From contig JAJDXO010000028.1 in assembly GCA_022823235.1 (NCBI GenBank), forward strand, positions 41,287-105,286: a stretch of DNA of 64,000 bases, read 5' to 3'. The first letter of the stretch is position 1. Each line of letters starts with the position of its first letter. The notes beneath the pieces are model-generated. The model worked only from the letters and a program-made list of their open reading frames with translations, made no database searches and was not told the origin of the DNA. This DNA is from Rhodospirillales bacterium. GTDB taxonomy: Bacteria; Pseudomonadota; Alphaproteobacteria; Rhodospirillales; UBA2165. Shown here piece by piece: positions 1-64,000 of the stretch. The translations under genes and the position numbers were made by a program.

Positions 1-412
1 CCGCCGACGGCTGATAGGGGGAATCCAGGGAGAATGCAGGTACCGAAACATCGAAGGTGGCGCCATTCTCCGAGATCATCAGATACGATCCGACCATGAA
101 CCCGGACGGCGTCGAAAGGGGTGCGCCGGAGGTATATTCAAAGCTCTCGCCGGGCTCCAGGATGGGCTGTTCGCCGACCACGCCCTCGCCCCGGACTTCC
201 TGGACGTTGCCGTTGGAATCGGTGATGTGCCAGCGCCGCCGCAACAGCTGAACGGTCTCGCCGCCGTTGTTCTCGATGGTGATGTGATAGGCCCAGACGA
301 AGTGGAAATCGTCCGGCTCCGACTCGTCGTCGAGATAGTTGGGCTCCACCGTGATGGTGATCGCCTTGGTGGTTTCCTGGTACATCGGATCGTCTGCGAT
401 GATCTTTCTCAT
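1..412 (-). CDS. apaG: ApaG family protein (3' end cut by window edge)
   Basis: This frame is missing from the ORF track because no stop lies inside the window. Reading the minus strand from the ATG at 412 gives MRKIIADDPMYQETTKAITI and stays open to base 2. It contains the FHFVWAYHITIENNG strand and a GEGVVG (GxGxxG) loop before QPILEPGESF, which are ApaG (DUF525) signatures. ApaG is a small immunoglobulin-like beta-sandwich protein whose phenotype links it to Co2+/Mg2+ efflux and diadenosine tetraphosphate; its biochemical role is unsettled. About 137 codons are visible against a usual length near 130, so only the last few residues are probably missing. Confidence 0.9.
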   Translation of the reverse strand, partial: MRKIIADDPMYQETTKAITITVEPNYLDDESEPDDFHFVWAYHITIENNGGETVQLLRRRWHITDSNGNVQEVRGEGVVGEQPILEPGESFEYTSGAPLSTPSGFMVGSYLMISENGATFDVSVPAFSLDSPYQPSA

Positions 413-825
413 TCCGGGTCCCTTTTAGCACGCCGAAACGTCCTAAACCAGCACGGGAAACCGGACATGGCGAACACCCGCGCGGCGGAAACCGGGCGGG
501 TGCCCGGCCGAAACAAGGGATTTGGCAAGAGCAGTATCCGGCCTCGATTGAGCCGCCGTATGAGTGTTCCGGGATGAGGACGGCGCGGCACAAGGTCCCT
601 CTCCCCGGGAGGGAGAGGGATGCGGCGGCTTGGCGAGCGAAGCGAGCCTAGCCGTAGCTGGGTGAGGGGGATTGTCGTTTCACCCCCACCCCAACCCTCC
701 CCCGTCAAGGGGGAGGGAGTTTCGCTGCGTCCCCTCGCCGTTATCAGGGGGAGAAGGACAGGGTGAAGGGGAAAGCTTGAACCGCAAATCCGCAAAAACG
801 GGAATCCCCTAATCGAGTACGGATC
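413..825. other. Intergenic region with G-rich repeat, no gene
   Basis: A 413-base gap between the apaG start and the stop of the OmpA-like gene. It holds copy 1 of the G-rich repeat (about 597-770) and a short motif, AATCGAGTACGGATCCTA, at 811-828 that recurs almost unchanged at 4191-4208. ORFs in this region are frame shadows rich in Arg, Pro and Gly. The apaG promoter should lie in 413-590, but I see no convincing -35/-10 pair. Confidence 0.7.
597..770. repeat. G-rich intergenic palindromic repeat, copy 1
   Basis: Contains a CCCTCTCCCC/GGGAGAGGG hairpin, then GATGCGGCGGCTTGGCGA, AGCTGGGTGAGGGGG, CACCCCCACCCCAACC and CCTCCCCCGTCAAGGGGGAGG. The same blocks in the same order occur at 5340-5490, and the last blocks again near 9280-9383. 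This is a dispersed non-coding repeat of the type seen between genes in alphaproteobacterial genomes. Confidence 0.75.
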
Positions 826-1761
826 CTAAAGGGCCGCCGCCCGGCCGATGACGATCTCCACCCGCCGGTTTCGGCGCTCGCGAAGCCCGTCGGCGGTCAT
901 GATCCGGGGCCGGCGTTCACCGAAGGATTTGACGGTGATGGCGTCCGCATCGACCCCGGCGGCGATCAGCGCCCGTTTCACCGCCAAGGCGCGTCTTTTG
1001 GAAAGGCCGTCGTTGTACCAGTCGGGGCCGGCGCGGTCGGCATGGCCGGCAAGCACGATGGTGGTATCGGCGCCCGCCCGGATGGTCTCCAGCACCCGGC
1101 GGAGCGTTGCCTGGTCGTCCCCGGCAATCCGCGCGCTGTCGAACTCGAAGTGCATGGTGAATGCGCGGGGCGTGAACCGACTTTCCGGCAGGGCCGGCCG
1201 GTTGACCGGAGTGATGCCGGGCGCCGTGCCGGCTTCCGCCACGGGCTCGCCGCCCGCGCCGGCGGCGGGCGGGATGATATCGCCCTCCAGTTCGGTCAGC
1301 TTGGCGAAGAACCCGTCCCGGCAGGCGGCGATATGGGCCCACTGCCAGTTCTCCTCCTGCTGCTCGATCCAGCAATCGAAGCGGGCGATGGCGACGGCCG
1401 CGGCCACCGGCGCCGACTGCCGGGCGCCGCCGCCGAGAACCTCCATCAGCCGCGCCCGGCCATCGGATAGCTGCCGCGCCGCCGGCTTGGGCAAGCGCCA
1501 ATCGTCGACGCGTTCCGGCTCGACCGCGTCGCCGGCAGCGGCCCGCTTCGCCTTCTCGCCGAAATGCATGCCGTCGATCAGGTCGCGCATGTCGTCGAGT
1601 TCGGTGACCGCGAACGTCTTGAGTTCGGCGGCGAGCGTGCCGGCGAACCTGTCGTCCGGCGGCGTCAGGGCCCGGAGCTCGGCGTGATTGTCGACAATGC
1701 CGCAGGCGCTCAAGGCCACGGCGAGACCGCCGGCGGCGGCCAGATTCCGGAATCGTTTCAT
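826..1761 (-). CDS. OmpA-family lipoprotein
   Basis: A 311-residue predicted outer-membrane lipoprotein. The N-terminus MKRFRNLAAAGGLAVALSAC is a lipoprotein signal with lipobox LSAC (Cys20). The C-terminal third (about residues 200-305) is an OmpA/MotB/Pal peptidoglycan-binding domain: FEFDSARI, LAGHADRAG, LSKRRALAVKRALIAAGV and the closing ERRNRRVEIVIG. The middle region has two Cys (FDCWIEQ and AACRDGF) that could form a disulfide. A GGGGAGAAACC ribosome-binding sequence precedes the ATG. It probably anchors the outer membrane to the cell wall. It is not canonical Pal, because it is longer and not next to tol genes. Confidence 0.88.
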   Translation of the reverse strand: MKRFRNLAAAGGLAVALSACGIVDNHAELRALTPPDDRFAGTLAAELKTFAVTELDDMRDLIDGMHFGEKAKRAAAGDAVEPERVDDWRLPKPAARQLSDGRARLMEVLGGGARQSAPVAAAVAIARFDCWIEQQEENWQWAHIAACRDGFFAKLTELEGDIIPPAAGAGGEPVAEAGTAPGITPVNRPALPESRFTPRAFTMHFEFDSARIAGDDQATLRRVLETIRAGADTTIVLAGHADRAGPDWYNDGLSKRRALAVKRALIAAGVDADAITVKSFGERRPRIMTADGLRERRNRRVEIVIGRAAAL

Positions 1762-1880
1762 CGGTTTCTCCCCAACCCGGGTGGTTGCAATCGGCGACAG
1801 CGTCGCCGCCGACTATGGCGATCCGGTGGCGAATTGCGGCGGTCGTGTGGCGAAGTCGGGGTAATTTTGCGGCGGGATGT

Positions 1881-2849
1881 CTAGAGCGGCTTCCGGACGG
1901 AGCAGGCGCCGCCGCCGAGGACGCAGAAACGGGCGCAGTGGGGGTGGTTGAGCTTCACCGCCCCGGCGGCATCGGCCAGCGTGCCGCCCATTTCGAACCG
2001 GGTGTCGTAGGGCAACAGCGTGCAGGGCGCGACGATGGGCGCCTCGGCGCCCTTGCGCTTGATCACCATCCGCGAGGTGGCGCACATCATGTGGTCGGGA
2101 TGAACGCCCAGGATATCCCAGCAGGCGGCGGTGATCTCCGGCACGTCCAGGGTCTCGTCCATTTCGGGGAACAGCACCAGGGCGACGGGGTCAGACGCGT
2201 CGACGCCGATCCCCAGTTCGGCGAACAGTTTCGCGTAGGCTTGCCGCTCCCGGTCCTCTGTCTCCCCCCACCGGGTCCGGCCGGCGATGGCGAGGTTGAA
2301 CCCGTTCCCGCCCAGCCATTTGACGCCGTCGATCATCGGCCCCCAGCTCCCCTGCCCGCGAAGCTCCTCGTGGCGGGCTCGGTCGGGGTGGTCGATGGAA
2401 ACCCGGATCGTGAGCCCGCCGCCGCAGCCCGCGTTCAACCGCAGCAGCTCGTCCCGTTTGCGGGCCATGGGTTTCATGGCGTTGGTCAGGACCAGGGCCT
2501 TGAACCCCCGCGACAGCGCGAGTTCGAGCATCTCGATGATATCAGGGTTCATGAACGGCTCGCCGCCGGTAAACCCGATCTCCTCCACCGGCAGGCGGGT
2601 ATCGCGGATCTCGTCCAGATAAGCCGCCGCCTCGGCGGTGGTGATGTAGGCCAGCCGGTCGTTGGCCGGGCTCGATTCCATATAGCAGCCGCCGCAGGCG
2701 AGGTTGCAGAGCGAGCCGGTGTTGAACCACAGCGTCCGCAGTTCGGCGAGATCGACGGCGGCGCGGGTCTCCCCGCCGGCGGTGACATCCGGGTGATTGA
2801 ATTTCCGCGGATCGAGCGGCGGGGCGGCGAGAAAGTCCGAATCCGGCAT
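1881..2849 (-). CDS. Radical SAM protein, orphan
   Basis: CNLACGGC is a CxxxCxxC radical SAM motif that should bind the SAM-chelated 4Fe-4S cluster; GFTGGEPFMNP is the following GGE strand. The C-terminal third has extra Cys (near ATACWDI, HMMCATS, VAPCTLL, ARFCVLGGGAC), suggesting an auxiliary cluster as in SPASM or Twitch proteins, though spacing was not modelled. The start is uncertain: the track extends to an ATG at 2912, but the stretch before MPDSDFLAAPP looks non-conserved, so the ATG at 2849 is preferred (322 residues). There is no peptide substrate gene or partner nearby, and the substrate is unknown. Confidence 0.8.
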   Translation of the reverse strand: MPDSDFLAAPPLDPRKFNHPDVTAGGETRAAVDLAELRTLWFNTGSLCNLACGGCYMESSPANDRLAYITTAEAAAYLDEIRDTRLPVEEIGFTGGEPFMNPDIIEMLELALSRGFKALVLTNAMKPMARKRDELLRLNAGCGGGLTIRVSIDHPDRARHEELRGQGSWGPMIDGVKWLGGNGFNLAIAGRTRWGETEDRERQAYAKLFAELGIGVDASDPVALVLFPEMDETLDVPEITAACWDILGVHPDHMMCATSRMVIKRKGAEAPIVAPCTLLPYDTRFEMGGTLADAAGAVKLNHPHCARFCVLGGGACSVRKPL

Positions 2850-3015
2850 AGGGAAGCTTACGCTTGTCGTTGGCACGTTTTGTTGTTTGGGCGTTGCATA
2901 GTTTACGCCCAATGGCCGGCCAAGTCACAAGGGTGTTAGGGGGCGTTAACGGGCCGGCCGCGCCCCAAAATCTTGCCCCCCTCCCGCCGATCCCTTAAAA
3001 CGGGCGGGCCTAAAC

Positions 3016-3089
3016 GCGGGTGTAGTTCAATGGTAGAACGAAAGCTTCCCAAGCTTTAGATGAGGGTTCGATTCCCTTCACCCGCTCCA
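3016..3089 (+). tRNA. tRNA-Gly (anticodon CCC)
   Basis: Folds by eye as a 74-nt cloverleaf: acceptor GCGGGTG/CACCCGC, D-arm GTTC...GAAC, anticodon stem AAAGC/GCTTT with loop TTCCCAA (anticodon CCC), variable AGAT, T-arm GAGGG-TTCGATT-CCCTT, discriminator T and an encoded CCA end. It reads the Gly codon GGG. Confidence 0.95.
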
Positions 3090-3113
3090 ACTCCCGTTAC
3101 CCGCGAGGAAGCA

Positions 3114-3704
3114 TTGGCCGAGAAGCAGGACATCGAGATCGGCGTCGAGCGCATGATCGACGGTTTGTTCGAACTCTTCGACGAGATCGGCGATCTGGCC
3201 CTCAATCGGGTGGTCCGGCTGACCAAGGAATTGGACGGCGGCTTCAACCCGACCCTGGTGACGCCCGGCAACGTCAACCGGTTCAAGCTCACCTGGTTCG
3301 TGGCCCTGGGCGAGCTCATGTTCCACGAGGTGCGGGGCGAGAAGGTGCCGGAAGCGGTGAAGGCGTTCCATGAGGAAATGCGCTATCAGGCCAATGAGCG
3401 GGACGAGATGCCCTTCCTCGACGAGATCACCGAGCGGGTGCGGAACGCCATCGCGGCGGATCAGCCGTACCTCAGCGAGGGCATCTTCAACATCCCGTCC
3501 GCCAACGGCGGGGGCAAGAAGAACGAAGGGCTCGGCGCCATCCTGGCCGAGACCCTCGCGCAGGTGTCCTTCGAGGAAAACGACGCGCTGAAGCCCATCT
3601 ACCCGGCGGTCCACACCACGGTCGAGGACGAGTTCATCAACGCCTACGGGCACTCGACGATCGCCTGCGCCCGCTTCGTGGTGGTCGACGGGGAACCGAT
3701 CTAG
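3114..3704 (+). CDS. Hypothetical protein behind tRNA-Gly
   Basis: The track ORF begins inside the tRNA (the MRVRFPSPAP part is tRNA sequence), so the true start is later. A TTG at 3114 follows GAGGAA closely; the next ATG is at 3153. From TTG the protein is about 196 residues, acidic, with no signal peptide or membrane segment. The ELFDEIGDLALNRVVRLTKEL part looks helical. I do not recognise a family. The composition and length of the open frame support a real gene. It starts within about 25 bases of the tRNA 3' end and may be co-transcribed with it. Confidence 0.65.
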   Translation: MAEKQDIEIGVERMIDGLFELFDEIGDLALNRVVRLTKELDGGFNPTLVTPGNVNRFKLTWFVALGELMFHEVRGEKVPEAVKAFHEEMRYQANERDEMPFLDEITERVRNAIAADQPYLSEGIFNIPSANGGGKKNEGLGAILAETLAQVSFEENDALKPIYPAVHTTVEDEFINAYGHSTIACARFVVVDGEPI

Positions 3705-3790
3705 GGCCCGGACCCCGTTGAATCGACGTGGTTTGGATATTTTATTCCAAGTCCGAACCGTTTGCGCCGCAATGGACAAAACATGACATT

Positions 3791-3840
3791 CATGGACATT
3801 CATGGACATTCATGGACATTCATGGACATTCATGGACATT
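3791..3840. repeat. 10-bp tandem repeat, five perfect copies
   Basis: CATGGACATT is repeated five times without change, preceded by one degenerate copy (ACATGACATT, 3781-3790). The 10-bp period is not a multiple of three and falls outside any credible reading frame. The period is close to one DNA helical turn. Confidence 0.95.
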
Positions 3841-3919
3841 TCTCGGATACGTTTGTCACCCAAGTATCCTTAGTTGGTTGAAAATTCCGTGAGTTCAAGA
3901 AAATAATTCAAAAAAACTC

Positions 3920-3949
3920 TTGCGACATATGCGACCGATATGGTATGGT
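3920..3949 (+). promoter_or_regulatory. Possible promoter in A+T-rich block
   Basis: TTGCGA and TATGGT are separated by 18 bases in the only strongly A+T-rich part of this gap. A start near 3956 would yield a roughly 70-nt transcript made mostly of the two hairpins that follow. This rests on inspection only. Confidence 0.25.
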
Positions 3950-3958
3950 TTGTTCCTA

Positions 3959-3988
3959 GGATCGGGAGTTTTGCGCCCGGTCCTTTTT
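3959..3988 (+). terminator. Rho-independent terminator, first of two
   Basis: An 8-bp stem GGATCGGG/CCCGGTCC (one U-G pair) with a 9-nt loop, followed directly by TTTTT. Confidence 0.75.
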
Positions 3989-4001
3989 CGATGGGAATCC
4001 A

Positions 4002-4026
4002 AACCGCCCGAGCCGGCGGTTTTTTT
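4002..4026 (+). terminator. Rho-independent terminator, second of two
   Basis: A perfect 7-bp stem AACCGCC/GGCGGTT around CGAGCC, running into a T tract. It stands 14 bases after the first terminator. Confidence 0.85.
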
Positions 4027-4080
4027 GCGGCTCATGCAGCCTGTCCACATATCTTAACCGGACAGTAGTGGGCAAACACC

Positions 4081-4185
4081 CGTCATGCCCGGACTTGATC
4101 CGGGCATCCACGTGGATGGCCGGGTCGGGGCCCGGCCTTCAGTCGGCCGAAGCCGACTTTCGGACGGCGTAGGCCGGCCATGACG
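4081..4185. repeat. Palindromic intergenic element
   Basis: Bounded by CGTCATG and CATGACG. It contains the perfect hairpin ATGCCCGGA-CTTGA-TCCGGGCAT and a second stem AGTCGG/CCGACT. The first hairpin resembles a dispersed repeat common in alphaproteobacterial genomes. One copy was seen in this window. Confidence 0.6.
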
Positions 4186-4231
4186 CAATCAATCGAGTAC
4201 AGACCCTAGCCGAACATCACATTCTTCACGT

Positions 4232-5164
4232 CTAGGCGAAGAATAAATTCTTCAACACGATCCACCCCATGGCGACGCCGATCACCAGGAACAGGTAGGC
4301 GATGGCCTTCTCCATGGTGCGCTGGGCGATGCGGCCCTGGAGCCAGGGACCGATCTGCCCGCCGATGATGACGCCCGGGATCATGTAGACCAACGCGTTC
4401 CACGGCACCGCCTTCATGCCGCCCTCGGCGACCAGGGCCGAAATCTGAGTGAACGAGGCCGAGGCCACCACGACGATCACGATGAACACCGATGTCGCCG
4501 CCGCCACCGGCACCGGCACGTGGTTGCGCTTCACCAGTTGGGGCATCACCACCTCGCCGATGCCGACGCCCAGCAATCCGGTCAGGAACCCGCCGATGCC
4601 CGTGGCCGCCGCGCCCTTGCCCTGTCTGGGCTGGCGGTACCGGTAGGTGTGACCGGTGCGGTCGGTCACTTCGCGGATGGGCCTGACGGACCCGTTGGCG
4701 CCGCCGTTCGGGTCATCGGTGGTGTCGTCGGAGAGTTCCGGCGGCGGCGTGTGAAGCTTCAGGATTTCCCAGGCGATGATCAGCATCAGCAGCGCATAGG
4801 CGCCGCGGAGCGCATCCTCGAACTCCTTCAGCTGGGTCAGCAGGATGGCGCCGACGATGGCGATGGGAACGCCGACGGCGATGAACGGGATGGCGCTTTT
4901 GAAATCGATCAGCTTCTTGCGGTAGTAGCCGACGAAACCGGACGAAAACCCGAAAGTTTCGGTGAACAGCGCGACGCCGATGGCGGCGGCGATGGACGGA
5001 AACGGATAGTCGGGGCCGAGGAGCGGAAAAATGATCAGAAACAGCGGCGTGAACATGGCCGCGCCGCCGATGCCCGACAGCATGGCCGAGGTCGCGACCA
5101 TGATTCCGACGGGAAACATGAACCAGTAGATGGTCCAGTCGAACTGGCTCAGGAAGTCCTCCAA
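4232..5164 (-). CDS. TauE/SafE (TSUP) family membrane exporter
   Basis: About 310 residues with two sets of hydrophobic helices separated by a hydrophilic cytoplasmic linker (HTPPPELSDDTTDDPNGG...). GVALFTETFGFSSGFVGYY and GIGGFLTGLLGVGIGEVVMPQL are the paired repeats typical of sulfite exporter TauE/SafE proteins (DUF81). The track start at 5203 is a TTG without a good ribosome site. A second TTG at 5164 follows AGAGGAG by 8 bases and is preferred. Family members export small organosulfur compounds or sulfite, but the substrate here is unknown. The neighbouring GSH-dependent dehydrogenase runs in the same direction about 330 bases upstream. Confidence 0.88.
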   Translation of the reverse strand: MEDFLSQFDWTIYWFMFPVGIMVATSAMLSGIGGAAMFTPLFLIIFPLLGPDYPFPSIAAAIGVALFTETFGFSSGFVGYYRKKLIDFKSAIPFIAVGVPIAIVGAILLTQLKEFEDALRGAYALLMLIIAWEILKLHTPPPELSDDTTDDPNGGANGSVRPIREVTDRTGHTYRYRQPRQGKGAAATGIGGFLTGLLGVGIGEVVMPQLVKRNHVPVPVAAATSVFIVIVVVASASFTQISALVAEGGMKAVPWNALVYMIPGVIIGGQIGPWLQGRIAQRTMEKAIAYLFLVIGVAMGWIVLKNLFFA

Positions 5165-5339
5165 GACGGCGTCTCCTCTGTCGTCCCCCGGGATGCGATT
5201 CAAGCCCCGGTCTTATGCCGGTTTCCCCGTACACCCTCAACGGTTGTTGGCCCCACTGAATCACATCCCAAACCCATTGAGAATCCCATTTTCGCAGAGG
5301 AACCCTTGAGGGGCGCGGGATAGGCCTTTCTTTTTTGTA

Positions 5340-5490
5340 CCCTCTCCCCTGGAGGGAGAGGGATGCGAAGGCTTGGCGAAGCGGCAGCTGAGCTTAGCCG
5401 CAGCTGGGTGAGGGGGGCTGAATCACCCCCACCCCAACCCTCCCCCGTCAAGGGGGAGGGGGACAGGGTGAGGGGGAGAGGGAGTCGTTC
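5340..5490. repeat. G-rich intergenic palindromic repeat, copy 2
   Basis: Same block order as the copy at 597-770: CCCTCTCCCC/GGGAGAGGG hairpin, GATGCG..GGCTTGGCGA, AGCTGGGTGAGGGGG, CACCCCCACCCCAACC, CCTCCCCCGTCAAGGGGGAGG and GACAGGGTGA. It sits immediately downstream of the formaldehyde dehydrogenase gene. Confidence 0.8.
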
Positions 5491-5498
5491 TTCGCGGA

Positions 5499-6605
5499 CT
5501 AATACGTCACGACGCTCCGGATGCTTTCGCCCTCGTGCATGAGGTGGAAGGCCTCGTTGATGTCGTCGAGGGGCATGGTGTGGGTGATCAGATCGTCGAT
5601 GTTGATCTTGCCGTCCATGTACCAATCGACGATTTCCGGCACGTCCGAGCGGCCCTTGGCGCCGCCGAAGGCGGTCCCCCGCCAGACCCGGCCGGTGACC
5701 AGCTGGAACGGGCGGGTGGCGATTTCCTGGCCGGCGCCGGCGACGCCGATGATGGTGCTCTCGCCCCAGCCCCGGTGACAGCATTCCAGCGCCTGGCGCA
5801 TGGTGTTCACGTTGCCGATGGCCTCGAACGAGTAGTCGGCGCCGCCGTCGGTGATGTCGATGACGGCGGCGACCACGTCGTCCGCCGATGACGCATCGAC
5901 GAAGTCGGTCATGCCGAATTTTTCCGCCAGGGCCGCCTTCCTCGGGTTGAGATCGACGCCGACGATCTTCTCGGCGCCGGCCATCCTGGCGCCCTGGATG
6001 ACGTTGAGCCCGATGCCGCCCAGGCCGAACACGGCGACGTTGGCGCCCGGCTGCACCTTGGCGGTATTCATTACCGCGCCGATCCCGGTGGTGACGCCGC
6101 AGCCGATGTAGCAGATTTTGTCGAAGGGCGCGTCTTCGCGGACCTTGGCCGCGGCGATCTCGGGCATCACCGTGTAATTGGAGAAGGTCGACGTCCCCAT
6201 ATAGTGGTGGATCATCTCGCCGCCCGCCGAGAACCTGGACGTGCCGTCCGGCATCACGCCCTGGCCCTGGGTCTCGCGGATCGAGGTGCAGAGGTTGGTC
6301 TTGCCGGACCGGCACGATTTGCACTCGCCGCATTCCGGGATGTAGAGGGGGATCACGTGGTCGCCTTCCTCGAGGGAGGTCACCCCCGGTCCCGTCTCGA
6401 CCACGACGCCCGCGCCTTCGTGGCCCAGAATGGCCGGAAACAGCCCTTCCGGGTCCTCGCCGGAGAGGGTGAACGCATCCGTGTGACAAACGCCGGTGGC
6501 CTTGATTTCGACCAGGACCTCGCCCTCCCTGGGGCCGTCCAGGTTGACCGTTTCGATGGTGAGGGGATCGCCGGCCTTGGTGGCGATGGCTGCGCGGGTT
6601 TCCAT
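5499..6605 (-). CDS. frmA: S-(hydroxymethyl)glutathione dehydrogenase (class III alcohol dehydrogenase)
   Basis: A 368-residue zinc medium-chain dehydrogenase that oxidises S-hydroxymethylglutathione, the spontaneous formaldehyde-glutathione adduct, with NAD+; it can also reduce S-nitrosoglutathione. Visible motifs are [12 protein letters not shown] (catalytic zinc Cys), [10 protein letters not shown], the structural-zinc cluster [15 protein letters not shown] and the Rossmann [22 protein letters not shown] precedes the ATG. Length and motifs match class III enzymes closely. It could detoxify formaldehyde released by demethylation, which fits the adjacent Rieske oxygenase of O-demethylase type. 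That link is inference. Confidence 0.95.
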
Positions 6606-6817
6606 GGATGTCCTCCCGGGTGGCTGGTTTCGTCCGGGGATACTGTGGGCGAGCCGCCTGCGGGGGTCAAGCAGGCTGGACCGGTGTTGGGACAGGTCCC
6701 AAATTCAACCGGGCAAACTTGACCCCCGGGGCGGAAATTGGCGACACTCTCGTCAGCACTGGAGACCGGGCAACGGGCGCACGGATGCCGGGCCGGGACC
6801 TGACGGGAGACGAAGCG

Positions 6818-7903
6818 ATGCAACTCAATACCGACAAGCCGTGGCCCCACAATGCGTGGTACCACGCCGCCTGGAACAGCGAAGTCGAAACCGGCGGGAA
6901 GCCGCTGGCGCGGACGCTGTTGAACGAAGACGTGGTGATCTACCGGGACGCCCAGGGCGCCGCCCGCGTGCTGGAGGATCGCTGCTGCCACCGGGCGACG
7001 CCGCTCAGGCTCGGCGAGGTGGTGGAGAACGGCATTCAGTGCGGCTATCACGGCCTGATCTTCGACGGCGACGGCAAGTGCGTCGAGGTGCCGGGCTCCG
7101 ATGTGATCCCGTCCAAGGCCCGGGTGCGCTCCTACCCGGTGGTGGAGAAGAACGAGATCATCTGGGCCTGGATGGGCGATCCGGCGCTCGCCGACGAGAG
7201 CCTGGCGGTCGATTTCCCGTGGAACGACGACCATGAGAACTGGCCCCACATCCACGAGCTGCTGGAGATCGAGTGCAATTACAGCCTGCTGATCGACAAT
7301 TTGATGGACCTCACCCACATTCCGTTCATCCACCGCAACACCATCGGCGGCGGCGATCAGTCGGGGCAGGTCAACGCCACCATGGACGTGACGCCGACGG
7401 AGACCGGCGTTCACTACATCCGCTGGATGCTCGATATCGAGCCGCCGCCCACCTACAAGAAGGGCGCCGGCTGGGCCGACGACCAGAGGTGCGACCGCTG
7501 GCAGGAATTCGAATATGTCGCCCCGGCGACGGTCAAGCAGTGGACCGGGGCGCTCGAAACGGGCCGCGGCGCCTATGAGAGCCGCGACGGCAAGGAGGGC
7601 GGGTTCAACATCCGCCTCTATCACGGCGTGACGCCGCGCACCGAGACGTCGTGCTACTATTTCTTCACCGCCCACAACGGCTATGCGCCGAAGGCCGAGG
7701 GCGCCACCGAGAAGCTCAACAAGGACATCGTCTTCACCTTCCACGAGGATCTCGCGTTCCTGGAGAACCAGCAGGCCTGCATCGGCGCCGCGCCCGGCCG
7801 GGAGATGGTCAACACCAAGCACGACGTCGCCCTGGTCCCGGCCCAGAAGGCGCTCGAAGCCATGATCGATGCGGAGGCGCCCCGCAAGGAGGCGGCGGAA
7901 TAA
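6818..7903 (+). CDS. Rieske 2Fe-2S oxygenase subunit, VanA/O-demethylase type
   Basis: The track ORF starts at 6608, but the ATG at 6818 follows GGGAGA by 7 bases and begins the conserved sequence MQLNTDKPWPHNAWYHAAW, giving 361 residues. The Rieske centre is C56-x-H58 with C75-x-x-H78. The mononuclear iron site is DNLMDLTHIPFIH. The single-chain arrangement and PVVEKNEIIWAWMGDPALAD resemble vanillate O-demethylase and related oxygenases. It should hydroxylate or demethylate an aromatic substrate using electrons from a separate reductase that is not in the window. A GST gene follows 26 bases later and is probably co-transcribed. Confidence 0.9.
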   Translation: MQLNTDKPWPHNAWYHAAWNSEVETGGKPLARTLLNEDVVIYRDAQGAARVLEDRCCHRATPLRLGEVVENGIQCGYHGLIFDGDGKCVEVPGSDVIPSKARVRSYPVVEKNEIIWAWMGDPALADESLAVDFPWNDDHENWPHIHELLEIECNYSLLIDNLMDLTHIPFIHRNTIGGGDQSGQVNATMDVTPTETGVHYIRWMLDIEPPPTYKKGAGWADDQRCDRWQEFEYVAPATVKQWTGALETGRGAYESRDGKEGGFNIRLYHGVTPRTETSCYYFFTAHNGYAPKAEGATEKLNKDIVFTFHEDLAFLENQQACIGAAPGREMVNTKHDVALVPAQKALEAMIDAEAPRKEAAE

Positions 7904-7929
7904 CGCTTTCAAGTCTAGGGGGGGGAGCG

Positions 7930-8760
7930 ATGCTGGAGCTCTATTACCTGGAAGAGGCCGACAGCATCTGCTCCAACCGGGTGCTGATGACCCTGGCCGA
8001 GAAGGGCATCGACGATTTCGTCCGCCGCAGGATCGTCCTGATGAACGGCGATCAGTTCAAACCGGAATACCTCAGGCTCAACCCCAAGGCCCAGGTGCCG
8101 ACCCTGGTCCATGACGGGAAGCCGATCCGCGAAAGCTCCATCATCTGCGACTACGTGGACGACCTCGCCGATGCGCCGGCGCTCAAACCCGCCGACCCGG
8201 GGCGCCGCGCCGAAATGCAGGAATGGATCAAGGATTCCGACGAGACCGGCTATCAGGCCACGGCGTCGATCAATTTCGTCACCAAGTTCCGCCTTTCCGT
8301 CCCCATCGAGAAGATGGAGGCGCGCTGGAAGCAGGTCACCGATATCGAGCGGGTGCACCGCCAGCAGTCCTGCGTCCGCGAGGGCTATGACAGCCCCTAT
8401 GTGCTGCGCGCCATCGGCGGCTGGGAGCGCATCTTCGCCAAGATGGAAAAAACCCTCTCGGACGGGCGGCCCTGGGTCATGGGGGACGATATCTCGCTGG
8501 TGGAAACCACCCACGCGCCGTTCATCCGGGTGCTTCACATGCTCCGGCTGCTGCATTTGTGGTTCGAAGGAAGGCCCAACCTCCAGGCCTGGTGGGAGCG
8601 GATCGTCACCCGGCCGAGCTATACCCAACTGGACGAATACGAAGGCCAGATGGAGGACGACGACGCGCCCCACGCGGTCGCCGGCCGCGAGGGCGAAGCG
8701 GACGTCAAACGCATCCTCGGTCAGTACCGGGAAATGATGAAGGGCCGGGGGCTCGGCTAA
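7930..8760 (+). CDS. Glutathione S-transferase family protein
   Basis: Start at the ATG at 7930, preceded by a GGGGGGAG ribosome site; the longer track ORF overlaps the upstream gene. It has 276 residues. The N-terminal thioredoxin-like domain is LYYLEEADSICSNRVLMTLAEKGI with NPKAQVPTLVHDG (cis-Pro loop) and RESSIICDYVDD (glutathione gamma-Glu contact). The rest is a helical domain with a longer middle than classical GSTs. Its place behind a Rieske oxygenase suggests a catabolic role such as ether cleavage, dehalogenation or epoxide conjugation. The 3' end overlaps the convergent dioxygenase beta gene by 4 bases. Confidence 0.85.
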   Translation: MLELYYLEEADSICSNRVLMTLAEKGIDDFVRRRIVLMNGDQFKPEYLRLNPKAQVPTLVHDGKPIRESSIICDYVDDLADAPALKPADPGRRAEMQEWIKDSDETGYQATASINFVTKFRLSVPIEKMEARWKQVTDIERVHRQQSCVREGYDSPYVLRAIGGWERIFAKMEKTLSDGRPWVMGDDISLVETTHAPFIRVLHMLRLLHLWFEGRPNLQAWWERIVTRPSYTQLDEYEGQMEDDDAPHAVAGREGEADVKRILGQYREMMKGRGLG

Positions 8761-9254
8761 AGCAAAAACGTCAGGTTCGGGATCGCCGTGTCGCGGTTGA
8801 GCAGCACGAGCCGCTTCCGGGCGATTTTCCACGCGCCGCCAACCAGCCGCAGCTTGTGCTCCGCATGCGCCGCGAAGGCGCGCTGATCGCCCAAATCCAG
8901 CTGCCGGTCGTCGGCGGCGCCGGCACGGATTTCATGGATGATCTGGGACGACAGGATCGTGGCCTCGGTTTCGGCCGCGTCCTCGACGATCACGTTGGAG
9001 ATCAGGTGGTGGGTGCTGCTCGGCGGGTCCTGGGCCGGAAACGAGGTCCGGGTCAGGCGGTAGACCCGCTCGCGCCGCCTCAAATCGTCGTCGTAGATGA
9101 TGGAGAGGTGGTCCGTCGGCCCCGCGTCCCTGTCGATGGGCAGCCAGTAGATGCCGTCCTCGGTGAACAACTCCAGCCAGTCCTCGAACCTGCCTTCGTC
9201 CAGCAGCCGCGCCTCGGCGTAGAGGAAATCCTCGGCCTCGGTCCTGGTCAGCAT
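8757..9254 (-). CDS. Aromatic-ring-hydroxylating dioxygenase beta subunit
   Basis: A 165-residue NTF2/SnoaL-like protein matching the small subunit of Rieske dioxygenases: AEDFLYAEARLLDEGRFEDWLELF at the N-terminus, then YWLPIDRD, TRTSFPAQDPPSSTHHLISNV and the closing WKIARKRLVLLN. It has no metal site of its own; it packs with alpha subunits. It lies downstream of the alpha gene in the same direction but is separated from it by a G-rich repeat, so cotranscription is likely but not proven. Confidence 0.9.
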   Translation of the reverse strand: MLTRTEAEDFLYAEARLLDEGRFEDWLELFTEDGIYWLPIDRDAGPTDHLSIIYDDDLRRRERVYRLTRTSFPAQDPPSSTHHLISNVIVEDAAETEATILSSQIIHEIRAGAADDRQLDLGDQRAFAAHAEHKLRLVGGAWKIARKRLVLLNRDTAIPNLTFLL

Positions 9255-9279
9255 GCAAATTGCCCGGTGGCCGAAGCAT

Positions 9280-9383
9280 CCACCCCCACCCCAACCCTCC
9301 CCCGTCGAGGGGGAGGGGGAATAGTCGCGGACTTCATCTTCGAGTCCCTCCCCCCTTGACGGGGGGAGGTCAGGAGGGGGGTG
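9280..9383. repeat. G-rich intergenic repeat, copy 3 (partial)
   Basis: CACCCCCACCCCAACCCTCCCCCGTCGAGGG matches the distal part of copies 1 and 2, followed by an inverted CCTCCCCCCTTGACGGGGGGAGG half. It separates the dioxygenase alpha and beta genes. Confidence 0.7.
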
Positions 9384-9405
9384 GCCCCGGCAGGGAAGAG
9401 AGGCT

Positions 9406-10704
9406 TCACGCCGTCGCCATCCATTGCTTCCATGCCCGGTGGAGCGCCCGCTGGGGGGCTTCGTCGGTGCTGTCCGCCGTCCTGACCCCCTTGTTGTCCA
9501 TGGTCTCCCGCGCCATGCCCCGGCTGAGCAGCAGCCAGTCCACCTCCTCGGCCTGCAGGCCGGTCTGGTTGAAGGCGAAGATCTCCACGTCGTCGGGCGA
9601 GCCGAAGCCCGCGGGCCCGAAAAACCGCTGATAGGACTTCAGGCGGAAGTCGTTATAGGCCTCGGACGCGCCTTTCAGCTTGTAGAACGAGATGGAGACC
9701 TCGGTGCGGTCGGGCGCGATGGGCCGCCAGGTGCGGAACTGCCCATGCAGGATGGCGAGCGACGGGAAGATCACCAGGTTCATGGAATTCATCATCTCGT
9801 GCGCCCGGCGAACGCCGTACCTGCCCTCCAGCCAGTCCACGTAGTCGCCGAACCCGCCGTTGCGGAGCCCCGCCAGCCCGTCGGCGGTCATCGGGCTTTC
9901 CCAGATGCCGTGGCCGTTCTCGAAGCCCATGGAGCGCCCGGTCATCCGGTGTTCGAAGATGTCCTCCAGATCGGCCTCCGCGTAGGCGCCGTGCATGCCG
10001 CCCTTGTTGCCGAACTCGGCGATCAGCTTGAAGAAACTCTCATGCACCGTGTCGCCGTGATAGCCGTCGGTGGAATTCTCCGCCTGGAACTTCCAGTTGC
10101 CCCGGTATTCGGTGCGGTGCGCGCCCTGCACCACCTCCACCTCGCCGCCGGGCGCCCGGTCCAGGTGGGTATCGAGGAACGGCTTCGCCTCGCCGAGATA
10201 ATCGAGGAAGCCGGGCGCCGCCGGATCGAGGTTGGCGAAGATCAGCCCGCGGTAGTTTTCCACCCGCGCCACCGGCACCAGGCCGAACCGGGACTTGTCG
10301 AAATCGTCCGGATAGCCGCCCTTGTGCTTGGCGATGCCCTGCAGCGACCCGTCGAGGCCATAGACCCAGCCGTGATAGCGGCACCGGAAGCGGGGCACGT
10401 TGCCCCGTTCTGCCCGGCAGACCACGCTGCCCCGGTGGCGGCAGCGGTTGAGGAAGACGTGCAGCGCGCCGGTCTCGTCCCGGGACAGCACCACGGGCCT
10501 GAGCCCCATATAGGCGGTCTTGAAGTCGCCCGGATTCGCGACCTCGCTCTCGTGGCCGATATAGATCCAGGTCCTGGCGAACAGCTCCTTCATTTCGAGC
10601 GCGAAGATGTCCGGGTCCGTATAGACCCGGCCCGAAACCCGGAAGTCGTCCGGGGTCTCGGCGATCAGACTGTCGAGATCGGCGGCCGGCAAATGGGTAT
10701 CCAC
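9406..10704 (-). CDS. Aromatic-ring-hydroxylating dioxygenase alpha subunit (Rieske)
   Basis: About 432 residues. The track start at 10719 is a TTG inside the ribosome-binding sequence (GAGGGAGGGG); the GTG at 10704 fits better. The Rieske cluster is C88-x-H90 (NRCRHRG) with C108-x-x-H111 (CRYHGW). The mononuclear iron site reads ENSTDGYHGDTVHES. This is the catalytic subunit that adds dioxygen across an aromatic ring, with the beta gene downstream. No ferredoxin or reductase gene is in the window. The substrate class (benzoate/salicylate-like or other) cannot be read from sequence alone. Confidence 0.92.
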   Translation of the reverse strand: MDTHLPAADLDSLIAETPDDFRVSGRVYTDPDIFALEMKELFARTWIYIGHESEVANPGDFKTAYMGLRPVVLSRDETGALHVFLNRCRHRGSVVCRAERGNVPRFRCRYHGWVYGLDGSLQGIAKHKGGYPDDFDKSRFGLVPVARVENYRGLIFANLDPAAPGFLDYLGEAKPFLDTHLDRAPGGEVEVVQGAHRTEYRGNWKFQAENSTDGYHGDTVHESFFKLIAEFGNKGGMHGAYAEADLEDIFEHRMTGRSMGFENGHGIWESPMTADGLAGLRNGGFGDYVDWLEGRYGVRRAHEMMNSMNLVIFPSLAILHGQFRTWRPIAPDRTEVSISFYKLKGASEAYNDFRLKSYQRFFGPAGFGSPDDVEIFAFNQTGLQAEEVDWLLLSRGMARETMDNKGVRTADSTDEAPQRALHRAWKQWMATA

Positions 10705-10780
10705 GATCCCCTCCCTCAAGCCGGAATTGTCGGCAAACCCGCCCGCCGGGTCAATGGGGGGAGACCCCTGTTCCCGGAAT

Positions 10781-11491
10781 TCACCACGGCAATTGTTCGC
10801 CGTCGAAGTTCCAGTAGGTGCCGGTATCGGCGATGGTCAATTTGTCGAGCACCGCGCGCATGCCCTCGCAGGCCTCCTCGACCGTGTTCACGGCGTTGGG
10901 GCCGCCGAGATCGGTCTTGGTCCAGCCGGGCGCGATGGAGACGACGATGACGCCCCGGGGCTCCAGCCACGCGCCGATGCCCCGCATCATCATGTTGAGC
11001 GCCGCCTTCGAGGTGCGGTAGGCGTAGCGGCCCCCCATCCAGGTGTTCCCGATGCTCGACAGCCCGGACGCCATCATGGCGATGATCTTCCTGTCGCTCG
11101 CCGCCACGTTGCCGGCGAAGGCGCCGGTGACCCGGCCCTGTCCCAGCACGTTGACCTTCAGGACCTCGGCCCAGACGTCGTAGTCGTAGTTGGCGGGATC
11201 GGGGTCGTCCTTGCCCTCCAGCACGCCGGTGCCGTAATTGTCGGCGATGCCGGCATTGTTGATCAGCAGGTCGACGGCCTCCCCGCCGATCCGGTCGGAG
11301 ACGGCGTCGATCTCATGCTGCAGGGTTACATCCATCTCGTGGACACTGAGGTCTCCGGACAGATTCTTCAGTTCGCGGGCTTCGTCGGGGTTCCGGCAGG
11401 TGGCATGCACCCGCCAGCCCTCGGCGAGATACTGACGCGCCAGTTCGAGGCCGATGCCCCGGTTGGCGCCGGTGATGAGTGTGGTCGGCAT
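10781..11491 (-). CDS. SDR family oxidoreductase
   Basis: A 236-residue short-chain dehydrogenase. The cofactor motif is TGANRGIG, the structural motif NNAG, and the active site SGLSSIGN..YAYRTSKAA (Tyr-xxx-Lys). The overall pattern resembles the C-factor/sniffer-like SDR group. It is on the same strand just upstream of the dioxygenase alpha gene. It may act on the cis-dihydrodiol or another intermediate, although dihydrodiol dehydrogenases usually belong to a different SDR branch. Confidence 0.85.
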   Translation of the reverse strand: MPTTLITGANRGIGLELARQYLAEGWRVHATCRNPDEARELKNLSGDLSVHEMDVTLQHEIDAVSDRIGGEAVDLLINNAGIADNYGTGVLEGKDDPDPANYDYDVWAEVLKVNVLGQGRVTGAFAGNVAASDRKIIAMMASGLSSIGNTWMGGRYAYRTSKAALNMMMRGIGAWLEPRGVIVVSIAPGWTKTDLGGPNAVNTVEEACEGMRAVLDKLTIADTGTYWNFDGEQLPW

Positions 11492-11528
11492 CCGGAGAGC
11501 TTAGCAAATACGCGTCCGCCGCCGGAAG

Positions 11529-12764
11529 TTATTCGTACCGCAACGCCTCGATGGGATCGAGACGGGACGCCTTCCGGGCCGGATAAAAGCCGAAGAAAAT
11601 GCCGACGATTGCGGCGAAGCCGAAGGCGAGGACGATGCTTTCGGGCCTTATCACCGTCGGCCAGTCGCCGAGGTTCGATATGCCGACGGAACCGGCGAGA
11701 CCGACGGCGATGCCGATGAGGCCGCCGATCAGGCTCAGGGTCACCGCCTCGATGAGGAACTGGTTCTGGATGTCCTTCTTGCGCGCGCCGATGGCCATGC
11801 GGAGGCCGATTTCCCGGGTCCGTTCGGTAACGCTGACCAGCATGATGTTCATGATGCCGATGCCGCCGACGACGAGGGAGATGCTGGCGACCGCCGCCAG
11901 CAGCACGGTCATGACCCGGGATGACGAGGCCCGCGCCTCCAATATGGAGGACAGGTTGCGGACAAAGAAGTCATCGGGTTGACCGGGCCTGATTTTATGG
12001 CGCTGGCGCAGAAGGCTGGTCATTTCCCGTATAGTGTCGTCCACCTCGGCCGCCGAGTGTGATTTGACGAACATGGTGGAAACCAGGCGTCCCTTCAGCC
12101 GGCGCCCGCCGATGAGCCGTTTTTTGGCCGTCGACAGGGGCACGAAAATGGTGTCGTCCATGTCGTTGCCCCGGGGAGTCTCGCCCTTGGGAACCAAGGT
12201 GCCGACGATGGTGAACGGCACGCGCTTCACGCGGATGATCTGGCCGACGGGGTCGTCGCCCGGCTCGAACATGTTCTCGACGATGGTCTCGCCGACCAGT
12301 GCGACCTTGGCCGCGCCCTTGACCTCCTGGTGGGTGAACCAGCGGCCGCCGTCGACGATCCAGTCCCGGGCCTCCTGATACTCCGGCGTCACGCCCATGA
12401 TGGTGGTCGACCAGTTCCTGTTGCCGAAGATCAGCTGGCCGGTGCCGCGAACGGTGGGCGCCGCGATCTTCACGGAATCGATTTCGGTTTGTATGGCGAT
12501 GGCGTCGTCTTCGGTGATGGTCGGCCGGGAGCCCCGGGCGCCGCGGGCGCCGCCGGACGTGGTCCTGCCGGGCAGGACGAGCACCAGGTTCGAGCCGAGA
12601 CTCTGGATCAGATCATCGACCCGTTTCTGGGCGCCCGCGCCGATGGAGATCATGATGATCACCGCGCCGACGCCGATGATGATGCCGAGGGCCGTCAGGA
12701 CGCTCCGCAGGATATTGACCCGGATCGCCCGGAGCGCGGCGGCGATGGAATCCGCGTAGGTCAT
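11529..12764 (-). CDS. MacB-type ABC transporter permease
   Basis: A 411-residue protein with the MacB/FtsX permease layout: an N-terminal helix (LRSVLTALGIIIGVGAVIIMISIGAGAQ), a large periplasmic domain (about residues 45-280) and three C-terminal helices, including ERTREIGLRMAIGARKKDIQNQFLIEA and the end FYPARKASRLDPIEALRYE. A short Gly/Arg/Ser stretch (TTSGGARGARGSRP) lies at the start of the periplasmic domain. It overlaps the ATPase gene by 4 bases. Classical MacB fuses ATPase and permease; here they are split, as in many Mac-like systems. It is the last gene of the ECF-headed operon. Confidence 0.92.
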   Translation of the reverse strand: MTYADSIAAALRAIRVNILRSVLTALGIIIGVGAVIIMISIGAGAQKRVDDLIQSLGSNLVLVLPGRTTSGGARGARGSRPTITEDDAIAIQTEIDSVKIAAPTVRGTGQLIFGNRNWSTTIMGVTPEYQEARDWIVDGGRWFTHQEVKGAAKVALVGETIVENMFEPGDDPVGQIIRVKRVPFTIVGTLVPKGETPRGNDMDDTIFVPLSTAKKRLIGGRRLKGRLVSTMFVKSHSAAEVDDTIREMTSLLRQRHKIRPGQPDDFFVRNLSSILEARASSSRVMTVLLAAVASISLVVGGIGIMNIMLVSVTERTREIGLRMAIGARKKDIQNQFLIEAVTLSLIGGLIGIAVGLAGSVGISNLGDWPTVIRPESIVLAFGFAAIVGIFFGFYPARKASRLDPIEALRYE

Positions 12765-13510
12765 TCCGCCGCCTCCGGCACATCCATGCTTTTCAGAAGC
12801 GCGTCCGCATCCTCGCGGGTTTCGGTTCGGGTGTCGGAAATCACCACGCCGTCCCGGAACCGCACCACCCGGTCGGCAAAACGGGCTACGCCCGCTTCGT
12901 GGGTGACCAGCACCACGGTCATGCCGGCTTCCCGATTGAGCCGCTGGAAGATCGCCATGATCTCGATCCCCGTCCGGGTGTCGAGCGCGCCCGTCGGCTC
13001 GTCGGCGAAGATAAGCTGCGGATCGTTGACCAGCGCCCGGGCGATGGCGACCCGTTGCTGCTGACCGCCGGAGAGCTGGGAAGGCTGATGATCCATGCGG
13101 TCGCCAAGCCCGACATCGTTGAGCACCCGCTCCGCCGCTTCACGGCGTTGCGCCTTCTTCAGACGGGCATACATCAAGGGAAGCTGGACGTTGTCGGCGG
13201 CCGAGGTGCGGGCCAGAAGATTGAAGCTTTGGAAGACGAACCCGATCCTGGCGTTTCGCGTCTCGGCCAGTTCGTCGGGTTGAAGCTCGGACATATCGAC
13301 GCCATTGAGGAGGTATGTGCCGCGGGTCGGCGTATCGAGACAGCCCAGCAGGTTCATCATGGTCGTCTTGCCTGATCCGGACGGTCCCATGATGGCGACG
13401 AACTCGCCGGCGGCGATGGTCAGATCCACATCGCGGAGAGCGCGGACCACGTTGTCGCCGAGGATGTAGTCCTTGGAGAGACCCGTCACCTGGATGAGCG
13501 CGCCGGTCAT
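12761..13510 (-). CDS. MacB-type ABC transporter ATP-binding protein
   Basis: A 249-residue LolD/MacB-class ATPase. Walker A is GPSGSGKTT, the signature LSGGQQQR, Walker B LIFADEPTGALD, and the H-loop VLVTHE. All catalytic residues are intact. It powers the permease encoded next (4-base overlap) together with the adaptor encoded 5 bases upstream, forming a tripartite export pump that would need a TolC-like outer-membrane protein from elsewhere. Confidence 0.94.
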   Translation of the reverse strand: MTGALIQVTGLSKDYILGDNVVRALRDVDLTIAAGEFVAIMGPSGSGKTTMMNLLGCLDTPTRGTYLLNGVDMSELQPDELAETRNARIGFVFQSFNLLARTSAADNVQLPLMYARLKKAQRREAAERVLNDVGLGDRMDHQPSQLSGGQQQRVAIARALVNDPQLIFADEPTGALDTRTGIEIMAIFQRLNREAGMTVVLVTHEAGVARFADRVVRFRDGVVISDTRTETREDADALLKSMDVPEAAE

Positions 13511-13515
13511 GGCGA

Positions 13516-15207
13516 TTAGAGCCCGAAGCGGAAGAAACGGTTGGAGCTCTCCTCGGCCGACCGGTTGATGCCGGTCAGGACCACATCGCCCTCCTGGAGC
13601 GGCCCCCGGACCATCTCGGTGGACTTGCCGTCGCCGACGCCGATGAAGACCCGGATCCGCTTCGGTTCGCCATCCTCCAGAATCCAGACATGGGCCGGCG
13701 TGGCCGGGTTGGCCCGGCGTTCGGCGATGCGGGCGCGGAACTTCCGCTGCTGCGCCGGGTTCAGAAGGGCGAGGATTTTTTGGCTGTTGTCCCGGCGCAT
13801 CTTGCGGAGCGTTTCGCGGAGTTCCGGACCGCCGCCGGCCTGGCGCATCGCCCGCATGCGCTGGAACATCTGCCGGTTGAGGCTGCGCACCTGCGATTTT
13901 TGCTCTTCCGACAGACCGAGAAATTCGGCCAGCTCGTTCATGCGCTTCTGCGCCGCCGCCCGCCGGGCCTGGGGATCGCCGCGGGGACCTCCGCCGCGGG
14001 GACCTCGGGCGCCGGGACCTCCGGCGCCGGGGCCGCGCGGACCGCCGGACGCGGCGCCGGGTGCCGCAATCCGTTCCTCGCCGGGCGGGGTGAATCGCAG
14101 CGCGGTGTTGGGGATGCGCAGTACGTTCTTGCGATCGGAGACCTTGACCTCGACCGTCGCCGTCATGCCCGGCAGCAACCGGAGATCGGCGTTGTCCACA
14201 TTGATGACCACCGTATAGGTGACGACGTTCTGGACCGACCGGGGCTGCTTGCGGACCTGGGTCACGGTGCCGCGGAAGTTCCGGCCGGCAAATGAATCGA
14301 CGGTGAAGGTCGCGACCTGACCCGAGGCAATCTGGCCGATATCGGCCTCGTCGATATTAGTCTCGACCTGCATGTCGCGCAGGTCCCGGGCGATGGTGAA
14401 CAGGGTCGGCGCCTGCAGACTGGCCGCCACCGTTTGTCCGATATCCACATTACGGCCGATGACCACGCCGTCCACCGGCGAGCGGATGAACGTGTTGTCC
14501 AAGTTGACCTTGGCAATATTCAGCACCGCACGTTTCTGTTGCACCTGGGCGCCGGCATGGACGATCTCGGCCTCGGCCACCGAGACGCTTGCGTTGCGGG
14601 CCGCGACCGTCGAGCGGTGCGCCGCCAGCCGCGCTTTGGCCGAGCGAATTTGGGCGACCGAGGAATCATAGGCGGCTTTCGCGGAATCGACGACGGAAAC
14701 CGAAACCACCCCGCGCTCCCGGAGGCGCGCCTTGCGGCCGTATTCCCGTTCCAGGTCGGTGGCATTGACCGTCGCCCGCTCGACGTCGGCCTGATAAGCG
14801 GCAAGGGTGGCGCGCGCGTTGTCCCGGTTGGCCCGCGCCTGAAATAGCGCGGCTTTCTTGGTGGCGACGGTGGCTTCGGCTACCGCGAGTTCCGCCGCCG
14901 CCTGCTCTACCCTGGCTTCAAGGCTCTCGGGATCGATGCGGGCAATCACCTGGCCGGCCCGAACGGCCGAATTGAAATCAGCCTTCAACTCGGAGATCTG
15001 GCCGGAGATCTCGGAGCCCACCTCGACCGTTACCACGGCGTTGAGTTGACCCGAGGCCGAGACGGATTTGAGAACATCGCCGCGGTCAATCGTTGCGGTC
15101 CGGAACTTGGTCCCGCCGTCGCCGGCTTCGCCGCTGATCAGTCCGAATCCGGCGGCGCCGACGGCCAAAACGGCGATGAATGCGATGATGAGTTTGCCTG
15201 AGGTCAT
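13516..15207 (-). CDS. MacA-type periplasmic adaptor with inserted Spy/CpxP-like segment
   Basis: 563 residues, clearly longer than typical MacA (about 370-400). Order: N-terminal membrane anchor (residues 5-26), lipoyl half (about 45-95), long alpha-helical hairpin (about 95-225), second lipoyl half with RSPVDGVV (about 242-249), beta-barrel (about 270-375), then an insertion at about 378-503, then the membrane-proximal domain (AHVWILEDGEPKRIRVFIG...EGDVVLTG). The insertion begins with a Gly/Pro/Arg-rich linker and continues with a charged helical part holding LSEEQ and LNPAQ, which resemble the LTxxQ motifs of Spy/CpxP proteins. It probably links the pump to the outer membrane; the insertion may sense metals or misfolded protein. 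The adaptor call is firm, the insert identity less so. Confidence 0.88.
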   Translation of the reverse strand: MTSGKLIIAFIAVLAVGAAGFGLISGEAGDGGTKFRTATIDRGDVLKSVSASGQLNAVVTVEVGSEISGQISELKADFNSAVRAGQVIARIDPESLEARVEQAAAELAVAEATVATKKAALFQARANRDNARATLAAYQADVERATVNATDLEREYGRKARLRERGVVSVSVVDSAKAAYDSSVAQIRSAKARLAAHRSTVAARNASVSVAEAEIVHAGAQVQQKRAVLNIAKVNLDNTFIRSPVDGVVIGRNVDIGQTVAASLQAPTLFTIARDLRDMQVETNIDEADIGQIASGQVATFTVDSFAGRNFRGTVTQVRKQPRSVQNVVTYTVVINVDNADLRLLPGMTATVEVKVSDRKNVLRIPNTALRFTPPGEERIAAPGAASGGPRGPGAGGPGARGPRGGGPRGDPQARRAAAQKRMNELAEFLGLSEEQKSQVRSLNRQMFQRMRAMRQAGGGPELRETLRKMRRDNSQKILALLNPAQQRKFRARIAERRANPATPAHVWILEDGEPKRIRVFIGVGDGKSTEMVRGPLQEGDVVLTGINRSAEESSNRFFRFGL

Positions 15208-15264
15208 AGCTGGTCTTGAGATTTGTCGCTCCGCGTCCCTATGCGTGGAAAAACGTCGACGGCG

Positions 15265-15774
15265 TTAGTTCCCTTCCCGCTCACGCCGGCGTTCCCGGAA
15301 GCGGCGGAAGCGCTCCTCCCTGTGCTCGATCATCCGGCCTACGTACGCGCTCAACTCCCGGCGCTGCGCGTCGGTGAGCTGTTCCGAGAGCGTGGCCAGA
15401 TGGCCGTGCATGCCGCTCTGCGCCTGTTGAGAGTGCGCGCGAAGATCGGCCAGTGCCTTCTCCAGCGCGGCCCGGTCATAGGGCTGGGCGGCCAGCGCCG
15501 CCTGCGCGGCCTCGTGCAGTTCGCGGAACCGGCGCCGCGATTCACGGATTGCCGCCCTTCGTTCACGCATGATTGCCCGGGATTTCTCCCGCACCTCGTC
15601 GCCCAGCACCCGTCCGGCCCACGGCGGCGAGTAAACGGGCGGTCCGCGAAACGCCTGGCGTTCCTTCGATTTCCAGACGCCGGCGCCGATCACCGCAGCC
15701 AGAAAGATATTCAAGGCCAGCGAAATGAAGAAGATGATGGCCCAGCGTTTAGAAGTCATTCTCTTGTCCCACAT
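15265..15774 (-). CDS. Periplasmic heavy-metal sensor / Spy-CpxP-like protein
   Basis: A 169-residue protein with an N-terminal signal or anchor (WAIIFFISLALNIFLAAVIGAGVW) and an Arg/Glu-rich helical body carrying an LTDAQ motif (LTxxQ class) near the C-terminus. This matches the metal-resistance/Spy-like superfamily of periplasmic chaperone-sensors (CnrX/CpxP type). The first ATG (15774) overlaps the anti-sigma-like gene by 26 bases; the ATG at 15759 is an alternative. Lying between the anti-sigma-like gene and the pump genes, it may relay envelope signals to the anti-sigma protein, as CnrX does for CnrY/CnrH. That analogy is inference. Confidence 0.82.
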   Translation of the reverse strand: MWDKRMTSKRWAIIFFISLALNIFLAAVIGAGVWKSKERQAFRGPPVYSPPWAGRVLGDEVREKSRAIMRERRAAIRESRRRFRELHEAAQAALAAQPYDRAALEKALADLRAHSQQAQSGMHGHLATLSEQLTDAQRRELSAYVGRMIEHREERFRRFRERRREREGN

Positions 15775-16228
15775 CGGCAGGCAGGTTGCCGGCGATCACC
15801 AATACGTCCTCGCCGAACCCTTCGACCACCTGTTCCTCGACCGCCGTGCCGGACGGCGAGGTAATGCCGAGGGCAATCCCCAGACAGGCCGCGGCGGCCA
15901 GGCCCAGGGCCGGGCGCCAGATGGGCCCGAACGGCCACAGCGCCTTCAGGAGATCGCCGTTGGCCGCGACCGGGCCGCCGGCAGCGTCCGACAGCACCCG
16001 CGCCTTCAATTCGGGAGACGCCAGCACCGGCGGCACTTCGCGCAAGACAGCGGTCAGGGCCTCGGCCTCGGCGAGCATGGCTTGGGCGCGATCCGATCCC
16101 TCGATCAGCCGCCCCGCCGCATCCCGCTCGGCCAGCGGCCAGGTCTCCAGGTCCGCGCCCCAGCGGTCCAGCAGATCGGCGAATTCTTCGGGGCTCATGC
16201 CGTTTTCCCGGTTCCTGCCTTGAGCCAA
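15749..16228 (-). CDS. Anti-sigma-factor-like membrane protein
   Basis: 159 residues with a cytoplasmic N-terminus (MSPEEFADLLDRWGADLETWPLAERDAAGRLI), one membrane segment (LGLAAAACLGIALGITS) and a short periplasmic tail, the layout of ECF anti-sigma factors. The start is TTG at 16228, because AAAGGAG lies 8 bases ahead of it inside the sigma gene; an ATG at 16198 is possible. There is no HxxxCxxC zinc motif. It directly follows the sigma gene and overlaps the metal-sensor gene, as expected for a sigma/anti-sigma/sensor relay. Confidence 0.75.
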   Translation of the reverse strand: MAQGRNRENGMSPEEFADLLDRWGADLETWPLAERDAAGRLIEGSDRAQAMLAEAEALTAVLREVPPVLASPELKARVLSDAAGGPVAANGDLLKALWPFGPIWRPALGLAAAACLGIALGITSPSGTAVEEQVVEGFGEDVLVIAGNLPADVGQENDF

Positions 16229-16795
16229 CTAAATATCTCCTTTGAGTTCCGGCCGCAGCCCGGCCAGTGATTTTTTCAGACCCCGGCGCCCGCGCGCCAG
16301 TAACGATTCGACAGCCTCGACACTGATTTCCATGATCTCCGCCGTCTCGATATTGCTCAATCCCTCCTGGTGCACCATCACGATCGCCGCCCTTTGACGC
16401 TCGGGGAGCTTCTGGATGGCACTGTTGATCGCGTTTGCCAACTCCCGCTGATGGACCTCGGCGGCCGCACTTTTGGCCGGATCGGGCGGCTCGGGCACGG
16501 CGTCGATGGAAACCGGCCTGGCCTTTCGGAGCCGGTCGATACACAGGTTATACGTGACCTTGTGCAGCCAGTGAACCACGGGCGCCTCGGCCCGCCACTT
16601 GGGCGCCTGCCGCCAAAGCCTGAGGAAGGCTTCCTGAGCCACGTCCTCGGCCTCGACCGGGTCACCGAGCATCCTGTATCCATAGCCGACAATCCGATCC
16701 AAATATAAATCCACGATGATACGGCAGGCCTCGGACTCCCCCTCGCCGATCCGGCGGACCAGCGCGGCGTCGCTTTCGGGCGTGGGGTCGTTCAT
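16229..16795 (-). CDS. ECF-type RNA polymerase sigma factor
   Basis: 188 residues. Region 2: DRIVGYGYRMLGDPVEAEDVAQEAFLRLW, then HWLHKVTYNLCIDRLRK. Region 4: LPERQRAAIVMVHQEGLSNIETAEIMEISVEAVESLLARGR with a helix-turn-helix. There is no region 3, as expected for group 4 sigma factors. It heads the six-gene operon that continues with the anti-sigma-like protein, the Spy-like sensor and the Mac pump, and probably activates that operon. A weak promoter-like pair (TCGACT, 17 bases, TAGATA on the minus strand near 16850-16880) precedes it, but no clear ECF-type -35 is visible. Confidence 0.93.
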   Translation of the reverse strand: MNDPTPESDAALVRRIGEGESEACRIIVDLYLDRIVGYGYRMLGDPVEAEDVAQEAFLRLWRQAPKWRAEAPVVHWLHKVTYNLCIDRLRKARPVSIDAVPEPPDPAKSAAAEVHQRELANAINSAIQKLPERQRAAIVMVHQEGLSNIETAEIMEISVEAVESLLARGRRGLKKSLAGLRPELKGDI

Positions 16796-17139
16796 CGGTT
16801 TGCTCAGGGGCTCGCTTGGTATGGAGATCGTGGCGTCGCGGCAAGTCGTACTATCTACTTAAGGCTTACCCCGAAGTCGATCCCGGAAAGCGGTCCCGTC
16901 GGTGCGCCGAACCGGCGGCATCTGAGCCTTGTCCCGCCGAACGGCCCCTTGAACTCCCCAAACCATTCGAAACCGAAGCGTGTTCGTATCGTACCTGTCT
17001 AACGCCGGGCGGGTCCAAATCCGTCGCACCCCCCACGAAAAGCCGCTTTAATCACACAAAAATAATGTTATTAGGTAGGTATTTACACATCAGACTGTGC
17101 AAACTATAGTGCCGCTCCACTTTTGACGGATTTCCGCCC
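16796..17139. other. Divergent promoter region, no gene
   Basis: A 344-base gap between the divergently transcribed sigma factor and DUF2849 genes. The right part is A+T-rich and holds a near-consensus promoter at 17082-17110. No ORF here has convincing coding character. Confidence 0.7.
17082..17110 (+). promoter_or_regulatory. Near-consensus sigma-70 promoter of the sulfite-reduction genes
   Basis: TTTACA, a 17-base spacer and TATAGT, 30 bases before the DUF2849 start codon. The stretch just upstream (TTATTAGGTAGGTATTTA) has a short GGTA direct repeat that could be an operator, but no known binding site was recognised. Confidence 0.75.
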
Positions 17140-17424
17140 ATGAGCCACCAGATGGTGACCGCAAATCGGCTGAGCGACGGCGCCGTAGTCTATTTGACCG
17201 CCGACGGCGGCTGGAGCACGTCGGTGAACGAAGGGCATTTCGTCACCGACGGCGAAGCCGACGCACTGTTGAAATCCGCCGATAAATCCGTCGACGACTG
17301 CACCGTCGTCGACACCTATCTTATCGCCGTGGAGGCCGCCGGAACCGACGTTCGGCCGATCCGGTTCCGCGAGCAGGTGCGGGCCAAGGGCCCGACCATC
17401 GCGCTGACGGGCAGCGACCGCTAG
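17140..17424 (+). CDS. DUF2849 domain protein
   Basis: A 94-residue small soluble protein beginning MSHQMVTANRLSDGAVVYL, with GGWSTSVNEGHFVTDGEADALL, characteristic of DUF2849. In alphaproteobacteria this family is almost always encoded directly before sulfite reductase, and here the gap to cysI is 22 bases. Its biochemical role is unknown. Co-location suggests an accessory part in siroheme-dependent sulfite or nitrite reduction. Confidence 0.88.
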   Translation: MSHQMVTANRLSDGAVVYLTADGGWSTSVNEGHFVTDGEADALLKSADKSVDDCTVVDTYLIAVEAAGTDVRPIRFREQVRAKGPTIALTGSDR

Positions 17425-17446
17425 CCCCCCCTCAGGAAGCCTCGCC

Positions 17447-19114
17447 ATGAACATGATGTACAAATACGACGAATTCGACCGGACCCTGGTCAACGAGCGG
17501 GTGGAGCAGTATCGGGATCAGGTCGCCCGCCGGGTGCGCGGTGAGCTGACCGAGGACGAGTTCCGGCCGCTCCGGCTGCGCAACGGCCTCTACATGCAGC
17601 TTCACGCCTATATGCTGCGGGTTGCCATTCCCTACGGGCTTCTGTCGTCGACGCAGCTCCGCAAGCTGGCCTTCATCGCCCGGGAATATGACCGGGGCTA
17701 CGGCCATTTCACCACCCGCCAGAACATCCAGTACAACTGGCCCAAGCTGGAGGATACGCCGGACATCCTGGCCCACCTCGCCGAGGTGGAGATGAACGCC
17801 ATCCAAACCAGCGGCAACGCCAACCGGAATGTCACCTCGGATCCCTTCGCCGGCGTCGCCCGGGACGAAATCGAGGATCCCCGGCCTTACGCCGAGATCA
17901 TCCGCCAGTTCATCACCCTTCACCCGGAATTTTCGTTCCTGCCGCGCAAGTTCAAGATCGCCGTCACCGCGGCCGAAACCGACCGGGCGGCGATCAACGT
18001 CCACGATATCGGCATCCGTATGGTGAAGAACGAAGCCGGCGACGTCGGCTTCAAGGTGCTGGTCGGCGGCGGGCTCGGACGCTCCCCCTTCATCGCCAAA
18101 ATGGTCCGCGGATTCCTGCCGAAGAATGAAATCCTCCGCTATTTGGAGGCCATCCTGCGGGTCTACAACATGGAAGGCCGGCGGGACAACATCTACAAGG
18201 CGCGGATCAAAATTCTGGTTCACGAACTGGGCGTCGAAACCTTCACCGAAAAGGTCGAGGCCGAATATGCCGATATGGAAGACGACGATCGTCTGACCCT
18301 GGATCAGGCGGAACTCGACCGCATCGAAGCGTTCTTCGCACCGCCGGACTACGAGGACCTGCCCGACGACGCGCCCGAGGTGATCGCGGCATCGGAGAAA
18401 GAGGCCGGTTTCGGGCAATGGCTCAACCGGAACGTGGTCGCCCACAAGCGACCGGGCTACGCCATCGTCAATCTGTCGCTGAAGCCGTTGGGCGAGGCGC
18501 CGGGTGACGCCACCGACGATCAGATGGATGCGGTGGCCGACTTGGCGGACGAGTTCAGCCTCGGCCACATCCGGGTGACCCACCGCCAAAACCTGGTCCT
18601 CGCCGATGTGCGCCAAAAGGACCTGCCCGAGTTGTGGAAGCGGCTGACGGACCTCGGGTTCGCCACCCCCAACATCGAAGCGATCGGCGACATCATCAGC
18701 TGCCCGGGCATGGATTTCTGTTCCCTGGCGACGGCGCGCTCGATTCCGGTCGCCATGCGCATCGCCGAACGGTTCAGGGAGATCGAGCGCCAGTCGGACA
18801 TCGGCGAACTTCGGATCAATATTTCCGGCTGCATCAATGCCTGCGGCCATCATCACGTCGGCCACATCGGCATCCTCGGGGTCGAGAAGAACGGCGAGGA
18901 GTTCTATCAGATCACCCTTGGCGGGTCGTCGGACACGGACGCCGACATCGGCAAGCGGGTCGGGCCCGCCTTCGCCTCCGAAGACGTGGTTAATGCCGTC
19001 GAGACGCTCGTCGACACCTATCGCGCCGAGCGCCGGGACGGCGAGCGGTTCCTCGACACCTACCGCCGGGTCGGTGACGAGCCCTTCAAGGACGCCCTCT
19101 ATGCCGCTCATTAG
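17447..19114 (+). CDS. cysI: Sulfite reductase hemoprotein (nitrite/sulfite reductase family)
   Basis: 555 residues. AGGAAG precedes the ATG. The siroheme/4Fe-4S ligands are CPGMDFC and CINACG. Both ferredoxin-like half-domains (HMxxRQN-like DRGYGHFTTRQNIQYNWP and SLGHIRVTHRQNLVLADV) are present. The reaction is six-electron reduction of sulfite to sulfide for cysteine synthesis. The cluster context (DUF2849 before, DUF934 after, cysC beyond) supports sulfite rather than nitrite as the substrate. No flavoprotein subunit is nearby, so ferredoxin or another donor is likely. Confidence 0.92.
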   Translation: MNMMYKYDEFDRTLVNERVEQYRDQVARRVRGELTEDEFRPLRLRNGLYMQLHAYMLRVAIPYGLLSSTQLRKLAFIAREYDRGYGHFTTRQNIQYNWPKLEDTPDILAHLAEVEMNAIQTSGNANRNVTSDPFAGVARDEIEDPRPYAEIIRQFITLHPEFSFLPRKFKIAVTAAETDRAAINVHDIGIRMVKNEAGDVGFKVLVGGGLGRSPFIAKMVRGFLPKNEILRYLEAILRVYNMEGRRDNIYKARIKILVHELGVETFTEKVEAEYADMEDDDRLTLDQAELDRIEAFFAPPDYEDLPDDAPEVIAASEKEAGFGQWLNRNVVAHKRPGYAIVNLSLKPLGEAPGDATDDQMDAVADLADEFSLGHIRVTHRQNLVLADVRQKDLPELWKRLTDLGFATPNIEAIGDIISCPGMDFCSLATARSIPVAMRIAERFREIERQSDIGELRINISGCINACGHHHVGHIGILGVEKNGEEFYQITLGGSSDTDADIGKRVGPAFASEDVVNAVETLVDTYRAERRDGERFLDTYRRVGDEPFKDALYAAH

Positions 19115-19595
19115 AGACAAGGCGCTTTCGGAGGACGAGTGGGTTTCCATCGGCGAGGAGGACCCGCTGCCCACCGACGGCTCACCGGTCATTGTCGGGC
19201 TCAAGTGCTGGCGGGATCGGGGCCAAGCCATCCGCGCCCACAATGGCCCGTTGGGCATCCGCCTGGACAGCGATGAAGCACCGGAGGAAATCGCGGAGGA
19301 CCTGGGACGCTTCGACCTGGTGGCCTTGAATTTTCCCAATTTCAATGACGGCCGGCCGTTTTCCCATGCCCGGCTGCTCCGCGAGCGCTATGGCTTCAAG
19401 GGCGAAATCCGCGCCATCGGCGACGTTCTCCAGGATCAGCTGTTTTTCATGCTGCGCTGCGGGTTCGACGCCTTCGAACTGAGGGAAGACAAGAACGTCG
19501 AGAGCGCCATCAAGGCGTTCGGCGATTACACCGTCGCCTACCAGCCCGGGTCGGACCATATGCCCGCCGCCTACAAGGCCCGCCTGAGGGGCTGA
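19101..19595 (+). CDS. DUF934 domain protein
   Basis: 164 residues from the ATG at 19101, which overlaps the end of cysI by 14 bases; the longer track ORF is an artefact. It begins MPLIRDKALSEDEWVSIG and has FPNFNDGRPFSHARLLRERYGFKGEIRAIGDVLQDQLFFMLRCGFDAFEL, the DUF934 core. DUF934 genes follow cysI or cysH in many proteobacteria, and an oxidoreductase-associated role in sulfate assimilation is assumed. The function is otherwise unproven. Confidence 0.9.
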   Translation: MPLIRDKALSEDEWVSIGEEDPLPTDGSPVIVGLKCWRDRGQAIRAHNGPLGIRLDSDEAPEEIAEDLGRFDLVALNFPNFNDGRPFSHARLLRERYGFKGEIRAIGDVLQDQLFFMLRCGFDAFELREDKNVESAIKAFGDYTVAYQPGSDHMPAAYKARLRG

Positions 19596-19612
19596 TTCAG
19601 GCGCTGAATCAG
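19592..19612 (+). terminator. Hairpin at the end of the cysI-DUF934 unit
   Basis: A perfect 9-bp inverted repeat CTGATTCAG-GCG-CTGAATCAG overlaps the DUF934 stop codon. There is no T tract, so it may act as an attenuator, an mRNA-stabilising hairpin or nothing. A third copy of GCTGAATC follows. Confidence 0.4.
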
Positions 19613-19744
19613 GGGCTGAATCGGGCGCCGGCCCGCCCGGCCCGCGCCCGTGTCACCTAAACTCTTGACGCGCCCCTTCGAGTGGTTCATTTGATCCGCC
19701 CCCGGGCAATCGTCCGGGGCACCTCCTATCGAACGGGGCATATC

Positions 19745-20344
19745 GTGGAAGCTAAATCATCCAATCTGGTTGCCGTTCAGCACCGGGTTTCGAACGACGC
19801 ACGCTGGAAATCCAACGAACACAAGGGAGGGGTCTTGTGGTTTACGGGCCTGCCCGGTTCCGGCAAATCGACCCTGGCCATCAATCTCGAACAGCGCCTG
19901 TTCGACGAGGGATATCAGACCTACATGCTTGACGGCGACAACGTCCGCAACGGCCTCAACCGCGACCTCGGCTTTTCGCCCGAGGACCGGACGGAGAACA
20001 TCCGGCGGGTCGGCGAGATCGCCGCGTTGTTCGCCGAGGCCGGCACGGTCGTCGTCACCGCCTTCATCTCACCCTATCAGGCCGATCGCCACATGGCGCG
20101 GGATGCCGCGGGGGACGCCTTTCACGAGGTTTACATCAAAGCCGATGTCGCGACCTGTGAAGCTCGCGATCCAAAGGGGCACTACAAGAAGGCGCGCGCC
20201 GGCGAGATTCCGGAATTCACCGGTATTTCGGCACCCTATGAGACGCCTGAAAACGCCGAGTTGATCGTCGACACCATGTCGCACTCCGTCGAGGAATGCG
20301 TCGAACAATTGGCGAGCTACGTGGCCAAATCATTCAAGCTCTAG
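19745..20344 (+). CDS. cysC: Adenylylsulfate kinase
   Basis: 199 residues if read from the GTG at 19745; the track start at 19682 is a GTG with less support, and CysC proteins are usually near 200 residues. The P-loop is GLPGSGKST, followed by LDGDNVRNGLNRDLGFSPEDRTENIRR (APS-binding) and TAFISPYQADR. It phosphorylates adenosine 5'-phosphosulfate to PAPS. Stand-alone cysC next to cysI suggests sulfate activation to PAPS; cysD/cysN and cysH are not in the window. Confidence 0.93.
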   Translation: MEAKSSNLVAVQHRVSNDARWKSNEHKGGVLWFTGLPGSGKSTLAINLEQRLFDEGYQTYMLDGDNVRNGLNRDLGFSPEDRTENIRRVGEIAALFAEAGTVVVTAFISPYQADRHMARDAAGDAFHEVYIKADVATCEARDPKGHYKKARAGEIPEFTGISAPYETPENAELIVDTMSHSVEECVEQLASYVAKSFKL

Positions 20345-20362
20345 GCTGCCGGACCAGGCCGC

Positions 20363-20755
20363 CTATTCCCAGCCGTCGGGGAACTCCCGGTCCACCGAAC
20401 GGTATCGGTACTGAATGCCGATGAAGGCCCCCTTCAGCGGCCTCAGGCAGGCCATGGACAGGACGAAGATCACCGGCGGCCAGACGACCATGTGGACCCA
20501 AGCGGGCGGCTGGTAGACCAGTTCCAGCCACGCCACCATGCCGGCGATAACGAACCCCAGAAACAGGATGATCAAGACCGCCGGACCGTCGGCGGCATCG
20601 TGTCCGCCGTAGTCCAATCCACAGACATCGCAGGTATCGGCGACCGTCAGGTAGCCGCGGAACAGCCGGCCCCGGGCGCAGCGCGGGCAGCGCCCGGCCA
20701 TGGCGGCGCGAATGGGACTGCGGGTGGCTTTCTCCGGCGGGAACGCCGTACTCAC
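20363..20755 (-). CDS. DUF983 domain membrane protein
   Basis: About 130 residues from a GTG at 20755 that overlaps the ctaE stop (GTGA); the longer track start is unlikely. The N-terminus has two CxxC pairs (RCPRCARGRLF and DTCDVCGLDY) that look like a zinc ribbon, followed by two membrane helices. DUF983 genes routinely follow ctaE in alphaproteobacterial cytochrome oxidase operons. The function is unknown, with an assembly role suspected. Confidence 0.88.
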   Translation of the reverse strand: MSTAFPPEKATRSPIRAAMAGRCPRCARGRLFRGYLTVADTCDVCGLDYGGHDAADGPAVLIILFLGFVIAGMVAWLELVYQPPAWVHMVVWPPVIFVLSMACLRPLKGAFIGIQYRYRSVDREFPDGWE

Positions 20756-21573
20756 GGCTGCAGATGGCCGAGGGGCGACGATCCCCACCAGTAGACGTTA
20801 ATGAACAGGAACAGCCACACCACATCGACGAAGTGCCAGTACCAGGCCGCCGCCTCGAAACCCACGTGGTGATCCGGCTTGAAGTGGCCGTTGCGTCCGC
20901 GGAAGTAGCAAACCGTCAGGAACACCGCACCGATAAGCACATGGAAGCCGTGGAAACCCGTCGCCAGGAAGAAGGTCGAGGGGTAGATGCCGTCCTGCAG
21001 GCTGAACGCGGCGACCGAGTACTCGAAGATCTGGAATCCCAGGAAAATGAATCCGAGGATCACGGTGATCAGCGTGTAGTTGAGGAAACGGTCCCGGTCG
21101 TTCTCAATCAGCGCATGGTGGGCGATGGTCAGCGTCGCCCCCGAACTCAACAGGATCAGGGTATTGAGGAACGGAATATCCCAGGTGTGGAGAACCTCGA
21201 TCCCCTCGGGCGGCCACGCGCCCGCCACCAGGTTCAGGATCGGCAGGCTGGAATGGAAGAACGCCCAGAAGAAGGCGAAAAAGAACATCACCTCGGAGAC
21301 GATGAATAGCAGGAAGCTGATCCTCAGACCGACCTGCACCGGCGGCGTGTGAAGCCCGGGGGTCTCGGCCTCCAGGATGACGTCCTTGAACCACACCACC
21401 ATGGTGTACATCGTCAACACGACACCGAGGACGAATCCCCAGATAAAGCCGGTATGCATGTAGATGATTCCACCGACAGCCATCACCAGCGCGGAGACCG
21501 AGCCGACGATCGGCCAGGGGCTCGGATCGGCGACATGCCAATGATGGGTTTTGGAGGTTGCGTCACTTGCCAT
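20752..21573 (-). CDS. ctaE: Cytochrome c oxidase subunit III
   Basis: 273 residues with seven hydrophobic segments. HHWHVADPSPWPIVGSVSAL near the N-terminus, PPEGIEVLHTWDIPFLNT, TGFHGFHVLIGAVFL and the C-terminal HHVGFEAAAWYWHFVDVVWLFLF are subunit III signatures. It lacks metal centres and stabilises subunit I and its proton uptake. It lies 18 bases downstream of cox11 in the ctaC-ctaD-cox11-ctaE-DUF983 order. Confidence 0.96.
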   Translation of the reverse strand: MASDATSKTHHWHVADPSPWPIVGSVSALVMAVGGIIYMHTGFIWGFVLGVVLTMYTMVVWFKDVILEAETPGLHTPPVQVGLRISFLLFIVSEVMFFFAFFWAFFHSSLPILNLVAGAWPPEGIEVLHTWDIPFLNTLILLSSGATLTIAHHALIENDRDRFLNYTLITVILGFIFLGFQIFEYSVAAFSLQDGIYPSTFFLATGFHGFHVLIGAVFLTVCYFRGRNGHFKPDHHVGFEAAAWYWHFVDVVWLFLFINVYWWGSSPLGHLQP

Positions 21574-21591
21574 GGATCGCTGTCCTTGTTC

Positions 21592-22212
21592 TTAACTCTT
21601 GCTGTCGGAGGCCGCCGAAGGGGCGCCCCGGTCCGCCTGTATCCGGGCCGCTTTCGATTGATCGTCGGCGGCGTAGAACGTGTATGAAAGCGTGATCGTC
21701 GAAACGTCCGCCGTATTGGCATCGGCCGCCATGTCGGGATCGACAAAGAAGGTGACCGGCATGACCACGGATTCGCCGGGTTTCAGCACCTGTTCGGTAA
21801 AGCAGAAGCACTGAATCTTATTGAAGTAAGGGCCCGCCTTGAACGGCGCCACATTGAACACCGCCGTTCCGACGACGGGTTTGTCGGACAGGTTGGTCGC
21901 CTCGTAGAAGACGAGCGCCTCCTGCCCCGGCTTTAGTTTGACGTTCGATTGAACCGGACGGAACCGCCACGGCAGCTGAATATTGACGTTGGCGTCGAAC
22001 TGCACCGTGATCAGCTTGTCGGCCATCCCGCGGGGCGCCGCGTCCGCCGTCCGGGTGGTGCCGCCGAAGCCGGTTATCTGACAGAACGTCCGATAAAGCG
22101 GCTCGGCGGCAAACGCCAAACCGACCATGCCCGCAACGAAAACCCAAAGCGACAGTGCGGTGGCGCGGTTGCCGCCGCGCCGCCGCCTGGGGATTTGCCG
22201 GCCTGCGCTCAA
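21592..22212 (-). CDS. ctaG: Cytochrome c oxidase assembly protein Cox11/CtaG
   Basis: 206 residues from a TTG with GGAGACGGGA just ahead. One N-terminal anchor helix (TALSLWVFVAGMVGLAFAAEPLY) precedes a periplasmic immunoglobulin-like domain with the copper-binding CFCF motif in NKIQCFCFTEQ. The protein delivers copper to the CuB site of subunit I. It lies between ctaD (9-base gap) and ctaE. Confidence 0.95.
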   Translation of the reverse strand: MSAGRQIPRRRRGGNRATALSLWVFVAGMVGLAFAAEPLYRTFCQITGFGGTTRTADAAPRGMADKLITVQFDANVNIQLPWRFRPVQSNVKLKPGQEALVFYEATNLSDKPVVGTAVFNVAPFKAGPYFNKIQCFCFTEQVLKPGESVVMPVTFFVDPDMAADANTADVSTITLSYTFYAADDQSKAARIQADRGAPSAASDSKS

Positions 22213-22221
22213 TCCCGTCTC

Positions 22222-23838
22222 CTATTCGGCCGGTTGCGGACGCATGTCCGGCGTCTGGTCGTGGGTGTGGAACGGCGCCGGCGACGGCACCTGCCATTCG
22301 AGCGTCGTCGCGCCCTCGCCCCACGGATTGGCCGGAGCCTTCTCGCCCGACCGCAGGGTCTGGATGACGATATAGAAGAACAGCAGCGAGGCAGCGAAAG
22401 AGATGTAGGCGCCGATGGAACTCACGAAGTTCCAGCCTGCATAGGCCTCCGGATAGTCCGGGATACGCCGCGGCATCCCGGCCATGCCCGAGAAGTGCTG
22501 CGGGAAGAACAGGATGTTGACGCCGATGAACATCAGCCAGAATTGGATCTTGCCCAGGCCCTCGTTGTACATCTTGCCGCACATCTTCGGGAACCAGTAG
22601 AAGAAGCCCGACAGGATGCCGAACGCCGCCGCGATCGACAGCACATAGTGGAAGTGCGCGATCACGAAATAGGTGTCGTGGAAGGCGATGTCGACGCCGG
22701 CGTTCGCCAGGGTGATGCCGGTCACGCCGCCGACCACGAACAGGAAGATAAAGCCCATGGCATAGAGCATCGGGGTCCGGAACTCGATGGACCCGCCCCA
22801 CATGGTCGCCAGCCAGGAGAAAATCTTCACGCCCGTCGGCACCGCGATCACCATGGTCGCAAGAACGAAGTACGCCCGCGTCTCGACGTTGAAGCCGACG
22901 GTAAACATGTGGTGCGCCCACACGATGAAGCCGATGAAGCCGATGGCCGCCATGGCGTAGGCCATGCCGAGATAGCCGAAGACCGGTTTCCTGGAGAACG
23001 TGGAGACCACATGGCTGATCACGCCGAACGCCGGAACGATCATGATGTACACCTCCGGGTGGCCGAAGAACCAGAACAGGTGCTGCCAGAAGATCGGATC
23101 GCCGCCGCCGGAAGCCTCGAAGAACGTGGTCCCGAAGTTGCGGTCGGTGAGCAGCATGGTCAGCGCGCCGGCGAGAACCGGAAGCGCCAGCAGCAGCAGT
23201 AACGCGGTCACCAGCATGGCCCAGATGAACAGCGGCATCCGGTGATAGGTCATGCCCGGCGCCCGCATATTCATGATGGTGGTGATGAAGTTGATGGCGC
23301 CGAGGATCGAAGAAGCACCCGCCACGTGAAGACTGAGGATCGCGAAGTCGACTGCGGCACCGCTATGGAAGGTCGCGTTCGATAACGGCGGATAGACCGT
23401 CCAGCCGGTCCCCGCGCCGCCGGCAACCAGGGCCGAGGTCATCAGCAGCAGAAGTCCGACCACCAGGAGCCAGAACGAAATATTGTTCATCCGCGGGAAC
23501 GCCATGTCCGGCGCACCGATCATCAACGGGATGAACCAGTTGCCGAACCCGCCGATGAGGGCCGGCATGACGAAGAAGAACACCATGACGAAGCCATGGG
23601 CGGTCACCAGGACGTTGTAGAACTGCAGGTCCTCGATGTACTGCAGGCCCGGCGACTGAAGTTCCAGCCGGATCATAAACGAGAACACGCCGCCAATGAG
23701 CACCGAGACCATCGCCGCGACGAGGTAAAGCGTTCCGATATCCTTGTGGTTGGTCGAATAGACCCAGCGGCGCCAGCCTGCCGGCGCGCCATGATGGTCA
23801 TCGTGGCCGTGATCGTGTGCGGCTGCGGCATCAGACAT
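22222..23838 (-). CDS. ctaD: Cytochrome c oxidase subunit I (aa3 type)
   Basis: 538 residues, twelve helices. Visible motifs are [20 protein letters not shown] (heme a His), [15 protein letters not shown] (CuB His and the cross-linked Tyr), WAHHMFTVG (His pair), [14 protein letters not shown] (heme ligands) and [24 protein letters not shown] precedes the ATG. This is the catalytic subunit of the proton-pumping terminal oxidase; the full ligand set contrasts with the degenerate paralogue encoded at 25712. Confidence 0.97.
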
Positions 23839-23869
23839 GGATATTCCTCTCTTCTATCTCCGGCCGCGC

Positions 23870-24733
23870 CTACCGGCCTGCGGTGGCGGGCCGAGCGCCG
23901 ACCCGGGCGACATCGACCGCCGGTTCATCGACACGGGCGAACTCTTCCTTGGCCTTTTCCACCCAGGCCGCGAAATCAGCCTTGGAAACGATGTCCACGG
24001 CGATGGGCATGTATCCGTGATTGACGCCGCACAACTCGGAGCACTGACCGTAATATGTCCCCATGTGCTCGGAGGGAACTTCGATCCAGGCTTCGTTGAT
24101 GCGTCCCGGCACCGTATCCATTTTGACCCCGAAGGACGGGATCGCCCAGTTGTGGAGCACGTCGTTGGCGGTGAACAGCAGCCTGATGCTGGTGTCCGCC
24201 GGCAGCACCACGTGGTTGTCCACCTCGAGCAGGTAGAGCGACTTCTTATCGTCCGGCAGATCTTCCTTCTGGGTCAGATTGGCGTCGAAAGTGAAGTTGC
24301 CGTGATCGGGATATTCGTAGCTCCAGAACCACTGATTGCCGATGATTTTCAGGGTCATTTCCGGGTTCTGGGCCTTGTCCATGGTGAACAGCAGCTTCAT
24401 CGACGGCACTGCGATGACCACCAGGATAATGATTGGAACGACCGTCCAAATGACCTCCAGCGGCGCGTTGTGCGTGGTCTTGGACGGAACCGGGTTCGCC
24501 TTCGCGTTGAACTTGATGACGATGTACAGCATCAGCGCCAGGACCAATATGACGATGGCGACCTCGATCACCAGCAGCCAGTTGTGAAACCAAATGATTT
24601 CTTCCATCACCGGCGTCGCCGCCTTCTGGAAATTCATCTGCCACGGATGAGGTTGCTGCGCCATGGCGCCGGCGGACGTAAACAGCCCAACAGCGAATAC
24701 GGCGGCCATGGAAATCCAACGGGACATTTTCAT
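23870..24733 (-). CDS. ctaC: Cytochrome c oxidase subunit II
   Basis: 287 residues from the ATG at 24733, with GAGGAA ten bases ahead; the track extension to 24958 is non-coding leader. Signal peptide (MKMSRWISMAAVFAVGLFTSAGAMAQ), two membrane helices, then a cupredoxin domain with the CuA ligands in GQCSELCGVNHGYMP. It accepts electrons from cytochrome c; there is no fused cytochrome c domain. First gene of the oxidase operon. Confidence 0.95.
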   Translation of the reverse strand: MKMSRWISMAAVFAVGLFTSAGAMAQQPHPWQMNFQKAATPVMEEIIWFHNWLLVIEVAIVILVLALMLYIVIKFNAKANPVPSKTTHNAPLEVIWTVVPIIILVVIAVPSMKLLFTMDKAQNPEMTLKIIGNQWFWSYEYPDHGNFTFDANLTQKEDLPDDKKSLYLLEVDNHVVLPADTSIRLLFTANDVLHNWAIPSFGVKMDTVPGRINEAWIEVPSEHMGTYYGQCSELCGVNHGYMPIAVDIVSKADFAAWVEKAKEEFARVDEPAVDVARVGARPATAGR

Positions 24734-25144
24734 GTAATTGCGGTTCCTCGGTTGAATGGTGCAGGCGCATTTGCGACGGGACGATAGTCCCGGAATCCAA
24801 TAATATTCTTCCGAAACTGGATCAGCCGATGCGTCCTTCCAGACATCTTTCGGCGCCCCGAACGGGCGCCCCTCCTTGATCATCCCTATACCCGATATGA
24901 CCGGGGTGGTAAAGGATATCCACGCCAGGAGAAATGGGAATATTCGGCGGAAATTCAAGCGTTTTGGCGAGCCGGCGGCAATTGTGCGAGGTTCCGGCCG
25001 GGTTGGCGCGCGGCCATCGGTTGCTCCGCCCGATGGCCGGTGCTACATCTCGCCTCCCCGAGACATCATCAGGCCTCCCGTTGGACGGTCCGTTGCTGTT
25101 CCGGCGCCGTATCCGTCGACAATCATCGAAAGAGTGACCGACCC
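24734..25144. other. Divergent leader region of the respiratory locus
   Basis: A 411-base gap between ctaC and the small membrane ORF on the other strand. It contains a strong hairpin GGCGCCC-CGAAC-GGGCGCC at 24852-24870, which would lie in the ctaC leader. No convincing gene. The track ORFs here (24876-25148, 24934-25137) look like frame shadows. Confidence 0.6.
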
Positions 25145-25246
25145 GTGACGCCCCGCTCCAAGCAAATCGTGTTCGCCGTTATTCTTGCGCTCGCCGCCAT
25201 CGGCATGTTCGCGGCGACGGTGATCAAGACCGGCTGGTTCTCTTAA
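25145..25246 (+). CDS. 33-residue single-helix membrane protein
   Basis: A GTG at 25145 opens a 33-codon frame with a Lys/Arg start (TPRSKQ), one strong hydrophobic helix (IVFAVILALAAIGMFAATVI) and a short tail KTGWFS. It ends 15 bases before the DUF420 gene. Its size and pattern are like the tiny single-span proteins found in cytochrome oxidase loci (small assembly or accessory subunits), but I cannot assign it to a family with certainty. The larger track ORF (25040-25246) includes non-coding leader. Confidence 0.6.
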   Translation: MTPRSKQIVFAVILALAAIGMFAATVIKTGWFS

Positions 25247-25261
25247 GGGACCCGGACGCGC

Positions 25262-25699
25262 ATGGCGATCCAGGTCCTTCCCCACTTGAACGCCGGCCTG
25301 AACGCCGTTGCAACGATCCTGCTGCTGGTCGGGTTTATCCTAATCCGCGGCGGCCGGAGGGACGCCCATCGCGCCGTCATGATCGCCGCCGGCTGCGTGT
25401 CGGGCGTGTTCCTGATCAGCTACGTAACGCTGCGGTTCTTTGCGCCCATATTCGAATTCCAGGGTGAAGGGCCGGTGCGTATCTTCTATTTCACGCTGCT
25501 CGCCACCCACGTCGTGCTTGCCATAACCATCGTGCCGATGGTGCTGATGACGGTGTGGCGGGCCTTTCGCGGCAACTTCGACGGCCACCGCGCCGTTGCC
25601 CGCTGGACGTGGCCGGTCTGGATGTATGTCTCGGTTTCGGGCATCGCGGTGTACGTGATGCTCTATCAGATCCACCCCGTCCAAACCGCCGGCCTCTGA
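25262..25699 (+). CDS. DUF420 (CtaM/YozB-like) membrane protein
   Basis: 145 residues, four hydrophobic helices: LPHLNAGLNAVATILLLVGFILIRGG, AVMIAAGCVSGVFLISYVTLRFF, FYFTLLATHVVLAITIVPMVLMT and WTWPVWMYVSVSGIAVYVMLYQI. Conserved His in HLNA, THV and HRA fit the DUF420 family. Its Bacillus/Staphylococcus homologue CtaM is needed for maturation of heme-copper oxidases. The gene stands divergent to ctaC and two genes before ctaB, which agrees with an assembly role. Confidence 0.9.
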   Translation: MAIQVLPHLNAGLNAVATILLLVGFILIRGGRRDAHRAVMIAAGCVSGVFLISYVTLRFFAPIFEFQGEGPVRIFYFTLLATHVVLAITIVPMVLMTVWRAFRGNFDGHRAVARWTWPVWMYVSVSGIAVYVMLYQIHPVQTAGL

Positions 25700-25711
25700 G
25701 GGCCGCCGCCG

Positions 25712-27130
25712 ATGTTGATGGCGCCCGCCTTCGAGACCCTGCCGCAAGGAAGCGGTCGCCGGCTGATGCGCGGCTGGGCGGCGCTCGCGGTGGCATCCCT
25801 GGCCTTGGCCGGCCTGTTCGCCGTACTGCTGGTGCTGTCCAGAATGCCGGTTGTCTCCGAAATGGTGCCGTGGCCCGCGGCCTTTTTCGAAAAGGGACTG
25901 GTCGCCCATGTCGCCCTGTCCTTCGCCGTCTGGTTCCTCGCCGTCCTCGCCTGCTTCGCCCAATGGGTGGCCGCCTCTTCACCGGCCGGCGGCCGCACCC
26001 AGCGGCTGGGCGAGGCGGGATTGGTACTGGCCGTCATTGGGACGGTGGCGATTATCACCCCGGCCTTCTTCGACGGCGAGCCGACCCTCAATAATTATAT
26101 TCCGGTGATCATCGATCCGGTTTTCTATGGCGGGCTGGTCCTGTTCGGCCTCGGCATCCTGATTGCCGTACTGCGCATGCTGATGGCCTTTGCCCGGGGC
26201 CCCAATCTGCTGGGCGCCGGCACGCCGCTGATCATGACCGCCGGAATATTGTTCGTTGCCTCAATGGCGGGGTTCGTGCTGGCGGCGTTGCGCCTCGACG
26301 GGGTTCCCGTCGACCACGATTTCAATGAGCGCCTGATGTGGGGCGGCGGCCATATGCTGCAGTTCGTCAATCTGGCGATGATGCTGACCGCCTGGGGGCT
26401 GCTCGCCGAAACCATGGCCGCCGGTTCGTTGGCCGGTCTCCGGCTTAACCGGTGGGCCGCCGGCCTGGCCTTCGTCGGCGGCCTGGCGGGGATTGGGTTC
26501 TTCGGCATATTCGATATTCAGACCGGGGAATTCCTCCAGGCCTTCACCGATCTCCAGTATGCCCTCGCCCCGCCGGCGCTGCTGTTTCTCGGCGGGGCCG
26601 CCTGGGCCGGCTGGCGGCGGCGCGACGCCGTCGATTGGACGGGGGTCGCGGGCCTGAGCCTCATCAGCTCGGTTATACTGTTCGCCGTCGGCGGCGCCTT
26701 CGGCTTGTTCGTCGACGGCGCCGATACGCGAACGCCCGCTCACTATCATGGGGTGATCGGCGGCATCAATCTCGCCTTCGTGGGGCTGTTCTATACCCGC
26801 TTCCTGCCGCTGGCCGGCCGGGACGCGGGTTCGGCCAAACTGGCCTCCTGGCAGATCGTAATTTATGCCGTCGGCCAGCTGCTGTTCGTCGCCGGCATGT
26901 TTGCCGCCGGCGGCATGGGCCAGGCGCGCAAGGTCGCGGGCGTCGGTTTCGATCCCGACACGGCCGCCGGCAAGCTGGCCGCCGGCATACAGTCGGGCGG
27001 CGGCGGCCTCGCCATCGTCGGCGGCGTGCTGTTCATTTACATCGCCGCGAAGGCGCTGCTCGGGGGAAATAAAACCTCGGGCCCTGAGCAAAAAGGGGAT
27101 GCGGAAACGCCGTCCCAAAGTGTAGGTTAG
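25712..27130 (+). CDS. Degenerate heme-copper-oxidase-like (CcoN/NorB-like) membrane protein
   Basis: 472 residues with about twelve helices in the fold order of oxidase subunit I. It keeps a helix-II His (H66, AHVALSFAVWF), a helix-VI His (H214, WGGGHMLQF) and a helix-X HxH pair (H344/H346, TPAHYHGVIGG), as cbb3/NOR-type subunits do. It has no helix-VII His-His pair and no cross-link Tyr after H214. So heme binding is plausible, but a complete CuB site is not. It lies 12 bases after DUF420 and before ctaB. It may be annotated as cbb3 subunit I, but no ccoO/ccoP is present. Role unknown: a heme sensor, heme transfer or a relic oxidase. Confidence 0.75.
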   Translation: MLMAPAFETLPQGSGRRLMRGWAALAVASLALAGLFAVLLVLSRMPVVSEMVPWPAAFFEKGLVAHVALSFAVWFLAVLACFAQWVAASSPAGGRTQRLGEAGLVLAVIGTVAIITPAFFDGEPTLNNYIPVIIDPVFYGGLVLFGLGILIAVLRMLMAFARGPNLLGAGTPLIMTAGILFVASMAGFVLAALRLDGVPVDHDFNERLMWGGGHMLQFVNLAMMLTAWGLLAETMAAGSLAGLRLNRWAAGLAFVGGLAGIGFFGIFDIQTGEFLQAFTDLQYALAPPALLFLGGAAWAGWRRRDAVDWTGVAGLSLISSVILFAVGGAFGLFVDGADTRTPAHYHGVIGGINLAFVGLFYTRFLPLAGRDAGSAKLASWQIVIYAVGQLLFVAGMFAAGGMGQARKVAGVGFDPDTAAGKLAAGIQSGGGGLAIVGGVLFIYIAAKALLGGNKTSGPEQKGDAETPSQSVG

Positions 27131-27173
27131 CCGCGCCGTTGTTTCTTCACTCGATGATCACCACATATCAAAG

Positions 27174-28109
27174 ATGACCGGTCCGTCAGAACACACCGCG
27201 CCCGTTACGACGACCCGCCCGAAGGCGGCAGCCCCCGCCGCCAACCGGCCGATCGTCGACTATGCCTTGCTGCTCAAGCCGCGGGTCATGTCGCTGGTGC
27301 TGTTCACCGGTTATGCGGGACTGGCGCTCGCGCCCGGATCCATCGATTGGCTGACCGGCCTCTTGGCCGTGATCTTCATCGGCCTGGGCGCGGGCGCGTC
27401 GGGCGCCATAAACATGTGGTACGACCGGGACATCGACGGCCGGATGGAGCGCACCATGCAACGCCCCATCCCCGGCGGACGGCTGAGGCCCGAAGCCGCG
27501 CTGGTCTATGGCACCGTTCTGGCCATCGTCTCGGTGGTCGGCATGGCCATCTGGGTAAATGCGGTCGCGGCCGCCCTGCTCGCCCTCACCATCGCTTTCT
27601 ATGTGTTCATTTACACCATCTGGCTGAAACGCCGCACCCCGCAAAATATCGTCATCGGCGGCGCGGCCGGCGCCATCCCGCCAATGATCGGCTGGGCGGC
27701 GGTCACCGGCGATGTCGGCCTCGGCGCGCTGGTCCTGTTCGCCATCATCTTCATGTGGACGCCCCCCCACTTCTGGGCCCTGTCCCTCTACCGTTCCGGC
27801 GACTATGAGAATGCCGGCGTGCCCATGCTGCCCGTGGTTTCGGGCGAGACCGAAACCAAAAAGCAGATTTTGATCTACACCTTGATTTTGGTGCCGATCA
27901 CCGTGGCTCCGGTTCCCGTCGGCATGACCAGCGTCTGGGGCGGCGCGGCAATCGCCCTATTCGGCCTCAATTTCATCCGCCACGCTATCCGTGTCCGGAG
28001 GGCCGAGGGCGCCGAAGCGCCCAGGAAGATGTTCCGCTATTCCATCCTCTATCTGTTCCTGGTTTTCGTGGCGCTGCTCGCCGATCACTGGATCGGCGCG
28101 CTGGCCTAG
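27174..28109 (+). CDS. ctaB: Heme o synthase (protoheme IX farnesyltransferase)
   Basis: 311 residues of the UbiA prenyltransferase fold. The Asp-rich motif is NMWYDRDIDGRMERTMQRP; KPRVMSLVLFTGYAGL and YTIWLKRRTPQNIVIGGAAGAIPPMIGW are heme o synthase signatures. It adds a farnesyl group to heme b, the first step to heme a for the aa3 oxidase encoded divergently. In many relatives ctaB lies between ctaD and cox11; here it is in the opposite-strand operon. Confidence 0.95.
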   Translation: MTGPSEHTAPVTTTRPKAAAPAANRPIVDYALLLKPRVMSLVLFTGYAGLALAPGSIDWLTGLLAVIFIGLGAGASGAINMWYDRDIDGRMERTMQRPIPGGRLRPEAALVYGTVLAIVSVVGMAIWVNAVAAALLALTIAFYVFIYTIWLKRRTPQNIVIGGAAGAIPPMIGWAAVTGDVGLGALVLFAIIFMWTPPHFWALSLYRSGDYENAGVPMLPVVSGETETKKQILIYTLILVPITVAPVPVGMTSVWGGAAIALFGLNFIRHAIRVRRAEGAEAPRKMFRYSILYLFLVFVALLADHWIGALA

Positions 28110-28116
28110 CCGGACA

Positions 28117-29607
28117 ATGAACGCCTATCGGGAACTGGAGGCGCGATTCGCGCGGCTGAGCGCCGTCGGTCAGGCGGCCATGCATCTCCACTGGGACCAG
28201 TCCGTCATGATGCCGCCGGGCGGCGCCGAAGCGCGGGGGGAGCAGTTGGCGGCGCTGAGCGCCATTCGTCATGAAATCCTCAGCGCCGACGTCACCGCGG
28301 ATCTGATCCAGGACGCCGAAATCCAGGGCGGCCTCGACGAGTGGCAACAGGCCAATTTGGGCGAGATGAAGCGCCGCTGGACCGGCGCCACCGCGGTCAG
28401 CGGCGATCTGGTCGCCGCCCTCGCCCGGGCGGTCACCGCGTGCGAAACCAAATGGCGCGACGCCCGGGCGTCGCGCGACTTCGCATCGGTCCGGCCCCTG
28501 TTGCAGACCGTCCTCGATCTGGTGATCGAGACCGCCGAAGCCCGCGCCGGGAAACTGAACCTCAGCCCCTACGACGCCCTGATGGAGAAGTACTCCCCGG
28601 GGATCACGTCCGAAAAAATCGATCTGGTGTTCGGTGATCTGGGCGCCTTCCTCCCGGATTTCCTGGGCCGGGTCATGGAGAAGCAGGCGGCGGAGCCGGC
28701 GCCATTGATCCCCGAAGGTCCGTTTCCCGCCGCCAGGCAACGGGAACTCGGCGAGGACATGATGCGCCGCCTGGGTTTCGATTTCGAGGCCGGCCGCCTG
28801 GATGAGAGCCTGCATCCCTTCTCCAGCGGCACCCATGGGGACCACCGTATCACCACCAAGTACAGCGACGACGATTTCGTTTTCGGGCTGATGGGCGTGC
28901 TGCACGAGACCGGCCATGCCCTCTACGAAAAGGGCCTGCCGGCCGACTGGCGCCGCCAGCCGGTGGGCGAGTCCCTCGGCATGGATATCCACGAAAGCCA
29001 GTCCCTGATTATCGAGATGCAGGCCTGCCGAAGCCCCGAGTTCCTGGGCTTCGCCGCGCCGCTCATGCGGGCGGCGTTCGGCGGCGACGGCGCGGCCTGG
29101 GACCCTGAAAACCTTGTCCGGCTCTATACCCGGGTGAAGCCCGGTTTCATCCGGGTCGATGCCGACGAGGTGACCTACCCGGCCCATGTCATCCTGCGCT
29201 ACGAATTGGAGCGCGCCCTGATCGGCGGCGATCTCACCCTCTCCGACCTGCCCGGCGCCTGGAACGACGGTATGGAGCGGCTGCTCGGCATCGTGCCGCC
29301 GGACGACGGCCTCGGCGTTCTCCAGGACATTCACTGGTACGACGGCGCCTTCGGCTATTTCCCGAGCTACACGTTGGGGGCCATCGGCGCGGCGCAGCTT
29401 TTCCATGCGGCGAGGCAAGCGGACGCGGACGTGTTGCCGGCCATCGGGCGCGGCGACTTCGGGCCGCTTTATGCGTGGCTCGGCGGGAACGTCCACGGCC
29501 TCGGCCGGCGCTATCCCTCCGAGGAGCTGCTCATCCGGGCCACCGGACGCCCCCTCGACGTCGAAACCTTCAAATCCCACCTCCGCGCCCGCTACCTGGA
29601 CGCCTAA
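28117..29607 (+). CDS. M32 family metallocarboxypeptidase
   Basis: 496 residues from the ATG at 28117, seven bases after ctaB. The zinc motif is HETGH (in GVLHETGHALYEKG), followed by ESLGMDIHESQS with the downstream ligand Glu, and the family's WDQSVMMPPGGAEAR near the N-terminus. M32 enzymes remove C-terminal residues in the cytoplasm. There is no signal peptide. It is probably co-transcribed with ctaB and thrC without functional linkage. Confidence 0.94.
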   Translation: MNAYRELEARFARLSAVGQAAMHLHWDQSVMMPPGGAEARGEQLAALSAIRHEILSADVTADLIQDAEIQGGLDEWQQANLGEMKRRWTGATAVSGDLVAALARAVTACETKWRDARASRDFASVRPLLQTVLDLVIETAEARAGKLNLSPYDALMEKYSPGITSEKIDLVFGDLGAFLPDFLGRVMEKQAAEPAPLIPEGPFPAARQRELGEDMMRRLGFDFEAGRLDESLHPFSSGTHGDHRITTKYSDDDFVFGLMGVLHETGHALYEKGLPADWRRQPVGESLGMDIHESQSLIIEMQACRSPEFLGFAAPLMRAAFGGDGAAWDPENLVRLYTRVKPGFIRVDADEVTYPAHVILRYELERALIGGDLTLSDLPGAWNDGMERLLGIVPPDDGLGVLQDIHWYDGAFGYFPSYTLGAIGAAQLFHAARQADADVLPAIGRGDFGPLYAWLGGNVHGLGRRYPSEELLIRATGRPLDVETFKSHLRARYLDA

Positions 29608-29632
29608 GCGCCCGCAAGATAGGGTGCGGCGC

Positions 29633-31036
29633 ATGAAGTACGTCTCCACCCGGGGCAAGGCCCCCGACCTCGATTTCGCCGATGTGCTGCTGACCGGGCT
29701 CGCCCGGGACGGCGGGCTTTACGTGCCCGGGGCATGGCCCAAGCTGAGCCGCGGCGAGATCAGGGAACTGCGGGGCCGCTCCTATGCCGACATTGCCGTC
29801 CGGGTGATGATCCCGTTCATCGGCGGCGACATCCCCGAAGCCGATTTCGCGGCCATGGTGCGGGAGACCTATGTGGGCTTCGGCCATCCGGCGGTGGCGC
29901 CGCTGAAACAGATCGACGAAGGCCAGTGGCTGTGCGAGCTGTTTCACGGGCCGACCCTGGCCTTCAAGGACTACCCCTTGCAGTTGGTCGGACGGCTGTT
30001 CGACCATGTGCTCTCAAAACGCGGCCGACGAGTGACCATCGTCGGCGCCACGTCGGGGGATACGGGATCGGCCGCCATTGAAGCCTGCCGGGACAAGGAC
30101 AGCATCGATATTTTCATTCTGCATCCGCACGGCCGGGTCACCGATGTCCAGCGCCGCCAGATGACTACGGTGACGTCCGCCAACGTCCACAACATCGCCA
30201 TCCAGGGCACCTTCGACGATTGCCAGGACATCGTGAAGGACCTGTTCGCCGATTTGGCGTTCCGCGACCGGTTCGGGCTCAGCGCCGTCAATTCCATCAA
30301 CTGGGCGCGGATCATGGCCCAGATCGTCTATTACTTCTCAAGCGCGCTTTCGCTCGGCGCGCCCGACCGCAAGGTCGCGTTCTCGGTGCCGACGGGCAAT
30401 TTCGGCAACGTCTACGCCGCCTTCGCCGCCGGCAGGCTGGGCCTCCCCATCGAAAAACTGATCGTCGGCTCGAACGCCAATGACATCCTCACCCGTTTCT
30501 TCGATAGCGGAACCATGGAAATGGCCGGCGTGGTGCCGACGCTGAGCCCGTCCATGGACATTCAGATTTCCAGCAACTTCGAGCGCTTGCTGTTCGAGCA
30601 CTATCGCCGGGACGGGCGGGCGGTGGACAAGGTGATGCGGCGCTTCCGCAAGAATGGCCACGTCAACTTCGGCAAGGCCCGCTGGCGCGCCATGCGCAAA
30701 CAATTCGAGGGCTACCGGGTCGGTGACAACGCCACCAAGGCGATGATCGGCGAGATCTACCGGCTGACCGGCGAGCTGTTGGATCCACATACCTCCATCG
30801 GGGTGGCGGCGGCCCGCGGCGCCGACACCGGCAACACGCCGGTGATCACCATGGCGACCGCGCATCCGGCTAAATTCCCCCGCGCGGTCGAGGAGGCCAC
30901 CGGCCGCCACCCGGCCCTGCCCCCCCGCCTCGCCGACCTGATGGGGCGCGAGGAGCGAATGGACGTCCTGCCCGCCGAGACCCGGGCGGTGGCCGATTTC
31001 ATCTCGGGCCGGCTCGCCGGAAGGCCCGCCGCGTGA
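29633..31036 (+). CDS. thrC: Threonine synthase
   Basis: 467 residues from the ATG at 29633. The N-terminus MKYVSTRGKAPDLDF, the PLP-Lys motif HGPTLAFKDYPLQL, GATSGDTGSAAIEAC and the phosphate-binding PTGNFGNVYAAF mark a type of threonine synthase common in proteobacteria. It converts O-phosphohomoserine to threonine. The link to an M16 protease gene by a 4-base overlap is a conserved alphaproteobacterial arrangement. Confidence 0.95.
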   Translation: MKYVSTRGKAPDLDFADVLLTGLARDGGLYVPGAWPKLSRGEIRELRGRSYADIAVRVMIPFIGGDIPEADFAAMVRETYVGFGHPAVAPLKQIDEGQWLCELFHGPTLAFKDYPLQLVGRLFDHVLSKRGRRVTIVGATSGDTGSAAIEACRDKDSIDIFILHPHGRVTDVQRRQMTTVTSANVHNIAIQGTFDDCQDIVKDLFADLAFRDRFGLSAVNSINWARIMAQIVYYFSSALSLGAPDRKVAFSVPTGNFGNVYAAFAAGRLGLPIEKLIVGSNANDILTRFFDSGTMEMAGVVPTLSPSMDIQISSNFERLLFEHYRRDGRAVDKVMRRFRKNGHVNFGKARWRAMRKQFEGYRVGDNATKAMIGEIYRLTGELLDPHTSIGVAAARGADTGNTPVITMATAHPAKFPRAVEEATGRHPALPPRLADLMGREERMDVLPAETRAVADFISGRLAGRPAA

Positions 31037-32292
31037 ACGTTCGGGTCAGCGAACTTCCCAATGGCATCCGGGTGGTAACCGACCCCATGCGGACCGTGGC
31101 CACCGTTTCCGTCGGCGCCTGGGTCGCCGTCGGTACCCGCCATGAAGACGCCGCCGTCAACGGCGTCTCTCATTTCCTCGAACACATGGCGTTCAAGGGA
31201 ACCGAGCGGCGCTCGGCCCAGGCCATCGTCGAGGAAATTGAAAGCGTCGGCGGCCACCTGAACGCCTATACGGCGCGGGAAAACACCGCCTATTTCGCCA
31301 AGGTGCTGGAGGACGATCTGCCGCTTGCCGTCGACGTTATTTCCGACATCCTCCTCAACCCGACCATGGCGGCGGACGAGGTGGAGCGTGAACGGGCGGT
31401 CATCCTGCAGGAAATCCACCAGGCCCACGACACCCCGGACGACGTGGTGTTCGACAAGTTTCAGGAAGCGGCCTTTCCCGGACAACCCATGGGACGGCCG
31501 GTATTGGGCGAGGCCGACATCATCGCCGGCCTGAGCCGCGACAGCATCGTCGGCTACATGCGGGAGCAGTATTCGGCCCCCCGTCTGGTGATTGCCGCCG
31601 CCGGCAAGGTTGATCACGACCGGTTCGTCGAACTGGCGGGCAATGCCTTCGATACGCTGCCGGCGGCCAATGGGCGCGCGCCCGTGGCGGCAAAGTACAC
31701 CGGCAGCGATTTCCGGGAGGACCGCAATTTGGAGCAGGTCCACATCCTACTCGGATTCGATGGCGTCGCCTTCGATGACGCGGGCTACTATCCCCTCGCC
31801 GTCCTCTCGACGCTGGTCGGCGGCGGCATGTCGTCGCGGCTGTTCCAGGAGGTGCGCGAGAAGCGCGGGCTGGTCTACTCCATCTATTCCTTTGCCGCCA
31901 ATTACGCCGACAGCGGCCTGTTCGGCATTTATGCGGGCACCGGCCCGGACGAGGTCGCCGAAGTGATGCCCATCGTCTGCGATGAGCTGGTGCGCCTCCA
32001 GGACGGCATGCCCGACGACGAAATCCGCCGTGCCCGGGCGCAGCTCAAGTCATCGACGTTGATGGCGCTCGAAAGCACCTCGTCCCGCTGCGAGGCCGCC
32101 GCCCGCCAGTTGCAGGTCTATGGCCGGACCGTTCCCCCCGACGAGGTGATCGAGCGCATCGACGCGGTCGGGGAATCGGACCTGATCAGGGCCGCTGAGC
32201 GGCTGGTCGCCAGTGCGCCGACGCTCGCGGCCATGGGCCCGACGGGAAAGCTCGAATCCTACGAAGAAATCGCCGGGCGGCTGACAGGGTGA
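31033..32292 (+). CDS. M16 family zinc peptidase (mitochondrial-processing-peptidase-like)
   Basis: 419 residues from a GTG overlapping the thrC stop. The inverted zinc motif is HFLEH, with the distal Glu in the downstream EEIESVGGHLNAYTARE region; the C-terminal half has VGGGMSSRLFQEVREKRGLVYSIYSF. There is no signal peptide, so it is probably cytoplasmic. This group is the bacterial relative of the mitochondrial processing peptidase beta subunit. Confidence 0.93.
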   Translation: MNVRVSELPNGIRVVTDPMRTVATVSVGAWVAVGTRHEDAAVNGVSHFLEHMAFKGTERRSAQAIVEEIESVGGHLNAYTARENTAYFAKVLEDDLPLAVDVISDILLNPTMAADEVERERAVILQEIHQAHDTPDDVVFDKFQEAAFPGQPMGRPVLGEADIIAGLSRDSIVGYMREQYSAPRLVIAAAGKVDHDRFVELAGNAFDTLPAANGRAPVAAKYTGSDFREDRNLEQVHILLGFDGVAFDDAGYYPLAVLSTLVGGGMSSRLFQEVREKRGLVYSIYSFAANYADSGLFGIYAGTGPDEVAEVMPIVCDELVRLQDGMPDDEIRRARAQLKSSTLMALESTSSRCEAAARQLQVYGRTVPPDEVIERIDAVGESDLIRAAERLVASAPTLAAMGPTGKLESYEEIAGRLTG

Positions 32293-33248
32293 ACGATCGG
32301 TCACCTTCCGATGCGGAGGGCCGCCGGGAAACCGTCGTGTTCGCCCTGCCCAAGCCCACCGCAACCCTCGATCTCGCGATGGACGACGGCGCGCCGATAC
32401 GCGTCGTGCGCCACGGCAACCCGTCCGGGCCGCGCGTGGTGCTGAGCCACGGCAACGGCTTCGCCAGCGATTCCTACTTCCCGTTCTGGCGGCTGATGCT
32501 GGAGCGGTTCGACCTCGCCTTGTTCGATATTCGCAACTGCGGGCGCAACCCGTTCCACGCCGCCGAGCCGCACGGCTACCGGCGCTTCGCGCGCGACAAC
32601 GCGGCGGTGCATGCGGCGATCGCGAGGGAATGGGGCAGGAAGACCACGATCGGCGTTTTCCACTCCATGTCGGCGATCGCGGCGTTGCTCGCGGTGGCCG
32701 ACGGCGACTGGCACTGGGATGCGCTGGTGCTGTTCGATCCGCCGGTGGTCCCGCCGGAAGGGAACCCGCTGCGGGACCAGCTGATGACCTCGGGCGGGTT
32801 GCTGCGCGATGCCGCCCGGATGCGACAGAACAGGTTCCGGACTCCCGAGGAGTTGGCCGAGGTGTTCCGTTACATGCCCCGCTTCCGCCGCCTGCGGAAA
32901 GGAGTGGCGGAACTCAACGCGCGCTCGGTGCTGCGTTTCGATCCCGCAAGCGGCGAATGGTTGCTCTGTTGCCCCGGCCCGGTCGAGGCCGATCTCTATG
33001 TCGAGGTCGCCGAACTGCCGATCTGGCGGAAGCCGGCCCCGCCGGCGCGCCCGCTCCTGATCGTCGGCGCCGACCCGGAGGCCGAGGACGCGACGAAATC
33101 CGGGCCCTGCTGCAAGCTGTTCTGCGAGACGTTCGGCATCGACTACGCCGTCGTGCCCGATACCAGCCACCTCCTGCAGCTCGAGGAGCCGGAACGGTGC
33201 TTCGCTCTGTTCAGCGGCTTCCTCGCCGACAACGGGATCGGCGCATGA
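32289..33248 (+). CDS. Alpha/beta hydrolase
   Basis: 319 residues from a GTG overlapping the M16 stop by 4 bases. The fold is shown by VVLSHGNGFASDSYFPFW (oxyanion HG), LFDIRNCGRNPFH, the nucleophile elbow GVFHSMSAIAALL and the late His in DTSHLLQLEEPE. The elbow reads F-H-S-M-S rather than G-x-S-x-G. The substrate is unknown. It is the last gene of the ctaB-thrC unit and ends convergent to yqgE. Confidence 0.82.
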   Translation: MNDRSPSDAEGRRETVVFALPKPTATLDLAMDDGAPIRVVRHGNPSGPRVVLSHGNGFASDSYFPFWRLMLERFDLALFDIRNCGRNPFHAAEPHGYRRFARDNAAVHAAIAREWGRKTTIGVFHSMSAIAALLAVADGDWHWDALVLFDPPVVPPEGNPLRDQLMTSGGLLRDAARMRQNRFRTPEELAEVFRYMPRFRRLRKGVAELNARSVLRFDPASGEWLLCCPGPVEADLYVEVAELPIWRKPAPPARPLLIVGADPEAEDATKSGPCCKLFCETFGIDYAVVPDTSHLLQLEEPERCFALFSGFLADNGIGA

Positions 33249-33263
33249 CTTGGAACTCGACGC

Positions 33264-33863
33264 TCAGGCGTGACCGGCCTCGTCGGAGAGCATCCGGGGA
33301 TCGATCCCCAGCTTGCCGATGGCCCGTTCCCACTTGTTGTCGAGATTGAGGTCGAACACCAACTCCGGATCGGCGGGCGCCTGCAGCCAGCCGTTCGCCT
33401 TGATCTCGTCATCCAATTGACCCGGCCCCCAGCCGGCATAGCCGAGCGCCAGCAGGCTTTTTTGAGGTCCCCGGCCCCGGGCGATGGCCTTCAGGATATC
33501 GACCGTCGCCGTCAGCGCGATGCCGTCGTCGACGGGAAGCGTGGCCTCTTGAGAGTAATCGGCGCTGTGGAGCACGAAACCGCGGCCTGCCTCCACCGGA
33601 CCGCCCACATGGACGCGGACGTCGGTGGCGCCGATTTCTTCCTCGATTCCCAACTGCTCGAGCAGGTCCGGGAAGGTGAGCGAGTCGAGCGCCTGATTGA
33701 GCACCAGACCCATGGCGCCTTCCGGCGTGTGGGCGCACATGTAGATGACCGTCTTGACAAACCGCTCGTCCTGCATCCCGGGCATGGCGATCAGCAGCTG
33801 GCCGGACAGGAAGGGATCGTCGCTTTGATCGTTGTCGCCGGGGGTCTCGTCTGAACTGGACAT
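33264..33863 (-). CDS. YqgE/AlgH family protein
   Basis: 199 residues. [40 protein letters not shown] is the unmistakable N-terminal signature, with [17 protein letters not shown] in the middle and [19 protein letters not shown] near the end. Small cytoplasmic protein, often called a transcriptional regulator, but its activity is unproven. It is convergent with the hydrolase and divergent from the DsbD-like gene. Confidence 0.95.
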
Positions 33864-34081
33864 TTCCGGGAATGATCCTCTTTTTCCGTCGTTATTCTTC
33901 AGCGCCGAACCGCAGGTATTCTGTCATACACCGTATAGTTATCAAAGGGTGGCTCTACACGGCGGGTAAAGTTCCCGTGAACTAACGCCGAGGTGATTTC
34001 GATGCCGCCGTTCATGCCTGTATATGTTCGGCGAATGCTGGTCCTAACCGCGCCAAATGGCGCTAACATGTGGTTTGAGCC

Positions 34082-36241
34082 ATGAAGAAAATGAACAAGA
34101 CCTTTATCGGTGCGCTGCTCGCCGGCAGCGTCGCGGGTTTTGCCGCCGCGCCGGCCCCGGCGCAGGCCGCCGGCGAGTTCGCCGCCGCGACGCCCTGGGC
34201 CGCCACGGAACAAACCAGAGTGCGGCTGGTTTCCGCCAAAACCGCCGTCGACGGCCAGGAAGCCGTGCAGTTGGGACTGCAGTTCAAGCTCAAGGAAAAC
34301 TGGAAGATTTACTGGCGCACCCCGGGAGACGCAGGCTATCCCCCGCGCATCGACTGGAGAAAGTCCGTCAACCTCAAGGAAACCGATTTCGCCTGGCCGG
34401 CGCCGGTGCGGTTCTCGGTCCTCGGCTTCGAAACCACCGGCTACAAGAAAGAAGTGGTCTTCCCCATCAAAGCCCGGGTCGAGGATCCGACCGAGCCGCT
34501 CAAGCTCCGGGCCAAGCTCGACTACTTGGCCTGTGACGACGTCTGCATCCCCTACCAGACAAACATCTCCCTCGATCTGCCGGCGGGGAACGGCGAGACC
34601 ACCGACCATGCCCACCTGATCGGCAAGTACCTCTCCCGGGTACCGGGCGACGGCTCGGCCCACGGCATCAGGATCGAAACCGCGGTCACCGGCGGCGAGT
34701 TGGGTCCGGCGAAGGACGACTTCCGGAAGGGCCTGGTGCGGGTGACGGCGCGATCCGACATCCCGTTCAGGTCGCCGGACATCTTCGTCGAAGGTCCGGA
34801 TACGATGATCTTCCACAAGCCCGACATCGAGGTGAGCGAGGGCGGCGCCGTTGCGACGGCGCGCATCCCGGTCGACGTGGAAGAGGGCTTCAAGCTCCAG
34901 CAGGCCAATCTGACCTTTACGCTGACGGATGGCCGGCGGGCGGCCGAACAACCGCTGACCGTCGAGCGCGGCGAGGCCGAACCCGCCGGCGGACCGGCGC
35001 TGCCGCTCTCGTTGCCGATCATCCTCGGCCTAGCGCTCATCGGCGGGCTGATCCTCAACCTGATGCCCTGCGTGCTGCCGGTGATATCGCTGAAGGTGCT
35101 GGGCGTGATCAGCCATGGCGGCGGCGAAAATCGGGCCGTGCGCACCAGCTTCCTGGCGACTTCGGCCGGGATCGTGTTCTCGTTCCTGGCCCTCGCGGCG
35201 GGGCTGGTGTCGCTCAAGCTGGCGGGGTCGGCGGTCGGTTGGGGCATCCAGTTCCAGCACCCTTGGTTCCTGGTGGCGCTGACCATCATCGTGACCCTGT
35301 TCGCCTATAACCTCTGGGGCATGTTCGAGATCAATCTGCCGGCCCGGTTCGCCGGCGTGCTCGGCGGCTCCCAACAGGGGGACCGGCATTCCATCGGCGG
35401 CCACTTCGCGACCGGCGCTTTCGCAACCCTGCTGGCGACGCCCTGCTCGGCGCCGTTCCTCGGCACCGCCGTCGGCTTCGCGCTCGCCGGCAGCATCGCC
35501 GATACCTTCGCCGTGTTCGCAGCCCTCGGGATCGGCATGGCGCTGCCGTTCCTGATCATCGCCGGGGTGCCGGCACTGGCCACCAGGCTGCCCAAGCCGG
35601 GCGCCTGGATGGTCCGGGTTAAGCAATTCATGGGCCTCGCGCTCGCCGCCACGACCCTGTGGCTGCTCTCGGTCCTCGCCGTGCAGGTGAGCCCGACCGC
35701 CGCCGTGATCATCGGCATCATCATGGCCGCCATCGGCGTCATCCTGTGGATGCGCGGCCGGATGGCGGAAACCGGCAGACGCGCCGCGATGGCCGGCCTC
35801 GCCGCCGCCATGTTGGCGGCCTTCCTGGTCCCCGGCCAGGTGGCGCCGCAGGCCGAACTCAACACCGTCAAGGAAGCCTACTGGGCCCCTTTCAAGCCCG
35901 AGCGAATCCCGCAGCTGGTCGCCGAGGGCAAGACGGTCTTCGTCGACATCACCGCCGAGTGGTGCATCACCTGCCAGGTCAACAAGGCCACCGTCCTCAA
36001 CCGGGGCGAGGTCAACGAGTTCCTCAGAGGGGACGAAGTGATCGCCATGCAGGGTGACTGGACCCGCCCGAACGAGACCATCTCCAAGTATCTGGCAAGC
36101 TTCAACCGCTTCGGCATCCCCTTCAATGCGGTCCACGGCCCCGGCGCGGAAAAGGGCATCGTGCTGCCCGAACTGCTCACCGCCGGCATCGTGCTCGGCG
36201 GTATCGAGAAGGCCTCCGGCGGCGTGCTGGCAGCGAAATAA
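34082..36241 (+). CDS. Protein-disulfide reductase of DsbD/ScsB type
   Basis: 719 residues. Signal peptide (MKKMNKTFIGALLAGSVAGF..AQA), an N-terminal periplasmic domain with the Cys pair in LACDDVCIPY, an eight-helix membrane domain with NLMPCVLPVISLKVLG and ATPCSAPFLGTAVGF, and a C-terminal thioredoxin domain with EWCITCQVNK. All three Cys pairs of the electron relay are present. It carries electrons from cytoplasmic thioredoxin to the periplasm. The long N-terminal domain is more like ScsB than E. coli DsbD. A peroxiredoxin gene follows. Confidence 0.92.
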   Translation: MKKMNKTFIGALLAGSVAGFAAAPAPAQAAGEFAAATPWAATEQTRVRLVSAKTAVDGQEAVQLGLQFKLKENWKIYWRTPGDAGYPPRIDWRKSVNLKETDFAWPAPVRFSVLGFETTGYKKEVVFPIKARVEDPTEPLKLRAKLDYLACDDVCIPYQTNISLDLPAGNGETTDHAHLIGKYLSRVPGDGSAHGIRIETAVTGGELGPAKDDFRKGLVRVTARSDIPFRSPDIFVEGPDTMIFHKPDIEVSEGGAVATARIPVDVEEGFKLQQANLTFTLTDGRRAAEQPLTVERGEAEPAGGPALPLSLPIILGLALIGGLILNLMPCVLPVISLKVLGVISHGGGENRAVRTSFLATSAGIVFSFLALAAGLVSLKLAGSAVGWGIQFQHPWFLVALTIIVTLFAYNLWGMFEINLPARFAGVLGGSQQGDRHSIGGHFATGAFATLLATPCSAPFLGTAVGFALAGSIADTFAVFAALGIGMALPFLIIAGVPALATRLPKPGAWMVRVKQFMGLALAATTLWLLSVLAVQVSPTAAVIIGIIMAAIGVILWMRGRMAETGRRAAMAGLAAAMLAAFLVPGQVAPQAELNTVKEAYWAPFKPERIPQLVAEGKTVFVDITAEWCITCQVNKATVLNRGEVNEFLRGDEVIAMQGDWTRPNETISKYLASFNRFGIPFNAVHGPGAEKGIVLPELLTAGIVLGGIEKASGGVLAAK

Positions 36242-36353
36242 CCGGCCGAACAACCCGACAAAAAAACCCCACTAAAATTGTCGCTGACGGTGGCGGGGCG
36301 GCGGCCTATAAAGACCCATCTTCCGAATACCTGACCATCAAGGACAAGACATC

Positions 36354-36836
36354 ATGGCACTCAGCGTTGGCGACACCATTCCCGCCGTCACCCTCCGGCA
36401 CAAAACCTCCGAAGGGATCGATGAAATCACCACCGATGAAATCTTCAAGGGCAAGAACATCGCTTTCTTCGCCGTGCCCGGCGCCTTCACGCCCACATGC
36501 TCGGCCCAACATCTGCCGAGCTTCGTGGACAATGCGGATGCGCTGAAGGCCAAGGGCGTCGACGGCATCGTTTGTCTGTCGGTCAACGATGCATTCGTCA
36601 TGGGCGCCTGGGGTGCCGCTCAGAACGTCGGCGATACGGTCCTCATGCTGGCCGACGGCAATGGCGAGTTTACCCAGGCCGTCGGTCTGGAATTGGACGG
36701 CTCCGGCTTCGGCCTCGGTCAGCGCTCCCAGCGCTACTCCATGTATGTGGAGGATGGCGTCGTCAGGCAGCTCAATATCGAGCCCGCCGGCTCCTTCGGC
36801 GAGAGCAGCGCCGAAACGCTTCTGGAGCAAATTTAA
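36354..36836 (+). CDS. Peroxiredoxin, Prx5-like
   Basis: 160 residues with no signal peptide. The active site is PGAFTPTCSAQHLP (peroxidatic Cys in the PxxxTxxC motif); WGAAQNVGDTVLMLADGNGEF and GLGQRSQRYSMYVEDGVV are typical of the Prx5/AhpC-related group. It reduces hydrogen peroxide and organic peroxides using glutathione/glutaredoxin or thioredoxin. A terminator lies 44 bases after the stop. Confidence 0.94.
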   Translation: MALSVGDTIPAVTLRHKTSEGIDEITTDEIFKGKNIAFFAVPGAFTPTCSAQHLPSFVDNADALKAKGVDGIVCLSVNDAFVMGAWGAAQNVGDTVLMLADGNGEFTQAVGLELDGSGFGLGQRSQRYSMYVEDGVVRQLNIEPAGSFGESSAETLLEQI

Positions 36837-36880
36837 GAAACCCAGAAAAACTCATAAAACTCGCGTCCAGCGAGGGAAAC

Positions 36881-36909
36881 GGGCGGTCCGGCGGGACCGC
36901 CCTTTTTTT
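36881..36909 (+). terminator. Rho-independent terminator after the peroxiredoxin gene
   Basis: A perfect 9-bp stem GGGCGGTCC/GGACCGCCC with a 4-nt loop, followed by seven T. Confidence 0.95.
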
Positions 36910-36917
36910 GCCGGACG

Positions 36918-37808
36918 CTAGTATTGTGCCGTTGCCGCCCGATGTTCCTTCCGGAGATTGTAGTAGTTGCCGGCGAAGATGATCAGGGCGCCCGACAGCA
37001 CCCACAGTTCCAACGCCTCGTCATAGAGGAAGAACCCGATCACGGCGATAAACGGCAGGCGGAGGAAGTCGATCGGCATCGCAATCGTGGCGTCCGCGAG
37101 GGTGAGGGCGCGGGCCATGCAGTAATGAGCAAACATCCCGGTAGTTCCGATCACCACCAGAAACGGAACATCCTCGAGAGTTGGATTAACCCAGTCGAAG
37201 GTCGCCGGAATAAGCCCCAGCGGCAGCTGAATGATCGACATCATGATCAGGATGGTGAGCGGAGATTCGGTGCGCGTCAGGCTCTTGGTGCAGGTGAGGG
37301 ACCCGCCGAACCCCACTGCGCCGATCAGCATGATCCAGGTGCCCACGTGGATTTCCTCGAATCCGGGCCGGACGATGAGCAGAATGCCCGTGAAGCCCGC
37401 CGCGACGGCGATCAGTTTGCCCCCCGTCAGCTTTTCGCCCAGAAATACCGTGGCAAGAATCAGGACCCATATGGGGACGGTGAACTCGATAGCGAACACT
37501 TCGGCCAAGGGCAGCATGCCGACGGCCACCACCCAGGAAAACTGACCGACGAAATGAACGAGGTTGCGGAAGATATGGAACCCAAGCCGCTGGGTTCGCA
37601 TGGGCTGCCAGTCGGCGCGCCAGGCAAGAAACAGCAGGACCGGAAGGCCAAGCGCACCTCGCCAGAAGACAATCTCGAAAGAACCCATGGTGTCGTGCAG
37701 CTCGCGGACGCCGATGGCCATGGCGCTGAACGACAGCAGCGCGCCGACCATCCAGGCACACGCCCTGATGATGGCACGGGGGTCCTGCTGAGGGAGTGTC
37801 TCACTCAT
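36918..37808 (-). CDS. DMT superfamily transporter (EamA repeats)
   Basis: 296 residues, about ten helices in two EamA halves. SMAIGVRELHDTMGSFEIVFWRGALGLPVLL in the first half and PFLVVIGTTGMFAHYCMARALTLADATIAMPIDFLRLPFIAVIG in the second are typical of the family. Such proteins export metabolites or amino acids; the substrate cannot be told. It is convergent with the peroxiredoxin gene across the terminator. Confidence 0.92.
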   Translation of the reverse strand: MSETLPQQDPRAIIRACAWMVGALLSFSAMAIGVRELHDTMGSFEIVFWRGALGLPVLLFLAWRADWQPMRTQRLGFHIFRNLVHFVGQFSWVVAVGMLPLAEVFAIEFTVPIWVLILATVFLGEKLTGGKLIAVAAGFTGILLIVRPGFEEIHVGTWIMLIGAVGFGGSLTCTKSLTRTESPLTILIMMSIIQLPLGLIPATFDWVNPTLEDVPFLVVIGTTGMFAHYCMARALTLADATIAMPIDFLRLPFIAVIGFFLYDEALELWVLSGALIIFAGNYYNLRKEHRAATAQY

Positions 37809-37839
37809 CCAGGAAAGCAGCGGTTCCGGGCGCCGTGGA

Positions 37840-38409
37840 TCAGACCCGCTCCGACAACCAGATGGCGAGACGGGAGCCAGCCTTGATGGCGGCGGTCAGG
37901 GGCTCATAGCCCGGCGCCTTTTCGGCATCGTGTTCGAGGGCGGTTTCCCGGTGCTCGGCCTCCTCGGCGCCGAATCTCTCGACGATCCCGGTCAGCTCGG
38001 GATCGCCTTCGCGTTCCAGGCGGACGGCCTGGCCGGCGTAATGCGCCTCGATCACCTCCTCGACGGCCACCGTGCAGGCCATGGCCGCCTCGCGCCCCAT
38101 CAGCGCCGTCCCCGCGCCCAAGGCAAACCCCGCCACATGCCAGATAGGCGTCAGCACGGTCGGCCGCACGCGACGGCGCACCATCAGTTCATTGAAGGTT
38201 TCGAGATGCCGTTCCTCGACGGCGGCCATCTCGCGAAGTACCGGGCCGTCCTTCGACTGTCCGAGAACCGCCAACTGCCCTTCATAGATTCGCTTGGCGC
38301 CGTACTCGCCTGCCTGATCGACGCGGATCATCCGGGCGAGCATTTCGTCCCGCGGCGGATCGCCGGGCATTCGTGAAAATCGCTTGGCGCGTTTGGCCGC
38401 CGTATTCAC
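37840..38409 (-). CDS. coq7: Demethoxyubiquinone hydroxylase Coq7
   Basis: 189 residues from a GTG overlapping the dsbB stop by 4 bases. The diiron carboxylate ligands appear as DQAGEYGAKRIYEGQ, ExxH in VEERHLETF, EEVIEAHY and ExxH in AEEAEHRETA. The reaction is hydroxylation of demethoxyubiquinone in ubiquinone biosynthesis. The short bacterial/mitochondrial Coq7 form is typical of alphaproteobacteria. Confidence 0.95.
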   Translation of the reverse strand: MNTAAKRAKRFSRMPGDPPRDEMLARMIRVDQAGEYGAKRIYEGQLAVLGQSKDGPVLREMAAVEERHLETFNELMVRRRVRPTVLTPIWHVAGFALGAGTALMGREAAMACTVAVEEVIEAHYAGQAVRLEREGDPELTGIVERFGAEEAEHRETALEHDAEKAPGYEPLTAAIKAGSRLAIWLSERV

Positions 38410-38903
38410 GCGGACCTCCCTCCATCCATCCGGCGCGCAGCGAACAGGCAGACCGCGGCCAGTACCAGGGATACGGCCATATTGTAGGTGGCCATGGAGA
38501 CCCCGAAAAGCGTCCAGTCGATTTCATCGCACGGTTTCACCGGTTTCAAATCCCGCAAGCCGGCGCGGAAATTCTCGAAATTGGCCGGAATGTCGGTCAC
38601 GCCGCCGCAGCCGGCAGCCGACTGCCACCAGTGCTGCTCCACCCCGACGTGATAGAGCGCAACGCCCGCGCCCGTGGCAAACACCAATCCGGTCAGCACC
38701 GCGAGATGAGCACGGTTGATCATCGTGACCCAGATCCCGACGGCGCCCAGAAACAGCACCGCCGCATACGGAACCCGCTGATAGATACACAACACGCAGG
38801 GCTCGAGATCGAAGGCAAACTGCGAAATTAGAGCAGCCCCGAGCGCGCCCAGCGCCGCGAGCGTCATCAATGGAAACAGGTTGCGTGAAACAAGACCGGC
38901 CAT
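38406..38903 (-). CDS. dsbB: Disulfide bond formation protein DsbB
   Basis: 165 residues, four helices. The first redox pair is CVLCIYQRVPY; the second lies in the periplasmic loop between CGGVTDIP and KPCDEIDWTLFG. It passes electrons from DsbA to ubiquinone; the neighbouring coq7 gene makes ubiquinone, so the pairing is sensible. The DsbD-like reductase 2 kb away serves the opposite, reducing branch. Confidence 0.94.
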   Translation of the reverse strand: MAGLVSRNLFPLMTLAALGALGAALISQFAFDLEPCVLCIYQRVPYAAVLFLGAVGIWVTMINRAHLAVLTGLVFATGAGVALYHVGVEQHWWQSAAGCGGVTDIPANFENFRAGLRDLKPVKPCDEIDWTLFGVSMATYNMAVSLVLAAVCLFAARRMDGGRSA

Positions 38904-38920
38904 GAGACCGGATTAAAGGC

Positions 38921-39502
38921 CTAGATAACGAACTTGACCAGTACGAAACCGCTGACCAGCAGGATCACGAAGATCACAAACAGAAAACCGAGCCGCTTTT
39001 CGATAAAGGCGCGGATGGGCTCGCCGAAGTACCACAGCAACCCGGCAACGATGAAGAAGCGCAAGCCGCGGGCAAGGATGGAGGCAATGGTAAACACCAC
39101 GAGGTCCAGCCCCGTGACGCCCGAGAGGATGGTGATCACCTTGTAGGGAAACGGCGTCAGGCCGGCGATGAAGACCGCCCAGGCGCCCCAATCGTTGTAA
39201 TAGGCGCGGAACTCGTCGAAGCGCTCGGCATAGCCGTAGAAATTGAGCACCGGACTGCCCACCTGATCGAACAACAGGGCGCCGATGGCGTACCCGAATA
39301 TGCCGCCGAGGACGCTTGCCGCCGTGCAGACGAAGGCTATCTTCCAGGCCTTTTCCCGCGCCGCCAGCACCATCGGGATGATCAGGACATCCGGCGGGAT
39401 CGGAAAGACGGAGCTCTCGACGAAGGACACCAGCGCCAGCGCCAAGAGCGCGTGCCTGTGCCCGGCGAGGTCGAGGGTCCAGTCGTAGAGGCGGCGAAGC
39501 AT
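38921..39502 (-). CDS. YqaA/DedA-like (VTT domain) membrane protein
   Basis: 193 residues from the ATG at 39502; the track extension to 39613 is not supported. SFVESSVFPIPPDVLIIPMVLA and GGIFGYAIGALLFDQVG, then AGLTPFPYKVITILSGVTGL, are VTT-domain motifs with the re-entrant-loop prolines. DedA-superfamily proteins are lipid scramblases or flippases. The start region is within 80 bases of the divergent hydrolase gene. Confidence 0.9.
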   Translation of the reverse strand: MLRRLYDWTLDLAGHRHALLALALVSFVESSVFPIPPDVLIIPMVLAAREKAWKIAFVCTAASVLGGIFGYAIGALLFDQVGSPVLNFYGYAERFDEFRAYYNDWGAWAVFIAGLTPFPYKVITILSGVTGLDLVVFTIASILARGLRFFIVAGLLWYFGEPIRAFIEKRLGFLFVIFVILLVSGFVLVKFVI

Positions 39503-39581
39503 GCGGCTTGCTATCCGATTCTCAGGCCCAGGGCAAATCACGCGCCCGGACGCCGGCGGGGCTTTCGAAGCCTCTCGGACA

Positions 39582-40463
39582 ATGTCAAAATTAGGGATGG
39601 CCCAGGACATCATTTATGGCGGCTACACACAGGCCGAGCTCGACCGGCAGTACGATCAGGCAACGCTTGTTCCGGACAACACGCCCTATATGGAGGCCGA
39701 GGCCGAAAAATCCGCCGCCGCGAAACAGGCGTTCGATTGCGCGCTGGACGTGGCCTACGGGACCGGGCCGAGGGAGGTGATGGATGTCTACGGCACCGGG
39801 GGCGGAAGCAAGCCGATATTCGTATTTTTTCACGGCGGCGCCTGGCGCCGGGGATCGAAGGATCAGGCCGGGGGCGCCGCGCATTTGGTTGTTCCGGCCG
39901 GCGGCCTCCATGTCTCGGTGGAGTTCGGCCTGGCGCCGGTTACCACGCTGGACGTGATCCTGGACCAGTGCCGCCGGGCGATCGCTCACGTCTACCATCA
40001 CGCCCCGGAATTCGGCGGCGATCCGTCACGCATTCATCTTGGCGGCATATCTTCCGGCGCGCACCTGGCCGCCGCCGCCTGCCTGGCCGACTGGTCCGGG
40101 TACGGTTGCCCCTCGGACGTCATCAACGGCCTGACGCTCGTTAGCGGGCCCTACGACCTGGCGCCGGTAAAACTGAGCGCCCGGAACGAATATCTGTTCC
40201 TCGACGATGCAACGGTCGAGCGAAATACGCCGAACCGCCACCTCGACCGGCTGCCCGGGGACGTGACGGTGGCCTGGGGCGGTCGTGAGCTCGAAGAATT
40301 TCAACGGCAGGGCAAGGCGCTGGCCGGAATGCTGGCCGATGCGGGGCACGGGGTCACGACCTGCTTTCTGGCCGAGTGCAACCATTTTGAGATGGCGGCG
40401 CAAATCCATACGGCGGGCAGTCCCATCGCATCGGCCGTACTGTCCCAGATGGGATTGGACTGA
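39582..40463 (+). CDS. Alpha/beta hydrolase, kynurenine formamidase/esterase-like
   Basis: About 293 residues from the ATG at 39582 (the ATG at 39597 is also possible; the track start at 39501 overlaps the divergent gene). The oxyanion motif is FFHGGAWRRGSKD, the nucleophile GGISSGAHLAAA and the catalytic His NHFEMA. These match the arylformamidase/lipase-type alpha/beta hydrolases. The 3' end and flank of this gene are repeated at 42577-42737 beside tRNA-Leu, marking it as the original neighbour of the tRNA. Confidence 0.85.
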   Translation: MSKLGMAQDIIYGGYTQAELDRQYDQATLVPDNTPYMEAEAEKSAAAKQAFDCALDVAYGTGPREVMDVYGTGGGSKPIFVFFHGGAWRRGSKDQAGGAAHLVVPAGGLHVSVEFGLAPVTTLDVILDQCRRAIAHVYHHAPEFGGDPSRIHLGGISSGAHLAAAACLADWSGYGCPSDVINGLTLVSGPYDLAPVKLSARNEYLFLDDATVERNTPNRHLDRLPGDVTVAWGGRELEEFQRQGKALAGMLADAGHGVTTCFLAECNHFEMAAQIHTAGSPIASAVLSQMGLD

Positions 40464-40554
40464 TCGAGCGCTTGGACGCCGGACCACCTGAGCGATTGAC
40501 CCCGACGCATCGGCGACTATCATCCGGCGTCGCCGCGGGCGTGGCGGAATTGGT
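40422..40554. repeat. Left direct repeat: hydrolase 3' end to first 20 bases of tRNA-Leu
   Basis: 133 bases aligned without gaps to 42605-42737; I count 9 mismatches (124/133 identical). It covers the last 14 codons of the hydrolase, the spacer and the first 20 bases of the tRNA-Leu sequence (GCGGGCGTGGCGGAATTGGT, 40535-40554), after which similarity stops abruptly. Confidence 0.92.
40535..40554 (+). pseudogene. Truncated tRNA-Leu, 5' fragment
   Basis: Identical to the first 20 bases of the intact tRNA-Leu at 42718. No D-arm completion, anticodon or T-arm follows. Confidence 0.85.
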
Positions 40555-40724
40555 TGGGCCATGCCCATCTGTGGGCAGATTATCCGCGTATCCACGACTA
40601 CGCGTATCGCATGTACCAACGTCCAGCCACGATTATTGAGTGCCTTACCCGATGCCGTGCTCACCGCATACGACAGATGTGGTCAGGGCCGCATAACGGC
40701 AAGAAAATATGGGAGGTTGGATAG

Positions 40725-41627
40725 ATGACAATCGCATTTGAACAAGAATGGGAACTTTATCATTACAGTGAATCCTTATGCTCCCAAAAAGCAAGATTGG
40801 GTTTGGCGGAAAAGGGGGTGGATTATAAGTCCCACCACATCGTTATTTGCGACGTCGCCGAAAAATGCCAGAATCTGAAACCCGACTACCTGAGGGTAAA
40901 TCCCAAGGGGATCGTGCCGACCCTAGTCCATAAGGGCACACCGGTTTACGACGCCCATCGAATTGTCAAATACGTGGATGAACAATGCTATGACAGTGGC
41001 ACCCGGCTGTGGCCCGAGGACGAAATTCGGCAACAAATAGCCGCCCATTGGTTCGATGAAGGCATGCTGGACGAAAACGGTCGCTACGGTTCTACGTTTG
41101 GCCTGGCCATTCCCATTCTTAGCCACCCCATTCTGGCGCAGACTCTCAACCGGCAACCCTTAGAACTGGTGGAGGATAAGTTTCGGCACCACCCCTTGGA
41201 GTCTCGGGGCAAGCGTTTTATTGCATTGCGTCGCGATGGCACAGCTTTCCCGCCTAAGGTAACGACAACTGCCCTTGGGAGTATTTGCCGCGGACTTCAG
41301 GAAATTAACCATCTCCTGGATCGATTTGGAGGACCTTATCTTCTGGGTGAATTCACATTACCCGACATAACCATGATGGCTTGCTTTCACCGGCTCGAAG
41401 ATGTGCGGATGACTGACCTTCTTTATCATGAGGCGGTACCATTGGTTGGTGGCTATTGGCAGCGGTTACAGGAGCGGCCGAGCTACAGAGACGCTGTCAT
41501 CGCCTGGCACGATGACGTGAACTGGCGGTCTGCCCTGATTGAAATATTCGGTGACAAAAAATCACCGCGCCTCAGGGAAGCTTTTTCGATTATGGACTCC
41601 GTTCAAAGGAAAGGCGTTTACGAATGA
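40725..41627 (+). CDS. Glutathione S-transferase family protein in the tRNA-Leu island
   Basis: 300 residues. GGGAGG lies 8 bases before the ATG. The thioredoxin-like N-terminal domain reads LYHYSESLCSQKARLGLAEKGV with NPKGIVPTLVHKG (cis-Pro loop) and YDAHRIVKYVDEQ; the C-terminal helical domain is long and includes GGPYLLGEFTLPDITMMACFHRLED. Codon use and G+C differ from neighbours, a sign of transfer. It overlaps the following dehalogenase-like gene by 4 bases. GST relatives of this size include catabolic dechlorinases and beta-etherases; which reaction applies is unknown. Confidence 0.85.
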   Translation: MTIAFEQEWELYHYSESLCSQKARLGLAEKGVDYKSHHIVICDVAEKCQNLKPDYLRVNPKGIVPTLVHKGTPVYDAHRIVKYVDEQCYDSGTRLWPEDEIRQQIAAHWFDEGMLDENGRYGSTFGLAIPILSHPILAQTLNRQPLELVEDKFRHHPLESRGKRFIALRRDGTAFPPKVTTTALGSICRGLQEINHLLDRFGGPYLLGEFTLPDITMMACFHRLEDVRMTDLLYHEAVPLVGGYWQRLQERPSYRDAVIAWHDDVNWRSALIEIFGDKKSPRLREAFSIMDSVQRKGVYE

Positions 41628-42562
41628 TACCTTCAAACGAGACATTTGATGGCACGTGGCCCTTCCGACCTCGTTTTTTCGATGGAACCGGCTTTAATCA
41701 ACATTATGTCGATGAAGGTCAGGGGGATCCGATCATCTGCCTTCATGGCGAACCCACTTGGGGGTACCTGTACCGCAGCTTCATTAAACCATTATCGGAA
41801 ACCAATCGTGTCATCGTGCCTGACCATATGGGTTTTGGAAAAAGTGAAACGCCCCAAGATCGAATATATACCATCAAGACCCACGCGGAGAATCTAGAGG
41901 CATTGGTGAAACATTTGGACCTCACCAATATTACATTGGTGATGCAGGATTGGGGTGGGTCGATTGGCGCAGGTTTCACTTTGCGGAATTCAGAGCGCGT
42001 GAAACGCCTCTGCCTTCTTAACACAGCATGTGGATACGGCGGCACTGGGAGAGGTATGATCGAGGATGATAGTCCCGACCGACTCAAACGCAAATTCACC
42101 CCTTGGTTCGAGTATGTGAAAAGCCACTATGACGCAGGCACCTATCACGACATAGTTGGCGACCTGGGAAACCACGTCCTGAGCGTGATGAAGACGGTCG
42201 GATTTCAAAACACCGCCCAAGTGGATGATACTTGGATTCGTGCATACAGCACCCCGTTTCCAACAAGGGAGGAATGCATAGGGGCCATCGAGTTCCCGCT
42301 GGATGCATTGGAAGGTCGAATCTTGGCCTATCGCGAAGAAGGTATGCCACTGGTCGACAAATTGAGAGCCAAGCCCGCAATGCTTGCCGTGGGCATGATG
42401 GATGGGGCCATCGATCCCGAAGTTCAATTTGCTGATTTCAAGGCATTGTTCCCCGATGGACCTATCGTCCGCCTGCCCAACGCAGGTCACTACTGTCAGG
42501 AAGATGCGCCGGAAACCCTTGTTGCCCTAATCCAACAGTTCATCCAGATGACGGGCAACTGA
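41624..42562 (+). CDS. Haloalkane-dehalogenase-like alpha/beta hydrolase
   Basis: 312 residues. HGEPTWGYLYR (41-51) and MQDWGGSIGAG with a candidate nucleophile Asp109 followed by Trp110 match the DhlA-type haloalkane dehalogenases. The general base is probably His289 (NAGHYCQED), with Asp260 or Asp264 as the acid. Such enzymes hydrolyse carbon-halogen bonds to an alcohol and halide. A relative such as an epoxide hydrolase is less likely because of the HGEPTW and DWGG pattern. The gene is low in G+C and translationally coupled to the GST gene. Confidence 0.83.
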   Translation: MIPSNETFDGTWPFRPRFFDGTGFNQHYVDEGQGDPIICLHGEPTWGYLYRSFIKPLSETNRVIVPDHMGFGKSETPQDRIYTIKTHAENLEALVKHLDLTNITLVMQDWGGSIGAGFTLRNSERVKRLCLLNTACGYGGTGRGMIEDDSPDRLKRKFTPWFEYVKSHYDAGTYHDIVGDLGNHVLSVMKTVGFQNTAQVDDTWIRAYSTPFPTREECIGAIEFPLDALEGRILAYREEGMPLVDKLRAKPAMLAVGMMDGAIDPEVQFADFKALFPDGPIVRLPNAGHYCQEDAPETLVALIQQFIQMTGN

Positions 42563-42576
42563 GAGCACTGTTTCGC

Positions 42577-42647
42577 TTGCCGGATTGGTCCGGGTACGCG
42601 GTTGCCCATCGCATCGGCCGCTCTGGCCCAGATGGGATTGGACTGAT
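42577..42647 (+). pseudogene. Decayed 3' end of the kynurenine-formamidase-like hydrolase
   Basis: GATTGGTCCGGGTACG matches 40089-40104 inside the intact hydrolase (GACTGGTCCGGGTACG), then the sequence jumps, at a shared GCCC-TCG stretch, to the gene's last codons (match to 40422 onwards). About 310 bases are missing in between. The remnant ends at a TGA equivalent to the intact gene's stop. Confidence 0.75.
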
Positions 42648-42737
42648 CGAGCGCTTGGACGCCTGGACACCTGAGCGATTGACCCGAACGCATCGGCGGC
42701 TATCATCCGGCGTCGCCGCGGGCGTGGCGGAATTGGT
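42605..42737. repeat. Right direct repeat: decayed hydrolase end to start of tRNA-Leu
   Basis: Partner of 40422-40554. It runs into the complete tRNA-Leu gene. Confidence 0.92.
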
Positions 42738-42804
42738 AGACGCGCTGGATTCAAAATCCAGTTCTGGTGACAGAGTGGGAGTTCGAGTCTCCCCGCCCGC
42801 ACCA
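42718..42804 (+). tRNA. tRNA-Leu (anticodon CAA)
   Basis: An 87-nt type II tRNA: acceptor GCGGGCG/CGCCCGC, anticodon stem CTGGA/TCCAG with loop TTCAAAA (anticodon CAA), a long variable arm, T-loop TTCGAGT and an encoded CCA. It reads the Leu codon UUG. Its first 20 bases are duplicated at 40535. Confidence 0.96.
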
Positions 42805-42906
42805 TTTCCCGAGATCTCCCTGTCAAGGATGTCGAGGCCGGAAAAACCGGTGCTTTGGCGGACGGAACCGAAATCGCTTTCGAGCGAGGATTCTCCGGCG
42901 CACCAA

Positions 42907-44217
42907 TCAGAGAAGCGCCAGCGGAATCTGCGGGAACGCGATAATCAGCAGCAGGACAATCAGCATCGTCGCCGCGTAGGGCGCTGCGCCGGTGAAGATA
43001 TCGCCGACCGTGATGTCGTCTCGCTGCAGGTTGTTGTGGATGACGAAACACGCAATCCCCAACGGCGGCGTCAGCAGTCCGATCTCGACCGCGATGATCG
43101 TGACGATCCCGAACCAGATGAGGTCGACGCCCAAATTCTGGAGGATGGGAAAAGCCAGCGGCACGGTAATCAGCATGATGGAGCCGGAATCCAGAATGGT
43201 GCCCAGCAGAATGATGGTGACGATGTAGATCGCGAGGAGTTCGCCGGGACCCAGGCCCGAAGATTGGATAAAGCCTTCCATCACGCCCGGAATTCCGGAC
43301 ACGACGATCATCTTCGAATAAAGATGCGCCGAGATCAGCAAAAAACAGATGGCGGCGGTTACGTGACCGGTTTCCTTCAACACCTGCCACAAATTCGCCC
43401 AGGTCAGTGTCCGTTTCAGGATCGACAACACCAAGGCCGCGAACGCGCCGACACCGCCCGCTTCGGTTGCCGTGAACCAGCCGAGCCAGATACCCCCGAG
43501 CACGATAAGGATCAGAATGACGATGGGGACCAATTTGACCGCGAGTTCATGGTCCCCCATGAGCGATTCCGCTTTTTGAACCTCCCCGCCAATCGCGACG
43601 AAGTTGGGAAACCGGTGGGCCAGCACCCAATTGAGGATGGAAAATGCGGCGGCCAGCAGGATGCCGGGCAGAATGCCGGCAATAAACAGGGCGCCAATTG
43701 AACTCTCGGTCAGAATGCCGAACAAAATCAGCAGCATGGACGGTGGGATCAGCATCCCGAGAACGCTGGAGCCGGCAACCACGCCGACAGCGAATCGCGG
43801 GTTGTAGCCGAGCCGCAGCATCTCCGGCACGGCGACCTTGGTGAATACGGACGCGGACGCGATCGAGGAGCCGGTGACCGCCGCAAAAACGGCGTTGGCG
43901 GCCACCGTCGCCGTGCCCAACCCGGCCTTGACCCGCTGGAACAGATGATTGGCGACATCATAGGTGTCCTTGCCGATACCCGAGACGCTGACCAGCAGTC
44001 CCATGAGCACGAACAGGGGTATGACCCCGAATTCAAACCGCCGCAGGCTCTCGCCCGCGGCGAGTGCCAGCAGCTTCCCGGCAATGGTCATGTCCTCGCG
44101 GATCAACGACACGCCGATAAAGGACAGCAGCGACAGGGCAACGCCGATATGCACGCCGATATAGACCAGCACCAGGACGCCGATGATCGACACCAGACCG
44201 ATATCGACGGAACTCAT
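42907..44217 (-). CDS. TRAP transporter large permease (DctM)
   Basis: 436 residues from the ATG at 44217, which overlaps the small-permease stop by 4 bases; the track start at 44340 is too far upstream. About twelve helices: GIPLFVLMG-like FGVIPLFVLMGLLVS, TGSSIASASVFTKVAVPEM, GSSVLGMLIPPSMLLILFGILTESSIGALFIAGILPG and LTPPLGIACFVIHNN are DctM signatures. It is the sodium-driven transport channel for an organic acid supplied by the DctP protein. Confidence 0.95.
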   Translation of the reverse strand: MSSVDIGLVSIIGVLVLVYIGVHIGVALSLLSFIGVSLIREDMTIAGKLLALAAGESLRRFEFGVIPLFVLMGLLVSVSGIGKDTYDVANHLFQRVKAGLGTATVAANAVFAAVTGSSIASASVFTKVAVPEMLRLGYNPRFAVGVVAGSSVLGMLIPPSMLLILFGILTESSIGALFIAGILPGILLAAAFSILNWVLAHRFPNFVAIGGEVQKAESLMGDHELAVKLVPIVILILIVLGGIWLGWFTATEAGGVGAFAALVLSILKRTLTWANLWQVLKETGHVTAAICFLLISAHLYSKMIVVSGIPGVMEGFIQSSGLGPGELLAIYIVTIILLGTILDSGSIMLITVPLAFPILQNLGVDLIWFGIVTIIAVEIGLLTPPLGIACFVIHNNLQRDDITVGDIFTGAAPYAATMLIVLLLIIAFPQIPLALL

Positions 44218-44795
44218 GCCGAGGTCTCCCCCGAAGTTCCCCTTTGGCTCGCCAGGAAACGAAGGTCGGCAATGAACAGCCGCAGAAACTGAATGGCACA
44301 AACGCCCGCACCGACGACCACGACCGCCTTGATAGGCCACTCGGGAAACGTGAAATCCCCCTCGGTGCCGTCATAGGAATTGAGGCGCCAGGCCTTTTCC
44401 AGCAGGGGCGTGGAAAACCGCACCAGCACGACCATCAGGACGACGCCGGCGAAATGAAACACCGCCTGCATCCAATGGCCGAGAACCGGCCGGGTGTTGA
44501 GAAGCTTGCCGATCAGGACGTCCGATCGGGTGAGCCGTCCGGCACGCAACGCGTCGGCCAGCTGAAGGAATACGATCGCCACGATCGACATGGTGATAAT
44601 CAGCGGCACGCCCCGGACCGGGCTGTCGAAAAACGCGCGCATCCCGACATCGATGACGATGAGCATCATCATGACGAAGATCCATGCCGTCCCCAGCGTA
44701 TTCAGGGTCGTTACGATGACATCAAGCCATCGGCCCAGACGGTGGCCCGAGCCGGCAGGCGAAGCCGCCGGCCGGGGCGCCGGTTCATCGATCAT
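44214..44795 (-). CDS. TRAP transporter small permease (DctQ)
   Basis: 193 residues, four helices. WIFVMMMLIVIDVGMRAFFDSPVRGVPLIITMSIVAIVFLQLADALRAGRLTRSDVL is the conserved DctQ core. The family is needed to assemble the transporter with DctM. It lies 18 bases after the binding-protein gene and overlaps dctM. Confidence 0.92.
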   Translation of the reverse strand: MIDEPAPRPAASPAGSGHRLGRWLDVIVTTLNTLGTAWIFVMMMLIVIDVGMRAFFDSPVRGVPLIITMSIVAIVFLQLADALRAGRLTRSDVLIGKLLNTRPVLGHWMQAVFHFAGVVLMVVLVRFSTPLLEKAWRLNSYDGTEGDFTFPEWPIKAVVVVGAGVCAIQFLRLFIADLRFLASQRGTSGETSA

Positions 44796-44813
44796 GAGCG
44801 ATACCGCGGACGG

Positions 44814-45884
44814 TTATTCCTTGTCCCAGTCCCGGACAAAGGTTTCGCCACCCGCGCGCAGGGCATCGAGATAAGCCGCCAACACCTTGCTGGCCGGCAG
44901 ACCCCGCTTGTCCCACGTCTCGGCCCATTGCTTCGGCAGGTTCGGTAGTTTATGCGCCCATCGCTTGCGTTCTTCGGCCGGGAATTCGGTGATCCGGAGA
45001 CCCTGCTTGGCCATGATGCCTGAGAACTTTTTCTCAAGCGCGATCGTCACCCCGGAATATTTGGTCATCATCTGACCGCCGGTTTCACGGAAGATTTTCC
45101 GGGCGTAGGGCGGCATGCCGTCGAAGGTTTCCTTGTTCATGGTCAGGCTGACGCCGACGGTGGAGCCGAAACCGACCCGGGTCATGTACTTTGCCGCTTC
45201 GTGCACCTTGTACACCATGGTCAGCATGATCGAGATGGGATAGCCGTCATAGAGCCCGCTCTTGATGTTGTTGAGCGCCTGGTTCATCGACGACGTCACC
45301 GGGACCGCGCCCGTCGGCTTCAACCAAGCCGATGCGGCACCCGTCGCTCCTATGCGGTGACCCTTGAGATCCTCATATTTGGTGACCGGAAAATTGGTGA
45401 TGAGGTGGAGTGAATCGGAAGCCCCTGCGCCAAGCCAAACCTGATTTCGTTTGGTCCAAGCAGCTTTCATTTCCGGGAACTGTTCGTGAAGCTGCTTATT
45501 GACCTTGTTCAACAGCATCACGTTGGTGGTGCTGAACGGCACCTTGAAGGAAATTTGCTCGAGGGGCAGGTTCGACTCCTCGAACGAGTTGATGACCAAG
45601 GCGATTTGGGCGAGGTTGTCTTCAACAGCTTCGAAGGTGTCACGGAAATTGGCGAGGCTGCCGCTCCATGCTTCGGTCCACTCGATCCTGAAATCGCCTC
45701 CCGCCGCGAGACGCTTATTCACCGTCGGAATGAAGAAATTCTTGGCGAGGCGGACGGCCGCATTGACCGGCGGAACCGGCGCGGAAAACGTCATTTTAGC
45801 GGTCTCCGCAGCTACCGGCGCCGCCGCCAATGCCGTCATCGCGGCGCCCGCGACAGCCGACGCTAAACTAATTTTTCTAATCAT
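44814..45884 (-). CDS. TRAP transporter substrate-binding protein (DctP family)
   Basis: About 356 residues from the ATG at 45884, preceded by AGGAGAAGG. Signal peptide MIRKISLASAVAGAAMTALAAAPVAAE, then a bilobal binding protein with FPVTKYEDLKGHRIGATG and LYDGYPISIMLTMVYKVHEAAKYMTRVGFGS, typical of DctP proteins. The Arg that binds a carboxylate is not pinned down here. The ligand is unknown; neighbours (FAH-family and D-hydroxyacid dehydrogenase) suggest an organic acid. Confidence 0.92.
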   Translation of the reverse strand: MIRKISLASAVAGAAMTALAAAPVAAETAKMTFSAPVPPVNAAVRLAKNFFIPTVNKRLAAGGDFRIEWTEAWSGSLANFRDTFEAVEDNLAQIALVINSFEESNLPLEQISFKVPFSTTNVMLLNKVNKQLHEQFPEMKAAWTKRNQVWLGAGASDSLHLITNFPVTKYEDLKGHRIGATGAASAWLKPTGAVPVTSSMNQALNNIKSGLYDGYPISIMLTMVYKVHEAAKYMTRVGFGSTVGVSLTMNKETFDGMPPYARKIFRETGGQMMTKYSGVTIALEKKFSGIMAKQGLRITEFPAEERKRWAHKLPNLPKQWAETWDKRGLPASKVLAAYLDALRAGGETFVRDWDKE

Positions 45885-45945
45885 CTGAAGCCTTCTCCTA
45901 AACAAACGATCATTGTGAAAAAGAGCATTTTCTTATTCGTGGCGC

Positions 45946-46890
45946 TCAGCCGGCGCGGTAGGCGTTGGGAAGGTCCGCTTCAACCTCGTTGCGCAAAATC
46001 CCCAAGCCCGTAATTTCAACCTCGCACACATCCCCCGGTTTCATGTGAACCCGGCCGGCATATTTGACGCCGCCGCCATCGTCCACATGGCTCTCGATCT
46101 GCGCCTCCATATCGTCGTCGGCGGGCGGTAATGCGCCCGGCGTACCGGTGACGATCACATCACCGGGCCGCAATATGTGGCCGATGGAAATGTAGTGGAT
46201 CAGCGCCTCGACATTGAAGATCAACCCGTTGACGCCTTCGTGCTGGCGCTCCTTGCCGTTGAGTCGGGTGATGATCTCCTTCTCGTAGGGATCGCCGAAT
46301 TCATCCGGGGTCATCATCCATGGCCCGAAGCTGCCGGACGCCTCGAAATTCTTGCCGAGACCGAACTGACGGTTGTGGCTCTGAAATTCGCGGACGCTGC
46401 CCTCGTTGTGGATCGAGTACCCGGCCACGTGGTCCATCGCCTTGTCCTTGGGAATGTGGCGGCCGGCCTTGCCGATGATCACCGCCAACTCACCCTCATA
46501 ATCGAAGGCCTGACCCACATCCGGCGGCGGCGCCAGCAGCGGCCGCAGATGTCCAACATGAGATTTGGCGTGACGCAGAAAAATATGGGGATAGTCCGGC
46601 GACGTGGTCAGGCCCGTCTCGTCGATATGGGTCTGAAAATTCAGCGCCAGCGCCCAGATGGCATTGGGATCGGTGATTACCGGTTCAAGTTCGACGTCGT
46701 CGAATGTCAGGTCGGCCGCCTTGCCGTCCGCCGCCGCGGCGGCGCGTGACAATCCGTCCTCCATGGCGACGATCCGGCGCAGGTTGGAAGGAAGATCGGG
46801 TGCCGCATTGTCGAGCGCAACGAAGCCTGTGTCGTCGACCATGACCCCGACGCCGGGCGCATCGTTATGCCGGTAAGAAACGAGCCGCAT
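45946..46890 (-). CDS. Fumarylacetoacetate hydrolase family protein
   Basis: 314 residues. DYEGELAVIIGKAGRHIPKDKAMDHVAGYSIHNEGSVREFQ and GDVIVTGTPGALPPADD contain the Glu/Asp metal ligands and the closing strand of the FAH fold. Family members hydrolyse or isomerise acylpyruvates and related 1,3-diketo acids in aromatic ring catabolism. It lies upstream of the TRAP genes on the same strand and may act on the imported compound. Confidence 0.92.
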   Translation of the reverse strand: MRLVSYRHNDAPGVGVMVDDTGFVALDNAAPDLPSNLRRIVAMEDGLSRAAAAADGKAADLTFDDVELEPVITDPNAIWALALNFQTHIDETGLTTSPDYPHIFLRHAKSHVGHLRPLLAPPPDVGQAFDYEGELAVIIGKAGRHIPKDKAMDHVAGYSIHNEGSVREFQSHNRQFGLGKNFEASGSFGPWMMTPDEFGDPYEKEIITRLNGKERQHEGVNGLIFNVEALIHYISIGHILRPGDVIVTGTPGALPPADDDMEAQIESHVDDGGGVKYAGRVHMKPGDVCEVEITGLGILRNEVEADLPNAYRAG

Positions 46891-47008
46891 AAAGGAAATC
46901 CTCTCCTGTCACACCGTCAAAAACGGACTATGCTCATTTTTCTCAAACTAGCCAAACCGGACACGCAAGCCAACACTTCGAATGTGGCTGATGCAGGGGG
47001 ACGCCAAT

Positions 47009-47947
47009 ATGAACCGGGTGCACATCGCTGCCTTCAACGCCGGCGACTACGGAGACCTCATCCGCGCCGAGTTTCCCGAGCTCGAGGTAACCGTGGAAAA
47101 CGTCAAGGGAAAGGCCACGACATCCTTTGCGGATGCAAACGTGTTGATCGGGTTCGGGCCGGCAATGACCGACGAACTGGTCGCTGAGGCCACCGGCCTC
47201 AAGTGGATTCAGGCCCTCGGAACCGGGGTCGACGGATTCGATGACCGAGTCGATGTCACCAAGGTGATTCTCAGCTCCATGCGGGGCATCCACGGCCCCC
47301 AGATGGCGGAAATGGCGTTCCTCATGATGCTGTCGTTCGTCCGGCGGCTGCCGTTCATGCTCGAGAACCAGGCCCACAAGCGCTGGGAACGGTTCACCGC
47401 CGCCAAGCTGGAGGGCAAGACGGCCGTCATCATCGGTATCGGCTTGATCGCCGATGCCCTGGCCGCCCGGTGTCAGGCATTCGGCCTAAGGGTCCTGGGC
47501 GTCTCCGGGACACCGCGCAAGGTTGCCAATTTCGACCGGGTGTATGCGCGCACCGACATGGAGGCGGCGGCGGCGGAGGGGGATTTCGTGATCCTGCTGG
47601 CGCCGCTGACCGACGAGTCCCGCGGCATGATCAACCGGCCTGTCTTCCAGGCGATGAAGCCGTCGGCCTATTTCATCAATCTCGCCCGGGGCGGCGTCGT
47701 CGACGAACGGGATTTCGTGGAGGCCATGCGGCGTGAGCAGATCGCCGGCGCCGCCCTGGACGTTTTCGTCGACGAGCCGCTGCCGGAAACCTCGCCGCTG
47801 TGGGATCTGCCCAATGTGATCATCACCCCGCACCTGGGCGGGCGGACCGAAGGCTACGTCGATCAGGCTATGCCGATCATCCGTCACAACTTCCGCTGTT
47901 ATTTGGACGGCGCGCCCGGGAACATGAAAAATAGAGTAACCAGTTGA
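47009..47947 (+). CDS. D-2-hydroxyacid dehydrogenase family protein
   Basis: 312 residues from the ATG at 47009 with AGGGGG ahead; the track start at 46982 is less likely. The Rossmann loop reads GIGLIADALAARC, and the catalytic residues are Arg in NLARGGVVDE, Glu in VFVDEPLPE and His in TPHLGGRTE. NAD(P)-dependent reduction of a 2-keto acid to a D-hydroxyacid, or the reverse. Divergent from the FAH-family gene, it may belong to the same catabolic pathway. Confidence 0.92.
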   Translation: MNRVHIAAFNAGDYGDLIRAEFPELEVTVENVKGKATTSFADANVLIGFGPAMTDELVAEATGLKWIQALGTGVDGFDDRVDVTKVILSSMRGIHGPQMAEMAFLMMLSFVRRLPFMLENQAHKRWERFTAAKLEGKTAVIIGIGLIADALAARCQAFGLRVLGVSGTPRKVANFDRVYARTDMEAAAAEGDFVILLAPLTDESRGMINRPVFQAMKPSAYFINLARGGVVDERDFVEAMRREQIAGAALDVFVDEPLPETSPLWDLPNVIITPHLGGRTEGYVDQAMPIIRHNFRCYLDGAPGNMKNRVTS

Positions 47948-48005
47948 AAATAAATCGTTATTTGAGTGGGGAATAATTCCTTCACACCGGCATTGATATC
48001 ATCGA

Positions 48006-48024
48006 GGCGCCGCAATGCGGCGCC
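48006..48024 (+). promoter_or_regulatory. Perfect hairpin in the leader of the MXKDX lipoprotein
   Basis: GGCGCCGC-AAT-GCGGCGCC, an 8-bp perfect stem with a 3-nt loop, about 35 bases before the start codon. No T tract follows. It could stabilise the mRNA or mark the end of the upstream transcript. Confidence 0.45.
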
Positions 48025-48060
48025 GACAACCGTAACTCAATCCCATTGGGAGACTCGATG

Positions 48061-48252
48061 ATGTCTAAAATCCTTGCCGCGTTTGTCGCTCTCTTCCTGG
48101 TCGCCGGCTGTGCCTCGGACGCCATGATGAAGAAAGACACCATGAAAAAAGACACCATGATGAAGAAGGACGAGATGAAGAAAGACGCCATGATGAAGAA
48201 GGACGAGATGAAGAAGGACACCATGATGAAAAAGGACAAGATGTCCAAATAG
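48061..48252 (+). CDS. Met/Lys/Asp pentapeptide-repeat lipoprotein (MXKDX family)
   Basis: 63 residues from the ATG at 48061 (48058 or 48046 also possible; GGGAG at 48048-48052). Signal peptide MSKILAAFVALFLVAGC with lipobox Cys, then a body built almost entirely of Met-Lys-Lys-Asp units (MMKKDxMKKD repeated about five times). This matches the known pentapeptide MXKDX repeat proteins. The alternating Met and charged residues are suited to binding Cu(I) or another soft metal; this is inference. It lies 107 bases before the second ECF sigma factor gene. Confidence 0.85.
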   Translation: MSKILAAFVALFLVAGCASDAMMKKDTMKKDTMMKKDEMKKDAMMKKDEMKKDTMMKKDKMSK

Positions 48253-48278
48253 GCGGCCGCTTCGCTATAGTTGACGCC

Positions 48279-48317
48279 GGTGACCGGGAGGTGTGCGAGG
48301 GCATTCTCCCGGTGACC
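48279..48317 (+). promoter_or_regulatory. Long inverted repeat between lipoprotein and sigma genes
   Basis: GGTGACCGGGAG and CTCCCGGTGACC form a 12-bp inverted repeat with one mismatch and a 15-nt loop. CCGGTGACC also occurs as a direct repeat at 48278 and 48309. It lies just before the sigma gene and could be an attenuator, processing site or protein-binding site. Confidence 0.5.
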
Positions 48318-48358
48318 CACCGACCGAACCCCGGGATTTCTTCGGACCAAAGCCCGCG

Positions 48359-48865
48359 ATGGATAAACGCAAGGACATCATTGAGCAGATGCCGCACTTG
48401 ATGCGCTATGCCCGCGCCCTCACCCGGGACGCCGTGGCCGCCGACGATCTGGTGCAGGATTGCGTCTCGCGGGCGCTGAGCCGGCTGCATCTGTTTAAGG
48501 CGGGAACCAATATGCGGGCCTGGCTGTTCACCATTTTGCACAACATTCATGCCCAGAATATGCGCACCCTCGGCCGGCGCCCCCGGGCCGTGCCCCTGGA
48601 CCGGGAACTCGAGGAGCGGCGTGGCACCGGCCCGACGCAGGACGCCCCCTTGACGGCGCGCGATCTTCAGCGCGCCCTCGATCGGCTGCCGGACGAACAA
48701 CGGGAAGTGGTCCTGCTGGTGGGGCTCGAGGATATGACCTATGCCGAGGCCGCCGAGGTTACAGGCGTGCCGGTCGGCACGATCATGTCGCGCCTGGCCC
48801 GCGGCCGGGAGCGGCTTCGGAGGATGATGGCCGAGGGCGTCCCCGCCCTGAGGAGTGTCAAATGA
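48359..48865 (+). CDS. ECF-type RNA polymerase sigma factor (second)
   Basis: 168 residues from the ATG at 48359 (MDKRKDIIEQMPHLMRYARAL); the track start at 48293 is less likely. Region 2: DDLVQDCVSRALSRLHLFKAGTNMRAWLFTILHN; region 4: LPDEQREVVLLVGLEDMTYAEAAEVTGVPVGTIMSRLARGRERL. It overlaps the anti-sigma gene by 4 bases. It probably controls the upstream repeat lipoprotein and itself. No clear ECF promoter was found by eye. Confidence 0.93.
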   Translation: MDKRKDIIEQMPHLMRYARALTRDAVAADDLVQDCVSRALSRLHLFKAGTNMRAWLFTILHNIHAQNMRTLGRRPRAVPLDRELEERRGTGPTQDAPLTARDLQRALDRLPDEQREVVLLVGLEDMTYAEAAEVTGVPVGTIMSRLARGRERLRRMMAEGVPALRSVK

Positions 48866-49632
48866 CCGGCGAGACGGGTTTCACCGAAACCGACCTCCAT
48901 GCCTATGCCGATGGCGAGCTGGACCGGGCCACCCTCGCCGAAATCGAGCGCTGGCTTGCCGAAACTCCCGAGGCGGCGGCCCAACTCCATGCCATCAAAC
49001 TCCAAAAGCATTTGATGCATGAGCACTACGACGACGGCCTGGAGGCGCCGTGGCCGGCGGGTGTCGAGGAAATGCTGACCGGAGAGCCCGAGCGGAAGTG
49101 GTGGCCCGGCTGGACGAGGCTGGCCGCCTCGGTCCTGCTTCTGCTGGTCGGCGGTGCCGCCGGTTGGGGTGTCACCCAGGTCGGGTCGCCGGAGCAAACC
49201 GCCGGGCGGAGCTTCGTCCAAAACGCGCTCTATGCCCACGCCGTCTATTCCCACGACGAACAGCGCCCGGTCGAGGTCAGCATCGACGAGGAGCAGCTGC
49301 TGGTCGACTGGCTGTCCGAGCGGATCGGCGAAAAGCTCATGACCCCCGACCTGGCAAGCAACGGCTTCAAGCTTATCGGCGGCCGCCTGGTGTCGGACAC
49401 CGGAATGCCGGCCGCGCAGCTCATGTACGAAGACGTGCGTGCCAAACGGGTCACGCTCTATGTGCGCAAGGCGTTCGAGGACAAGAACTCGGCATTCCGG
49501 TTTATTTCCGAGGACGGCATGGTCGCCTTCTACTGGACCGATGGGCCGCTGTCCTACGCCCTGACGGGGGAGATGCCGCGGGGCGATCTCCTGGATCTCG
49601 CCCAAATGGTCTTCAAGGACATTTCTTCCTGA
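48862..49632 (+). CDS. Transmembrane anti-sigma factor
   Basis: 256 residues. The cytoplasmic N-terminus (TDLHAYADGELDRATLAEIERWLAETPEAAAQL) has the typical LHAYxDGEL anti-sigma opening; one membrane helix (LAASVLLLLVGGAAGWGV, about residues 93-110) precedes a periplasmic domain of about 140 residues with an AHAVYSHDEQRPVEVS motif. There is no Cys-based zinc motif. Many ECF anti-sigma factors with this N-terminal phrase are known in alphaproteobacteria. Confidence 0.9.
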   Translation: MTGETGFTETDLHAYADGELDRATLAEIERWLAETPEAAAQLHAIKLQKHLMHEHYDDGLEAPWPAGVEEMLTGEPERKWWPGWTRLAASVLLLLVGGAAGWGVTQVGSPEQTAGRSFVQNALYAHAVYSHDEQRPVEVSIDEEQLLVDWLSERIGEKLMTPDLASNGFKLIGGRLVSDTGMPAAQLMYEDVRAKRVTLYVRKAFEDKNSAFRFISEDGMVAFYWTDGPLSYALTGEMPRGDLLDLAQMVFKDISS

Positions 49633-49669
49633 CGGCGGATCGACCCGGGGTCGCCCTGATTTCGGGTTT

Positions 49670-50371
49670 CTAGAACGGTGCGCCGACGGCCTTGCAAACG
49701 AATTTCATTAGCGGCGTCACCGCCCTGAAACCATCCTCCACGTCGGAAACGAAGGATTTGGCGCGGGCCGCGCGTTCGGTGTCGTAACACATGGCGAAAA
49801 AGGTTTGCCGCTTGATGTCTTCAATATGCTTTTCGTCGGCCGAGAAACCCTTGGGCGGCCGTTTCAAGGCATCCCCCATAATGCCGCCGGTTTTCGCGTT
49901 GAGCGCCTTGTTATTGATGACCCGGGTCCAGGCGGCGGGGTCTTTGCCGATCGCGGTCCGGATCTTGGCGAGCTCCGGTGCGGGCGGCTTCCAAATGCCG
50001 CCGCCGTAGATCACCTTTCCGGGCTCGAGGTGAAGATAGAACCCGGGGGCGTGCGCATCCTTGCCGGCCGAATGACGGAACTGCACGGCCGCGTGCTCTT
50101 TGTACGGCCGCTTGTCCCTGGAAAACCGCACGTCCCGATAAATCCGGAACATGGATCCGCCGTTGGGCTTGGGATCGGCAACGTAATGCTTTGAAATCCC
50201 GGCGAGGCGCGGCGCCATTTCCTCGATGAACGAGATGCAGGCCGCCACCACCACTTCGCGATACCGGTCCTTGTTGGCTTCGAACCAAGGCCGCTCGTTG
50301 TTGCCTGCCAGTTCTTCGAAAAACTCGAAAAAATCCCGGCCGAATCCGGTGAATGGCCCGGTGAATGGCAT
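49670..50371 (-). CDS. DUF2461 family protein
   Basis: 233 residues from the ATG at 50371; the track extension is not supported. FFEFFEELAGNNERPWFEANKDRYREVV and MFRIYRDVRFSRDKRPYKEHAAVQFRH are DUF2461 (TIGR02453) signatures, with GFYLHLEPGKVIYGGGIWKPPAPELAKIR after them. The family is common and cytoplasmic, with unknown function. It is convergent with the anti-sigma gene. Confidence 0.92.
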   Translation of the reverse strand: MPFTGPFTGFGRDFFEFFEELAGNNERPWFEANKDRYREVVVAACISFIEEMAPRLAGISKHYVADPKPNGGSMFRIYRDVRFSRDKRPYKEHAAVQFRHSAGKDAHAPGFYLHLEPGKVIYGGGIWKPPAPELAKIRTAIGKDPAAWTRVINNKALNAKTGGIMGDALKRPPKGFSADEKHIEDIKRQTFFAMCYDTERAARAKSFVSDVEDGFRAVTPLMKFVCKAVGAPF

Positions 50372-50432
50372 GGCGCGCTCCTTGGGTGTCGCTGTGGTCG
50401 TGAGGATAGCGCGCGCCGGTTCGGTGCGCCAA

Positions 50433-52322
50433 CTAAGTCGTCGCCATGGAGACCGCGGCCATGATTTCCTCGTCGGGCACGTCGTCGAAGGATGCATAGT
50501 TCATGGTGTAGAGGCGGTTGTAGAGGCCGCCCATGGCGATCAGTTCGTCATGGGTGCCCTGCTCGATGATTTCGCCTTCCTGCAGGACGATTATCCGGTC
50601 GGCGTTCCGCACGGTCGCCAGGCGGTGGGCGATGACAATCCCGGTCCGGCCTTCGAGCAGTTTCGCCAGAGCCCGCTGGATTTGCCGTTCGGTAAAGCTG
50701 TCGACATTGGCGGTCGCCTCGTCGAGCACGAGGATGCCGGCGTCGGCGATGACCGCCCGGGCGAAACTCAGCAACTGCCGCTGCCCGATGGACAGGTTGA
50801 CGCCGCGCTGCCCGAGCATGGTGCCGTAGCCTTCGGGCAGCCGGCCGATGAATTCATGGGCGCCAACCGCCTGGGCCGCCTCGATGACCTCTTCCAGCGT
50901 CGCCTCCTGTTTGTGGTAGCGGACATTGTCGAGGACGGTCCCGGTAAACAGGAACGGTTCCTGAAGCACCATGGCGACGTTGCGCCCAAGGCTCTCCTGG
51001 GTGACGTCGCGGACGTCGTAGCCGCCGACCCGCACCTCGCCTTCCCAGACGTCGTAGAACCGGTGCATAAGCGCGGCCGTGCTTGTCTTGCCCGAACCCG
51101 TGGGACCGACGAGGGCCACCGTCTCGCCCGGCTTGATGTCGATGTCGATGTTCTTGAGCACCGGCTGGCCGGGCAGATACCCGAAAGTCACGTCCTTGAA
51201 CCGAACCGCGCCGTCGATCGAGCCGGGGTCGACGGCATCCAGCCTGTCCTCGACCTCGACCTTGACGTCGAGCACTTCGAAGATGCGCTGACTCGACGCC
51301 ATGGCGCGCTGCATCATGTTGTATTGCATCATCAACGAGCGGATCGGGTCGAAGAACCGCTGGACGTAGAACAGGAAGGCCACCATGACGCCCAGATCGA
51401 GGGTGTCGGCGAGGACCATGTTGCCGCCGACGATGACGACGATGGCCATGGCGATTCCGGTCAGGGTATCCACTGTCGGCACCATCACCTGGGCGATCCG
51501 ATTCGCCCGAAGGTGGGAGTTGAGGTTGTCGCGGGCCTTGCCCTCGAAGACCTCGAAGTTGACCCCCTGGCGGGTCATCTCCTGAACCGTTCGCACGCCG
51601 TTGATGTTCTCGGCCAGCGCGCCGTTGACGATGGACGAGGTCTGCCGTGCCAGCATGAAGGCCCGGCGCGCGACGGGCAGCCAAATGAGGCGGAACAGGA
51701 CCAGCGCCGGCACCACCGACAGGGTCAGCAGGCCAAGCTCCACATTGAGGCTCAAGAGCACGATGATAATGCCGAGGATGAGGACGAAATCCCCGATGGC
51801 CAAAATCGAAGTTTCGAGAAATTCCTGGATCGAACTGACGTCGCCCTGAAGCCGGGACATCAACCGGCCGACTTCGGTCTTGTCCATGAAGCTCAGCGAG
51901 ACCCGCTGCAGGTGCCCGTACATGGCCCGGCGCATATCCACCAACATCCGCTCGGCGGTTCGCGCCACCAGCGTCAGCTGACAATAGTTGGCGATGAAAT
52001 TGGTAATGATGATGCCGAAAAACACCGCCACCGCGATCTCCAGCAGGTTCTCGGACGCGGCACCCTCGAGCAGCGCGCTGTCGATGGTCTCGCGAATGAC
52101 CAGGGGAATGGACAACTGGGTCAGCGTAAAGGCCAGGACCGCGACAATCCCGATCGCAACGGTCATCCGGTAAGGGCGGACGAAGCCAAGGAAACGGCGG
52201 ATGATCCGCCCGTCGAACGCCGCGGCGAATATCTCCTCGTCCCGATCCGCCGTCAGCGCCTTCAGCCGGTCGATGGATTCCCGGCCGGGTAGCGTGGTTT
52301 TCCTTGGTGCGGTCAGGGACAT
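50433..52322 (-). CDS. ABC exporter half-transporter, subunit with catalytic Walker B
   Basis: 629 residues from the ATG at 52322, 4 bases after the partner gene; the track extension overlaps the partner. Six helices (about residues 45-325) and an ATPase domain: Walker A GPTGSGKTS, signature LSIGQRQL (Ile in place of the usual Gly of LSGGQ), Walker B ILVLDEATANVD with the catalytic Glu, H-loop IVIAHRLAT. Paired with the upstream gene it should form a heterodimeric type IV exporter of lipids, drugs or peptides. Substrate unknown. Confidence 0.93.
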   Translation of the reverse strand: MSLTAPRKTTLPGRESIDRLKALTADRDEEIFAAAFDGRIIRRFLGFVRPYRMTVAIGIVAVLAFTLTQLSIPLVIRETIDSALLEGAASENLLEIAVAVFFGIIITNFIANYCQLTLVARTAERMLVDMRRAMYGHLQRVSLSFMDKTEVGRLMSRLQGDVSSIQEFLETSILAIGDFVLILGIIIVLLSLNVELGLLTLSVVPALVLFRLIWLPVARRAFMLARQTSSIVNGALAENINGVRTVQEMTRQGVNFEVFEGKARDNLNSHLRANRIAQVMVPTVDTLTGIAMAIVVIVGGNMVLADTLDLGVMVAFLFYVQRFFDPIRSLMMQYNMMQRAMASSQRIFEVLDVKVEVEDRLDAVDPGSIDGAVRFKDVTFGYLPGQPVLKNIDIDIKPGETVALVGPTGSGKTSTAALMHRFYDVWEGEVRVGGYDVRDVTQESLGRNVAMVLQEPFLFTGTVLDNVRYHKQEATLEEVIEAAQAVGAHEFIGRLPEGYGTMLGQRGVNLSIGQRQLLSFARAVIADAGILVLDEATANVDSFTERQIQRALAKLLEGRTGIVIAHRLATVRNADRIIVLQEGEIIEQGTHDELIAMGGLYNRLYTMNYASFDDVPDEEIMAAVSMATT

Positions 52323-52326
52323 GGCC

Positions 52327-54240
52327 TTACTCCGCCGGCTCCGACTCGGCCGGCCCGCCGCCTGTTTCTTTGCCGACGATCTGGAGGTCGTAGAGCGCCC
52401 GGTAGCGGCCGCCGGAAGCCAGCAAATCGTCGTGGGCGCCCCGCTCGACGATCCGGCCATCCTCCAGGAAGATGATCTCGTCGGCATGCATGAGCGAACT
52501 CAGCCGATGGGAGACGATGATGGTCGCCCGGTCCTTGGTCAGATCCATCAGCGCCGCCCGGATGCGCTGTTCGGTCGCGGCGTCGATGGCCGCGGTCGAA
52601 TCGTCGAATACCATCACGGTCGGCGTCAGCAGGACGCTACGGGCGATGGACAAGCGCTGGCGCTGGCCGCCGGACAGGGAAACGCCCCGCTCGCCGACCA
52701 GGGTTTCATAGCCCTGCGGCAGCGCGGCGATGTAATTGTGCAGTTGCGAGGCTTCCGTCGCTCCCTCGATGCGGCTCTGCTCGGCGAAGGGATCGCCGTA
52801 GGCGACGTTCGCCGACACCGGGGACGTGAACAGAAACGTATCCTGCTGCACGACACCGACCGAACTCCGAAGCGAATCCAGGGTCACATCGCGGATGTCC
52901 TGGCCGTCGATGGTGATCGCGCCGTCGGTGACATCGTAGAACCGCGGGATCAGGTGGACGATGGTCGACTTGCCGCTGCCGGGCGGGCCGACAATTCCGA
53001 GGGTCTGTCCGGGCCGCACCTCAAAGGAGATATCGGAAACGGTTCGCTCGCCCGGAAATCCCTCGTAGGAAAACCCGACCCGGTCGAATTTCAACACCCC
53101 TTCGGTGGGCATCAACGGCCGGGCGTCCGGGCTGTCGCCGACCGCCGCTTCCATATCGAGGACATCAAACAGCCGGACCCCGGCCACGGATGCGCGGGCG
53201 ACGCCGTTGATCACCATGCCGATCTGCCGGACCGGCATCTGAAGGATGGTCATAAAGGCGAGGAACTGGGTCAGTTCGCCGACCGTCAACTCGCCGGCAA
53301 GGATTTTCACGCCGCCGGCCCAAAGAACGAATCCCATGGCGATGAAATAGGAAAAGTTCATCACAGCGGTGTTGCCGTAGCGGACCTTCACCCGCTCCAT
53401 GGAGATGTCGAGCGCCACTTTGGAGCCGGCATCGAACTTCTCCATCTCGAAGTCCTGGGCGCCGAAAGCGCGCACGACGCGAATGCCGCCCAGGTTTTCC
53501 TCCATGATCCGGGTCAGCACCGAGAGCGCTTCCTGAAGCTGACGCCACAAGGCGCGGATGCGGAGCCGGAATACCAGCCCCCGCCAGAAGGCAAAAGGCA
53601 CGAAGCTCAGGCTCAACAGGCCGAGCATCAGGTCGCTGCCCATATAGAGATAGGCGCCGCCGCCGACCAGCACCGCCAACAGGATCATGCGCAGGATACC
53701 GAAATCGATGAACCGGCGGATGCCTTCGATGTCCAACATGCCGCGGGTCAGCAGATCGCCCGAATGGATGCGGTCGTGATAGGAAAAGCTGAGACGCTGA
53801 AGCTTTTCGAAGTAGGCGAGCCGCAGCTGGTATGCCAGGTGCTGGCCGATCGCCTCACCGAGATAGTTGTGCATCATCGTGAAGCCGCCCCGGAGCACGG
53901 CCGCTCCGATGATCATTCCCGCCGCGAACAGGAGTGCCGATTTGACCTCTTCAGCGCCTCCTTGCCCGGATTCCAGCAAACCGGTCGCATTGTCGACCGC
54001 GTCGCCGAGGAACAGGGGTATGAGCAGCTGGAAGATTCCGGCCGCGATCACCGATATGACCGCCACGATGCAATGCCAGGGATAGCCGAGCGCCATTTTG
54101 CTGATCCGCAGCAGCGCCTTGGCGCCCCGATCATACTGTCCCTCCAGGGAGGGGACCTTGTAGTCCATCCCCGACTTCGGCCGCGAGCCGCCGCCGCCGG
54201 GTCCCATCGGACCAAAGGGTTTTGCGGAACTTTCGTTCAC
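52327..54240 (-). CDS. ABC exporter half-transporter, subunit with degenerate Walker B
   Basis: 637 residues. After a Gly/Pro-rich N-terminus there are six helices and an ATPase domain: Walker A GPPGSGKST, signature LSGGQRQR (canonical), Walker B VMVFDDSTAAID (Asp where the catalytic Glu should be), H-loop IIVSHRLSS. The altered Walker B here and the altered LSIGQ signature in the partner would fall in the same composite nucleotide site, the known pattern for heterodimeric exporters with one degenerate site (TM287/288 class). Confidence 0.93.
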   Translation of the reverse strand: MNESSAKPFGPMGPGGGGSRPKSGMDYKVPSLEGQYDRGAKALLRISKMALGYPWHCIVAVISVIAAGIFQLLIPLFLGDAVDNATGLLESGQGGAEEVKSALLFAAGMIIGAAVLRGGFTMMHNYLGEAIGQHLAYQLRLAYFEKLQRLSFSYHDRIHSGDLLTRGMLDIEGIRRFIDFGILRMILLAVLVGGGAYLYMGSDLMLGLLSLSFVPFAFWRGLVFRLRIRALWRQLQEALSVLTRIMEENLGGIRVVRAFGAQDFEMEKFDAGSKVALDISMERVKVRYGNTAVMNFSYFIAMGFVLWAGGVKILAGELTVGELTQFLAFMTILQMPVRQIGMVINGVARASVAGVRLFDVLDMEAAVGDSPDARPLMPTEGVLKFDRVGFSYEGFPGERTVSDISFEVRPGQTLGIVGPPGSGKSTIVHLIPRFYDVTDGAITIDGQDIRDVTLDSLRSSVGVVQQDTFLFTSPVSANVAYGDPFAEQSRIEGATEASQLHNYIAALPQGYETLVGERGVSLSGGQRQRLSIARSVLLTPTVMVFDDSTAAIDAATEQRIRAALMDLTKDRATIIVSHRLSSLMHADEIIFLEDGRIVERGAHDDLLASGGRYRALYDLQIVGKETGGGPAESEPAE

Positions 54241-54489
54241 CGGTTTCCCAATCCCATTCCCGCGCCCGCCCGGTTCCGCGCCGCTCGGCGGAGCGGCCCG
54301 CGTCGGCCGCTCGCGTCGGAACTGACGGGTCTTTGTGAGAACGGAGCGTGATCCGCCCCGCCGGTTTCAAACTAATGGACGGCTATCGGGCTTTCAAGAC
54401 GGAGCCCGCCGCGCCGGCCAATGGTGTATTTCCGCAGACCGGACCATCCGGGTCGGGACTTCCGGGATCGGGGATGCTAAGAAATCCGA

Positions 54490-55890
54490 ATGAATGATCT
54501 GATAAGGATGACCGCCCGCGAGGCCGTCCAACGTCTCAAAAGCAAAGACGTCTCGCCCCACGAACTCATCGATGCGGCGTTGTCCCGCATTGCCGAGGTG
54601 GAACCGTCGGTCAATGCGCTCCCTACCCTGTGTGAAGACCGGGCGCGGGATTTCGCCGCCAACCTGTCGGGGAATCCGGACCAGCCCGGCTGGCTCGCCG
54701 GGCTGCCCGTCGCCATCAAGGACATGAACGAGGTCGGCGGGGTTCGCACCACCTACGGCTCGCCCATCTACGCCGATCATGTGCCGGAAAAATCCGACAT
54801 CACGGTGACCGCCATGGAGGCCCTGGGCGCGACGGTGCTCGCCAAGTCCAATACGCCCGAATTCGCCGCCGGCGCCAACACCTTCAATGAGGTGTTCGGC
54901 AAGACCCGGAATCCCTGGAACACGGCGCTCACCTGCGGCGGTTCCTCGGGCGGATCGGCGGTGGCGCTGGCCACCGGCGAGGTTTGGCTGGCGGGGGGCT
55001 CCGATCTTGGCGGCAGCCTGCGCACACCGGCGGCTTTCTGTTCGGTGGTCGGCTATCGACCGAGCCCGGGGCGGGTGCGCCGGGCCAACGTCAACCCTTT
55101 CGACACCATGGGGGTCAACGGGCCCATGGCCCGCAACGTCGGCGACGTGGGCCTGCTGCTCGACAATATGGCCGGCGAGGATATCGCCGACCCCATCAGC
55201 CTGCCGGTGCCGGATGTCCCTTACCAGACGTCGGCCGAAAGCCCCCGGCCGCCGAAGCGGATCGCCTTTACCCGGGATTTCGGCTTCCTGCCCGTCGCCG
55301 CCGAGATCAAGGAAATCGCGGCGGGCGCCGCCTCACATCTCGAAGGGCTCGGCGCCGAGGTGGTGGAGGCCCATCCCGATCTGAAAGATGGTCCGGAGAT
55401 CTTTCAAACCATTCGGGCCGCCGCGTACGCCGCCGGCATGGCGGAATTGATCGAACGGCACCGGAACCTGATCAAGCCCGAAATAATCTGGAACGCGGAA
55501 AAAGGGCTGGCGGTCTCACCGGAAGAGATTGCCCGGGCCACCGTCGCGCGAGGGGCCCTCTACCAGCGCACCGTTTCTTTCTTCGACGATTTCGATCTCC
55601 TGGTTGCGCCGGTGACGCAGGTTTCGCCGTTTGACGTAGACATCCGCTACGTGACCGAAATCGAAGGCACCGAGTTGGAGACCTATGTCGATTGGATCGC
55701 CCTGCCCTCCATTGTCACCCTCACCGCCTGTCCCGCCTTGTCGCTGCCCTGCGGCTTTACCGGGGACGGCCTGCCGGTGGGCCTGCAGTTGATTGCGCCG
55801 CCGAGGCGCGATGCCGATTTGCTCTCCATGGCCGCCGCGGTCGAGCAGCTCTTTGGTCTGGCCGGCCAAGTCCCCATCGATCCCCGTTGA
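54490..55890 (+). CDS. Amidase (amidase signature family)
   Basis: 466 residues. The Ser-cisSer-Lys triad is visible as GLPVAIKDM (Lys77), CGGSSGGSAVALATGE and GSDLGGSLRTPAAFCSVVGYRPS. C-terminal CPALSLPCGFTGDGLPVGLQLIAP is also typical. It hydrolyses an amide bond. It is not GatA-like in context (no gatB or gatC), so it is probably a catabolic or detoxifying amidase of unknown substrate. It is divergent from the ABC exporter genes. Confidence 0.93.
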   Translation: MNDLIRMTAREAVQRLKSKDVSPHELIDAALSRIAEVEPSVNALPTLCEDRARDFAANLSGNPDQPGWLAGLPVAIKDMNEVGGVRTTYGSPIYADHVPEKSDITVTAMEALGATVLAKSNTPEFAAGANTFNEVFGKTRNPWNTALTCGGSSGGSAVALATGEVWLAGGSDLGGSLRTPAAFCSVVGYRPSPGRVRRANVNPFDTMGVNGPMARNVGDVGLLLDNMAGEDIADPISLPVPDVPYQTSAESPRPPKRIAFTRDFGFLPVAAEIKEIAAGAASHLEGLGAEVVEAHPDLKDGPEIFQTIRAAAYAAGMAELIERHRNLIKPEIIWNAEKGLAVSPEEIARATVARGALYQRTVSFFDDFDLLVAPVTQVSPFDVDIRYVTEIEGTELETYVDWIALPSIVTLTACPALSLPCGFTGDGLPVGLQLIAPPRRDADLLSMAAAVEQLFGLAGQVPIDPR

Positions 55891-55941
55891 CGCGGGTTAA
55901 ACGACTTGACCACAGGGTGACCCCCTGACACCTTCCCGCCG

Positions 55942-56901
55942 ATGAGAATCTTCCGCCATTACAATGACTTGCCTGACGACTTCCGGGGCGCTTCCATCGC
56001 CATCGGCAATTTCGACGGCGTCCATCTCGGCCATCGGGAAGTGATCAACACCGCCGGAGCGGTGGCCAAGGAGCGGGATATTCCATGGGGCGTGATGACC
56101 TTCGAGCCTCACCCCCGAATGTTCTTCCAGAAAAGCATCGAGCCGTTCCGCCTGACGCCGTTTCATCTCAAGGCGCGAATCATCGAGGAACTGGGCGCCG
56201 ACTTCCTGATGGTGCTGCATTTCGACAAGAAGTTCTCCGATCTTACGGCGGACGCCTTCGTCGGCGACGTATTGAAGGCCAGTCTCGATGCCCGCCATAT
56301 CGTCTGCGGCTTCGATTTCGTTTTCGGCAAAAACCGGCAAGGCGACGGGAACTTTCTGAGGCGACGGGGTCGGGAGTTGGGCTTCGGCACGTCGAGCGTC
56401 GGCGCCGTGCTCGACGATACCGGCGAAGCGATCTCTTCGACCCGCGTTCGGGACTACCTCTCCGATGCCGATCCCCGCGGCGCGGCGCGGCTGCTCGGCC
56501 GCTACCATGAAATTTCGGGTCGGGTGGTGCGCGGCGACGAGCGCGGGCGAACCATCGGGTTTCCCACCGCCAACCTGGAATTCGATATCAACAACCGGCC
56601 GGCCACCGGCGTCTATGCGGTCCGCACCGGGATCGACCGGGGCGGCGTCATCGACTGGCGGGACGGCGTCGCCAATCTGGGCCGCCGCCCAACCTTCGGC
56701 GACGAAGACCGGATTACCCTGGAAACCCATCTTTTCGACTTCGATCAGGACATTTACGGCCAGCATTTGCGGGTCGGATTGGTGGAATATCTGCGCCCCG
56801 AGCAGAAGTTCGACGGCATCGACGAGCTGACTCGGGCGATCCGGCGGGATTGCACCGACGCCCGCGCCGTCCTCGCCAATGAGCGGGACCGAAAAAACTG
56901 A
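55942..56901 (+). CDS. ribF: Bifunctional riboflavin kinase / FAD synthetase
   Basis: 319 residues. N-terminal FAD synthetase domain with IGNFDGVHLGHREV and CGFDFVFGKNRQGD; C-terminal riboflavin kinase domain with GRTIGFPTANLEF and GVANLGRRPTFGD. It makes FMN and FAD from riboflavin. The order ribF-ileS-lspA is a well known bacterial arrangement and recurs here, with ileS starting 89 bases later. Confidence 0.96.
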   Translation: MRIFRHYNDLPDDFRGASIAIGNFDGVHLGHREVINTAGAVAKERDIPWGVMTFEPHPRMFFQKSIEPFRLTPFHLKARIIEELGADFLMVLHFDKKFSDLTADAFVGDVLKASLDARHIVCGFDFVFGKNRQGDGNFLRRRGRELGFGTSSVGAVLDDTGEAISSTRVRDYLSDADPRGAARLLGRYHEISGRVVRGDERGRTIGFPTANLEFDINNRPATGVYAVRTGIDRGGVIDWRDGVANLGRRPTFGDEDRITLETHLFDFDQDIYGQHLRVGLVEYLRPEQKFDGIDELTRAIRRDCTDARAVLANERDRKN

Positions 56902-56989
56902 TGGAATTCCGGGCAACAGCCTTTGATTTCCGGGCCGAGGGGGGATAAAACCGCCCCTCTTGGCGATACGGCCATTCGGATCACATGAG

Positions 56990-59884
56990 ATGAGCGTCGA
57001 TTACAAGGATACGGTCTTCCTGCCGAAGACCGACTTCCCGATGAAGGCGGGATTGGCGAAGCGCGAGCCGGAGATTCTCGAGCGCTGGAAGAAGCTCGAC
57101 ATCTACGGCAGATTGCGGGCCGACTCCAAGGGCCGGGAGAAGTTCATCCTCCACGACGGACCGCCCTACGCCAACGGCCATCTCCATATCGGCCACGCGC
57201 TCAACAAGATCCTGAAGGACGTCATCACCCGCTCCCAGCAGATGTTGGGCAAGGATTCCAATTATGTGCCGGGTTGGGACTGCCATGGTCTGCCCATCGA
57301 ATGGAAGATCGAGGAGCAGTACCGGGAAAAGGGCGAGGACAAGGACGCGGTGCCGGTCATCGACTTCCGCGCCGAGTGCCGGGAATTCGCCGGCCATTGG
57401 ATCGACGTGCAGAGCGAGGAATTCCAAAGGCTGGGGGTCGCCGGCGACTGGGACAACCCCTACACCACCATGACCTTCGCGGCGGAAGCGCAGATCACCC
57501 GGGAATTGATGAAGTTCGTGCGCAACGGCCTGCTCTATCGCGGCTCCAAACCGGTGATGTGGTCGGTGGTGGAAATGACGGCGCTCGCCGAAGCCGAGGT
57601 CGAGTATCACGACCATGTCTCCGACACCATCTGGGTGAAGTTCCCGGTGGTCGGCGGCGATGAAGCGCCGGCCGGCGCCTCGGTGGTGATTTGGACCACC
57701 ACGCCCTGGACCATCCCGGGCAACCGGGTGATCGCCTATTCCGGCGCGATCCGATACGGCCTCTACGAGGTATTGGAGGCGCCGGAGGACAACTGGGCGC
57801 AACCCGGCGATAAGCTGATCCTGGCCGATGAACTGGCCGAGCAGGTGCGCGAGGACTGCCGCATCGATGCCTGGACCCGGATTCAGGATGTCACCGCCGA
57901 AACACTGGCCGGTTTGACCTGCGCCCATCCGTTCCGGGGCCACGGGGAGTCCGGGGGCTACGATTTCGATGTCCCTCTGTTCGAGGGCAACCACGTCACC
58001 GCCGAGGCCGGCACCGGCTTCGTCCATACGGCGCCGGGCCACGGCACCGATGACTTCGAGGTATGGACGGCCCACGGCCGGTTGCTGGCCGAACGCGGCA
58101 TCGACGCCCGCATCCCTTATACCGTCGGCCCCGATGGCCGGTTCACCGAAGAGGCCCCGGGATTCGAAGGCAAACAGGTGATCACCGAGAAGGGCGAGAA
58201 GGGCGATGCCAACGGCGCCGTGATCGACGTACTCATGAAGACCGGTGCGCTCATCGGCCGCGGCCGGCTGACCCACCAATATCCCCATAGCTGGCGGTCC
58301 AAGAAGCCGCTGATTTTCCGCAACACGCCCCAATGGTTCATCGGCATGGATGCGGGCTATGGGGAGCACGGCAGGTCTTTGCGCGACGTGGCTCTCGGCG
58401 CCATCCGGGAAACCGAATTCTTCCCGGCGTCGGGGCGCAACCGCCTCTATGCCATGATCGAGAACCGCCCGGACTGGGTGATCTCCCGCCAGCGCGCCTG
58501 GGGCGTACCGATCGCCGTCTTCGTCCACAAGAAGACCGGTGAAATCCTCCGCGACGAGGCGGTGCTCGACCGGGTGGTCGAAGCGGTCGAGGCCGAGGGC
58601 GCCGATGCCTGGTTCTCATCGGACGCCGGCCGTTTCCTCGGCAACGCCTACGACGCGGACGAGTACGAGCAGATCTTCGACATTCTCGATGTGTGGTTCG
58701 AATCCGGCGCGACGCACAGTTTTGTCCTTGAAGAACGGGACGATCTCTGTTGGCCCGCCGATCTTTACCTCGAAGGGACCGACCAGCATCGCGGCTGGTT
58801 CCATTCCTCGCTGCTCGAGAGCTGCGGGACGCGGGACCGGGCGCCCTACGACCAGGTGCTCACCCACGGCTTCGTCATGGGCGAGGACGGCTACAAGATG
58901 TCCAAGTCGCTGGGCAATATCGTCTCGCCCCAGGATGTGGTGAACACCAACGGCGCCGACATCCTGCGCCTCTGGGTGGTGGCGTCCGACTATTCCGAGG
59001 ACCTGCGCATCGGTCCGGAGATCATCAAACACCACACGGACATTTACCGCCGGCTACGCAACACACTGCGGTTCCTGCTCGGCAACCTGAATGGATTCCA
59101 TGAGAACGAACGCTTGCCCGAGGCGGAGATGCCCGAGCTCGACCGCTGGGTCCTTCATCGGCTGCGGGAATTGGACGGCGCGCTTCGAGAGGCCTGTGCG
59201 AACTACGAATTCCATGACTTCTTCACCGAGCTGCATAATTTCTGCACCGTCGATCTGTCGGCCTTCTATTTCGATATCCGCAAGGACGCGCTTTATTGCG
59301 ACCGGGCGAGTGCGATCAATCGCCGCGCCGCCCGCACGGTGCTCGACCGCCTGTTTTCGTGCCTGACCGCCTGGCTGGCGCCGTTCATCTGCTTCACCGC
59401 CGAAGAGGCGTGGCTTGCGCGCTTCCCGGGCGAGGAGGAAAGCGTCCACCTCCGCACCTTCCCCGACGTGCCGGACGCCTGGCGGGACGACGAATTGGCC
59501 GCCAAGTGGCGCAAGATCCGCGACCTGCGCCGGGTCGTCACCGGCGCCCTGGAAATCGAACGAGGCGAAAAGCGCATCGGCTCCAGCCTGCAGTCGGCGC
59601 CCAAAATCTATGCGGATGCCGAACACCTAGCGGCCGTCGACGGCATGGACGTGGCGGAGATTGCGATCACGTCCGATGTCGAACTGATCGAGGGCGCGCG
59701 CCCCGCGGACGCGTTCATGCTCGACGACGTCACCGGTGTCGGGGTCGTGCACACCTTGGCCGAGGGCGAGAAATGCGTCCGCTGCTACAAGGTGCTGCCG
59801 GAAGTCGGAACGGTGGCCGGACATCCCGATATCTGCAATCGCTGCGCCGACGCGGTGGAGCACTTCCCCGCCGCCGCCGAATAG
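56990..59884 (+). CDS. ileS: Isoleucyl-tRNA synthetase
   Basis: 964 residues from the ATG at 56990 ([21 protein letters not shown]); the track start at 56960 is a TTG. Class I motifs are [15 protein letters not shown] (HIGH) and [11 protein letters not shown] (KMSKS). The editing domain includes [12 protein letters not shown] and [17 protein letters not shown]-terminal Cys pairs (CVRCYKVL and CNRCADAV) form a zinc finger. Typical bacterial form. Confidence 0.97.
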
Positions 59885-59886
59885 CC

Positions 59887-60381
59887 GTGGCGCGCCGGCA
59901 CACGATCGGCATCGCCCTGGGTTTCGCGGTCATTGCCGCGGACCAGCTGACCAAATGGTGGATCATCGCCTGGGTCATGCAGCAACCGCGCCGCATCCCG
60001 GTGCTGCCGTTTTTCGATTTGGTGCTGGCGTGGAATCGGGGCATCAGTTTCGGCATGTTCGATGCCGGCAGCGTTTGGGGTCCCTGGCTGCTGTCCGGAA
60101 TTGCCCTGGTGATCGTCGGCTTTCTCGGGGTCTGGTTTCGCCGCGCCGAAATGCTGTCGACGACCCTCGCCCTCGGGTTGATCATGGGGGGGGCGCTGGG
60201 CAATGTGATCGACCGGGTACGGCTCGGCGCGGTGATCGATTTCATCGATTTGCACGCAGGCGGTTATCACTGGCCGGCCTTCAACGTGGCCGACGCGGCC
60301 ATTACCGTCGGTGCTGTATTGTTGATCGTTGAAACGCTATTTTCCCGGGAGCGAAAGAAGCGTAATATCGGGGATACGTAA
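59887..60381 (+). CDS. lspA: Lipoprotein signal peptidase
   Basis: 164 residues from a GTG at 59887, 2 bases after ileS; the longer track ORF is an artefact. Four helices. The catalytic Asp pair lies in GNVIDRVRLGAVIDFI and FNVADAAITVG; DQLTKWWI and AWNRGISFG are further signatures. It removes signal peptides from prolipoproteins, such as the several lipoproteins encoded in this window. Confidence 0.96.
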   Translation: MARRHTIGIALGFAVIAADQLTKWWIIAWVMQQPRRIPVLPFFDLVLAWNRGISFGMFDAGSVWGPWLLSGIALVIVGFLGVWFRRAEMLSTTLALGLIMGGALGNVIDRVRLGAVIDFIDLHAGGYHWPAFNVADAAITVGAVLLIVETLFSRERKKRNIGDT

Positions 60382-60396
60382 AATTTGAGGTCCGTC

Positions 60397-60975
60397 ATGA
60401 ACCGGCAGTTTCTGGGAGTTGGGGTAAGCCTACTGGCCATGGCCGCCCTAACCGGCTGTGAACAGACCAAACAGGCCCTTGGCCAGACCAAGCGGTCTCC
60501 GGACGAGTTCGCCGTCTACACGCGTGCGCCGCTGAGCACGCCGCCGGACTTCCAGCTTCGGCCGCCGACCCCGGGCGCCCAGCGCCCTCAGGCCGTCAAC
60601 CCGCGTGACCGGGTGGAGCGGACCATCATCAACAGTGCGGGCGGGACAGCGCGCCGACCGGTCAACACCGAGCGGCCGGTGGCCGGCGCCAGCGCCGGGG
60701 AAACCGCAATCCTGCGCGCGGCCGGCGCCTTGAACACGAATCCGGGTATTCGTCGTCAGGTCGACAATGAGACCCGTCAAATCATCGCCGAATCCGACGA
60801 TTTCGCGGAAAAGCTGGTATTTTGGCGTGACCCGCCGGACCCCTCCGTCGCCGTCGATCCGGTCGCGGAATCAAAGCGCATTCGGGACACTCAAGCGCTC
60901 GGCAAGCCTATCAACGAGGGCGATGTGCCGGTCATCGAGCGAAAGAAGAAAGCGATTTTGGAAGGCCTGTTCTAG
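60397..60975 (+). CDS. DUF3035 lipoprotein (BamF-like)
   Basis: 192 residues from the ATG at 60397 (the track begins at a TTG 4 codons earlier). Signal peptide MNRQFLGVGVSLLAMAALTGC with lipobox. PDEFAVYTRAPLSTPPDFQLRPPTPGAQRP is the strongly conserved DUF3035 core; the C-terminus ends EGDVPVIERKKKAILEGLF. Some alphaproteobacterial members are named BamF, an accessory lipoprotein of the outer-membrane beta-barrel assembly machine. That role is not proven here. It follows lspA directly. Confidence 0.88.
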   Translation: MNRQFLGVGVSLLAMAALTGCEQTKQALGQTKRSPDEFAVYTRAPLSTPPDFQLRPPTPGAQRPQAVNPRDRVERTIINSAGGTARRPVNTERPVAGASAGETAILRAAGALNTNPGIRRQVDNETRQIIAESDDFAEKLVFWRDPPDPSVAVDPVAESKRIRDTQALGKPINEGDVPVIERKKKAILEGLF

Positions 60976-61114
60976 AGCAGTTTCGGGCCAAAACCGCCGG
61001 ATTACATAATCGTAATATCACATTGGTGCGAGGCTGGTTTGCCCGGACCATCCGCGGGCTATACTTTCGGCACCGATTTGCTCAACGGAAAACGGCAGGC
61101 AGCCCGTTAAACTC

Positions 61115-62470
61115 ATGATGTTCAGACGCACGCTCCTCACCGCCGCGGTTGCGGCGGCGGCTTGGCTCTCCGTCCTTCCGGCGGCGGCCGAGGTGTTTGA
61201 CCCGAAAACCTTCACCCTGGACAACGGGATGCAGGTGGTGGTGATTTCCAATCACCGGGCACCGATCGTCACTCATATGGTGTGGTACAAGGTGGGGTCC
61301 GCCGACGAGCCCCGCGGCAAATCAGGAATCGCTCATTTCGTCGAACATCTGATGTTCAAGGCGACCAAGAACCTGAAGTCCGGCGAGTTTTCGCGCACCG
61401 TGGCGCGTAACGGCGGGCGCGACAATGGATTCACCTCCTACGACTACACCGGCTATTACCAGAGTGTCGCCGCCGACCGGCTCGGCATCGTCATGAAGCT
61501 TGAAGCTGATCGGATGCGCAATCTGATCATCGATCCCAGGGAGGTGGAACCCGAGCGCCTCGTGGTGCTCGAGGAACGCCGGTCCCGAACCGACAACTCA
61601 CCTGGCGCCAAGCTGTTCGAACAGGTGAATGCGGCGCTCTACCTGAATTATCCCTACCGCGATCCGATCATCGGCTGGGAACACGAGATCAGACGGATTA
61701 CGGCGGAAGATTTGCGGGCCTTCTACGACAAATGGTACTGGCCCAATAATGCGGTGCTGGTGGTCGCCGGCGACGTTACCGCCGATCAGGTCCGCCCCCT
61801 TGCCGAGAAATATTACGGCGTCATCCCGCGGGGACCCGGCATCAAGCGGGAACGGACCGCGGAACCGCCCCACAACGCGGCGCGCCGAGTGATCCTTCGA
61901 GACCGGCGGGTGCGGCAGCCGAGCGTCCGCAAACGCTATATAGCGCCGAGCCACGGCCACGGCGACAGGCTGCATATTTACGCGCTGCAGGTGCTGAGCG
62001 AGATCATCGGCGGCAATACGGGCGTACTCTCCAAGTCGCTGGTGAGGGAGCAGAAAATCGCCGTCTCGGCGGGTGCGTACTACAACTCCGACGGAATCGG
62101 TCCCAGCGCGTTCACCTACTTCGCGTCCCCCGCACCCGGCGTTTCCATGGAAAAACTGGAGGCGGCGCTCCAGGTAGAGATCGACAAATTGCTCAAATCG
62201 GGTGTAACCGCCGAAGAGGTGGCGCGAGCCAAATCGCGCATGTCGGCCAGCGCCATCTATGCGCGGGATTCCGCCGGTCGCGGGGCGCGGGTATTGGGCG
62301 CCGCGCTGGCCACGGGGCAAACCATCGAGGATGTGGAATCGTGGCCCGAACGCATCGAAGCGGTCACCCGGGAGCAGATCAATGAAGCAGCCAAGGCGGT
62401 GATGATCGAACGCAACTCGGTCACCGGCCTGCTGCTGGTCAAACGGCCGAGTCAGAGGATGAATCCATGA
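61115..62470 (+). CDS. M16 zinc peptidase, catalytic subunit
   Basis: 451 residues. Signal peptide MMFRRTLLTAAVAAAAWLSVLPAAAEV, so periplasmic. Zinc motif HFVEHLMFKAT (HxxEH) with a downstream Glu (PERLVVLEERRSRTD). It overlaps the following M16 gene by 4 bases. Paired M16 proteins of this kind form heterodimers in which only this type of subunit is catalytic. Confidence 0.94.
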   Translation: MMFRRTLLTAAVAAAAWLSVLPAAAEVFDPKTFTLDNGMQVVVISNHRAPIVTHMVWYKVGSADEPRGKSGIAHFVEHLMFKATKNLKSGEFSRTVARNGGRDNGFTSYDYTGYYQSVAADRLGIVMKLEADRMRNLIIDPREVEPERLVVLEERRSRTDNSPGAKLFEQVNAALYLNYPYRDPIIGWEHEIRRITAEDLRAFYDKWYWPNNAVLVVAGDVTADQVRPLAEKYYGVIPRGPGIKRERTAEPPHNAARRVILRDRRVRQPSVRKRYIAPSHGHGDRLHIYALQVLSEIIGGNTGVLSKSLVREQKIAVSAGAYYNSDGIGPSAFTYFASPAPGVSMEKLEAALQVEIDKLLKSGVTAEEVARAKSRMSASAIYARDSAGRGARVLGAALATGQTIEDVESWPERIEAVTREQINEAAKAVMIERNSVTGLLLVKRPSQRMNP

Positions 62471-63798
62471 GCAGAGCACGCCTCGCCTGCACGGGTGCCG
62501 CTGTCTTCGTCGCCCTTATATTGACCACGCCATTGGCCCACGCCGCCGTCAAGGTTCAAGAAGTGGTCAGCGCCAAGGGAATCACCGCCTGGCTGGTCGA
62601 GGACCACACCAACCCGATCATCTCGGTCAATTTCGCCTTTCGCGGCGGCAGCGCGCTCGACCCGGACGGCAAGGGCGGTGTTGCCAATCTGGTTTCGGCG
62701 ACCCTCGATGAAGGGGCCGGCGGCATGGACAGCGAAACTTTTCAGCGGCGCCTTGAAGACCTCTCCGTCTCGCTCAGCTTCTCCGCCCGGCTCGACACGT
62801 TTTCGGGCCGGATGCGCACCCTCACCCGCAATCGGGACGACGCGTTCGGCTTGCTGAAATTGGCGATCACCCGGCCGCGCTTCGATCCCGAAGCCGTCGA
62901 GCGAATTCGCTCCCAGGTGCTGGCCGGCCTCCGCCGGGCGTCGGAAAACCCTCGGCGGCTCGCCAACCGGGCCATGTTCCAAACCATGTTCCCGGACCAT
63001 CCCTACGGCCGCCACACGGACGGAACCCTCGAGACGGTTCCGGTTATCAAGATCGCCGATCTGAAGGCCTTCGTCGCCCGGCGGCTGGCCCGCGACAACC
63101 TCGTCGTCGGGGTGGTCGGTGATATCACGGTGGCGGAATTGAAAACCCTGCTCGATACCACCTTCGGCGAACTTCCCGCGACGGCCGAGCCATGGGAAGT
63201 ACCGGAGGTCACCGCGGCCGCCACCGGCAGGCAGGTGGTGATCGAGAAGCCGATTCCCCAAAGCGTCATCCGGTTCGGTCATGGGGGAATCAAGCGCGAG
63301 GATCCCGATTTTTACGCTGCCTATGTGATGAACTACGTTCTCGGCGGCGGCGGGTTCGAATCCCGGCTCCATGAGGAGGTGCGGGAGAAACGGGGCCTTG
63401 CCTATTCCGCCTTCAGCTACCTTTCACCCCTGGATCATTCGGCGCTGATTATCGGCGGCGCGGGAACGGCGAATGCGCAGGCCTCCAAGACCATCGATAT
63501 CGTGCGCGCCGAGTGGAAGCGCATGGCCGAACAGGGACTGTCCGAGCTCGAACTCGAGGACGCCAAGACATACCTGACCGGATCATACGCCCTGCGATTC
63601 GGCTCCAGCCCGCGAATCGCGGCCATGTTGACCGGCCTTCAGCTTGAAAATCTGGGCCGCGACTATTTCGACATCCGCAATTCGCTGATCGAAAAAGTGA
63701 CCCTCGACGACGCCAATCGGGTTGCAAAGAGCCTGTTGCGCCCGGAAAAGCTGACGCTCGTCGTGGTCGGCCAACCGGAAAATATCTCCGCCAACTGA
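62467..63798 (+). CDS. M16 peptidase-like protein, non-catalytic subunit
   Basis: 443 residues with a signal peptide (MSRARLACTGAAVFVALILTTPLAHAA). At the place of HxxEH it reads GVANLVSATLDEGAGG, so the zinc ligands are missing. The C-terminal substrate-binding motif is kept (GGGGFESRLHEEVREKRGLAYSAFSY). It resembles mitochondrial processing peptidase alpha-type partners and should pair with the catalytic subunit encoded just upstream. Confidence 0.92.
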   Translation: MSRARLACTGAAVFVALILTTPLAHAAVKVQEVVSAKGITAWLVEDHTNPIISVNFAFRGGSALDPDGKGGVANLVSATLDEGAGGMDSETFQRRLEDLSVSLSFSARLDTFSGRMRTLTRNRDDAFGLLKLAITRPRFDPEAVERIRSQVLAGLRRASENPRRLANRAMFQTMFPDHPYGRHTDGTLETVPVIKIADLKAFVARRLARDNLVVGVVGDITVAELKTLLDTTFGELPATAEPWEVPEVTAAATGRQVVIEKPIPQSVIRFGHGGIKREDPDFYAAYVMNYVLGGGGFESRLHEEVREKRGLAYSAFSYLSPLDHSALIIGGAGTANAQASKTIDIVRAEWKRMAEQGLSELELEDAKTYLTGSYALRFGSSPRIAAMLTGLQLENLGRDYFDIRNSLIEKVTLDDANRVAKSLLRPEKLTLVVVGQPENISAN

Positions 63799-64000
63799 CC
63801 GGCCGCTGCCGGCCAAGCCACCCCAAGGGGACGCGCTGGCTGGCCATCGTCCCAAGTGCCAGAGCAGTTTCCAGCCGAATTGGATCAATTTGATGGCGCT
63901 CATCGGTTAGCCGGGCAGGCGCGGGCCGAAGTGCGATGTGTGTGCATCGGACGAGGCCCGCAACGCACCCGGGGGACCGGGGAGCGCCACCGAAGGCCGG
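63799..64000. other. Unassigned end of window
   Basis: 202 bases after the last M16 stop. No open frame with coding character. An AGAGCAGTTTC motif at 63861 also occurs at 60974, directly after the DUF3035 stop. Confidence 0.5.

Follow-up and report, generated by a model that had tools for sequence, protein, structure and literature searches.

The window, by which we mean the whole 64,000-nucleotide stretch of Rhodospirillales DNA analysed here, encodes on its minus strand an ECF sigma factor, an anti-sigma-like protein, a putative sensor, a periplasmic adaptor, an ATPase and a permease, which in this order apparently constitute one operon (Table 1). The anti-sigma-like protein was assigned mainly from its position and hydropathy, and the same place is kept in 11 loci. 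No TolC gene was found in the operon of the adaptor. Downstream of the pump genes, genes for ring-hydroxylating dioxygenase-like small and large subunits (8757-10719, minus strand) and, after these, for a separate SDR (10781-11491) were recognized from their translations.

Table 1. Genes of the pump operon and segments of the adaptor, in window coordinates.
Feature	Position	Strand	Evidence or remarks
MacB-type permease (MacB_PCD + FtsX)	11529..12764	-	PF12704 1.6e-47, PF02687 3.4e-22
MacB-type ABC ATPase, split from permease	12761..13510	-	PF00005 1e-34; MacB PRK10535 N-terminal part 1.2e-80
MacA-type periplasmic adaptor, insert-bearing, N-terminal TM anchor	13516..15207	-	563 aa; TIGR01730, PDB, Foldseek
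Spy/CpxP-like (LTXXQ) four-helix domain, predicted, residues 412-499	13711..13974	-	Model helices, profile matches
Second LTxxQ-type motif, LNPAQ, residues 482-486	13750..13764	-	Leu482 and Gln486 invariant
First LTxxQ-type motif, LSEEQ, residues 432-436	13900..13914	-	Gln436 invariant
Gly/Pro/Arg-rich flexible linker, residues 373-411	13975..14091	-	pLDDT < 50 for 381-409; length variable in relatives
Metal_resist (CnrX-type) putative sensor, membrane-anchored, 169 aa	15265..15774	-	PF13801 8.5e-19; N-terminal TM
Anti-sigma-like protein, one hydrophobic segment	15749..16228	-	Position, hydropathy, weak NCBIfam antisigma match (0.0056)
ECF sigma factor	16229..16795	-	NCBIfam PRK05602 1.8e-66, above cut-off; PF04542, PF08281

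Both the sequence and the fold of the adaptor are of the MacA type: it scored above the cut-off of NCBIfam TIGR01730, MacA was found in a search of the PDB (E = 2e-30), and the best Foldseek matches to its model were the MacA structures 9qgy and 5nik. Its match to the NCBIfam model for MacA, PRK11578 (8e-46), reached 156.8 bits and thus fell below the equivalog cut-off of 342 bits, and by its sequence the protein is a MacA-type adaptor, not MacA sensu stricto. It has the transmembrane anchor, barrel-sandwich, beta-barrel and membrane-proximal domains in common with MacA of the E. coli MacAB-TolC pump (PDB 3fpp, 5nik), and like that protein it is partnered with a MacB-type ABC pump, the genes for which are located in its own operon, but in the window the ATPase and permease reside on separate chains. 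The adaptor also differs from E. coli MacA by a Spy-like insert of about 125 residues in the membrane-proximal domain and by a longer hairpin. With 563 residues as compared to 371, it is about 190 residues longer, the sources being the insert and a hairpin extension of about 50 residues; an earlier note on this DNA was right that the adaptor is longer than MacA, but its figure of about 160 is lower than that obtained against the E. coli protein, in which residues 153-203 of the query are unmatched. These residues (window 14600-14750) correspond to the lengthened part of the coiled-coil hairpin, which would alter the reach of the adaptor to the outer-membrane channel.

The segment to which the earlier note had drawn attention, 13699-14076, corresponds to residues 378-503 of the adaptor. 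In the alignment to E. coli MacA, the insert covers residues 373-505, approximately, and stands in the place of a loop of about 8 residues (ALG-DPVGDNRYK), with both flanks aligning separately. It had been placed between the beta-barrel and the membrane-proximal domain, whereas by the order of strands in the model it lies within the latter domain, flanked by two of its strands. The layout within the insert is as first described, with the Gly/Pro/Arg-rich linker followed by a helical stretch that contains both LSEEQ and LNPAQ.

We predicted the structure of the full-length adaptor with AlphaFold2 from an alignment with 16 relatives and obtained a disordered linker at residues 381-409, followed by helices at residues 412-430, 434-456, 462-481 and 484-499 with pLDDT values of about 72-86. 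The pTM of this model is low, 0.38, and the placement of the insert domain relative to the rest of the protein is not predicted by it. When the insert was modelled alone with 67 diverse relatives, identical helices were predicted at pLDDT values of 85-93, so that the earlier question of whether this segment is helical or disordered is answered in favour of helices. The helices are located where a four-helix hooked-hairpin fold has them, and the two motifs fall at the turns between helices 1 and 2 and between helices 3 and 4. In Foldseek searches with the insert model, the top named families were STV (VirG-like), Spy, CnrX and CpxP, which ranked above unrelated helical proteins or were mixed with them; the TM scores were modest, 0.41-0.57, the probabilities reached 1.0 and the E-values, above 0.07, were weak. 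Weak E-values of this kind are usual for small helical domains.

The window insert on its own matched the Pfam LTXXQ family with E-values of 0.002-0.004 (18-19 bits, below the cut-off of 24.3 bits) and the NCBIfam Spy family with an E-value of 0.02. Profiles of the insert gave significant similarity to Spy. In a search of all PDB chains with a profile of 16 inserts from the family, the only matches with E-values below 0.1 were four Spy sequences (1.7e-7 to 3e-6), and with a profile of 67 diverse inserts Spy again ranked first (2.3e-8), followed by a VirG-like protein from Salmonella at 0.0018. A profile of the reversed insert sequences retrieved no Spy match from the PDB (best E-value 0.038), and composition therefore does not explain the match. 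NCBIfam Spy was matched by 15 of the 16 family inserts (best 1.2e-6) and LTXXQ by 64 of the 67 diverse inserts (best 4.4e-8), while Metal_resist was weakly matched by 20 of the 67. Comparison by hhalign of the insert profile with 18 free-standing Spy-type proteins of the same phylum gave a probability of 98.7% over 81 columns, as compared to less than 0.2% for its reversed controls; over all reversed hhalign controls the values were 0.07-0.7%. These 18 proteins had been collected with the 67-sequence profile, which makes this comparison not fully independent, unlike the PDB search. The same comparison with the neighbouring sensor gave only 19% over 23 columns, the insert profile being far closer to Spy, and a copy of the adjoining sensor gene was rejected as the simplest reading of the insert.

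Taken on profile similarity and on its predicted structure, the insert is a real, folded and divergent member of the Spy/CpxP (LTXXQ) superfamily with a four-helix domain, and the resemblance of LSEEQ and LNPAQ to the LTxxQ motifs of Spy and CpxP, as proposed earlier, is borne out. Spy and CpxP (PF07813; PDB 3o39, 3oeo, 3itf, 3qzc) likewise have four helices with the motifs at equivalent turns, are basic and carry a disordered segment in front. They are, however, free secreted dimers, whereas the insert is a domain within a pump adaptor for which a chaperone activity is putative only; moreover, the two LTxxQ motifs are separated by 50 residues in the insert but by 73 in Spy, and the Met/His-rich N-terminal tail of Spy is absent from the insert.

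Among the 16 family members, the variable Gly/Pro/Arg linker is followed by the pattern ARMxxLxxxLxLtxeQxxxVR ... R ... IxxxLtPeQxxkyxxxxAxRxxNP. This pattern is kept in members with as little as 24% identity, and since only the motif columns are invariant, it represents more than chance. Three columns alone do not vary across the 67 diverse inserts, Gln436, Leu482 and Gln486, the glutamines of both motifs thus being present in 67 of 67, and Leu426, Leu430, Leu432 and Arg471 are nearly invariant. The dN/dS ratio of the helical part was 0.05-0.19 in seven pairs, for most of them similar to or below that of the adaptor core in the same pair, while the linker diverges faster. These sequence comparisons show that the helical part is under purifying selection. 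A divergent adaptor of 491 residues from the same family (L017, G012) has a degenerate insert, MTTEQ ... LEPAQ, with both glutamines kept.

To survey the distribution, one genome per species was scanned with patterns from the adaptor, and the 80 best matches to this protein were collected as loci. An insert of at least 80 residues was present in 72 of the 80, a fraction that is not a frequency, as a best-match sample is biased to close relatives. The insert-bearing loci belong to Rhodospirillales and other Alphaproteobacteria, Betaproteobacteria, Gammaproteobacteria, Desulfobacterales and relatives, SAR324 and Rokubacteria/Methylomirabilota. Among 289 genomes drawn evenly from the class, 25 had a match to the insert profile, mostly within frames of 500-670 residues, and of 399 genomes of the phylum 88 had one, in adaptors as well as in free Spy-sized proteins. 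One hit of 188 residues (G680, L140) was rejected as a free-standing protein, being an adaptor cut by the end of its contig. In two small genomes of the class (L122, L130), free-standing Spy-like proteins adjoin an ECF sigma gene, with the sigma match only 16-24 bases away, which is a further pairing of a sigma factor with an LTXXQ protein. Relatives in the plasmid collection match only outside the insert, one example being an insert-free adaptor of 480 residues in Azospirillum.

In a tree of 110 adaptors that was inferred with the insert columns left out, and in which the root and the deep order are not certain, presence and absence of the insert requires 8 changes. Because several insert-free adaptors, including members of close pairs in Rokubacteria, are nested among the insert-bearing ones, the tree suggests one old gain of the insert followed by repeated losses. 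The rokubacterial adaptor L097 has a truncated remnant of the insert, ...KLSEDHAKKL, and in a few adaptors the site holds no more than a short Gly-rich loop. Since several lineages lost the domain and kept the pump, the insert is not essential to export as such. The insert-free close relatives L097, L016, L078, L091, L106 and L113 represent natural deletion variants for comparison.

We also examined the neighbouring genes of the adaptors with family-based searches, as greedy gene calling is confounded by shadow ORFs in GC-rich DNA. Downstream sequence of at least 2 kb was available for 62 insert-bearing loci, and in 61 of these the adaptor has both an ATPase and a permease of the MacB type as neighbours. 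The Spy/metal-sensor-like gene that the earlier note had recognized two genes upstream of the ATPase is the Metal_resist sensor of Table 1, which adjoins the adaptor. An upstream triple of ECF sigma factor, anti-sigma and sensor was identified in 11 of 61 insert-bearing loci, always complete and never partial, and all 11 belong to Alphaproteobacteria or unclassified Proteobacteria; these genes are a conserved alphaproteobacterial add-on. The layout, with an ECF sigma factor, a transmembrane anti-sigma-like protein (called mainly by position) and a transmembrane Metal_resist sensor in one operon, follows the three-gene logic of CnrYXH in C. metallidurans (ECF sigma CnrH, anti-sigma CnrY, sensor CnrX). 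CnrYXH controls a cation RND pump, whereas the triple in the window precedes a MacB-type ABC pump. All 14 homologues of the sensor belong to Metal_resist, but, unlike in CnrX, the metal-ligand region is not conserved among them: the histidines are not invariant, and the MH site is replaced by Asn in three relatives. A search upstream of the sigma gene for a shared ECF -35/-10 pair found none and revealed only an AT-rich block. This conserved block, TGTAAATA...ATAACA...TTGTGTGATTA (window 17043-17087, minus strand), precedes the ECF sigma gene at a distance of about 250-370 bp and is also seen upstream of sigma in L034-L037, L039, L041 and L045-L047. It lies between the sigma gene and divergent sulfite-reductase genes and may belong to either operon.

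In E. coli, the complete MacAB pump combines hexameric MacA with one dimer of MacB and a trimer of TolC; its periplasmic substrates, including a small periplasmic protein, enter the cavity between MacB and MacA and are expelled by a bellows-like movement, but little is known about substrate recognition by MacB (PMC5985334). Spy is a basic, cradle-shaped dimeric holdase with four helices and a disordered segment at the N-terminus, which is in competition with clients and assists their release (PMC9122904, PMC8144458). A review of adaptors from 2026 regards MacA chiefly as a passive scaffold and makes no mention of an inserted, chaperone or Spy-like domain (PMC13328181), and no description of an LTXXQ/Spy-like insert in a pump adaptor was found in the open-access papers searched. 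The closest known parallel in principle is SilB of Cupriavidus metallidurans, an RND heavy-metal adaptor with a fused CusF-like domain (PMC4446572). Each of the two adaptors carries a homologue of a free periplasmic chaperone as an extra domain, but in SilB this is a C-terminal metallochaperone beta-barrel in an RND pump, whereas the window adaptor has an internal helical domain of the Spy family, serves an ABC (MacB) pump and lacks metal ligands.

By analogy with Spy, the insert may be a built-in holdase that catches polypeptide-like or amphipathic cargo at the mouth of the pump for export, a reading to which we assign a probability of about 0.45. It is proposed because the insert belongs to the Spy fold family, has a disordered stretch at the same end, is basic in its helical part and has an Arg at the column of His96 in Spy. 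The helical part is strongly basic in the window (net charge +14) and in this resembles the cradle in which Spy binds its clients (PMC9122904, PMC8144458), but the median over the 67 inserts is +4 and other inserts often have little net charge, which speaks against a holdase. Column 471, with Arg in 64 of the 67 inserts, aligns with His96 of Spy, and column 448, with Arg in 52 of 67 and Phe here, aligns with Arg50, both of which are client-surface residues (PMC9122904), a coincidence that is not significant alone, as about 15 of the 88 positions are mostly basic. The oligomeric state also counts against a holdase. Spy acts as a dimer, and neighbouring inserts in a hexamer would need to pair.

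Starting from the computed homology, fold, position, conservation, partners and distribution of the insert, we infer the hexamer, the location at the mouth, client binding and hand-over as follows. The insert, a complete domain of the Spy/CpxP family, is tethered by its flexible linker within the membrane-proximal domain of the adaptor, which is of the MacA type and has as partners an ATPase and a permease split from MacB. If the adaptor is a hexamer, as expected of MacA, six Spy-like domains would encircle the pump mouth at the junction between MacA and the periplasmic part of MacB, the presumed point of substrate entry. Their basic face may catch unfolded, amphipathic or acidic periplasmic peptides or proteins, or similar cargo, and the domains would raise its local concentration for hand-over to the MacA/MacB cavity and bellows-like export. 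In Alphaproteobacteria like the source of the window, a presumed inducing signal would cause the pump to be made on demand through the ECF sigma factor, otherwise held by the anti-sigma factor and the CnrX-type periplasmic sensor.

It is unlikely, albeit a serious contender, that the domain is purely structural and stabilises the assembly by pairing neighbouring MacA protomers or by propping the adaptor against MacB, with no client binding. The most conserved residues are those of the fold and motifs (Leu426, Leu430, Leu432, Gln436, Ile478, Leu482, Gln486 and Tyr/Phe490) and form no obvious ligand site, and the dimers of Spy and CpxP (PMC8144458 for Spy) and the hexamer of MacA (PMC5985334) would suit such a role. 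The long, variable Gly/Pro-rich linker, however, argues for a mobile, tethered domain, and the pumps of E. coli MacA and of 14 adaptors in the tree lack it. A regulatory domain, which would sense misfolded cargo or stress as CpxP does on CpxA and gate the MacB ATPase or feed back on the CnrX-type sensor and anti-sigma factor, is improbable: CpxP and CnrX folds are regulatory in known systems, both are listed by Foldseek, and a sensor of the same superfamily is encoded in the operon as part of the triple, but the triple is missing upstream of the adaptor in 50 of the 61 loci that carry the insert, and the insert is no copy of the sensor. For the same reasons, the earlier suggestion that the insert couples sensing to export is not supported as a rule.

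That the domain binds metal ions as in ZraP or CnrX and couples metal sensing to export is very improbable. The membership of the adjoining sensor in Metal_resist and the weak matches of some inserts to this family could be taken to favour metal binding, but Cys is found in 0 of 92 inserts, His accounts for 0.19% of their residues and is absent from 73 of the 92, and no conserved cluster of Met, His, Asp or Glu, nor the conserved ligands of a CnrX/ZraP-type domain, was seen in the inserts; in the sensor, too, three relatives have Asn in place of the MH site. The data thus do not support the metal-sensing module of the earlier note. There is next to no chance that the insert is a low-complexity or neutral expansion without a fold. 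The composition and variable length of the linker, and the short Gly-rich loops of a few adaptors, would fit such an expansion, but the helices are predicted with high pLDDT, the invariant motif residues extend over several phyla rather than close relatives only, and the helical part is not of low complexity because the motif glutamines are invariant and it is under purifying selection. This reading is refuted for residues 412-499 and is still a fair one for the linker, 373-411.

The presence of a covalent, conserved Spy-type domain in a MacA subfamily provides a deletable, assayable module near the presumed entrance of the pump, and substrate capture thereby becomes directly testable. We suggest, tentatively and with rather more doubt than confidence, that a widespread subfamily of MacB-type tripartite pumps carries on its adaptor a covalent Spy-like chaperone that captures proteinaceous cargo or misfolded periplasmic protein and delivers it to the pump, which would constitute an ATP-driven route of export or clearance for periplasmic polypeptides. 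The insert-bearing arrangement points to a way in which these pumps may capture cargo, and it would join the field of periplasmic chaperones to that of tripartite efflux, much as SilB has done in the case of metal chaperones.
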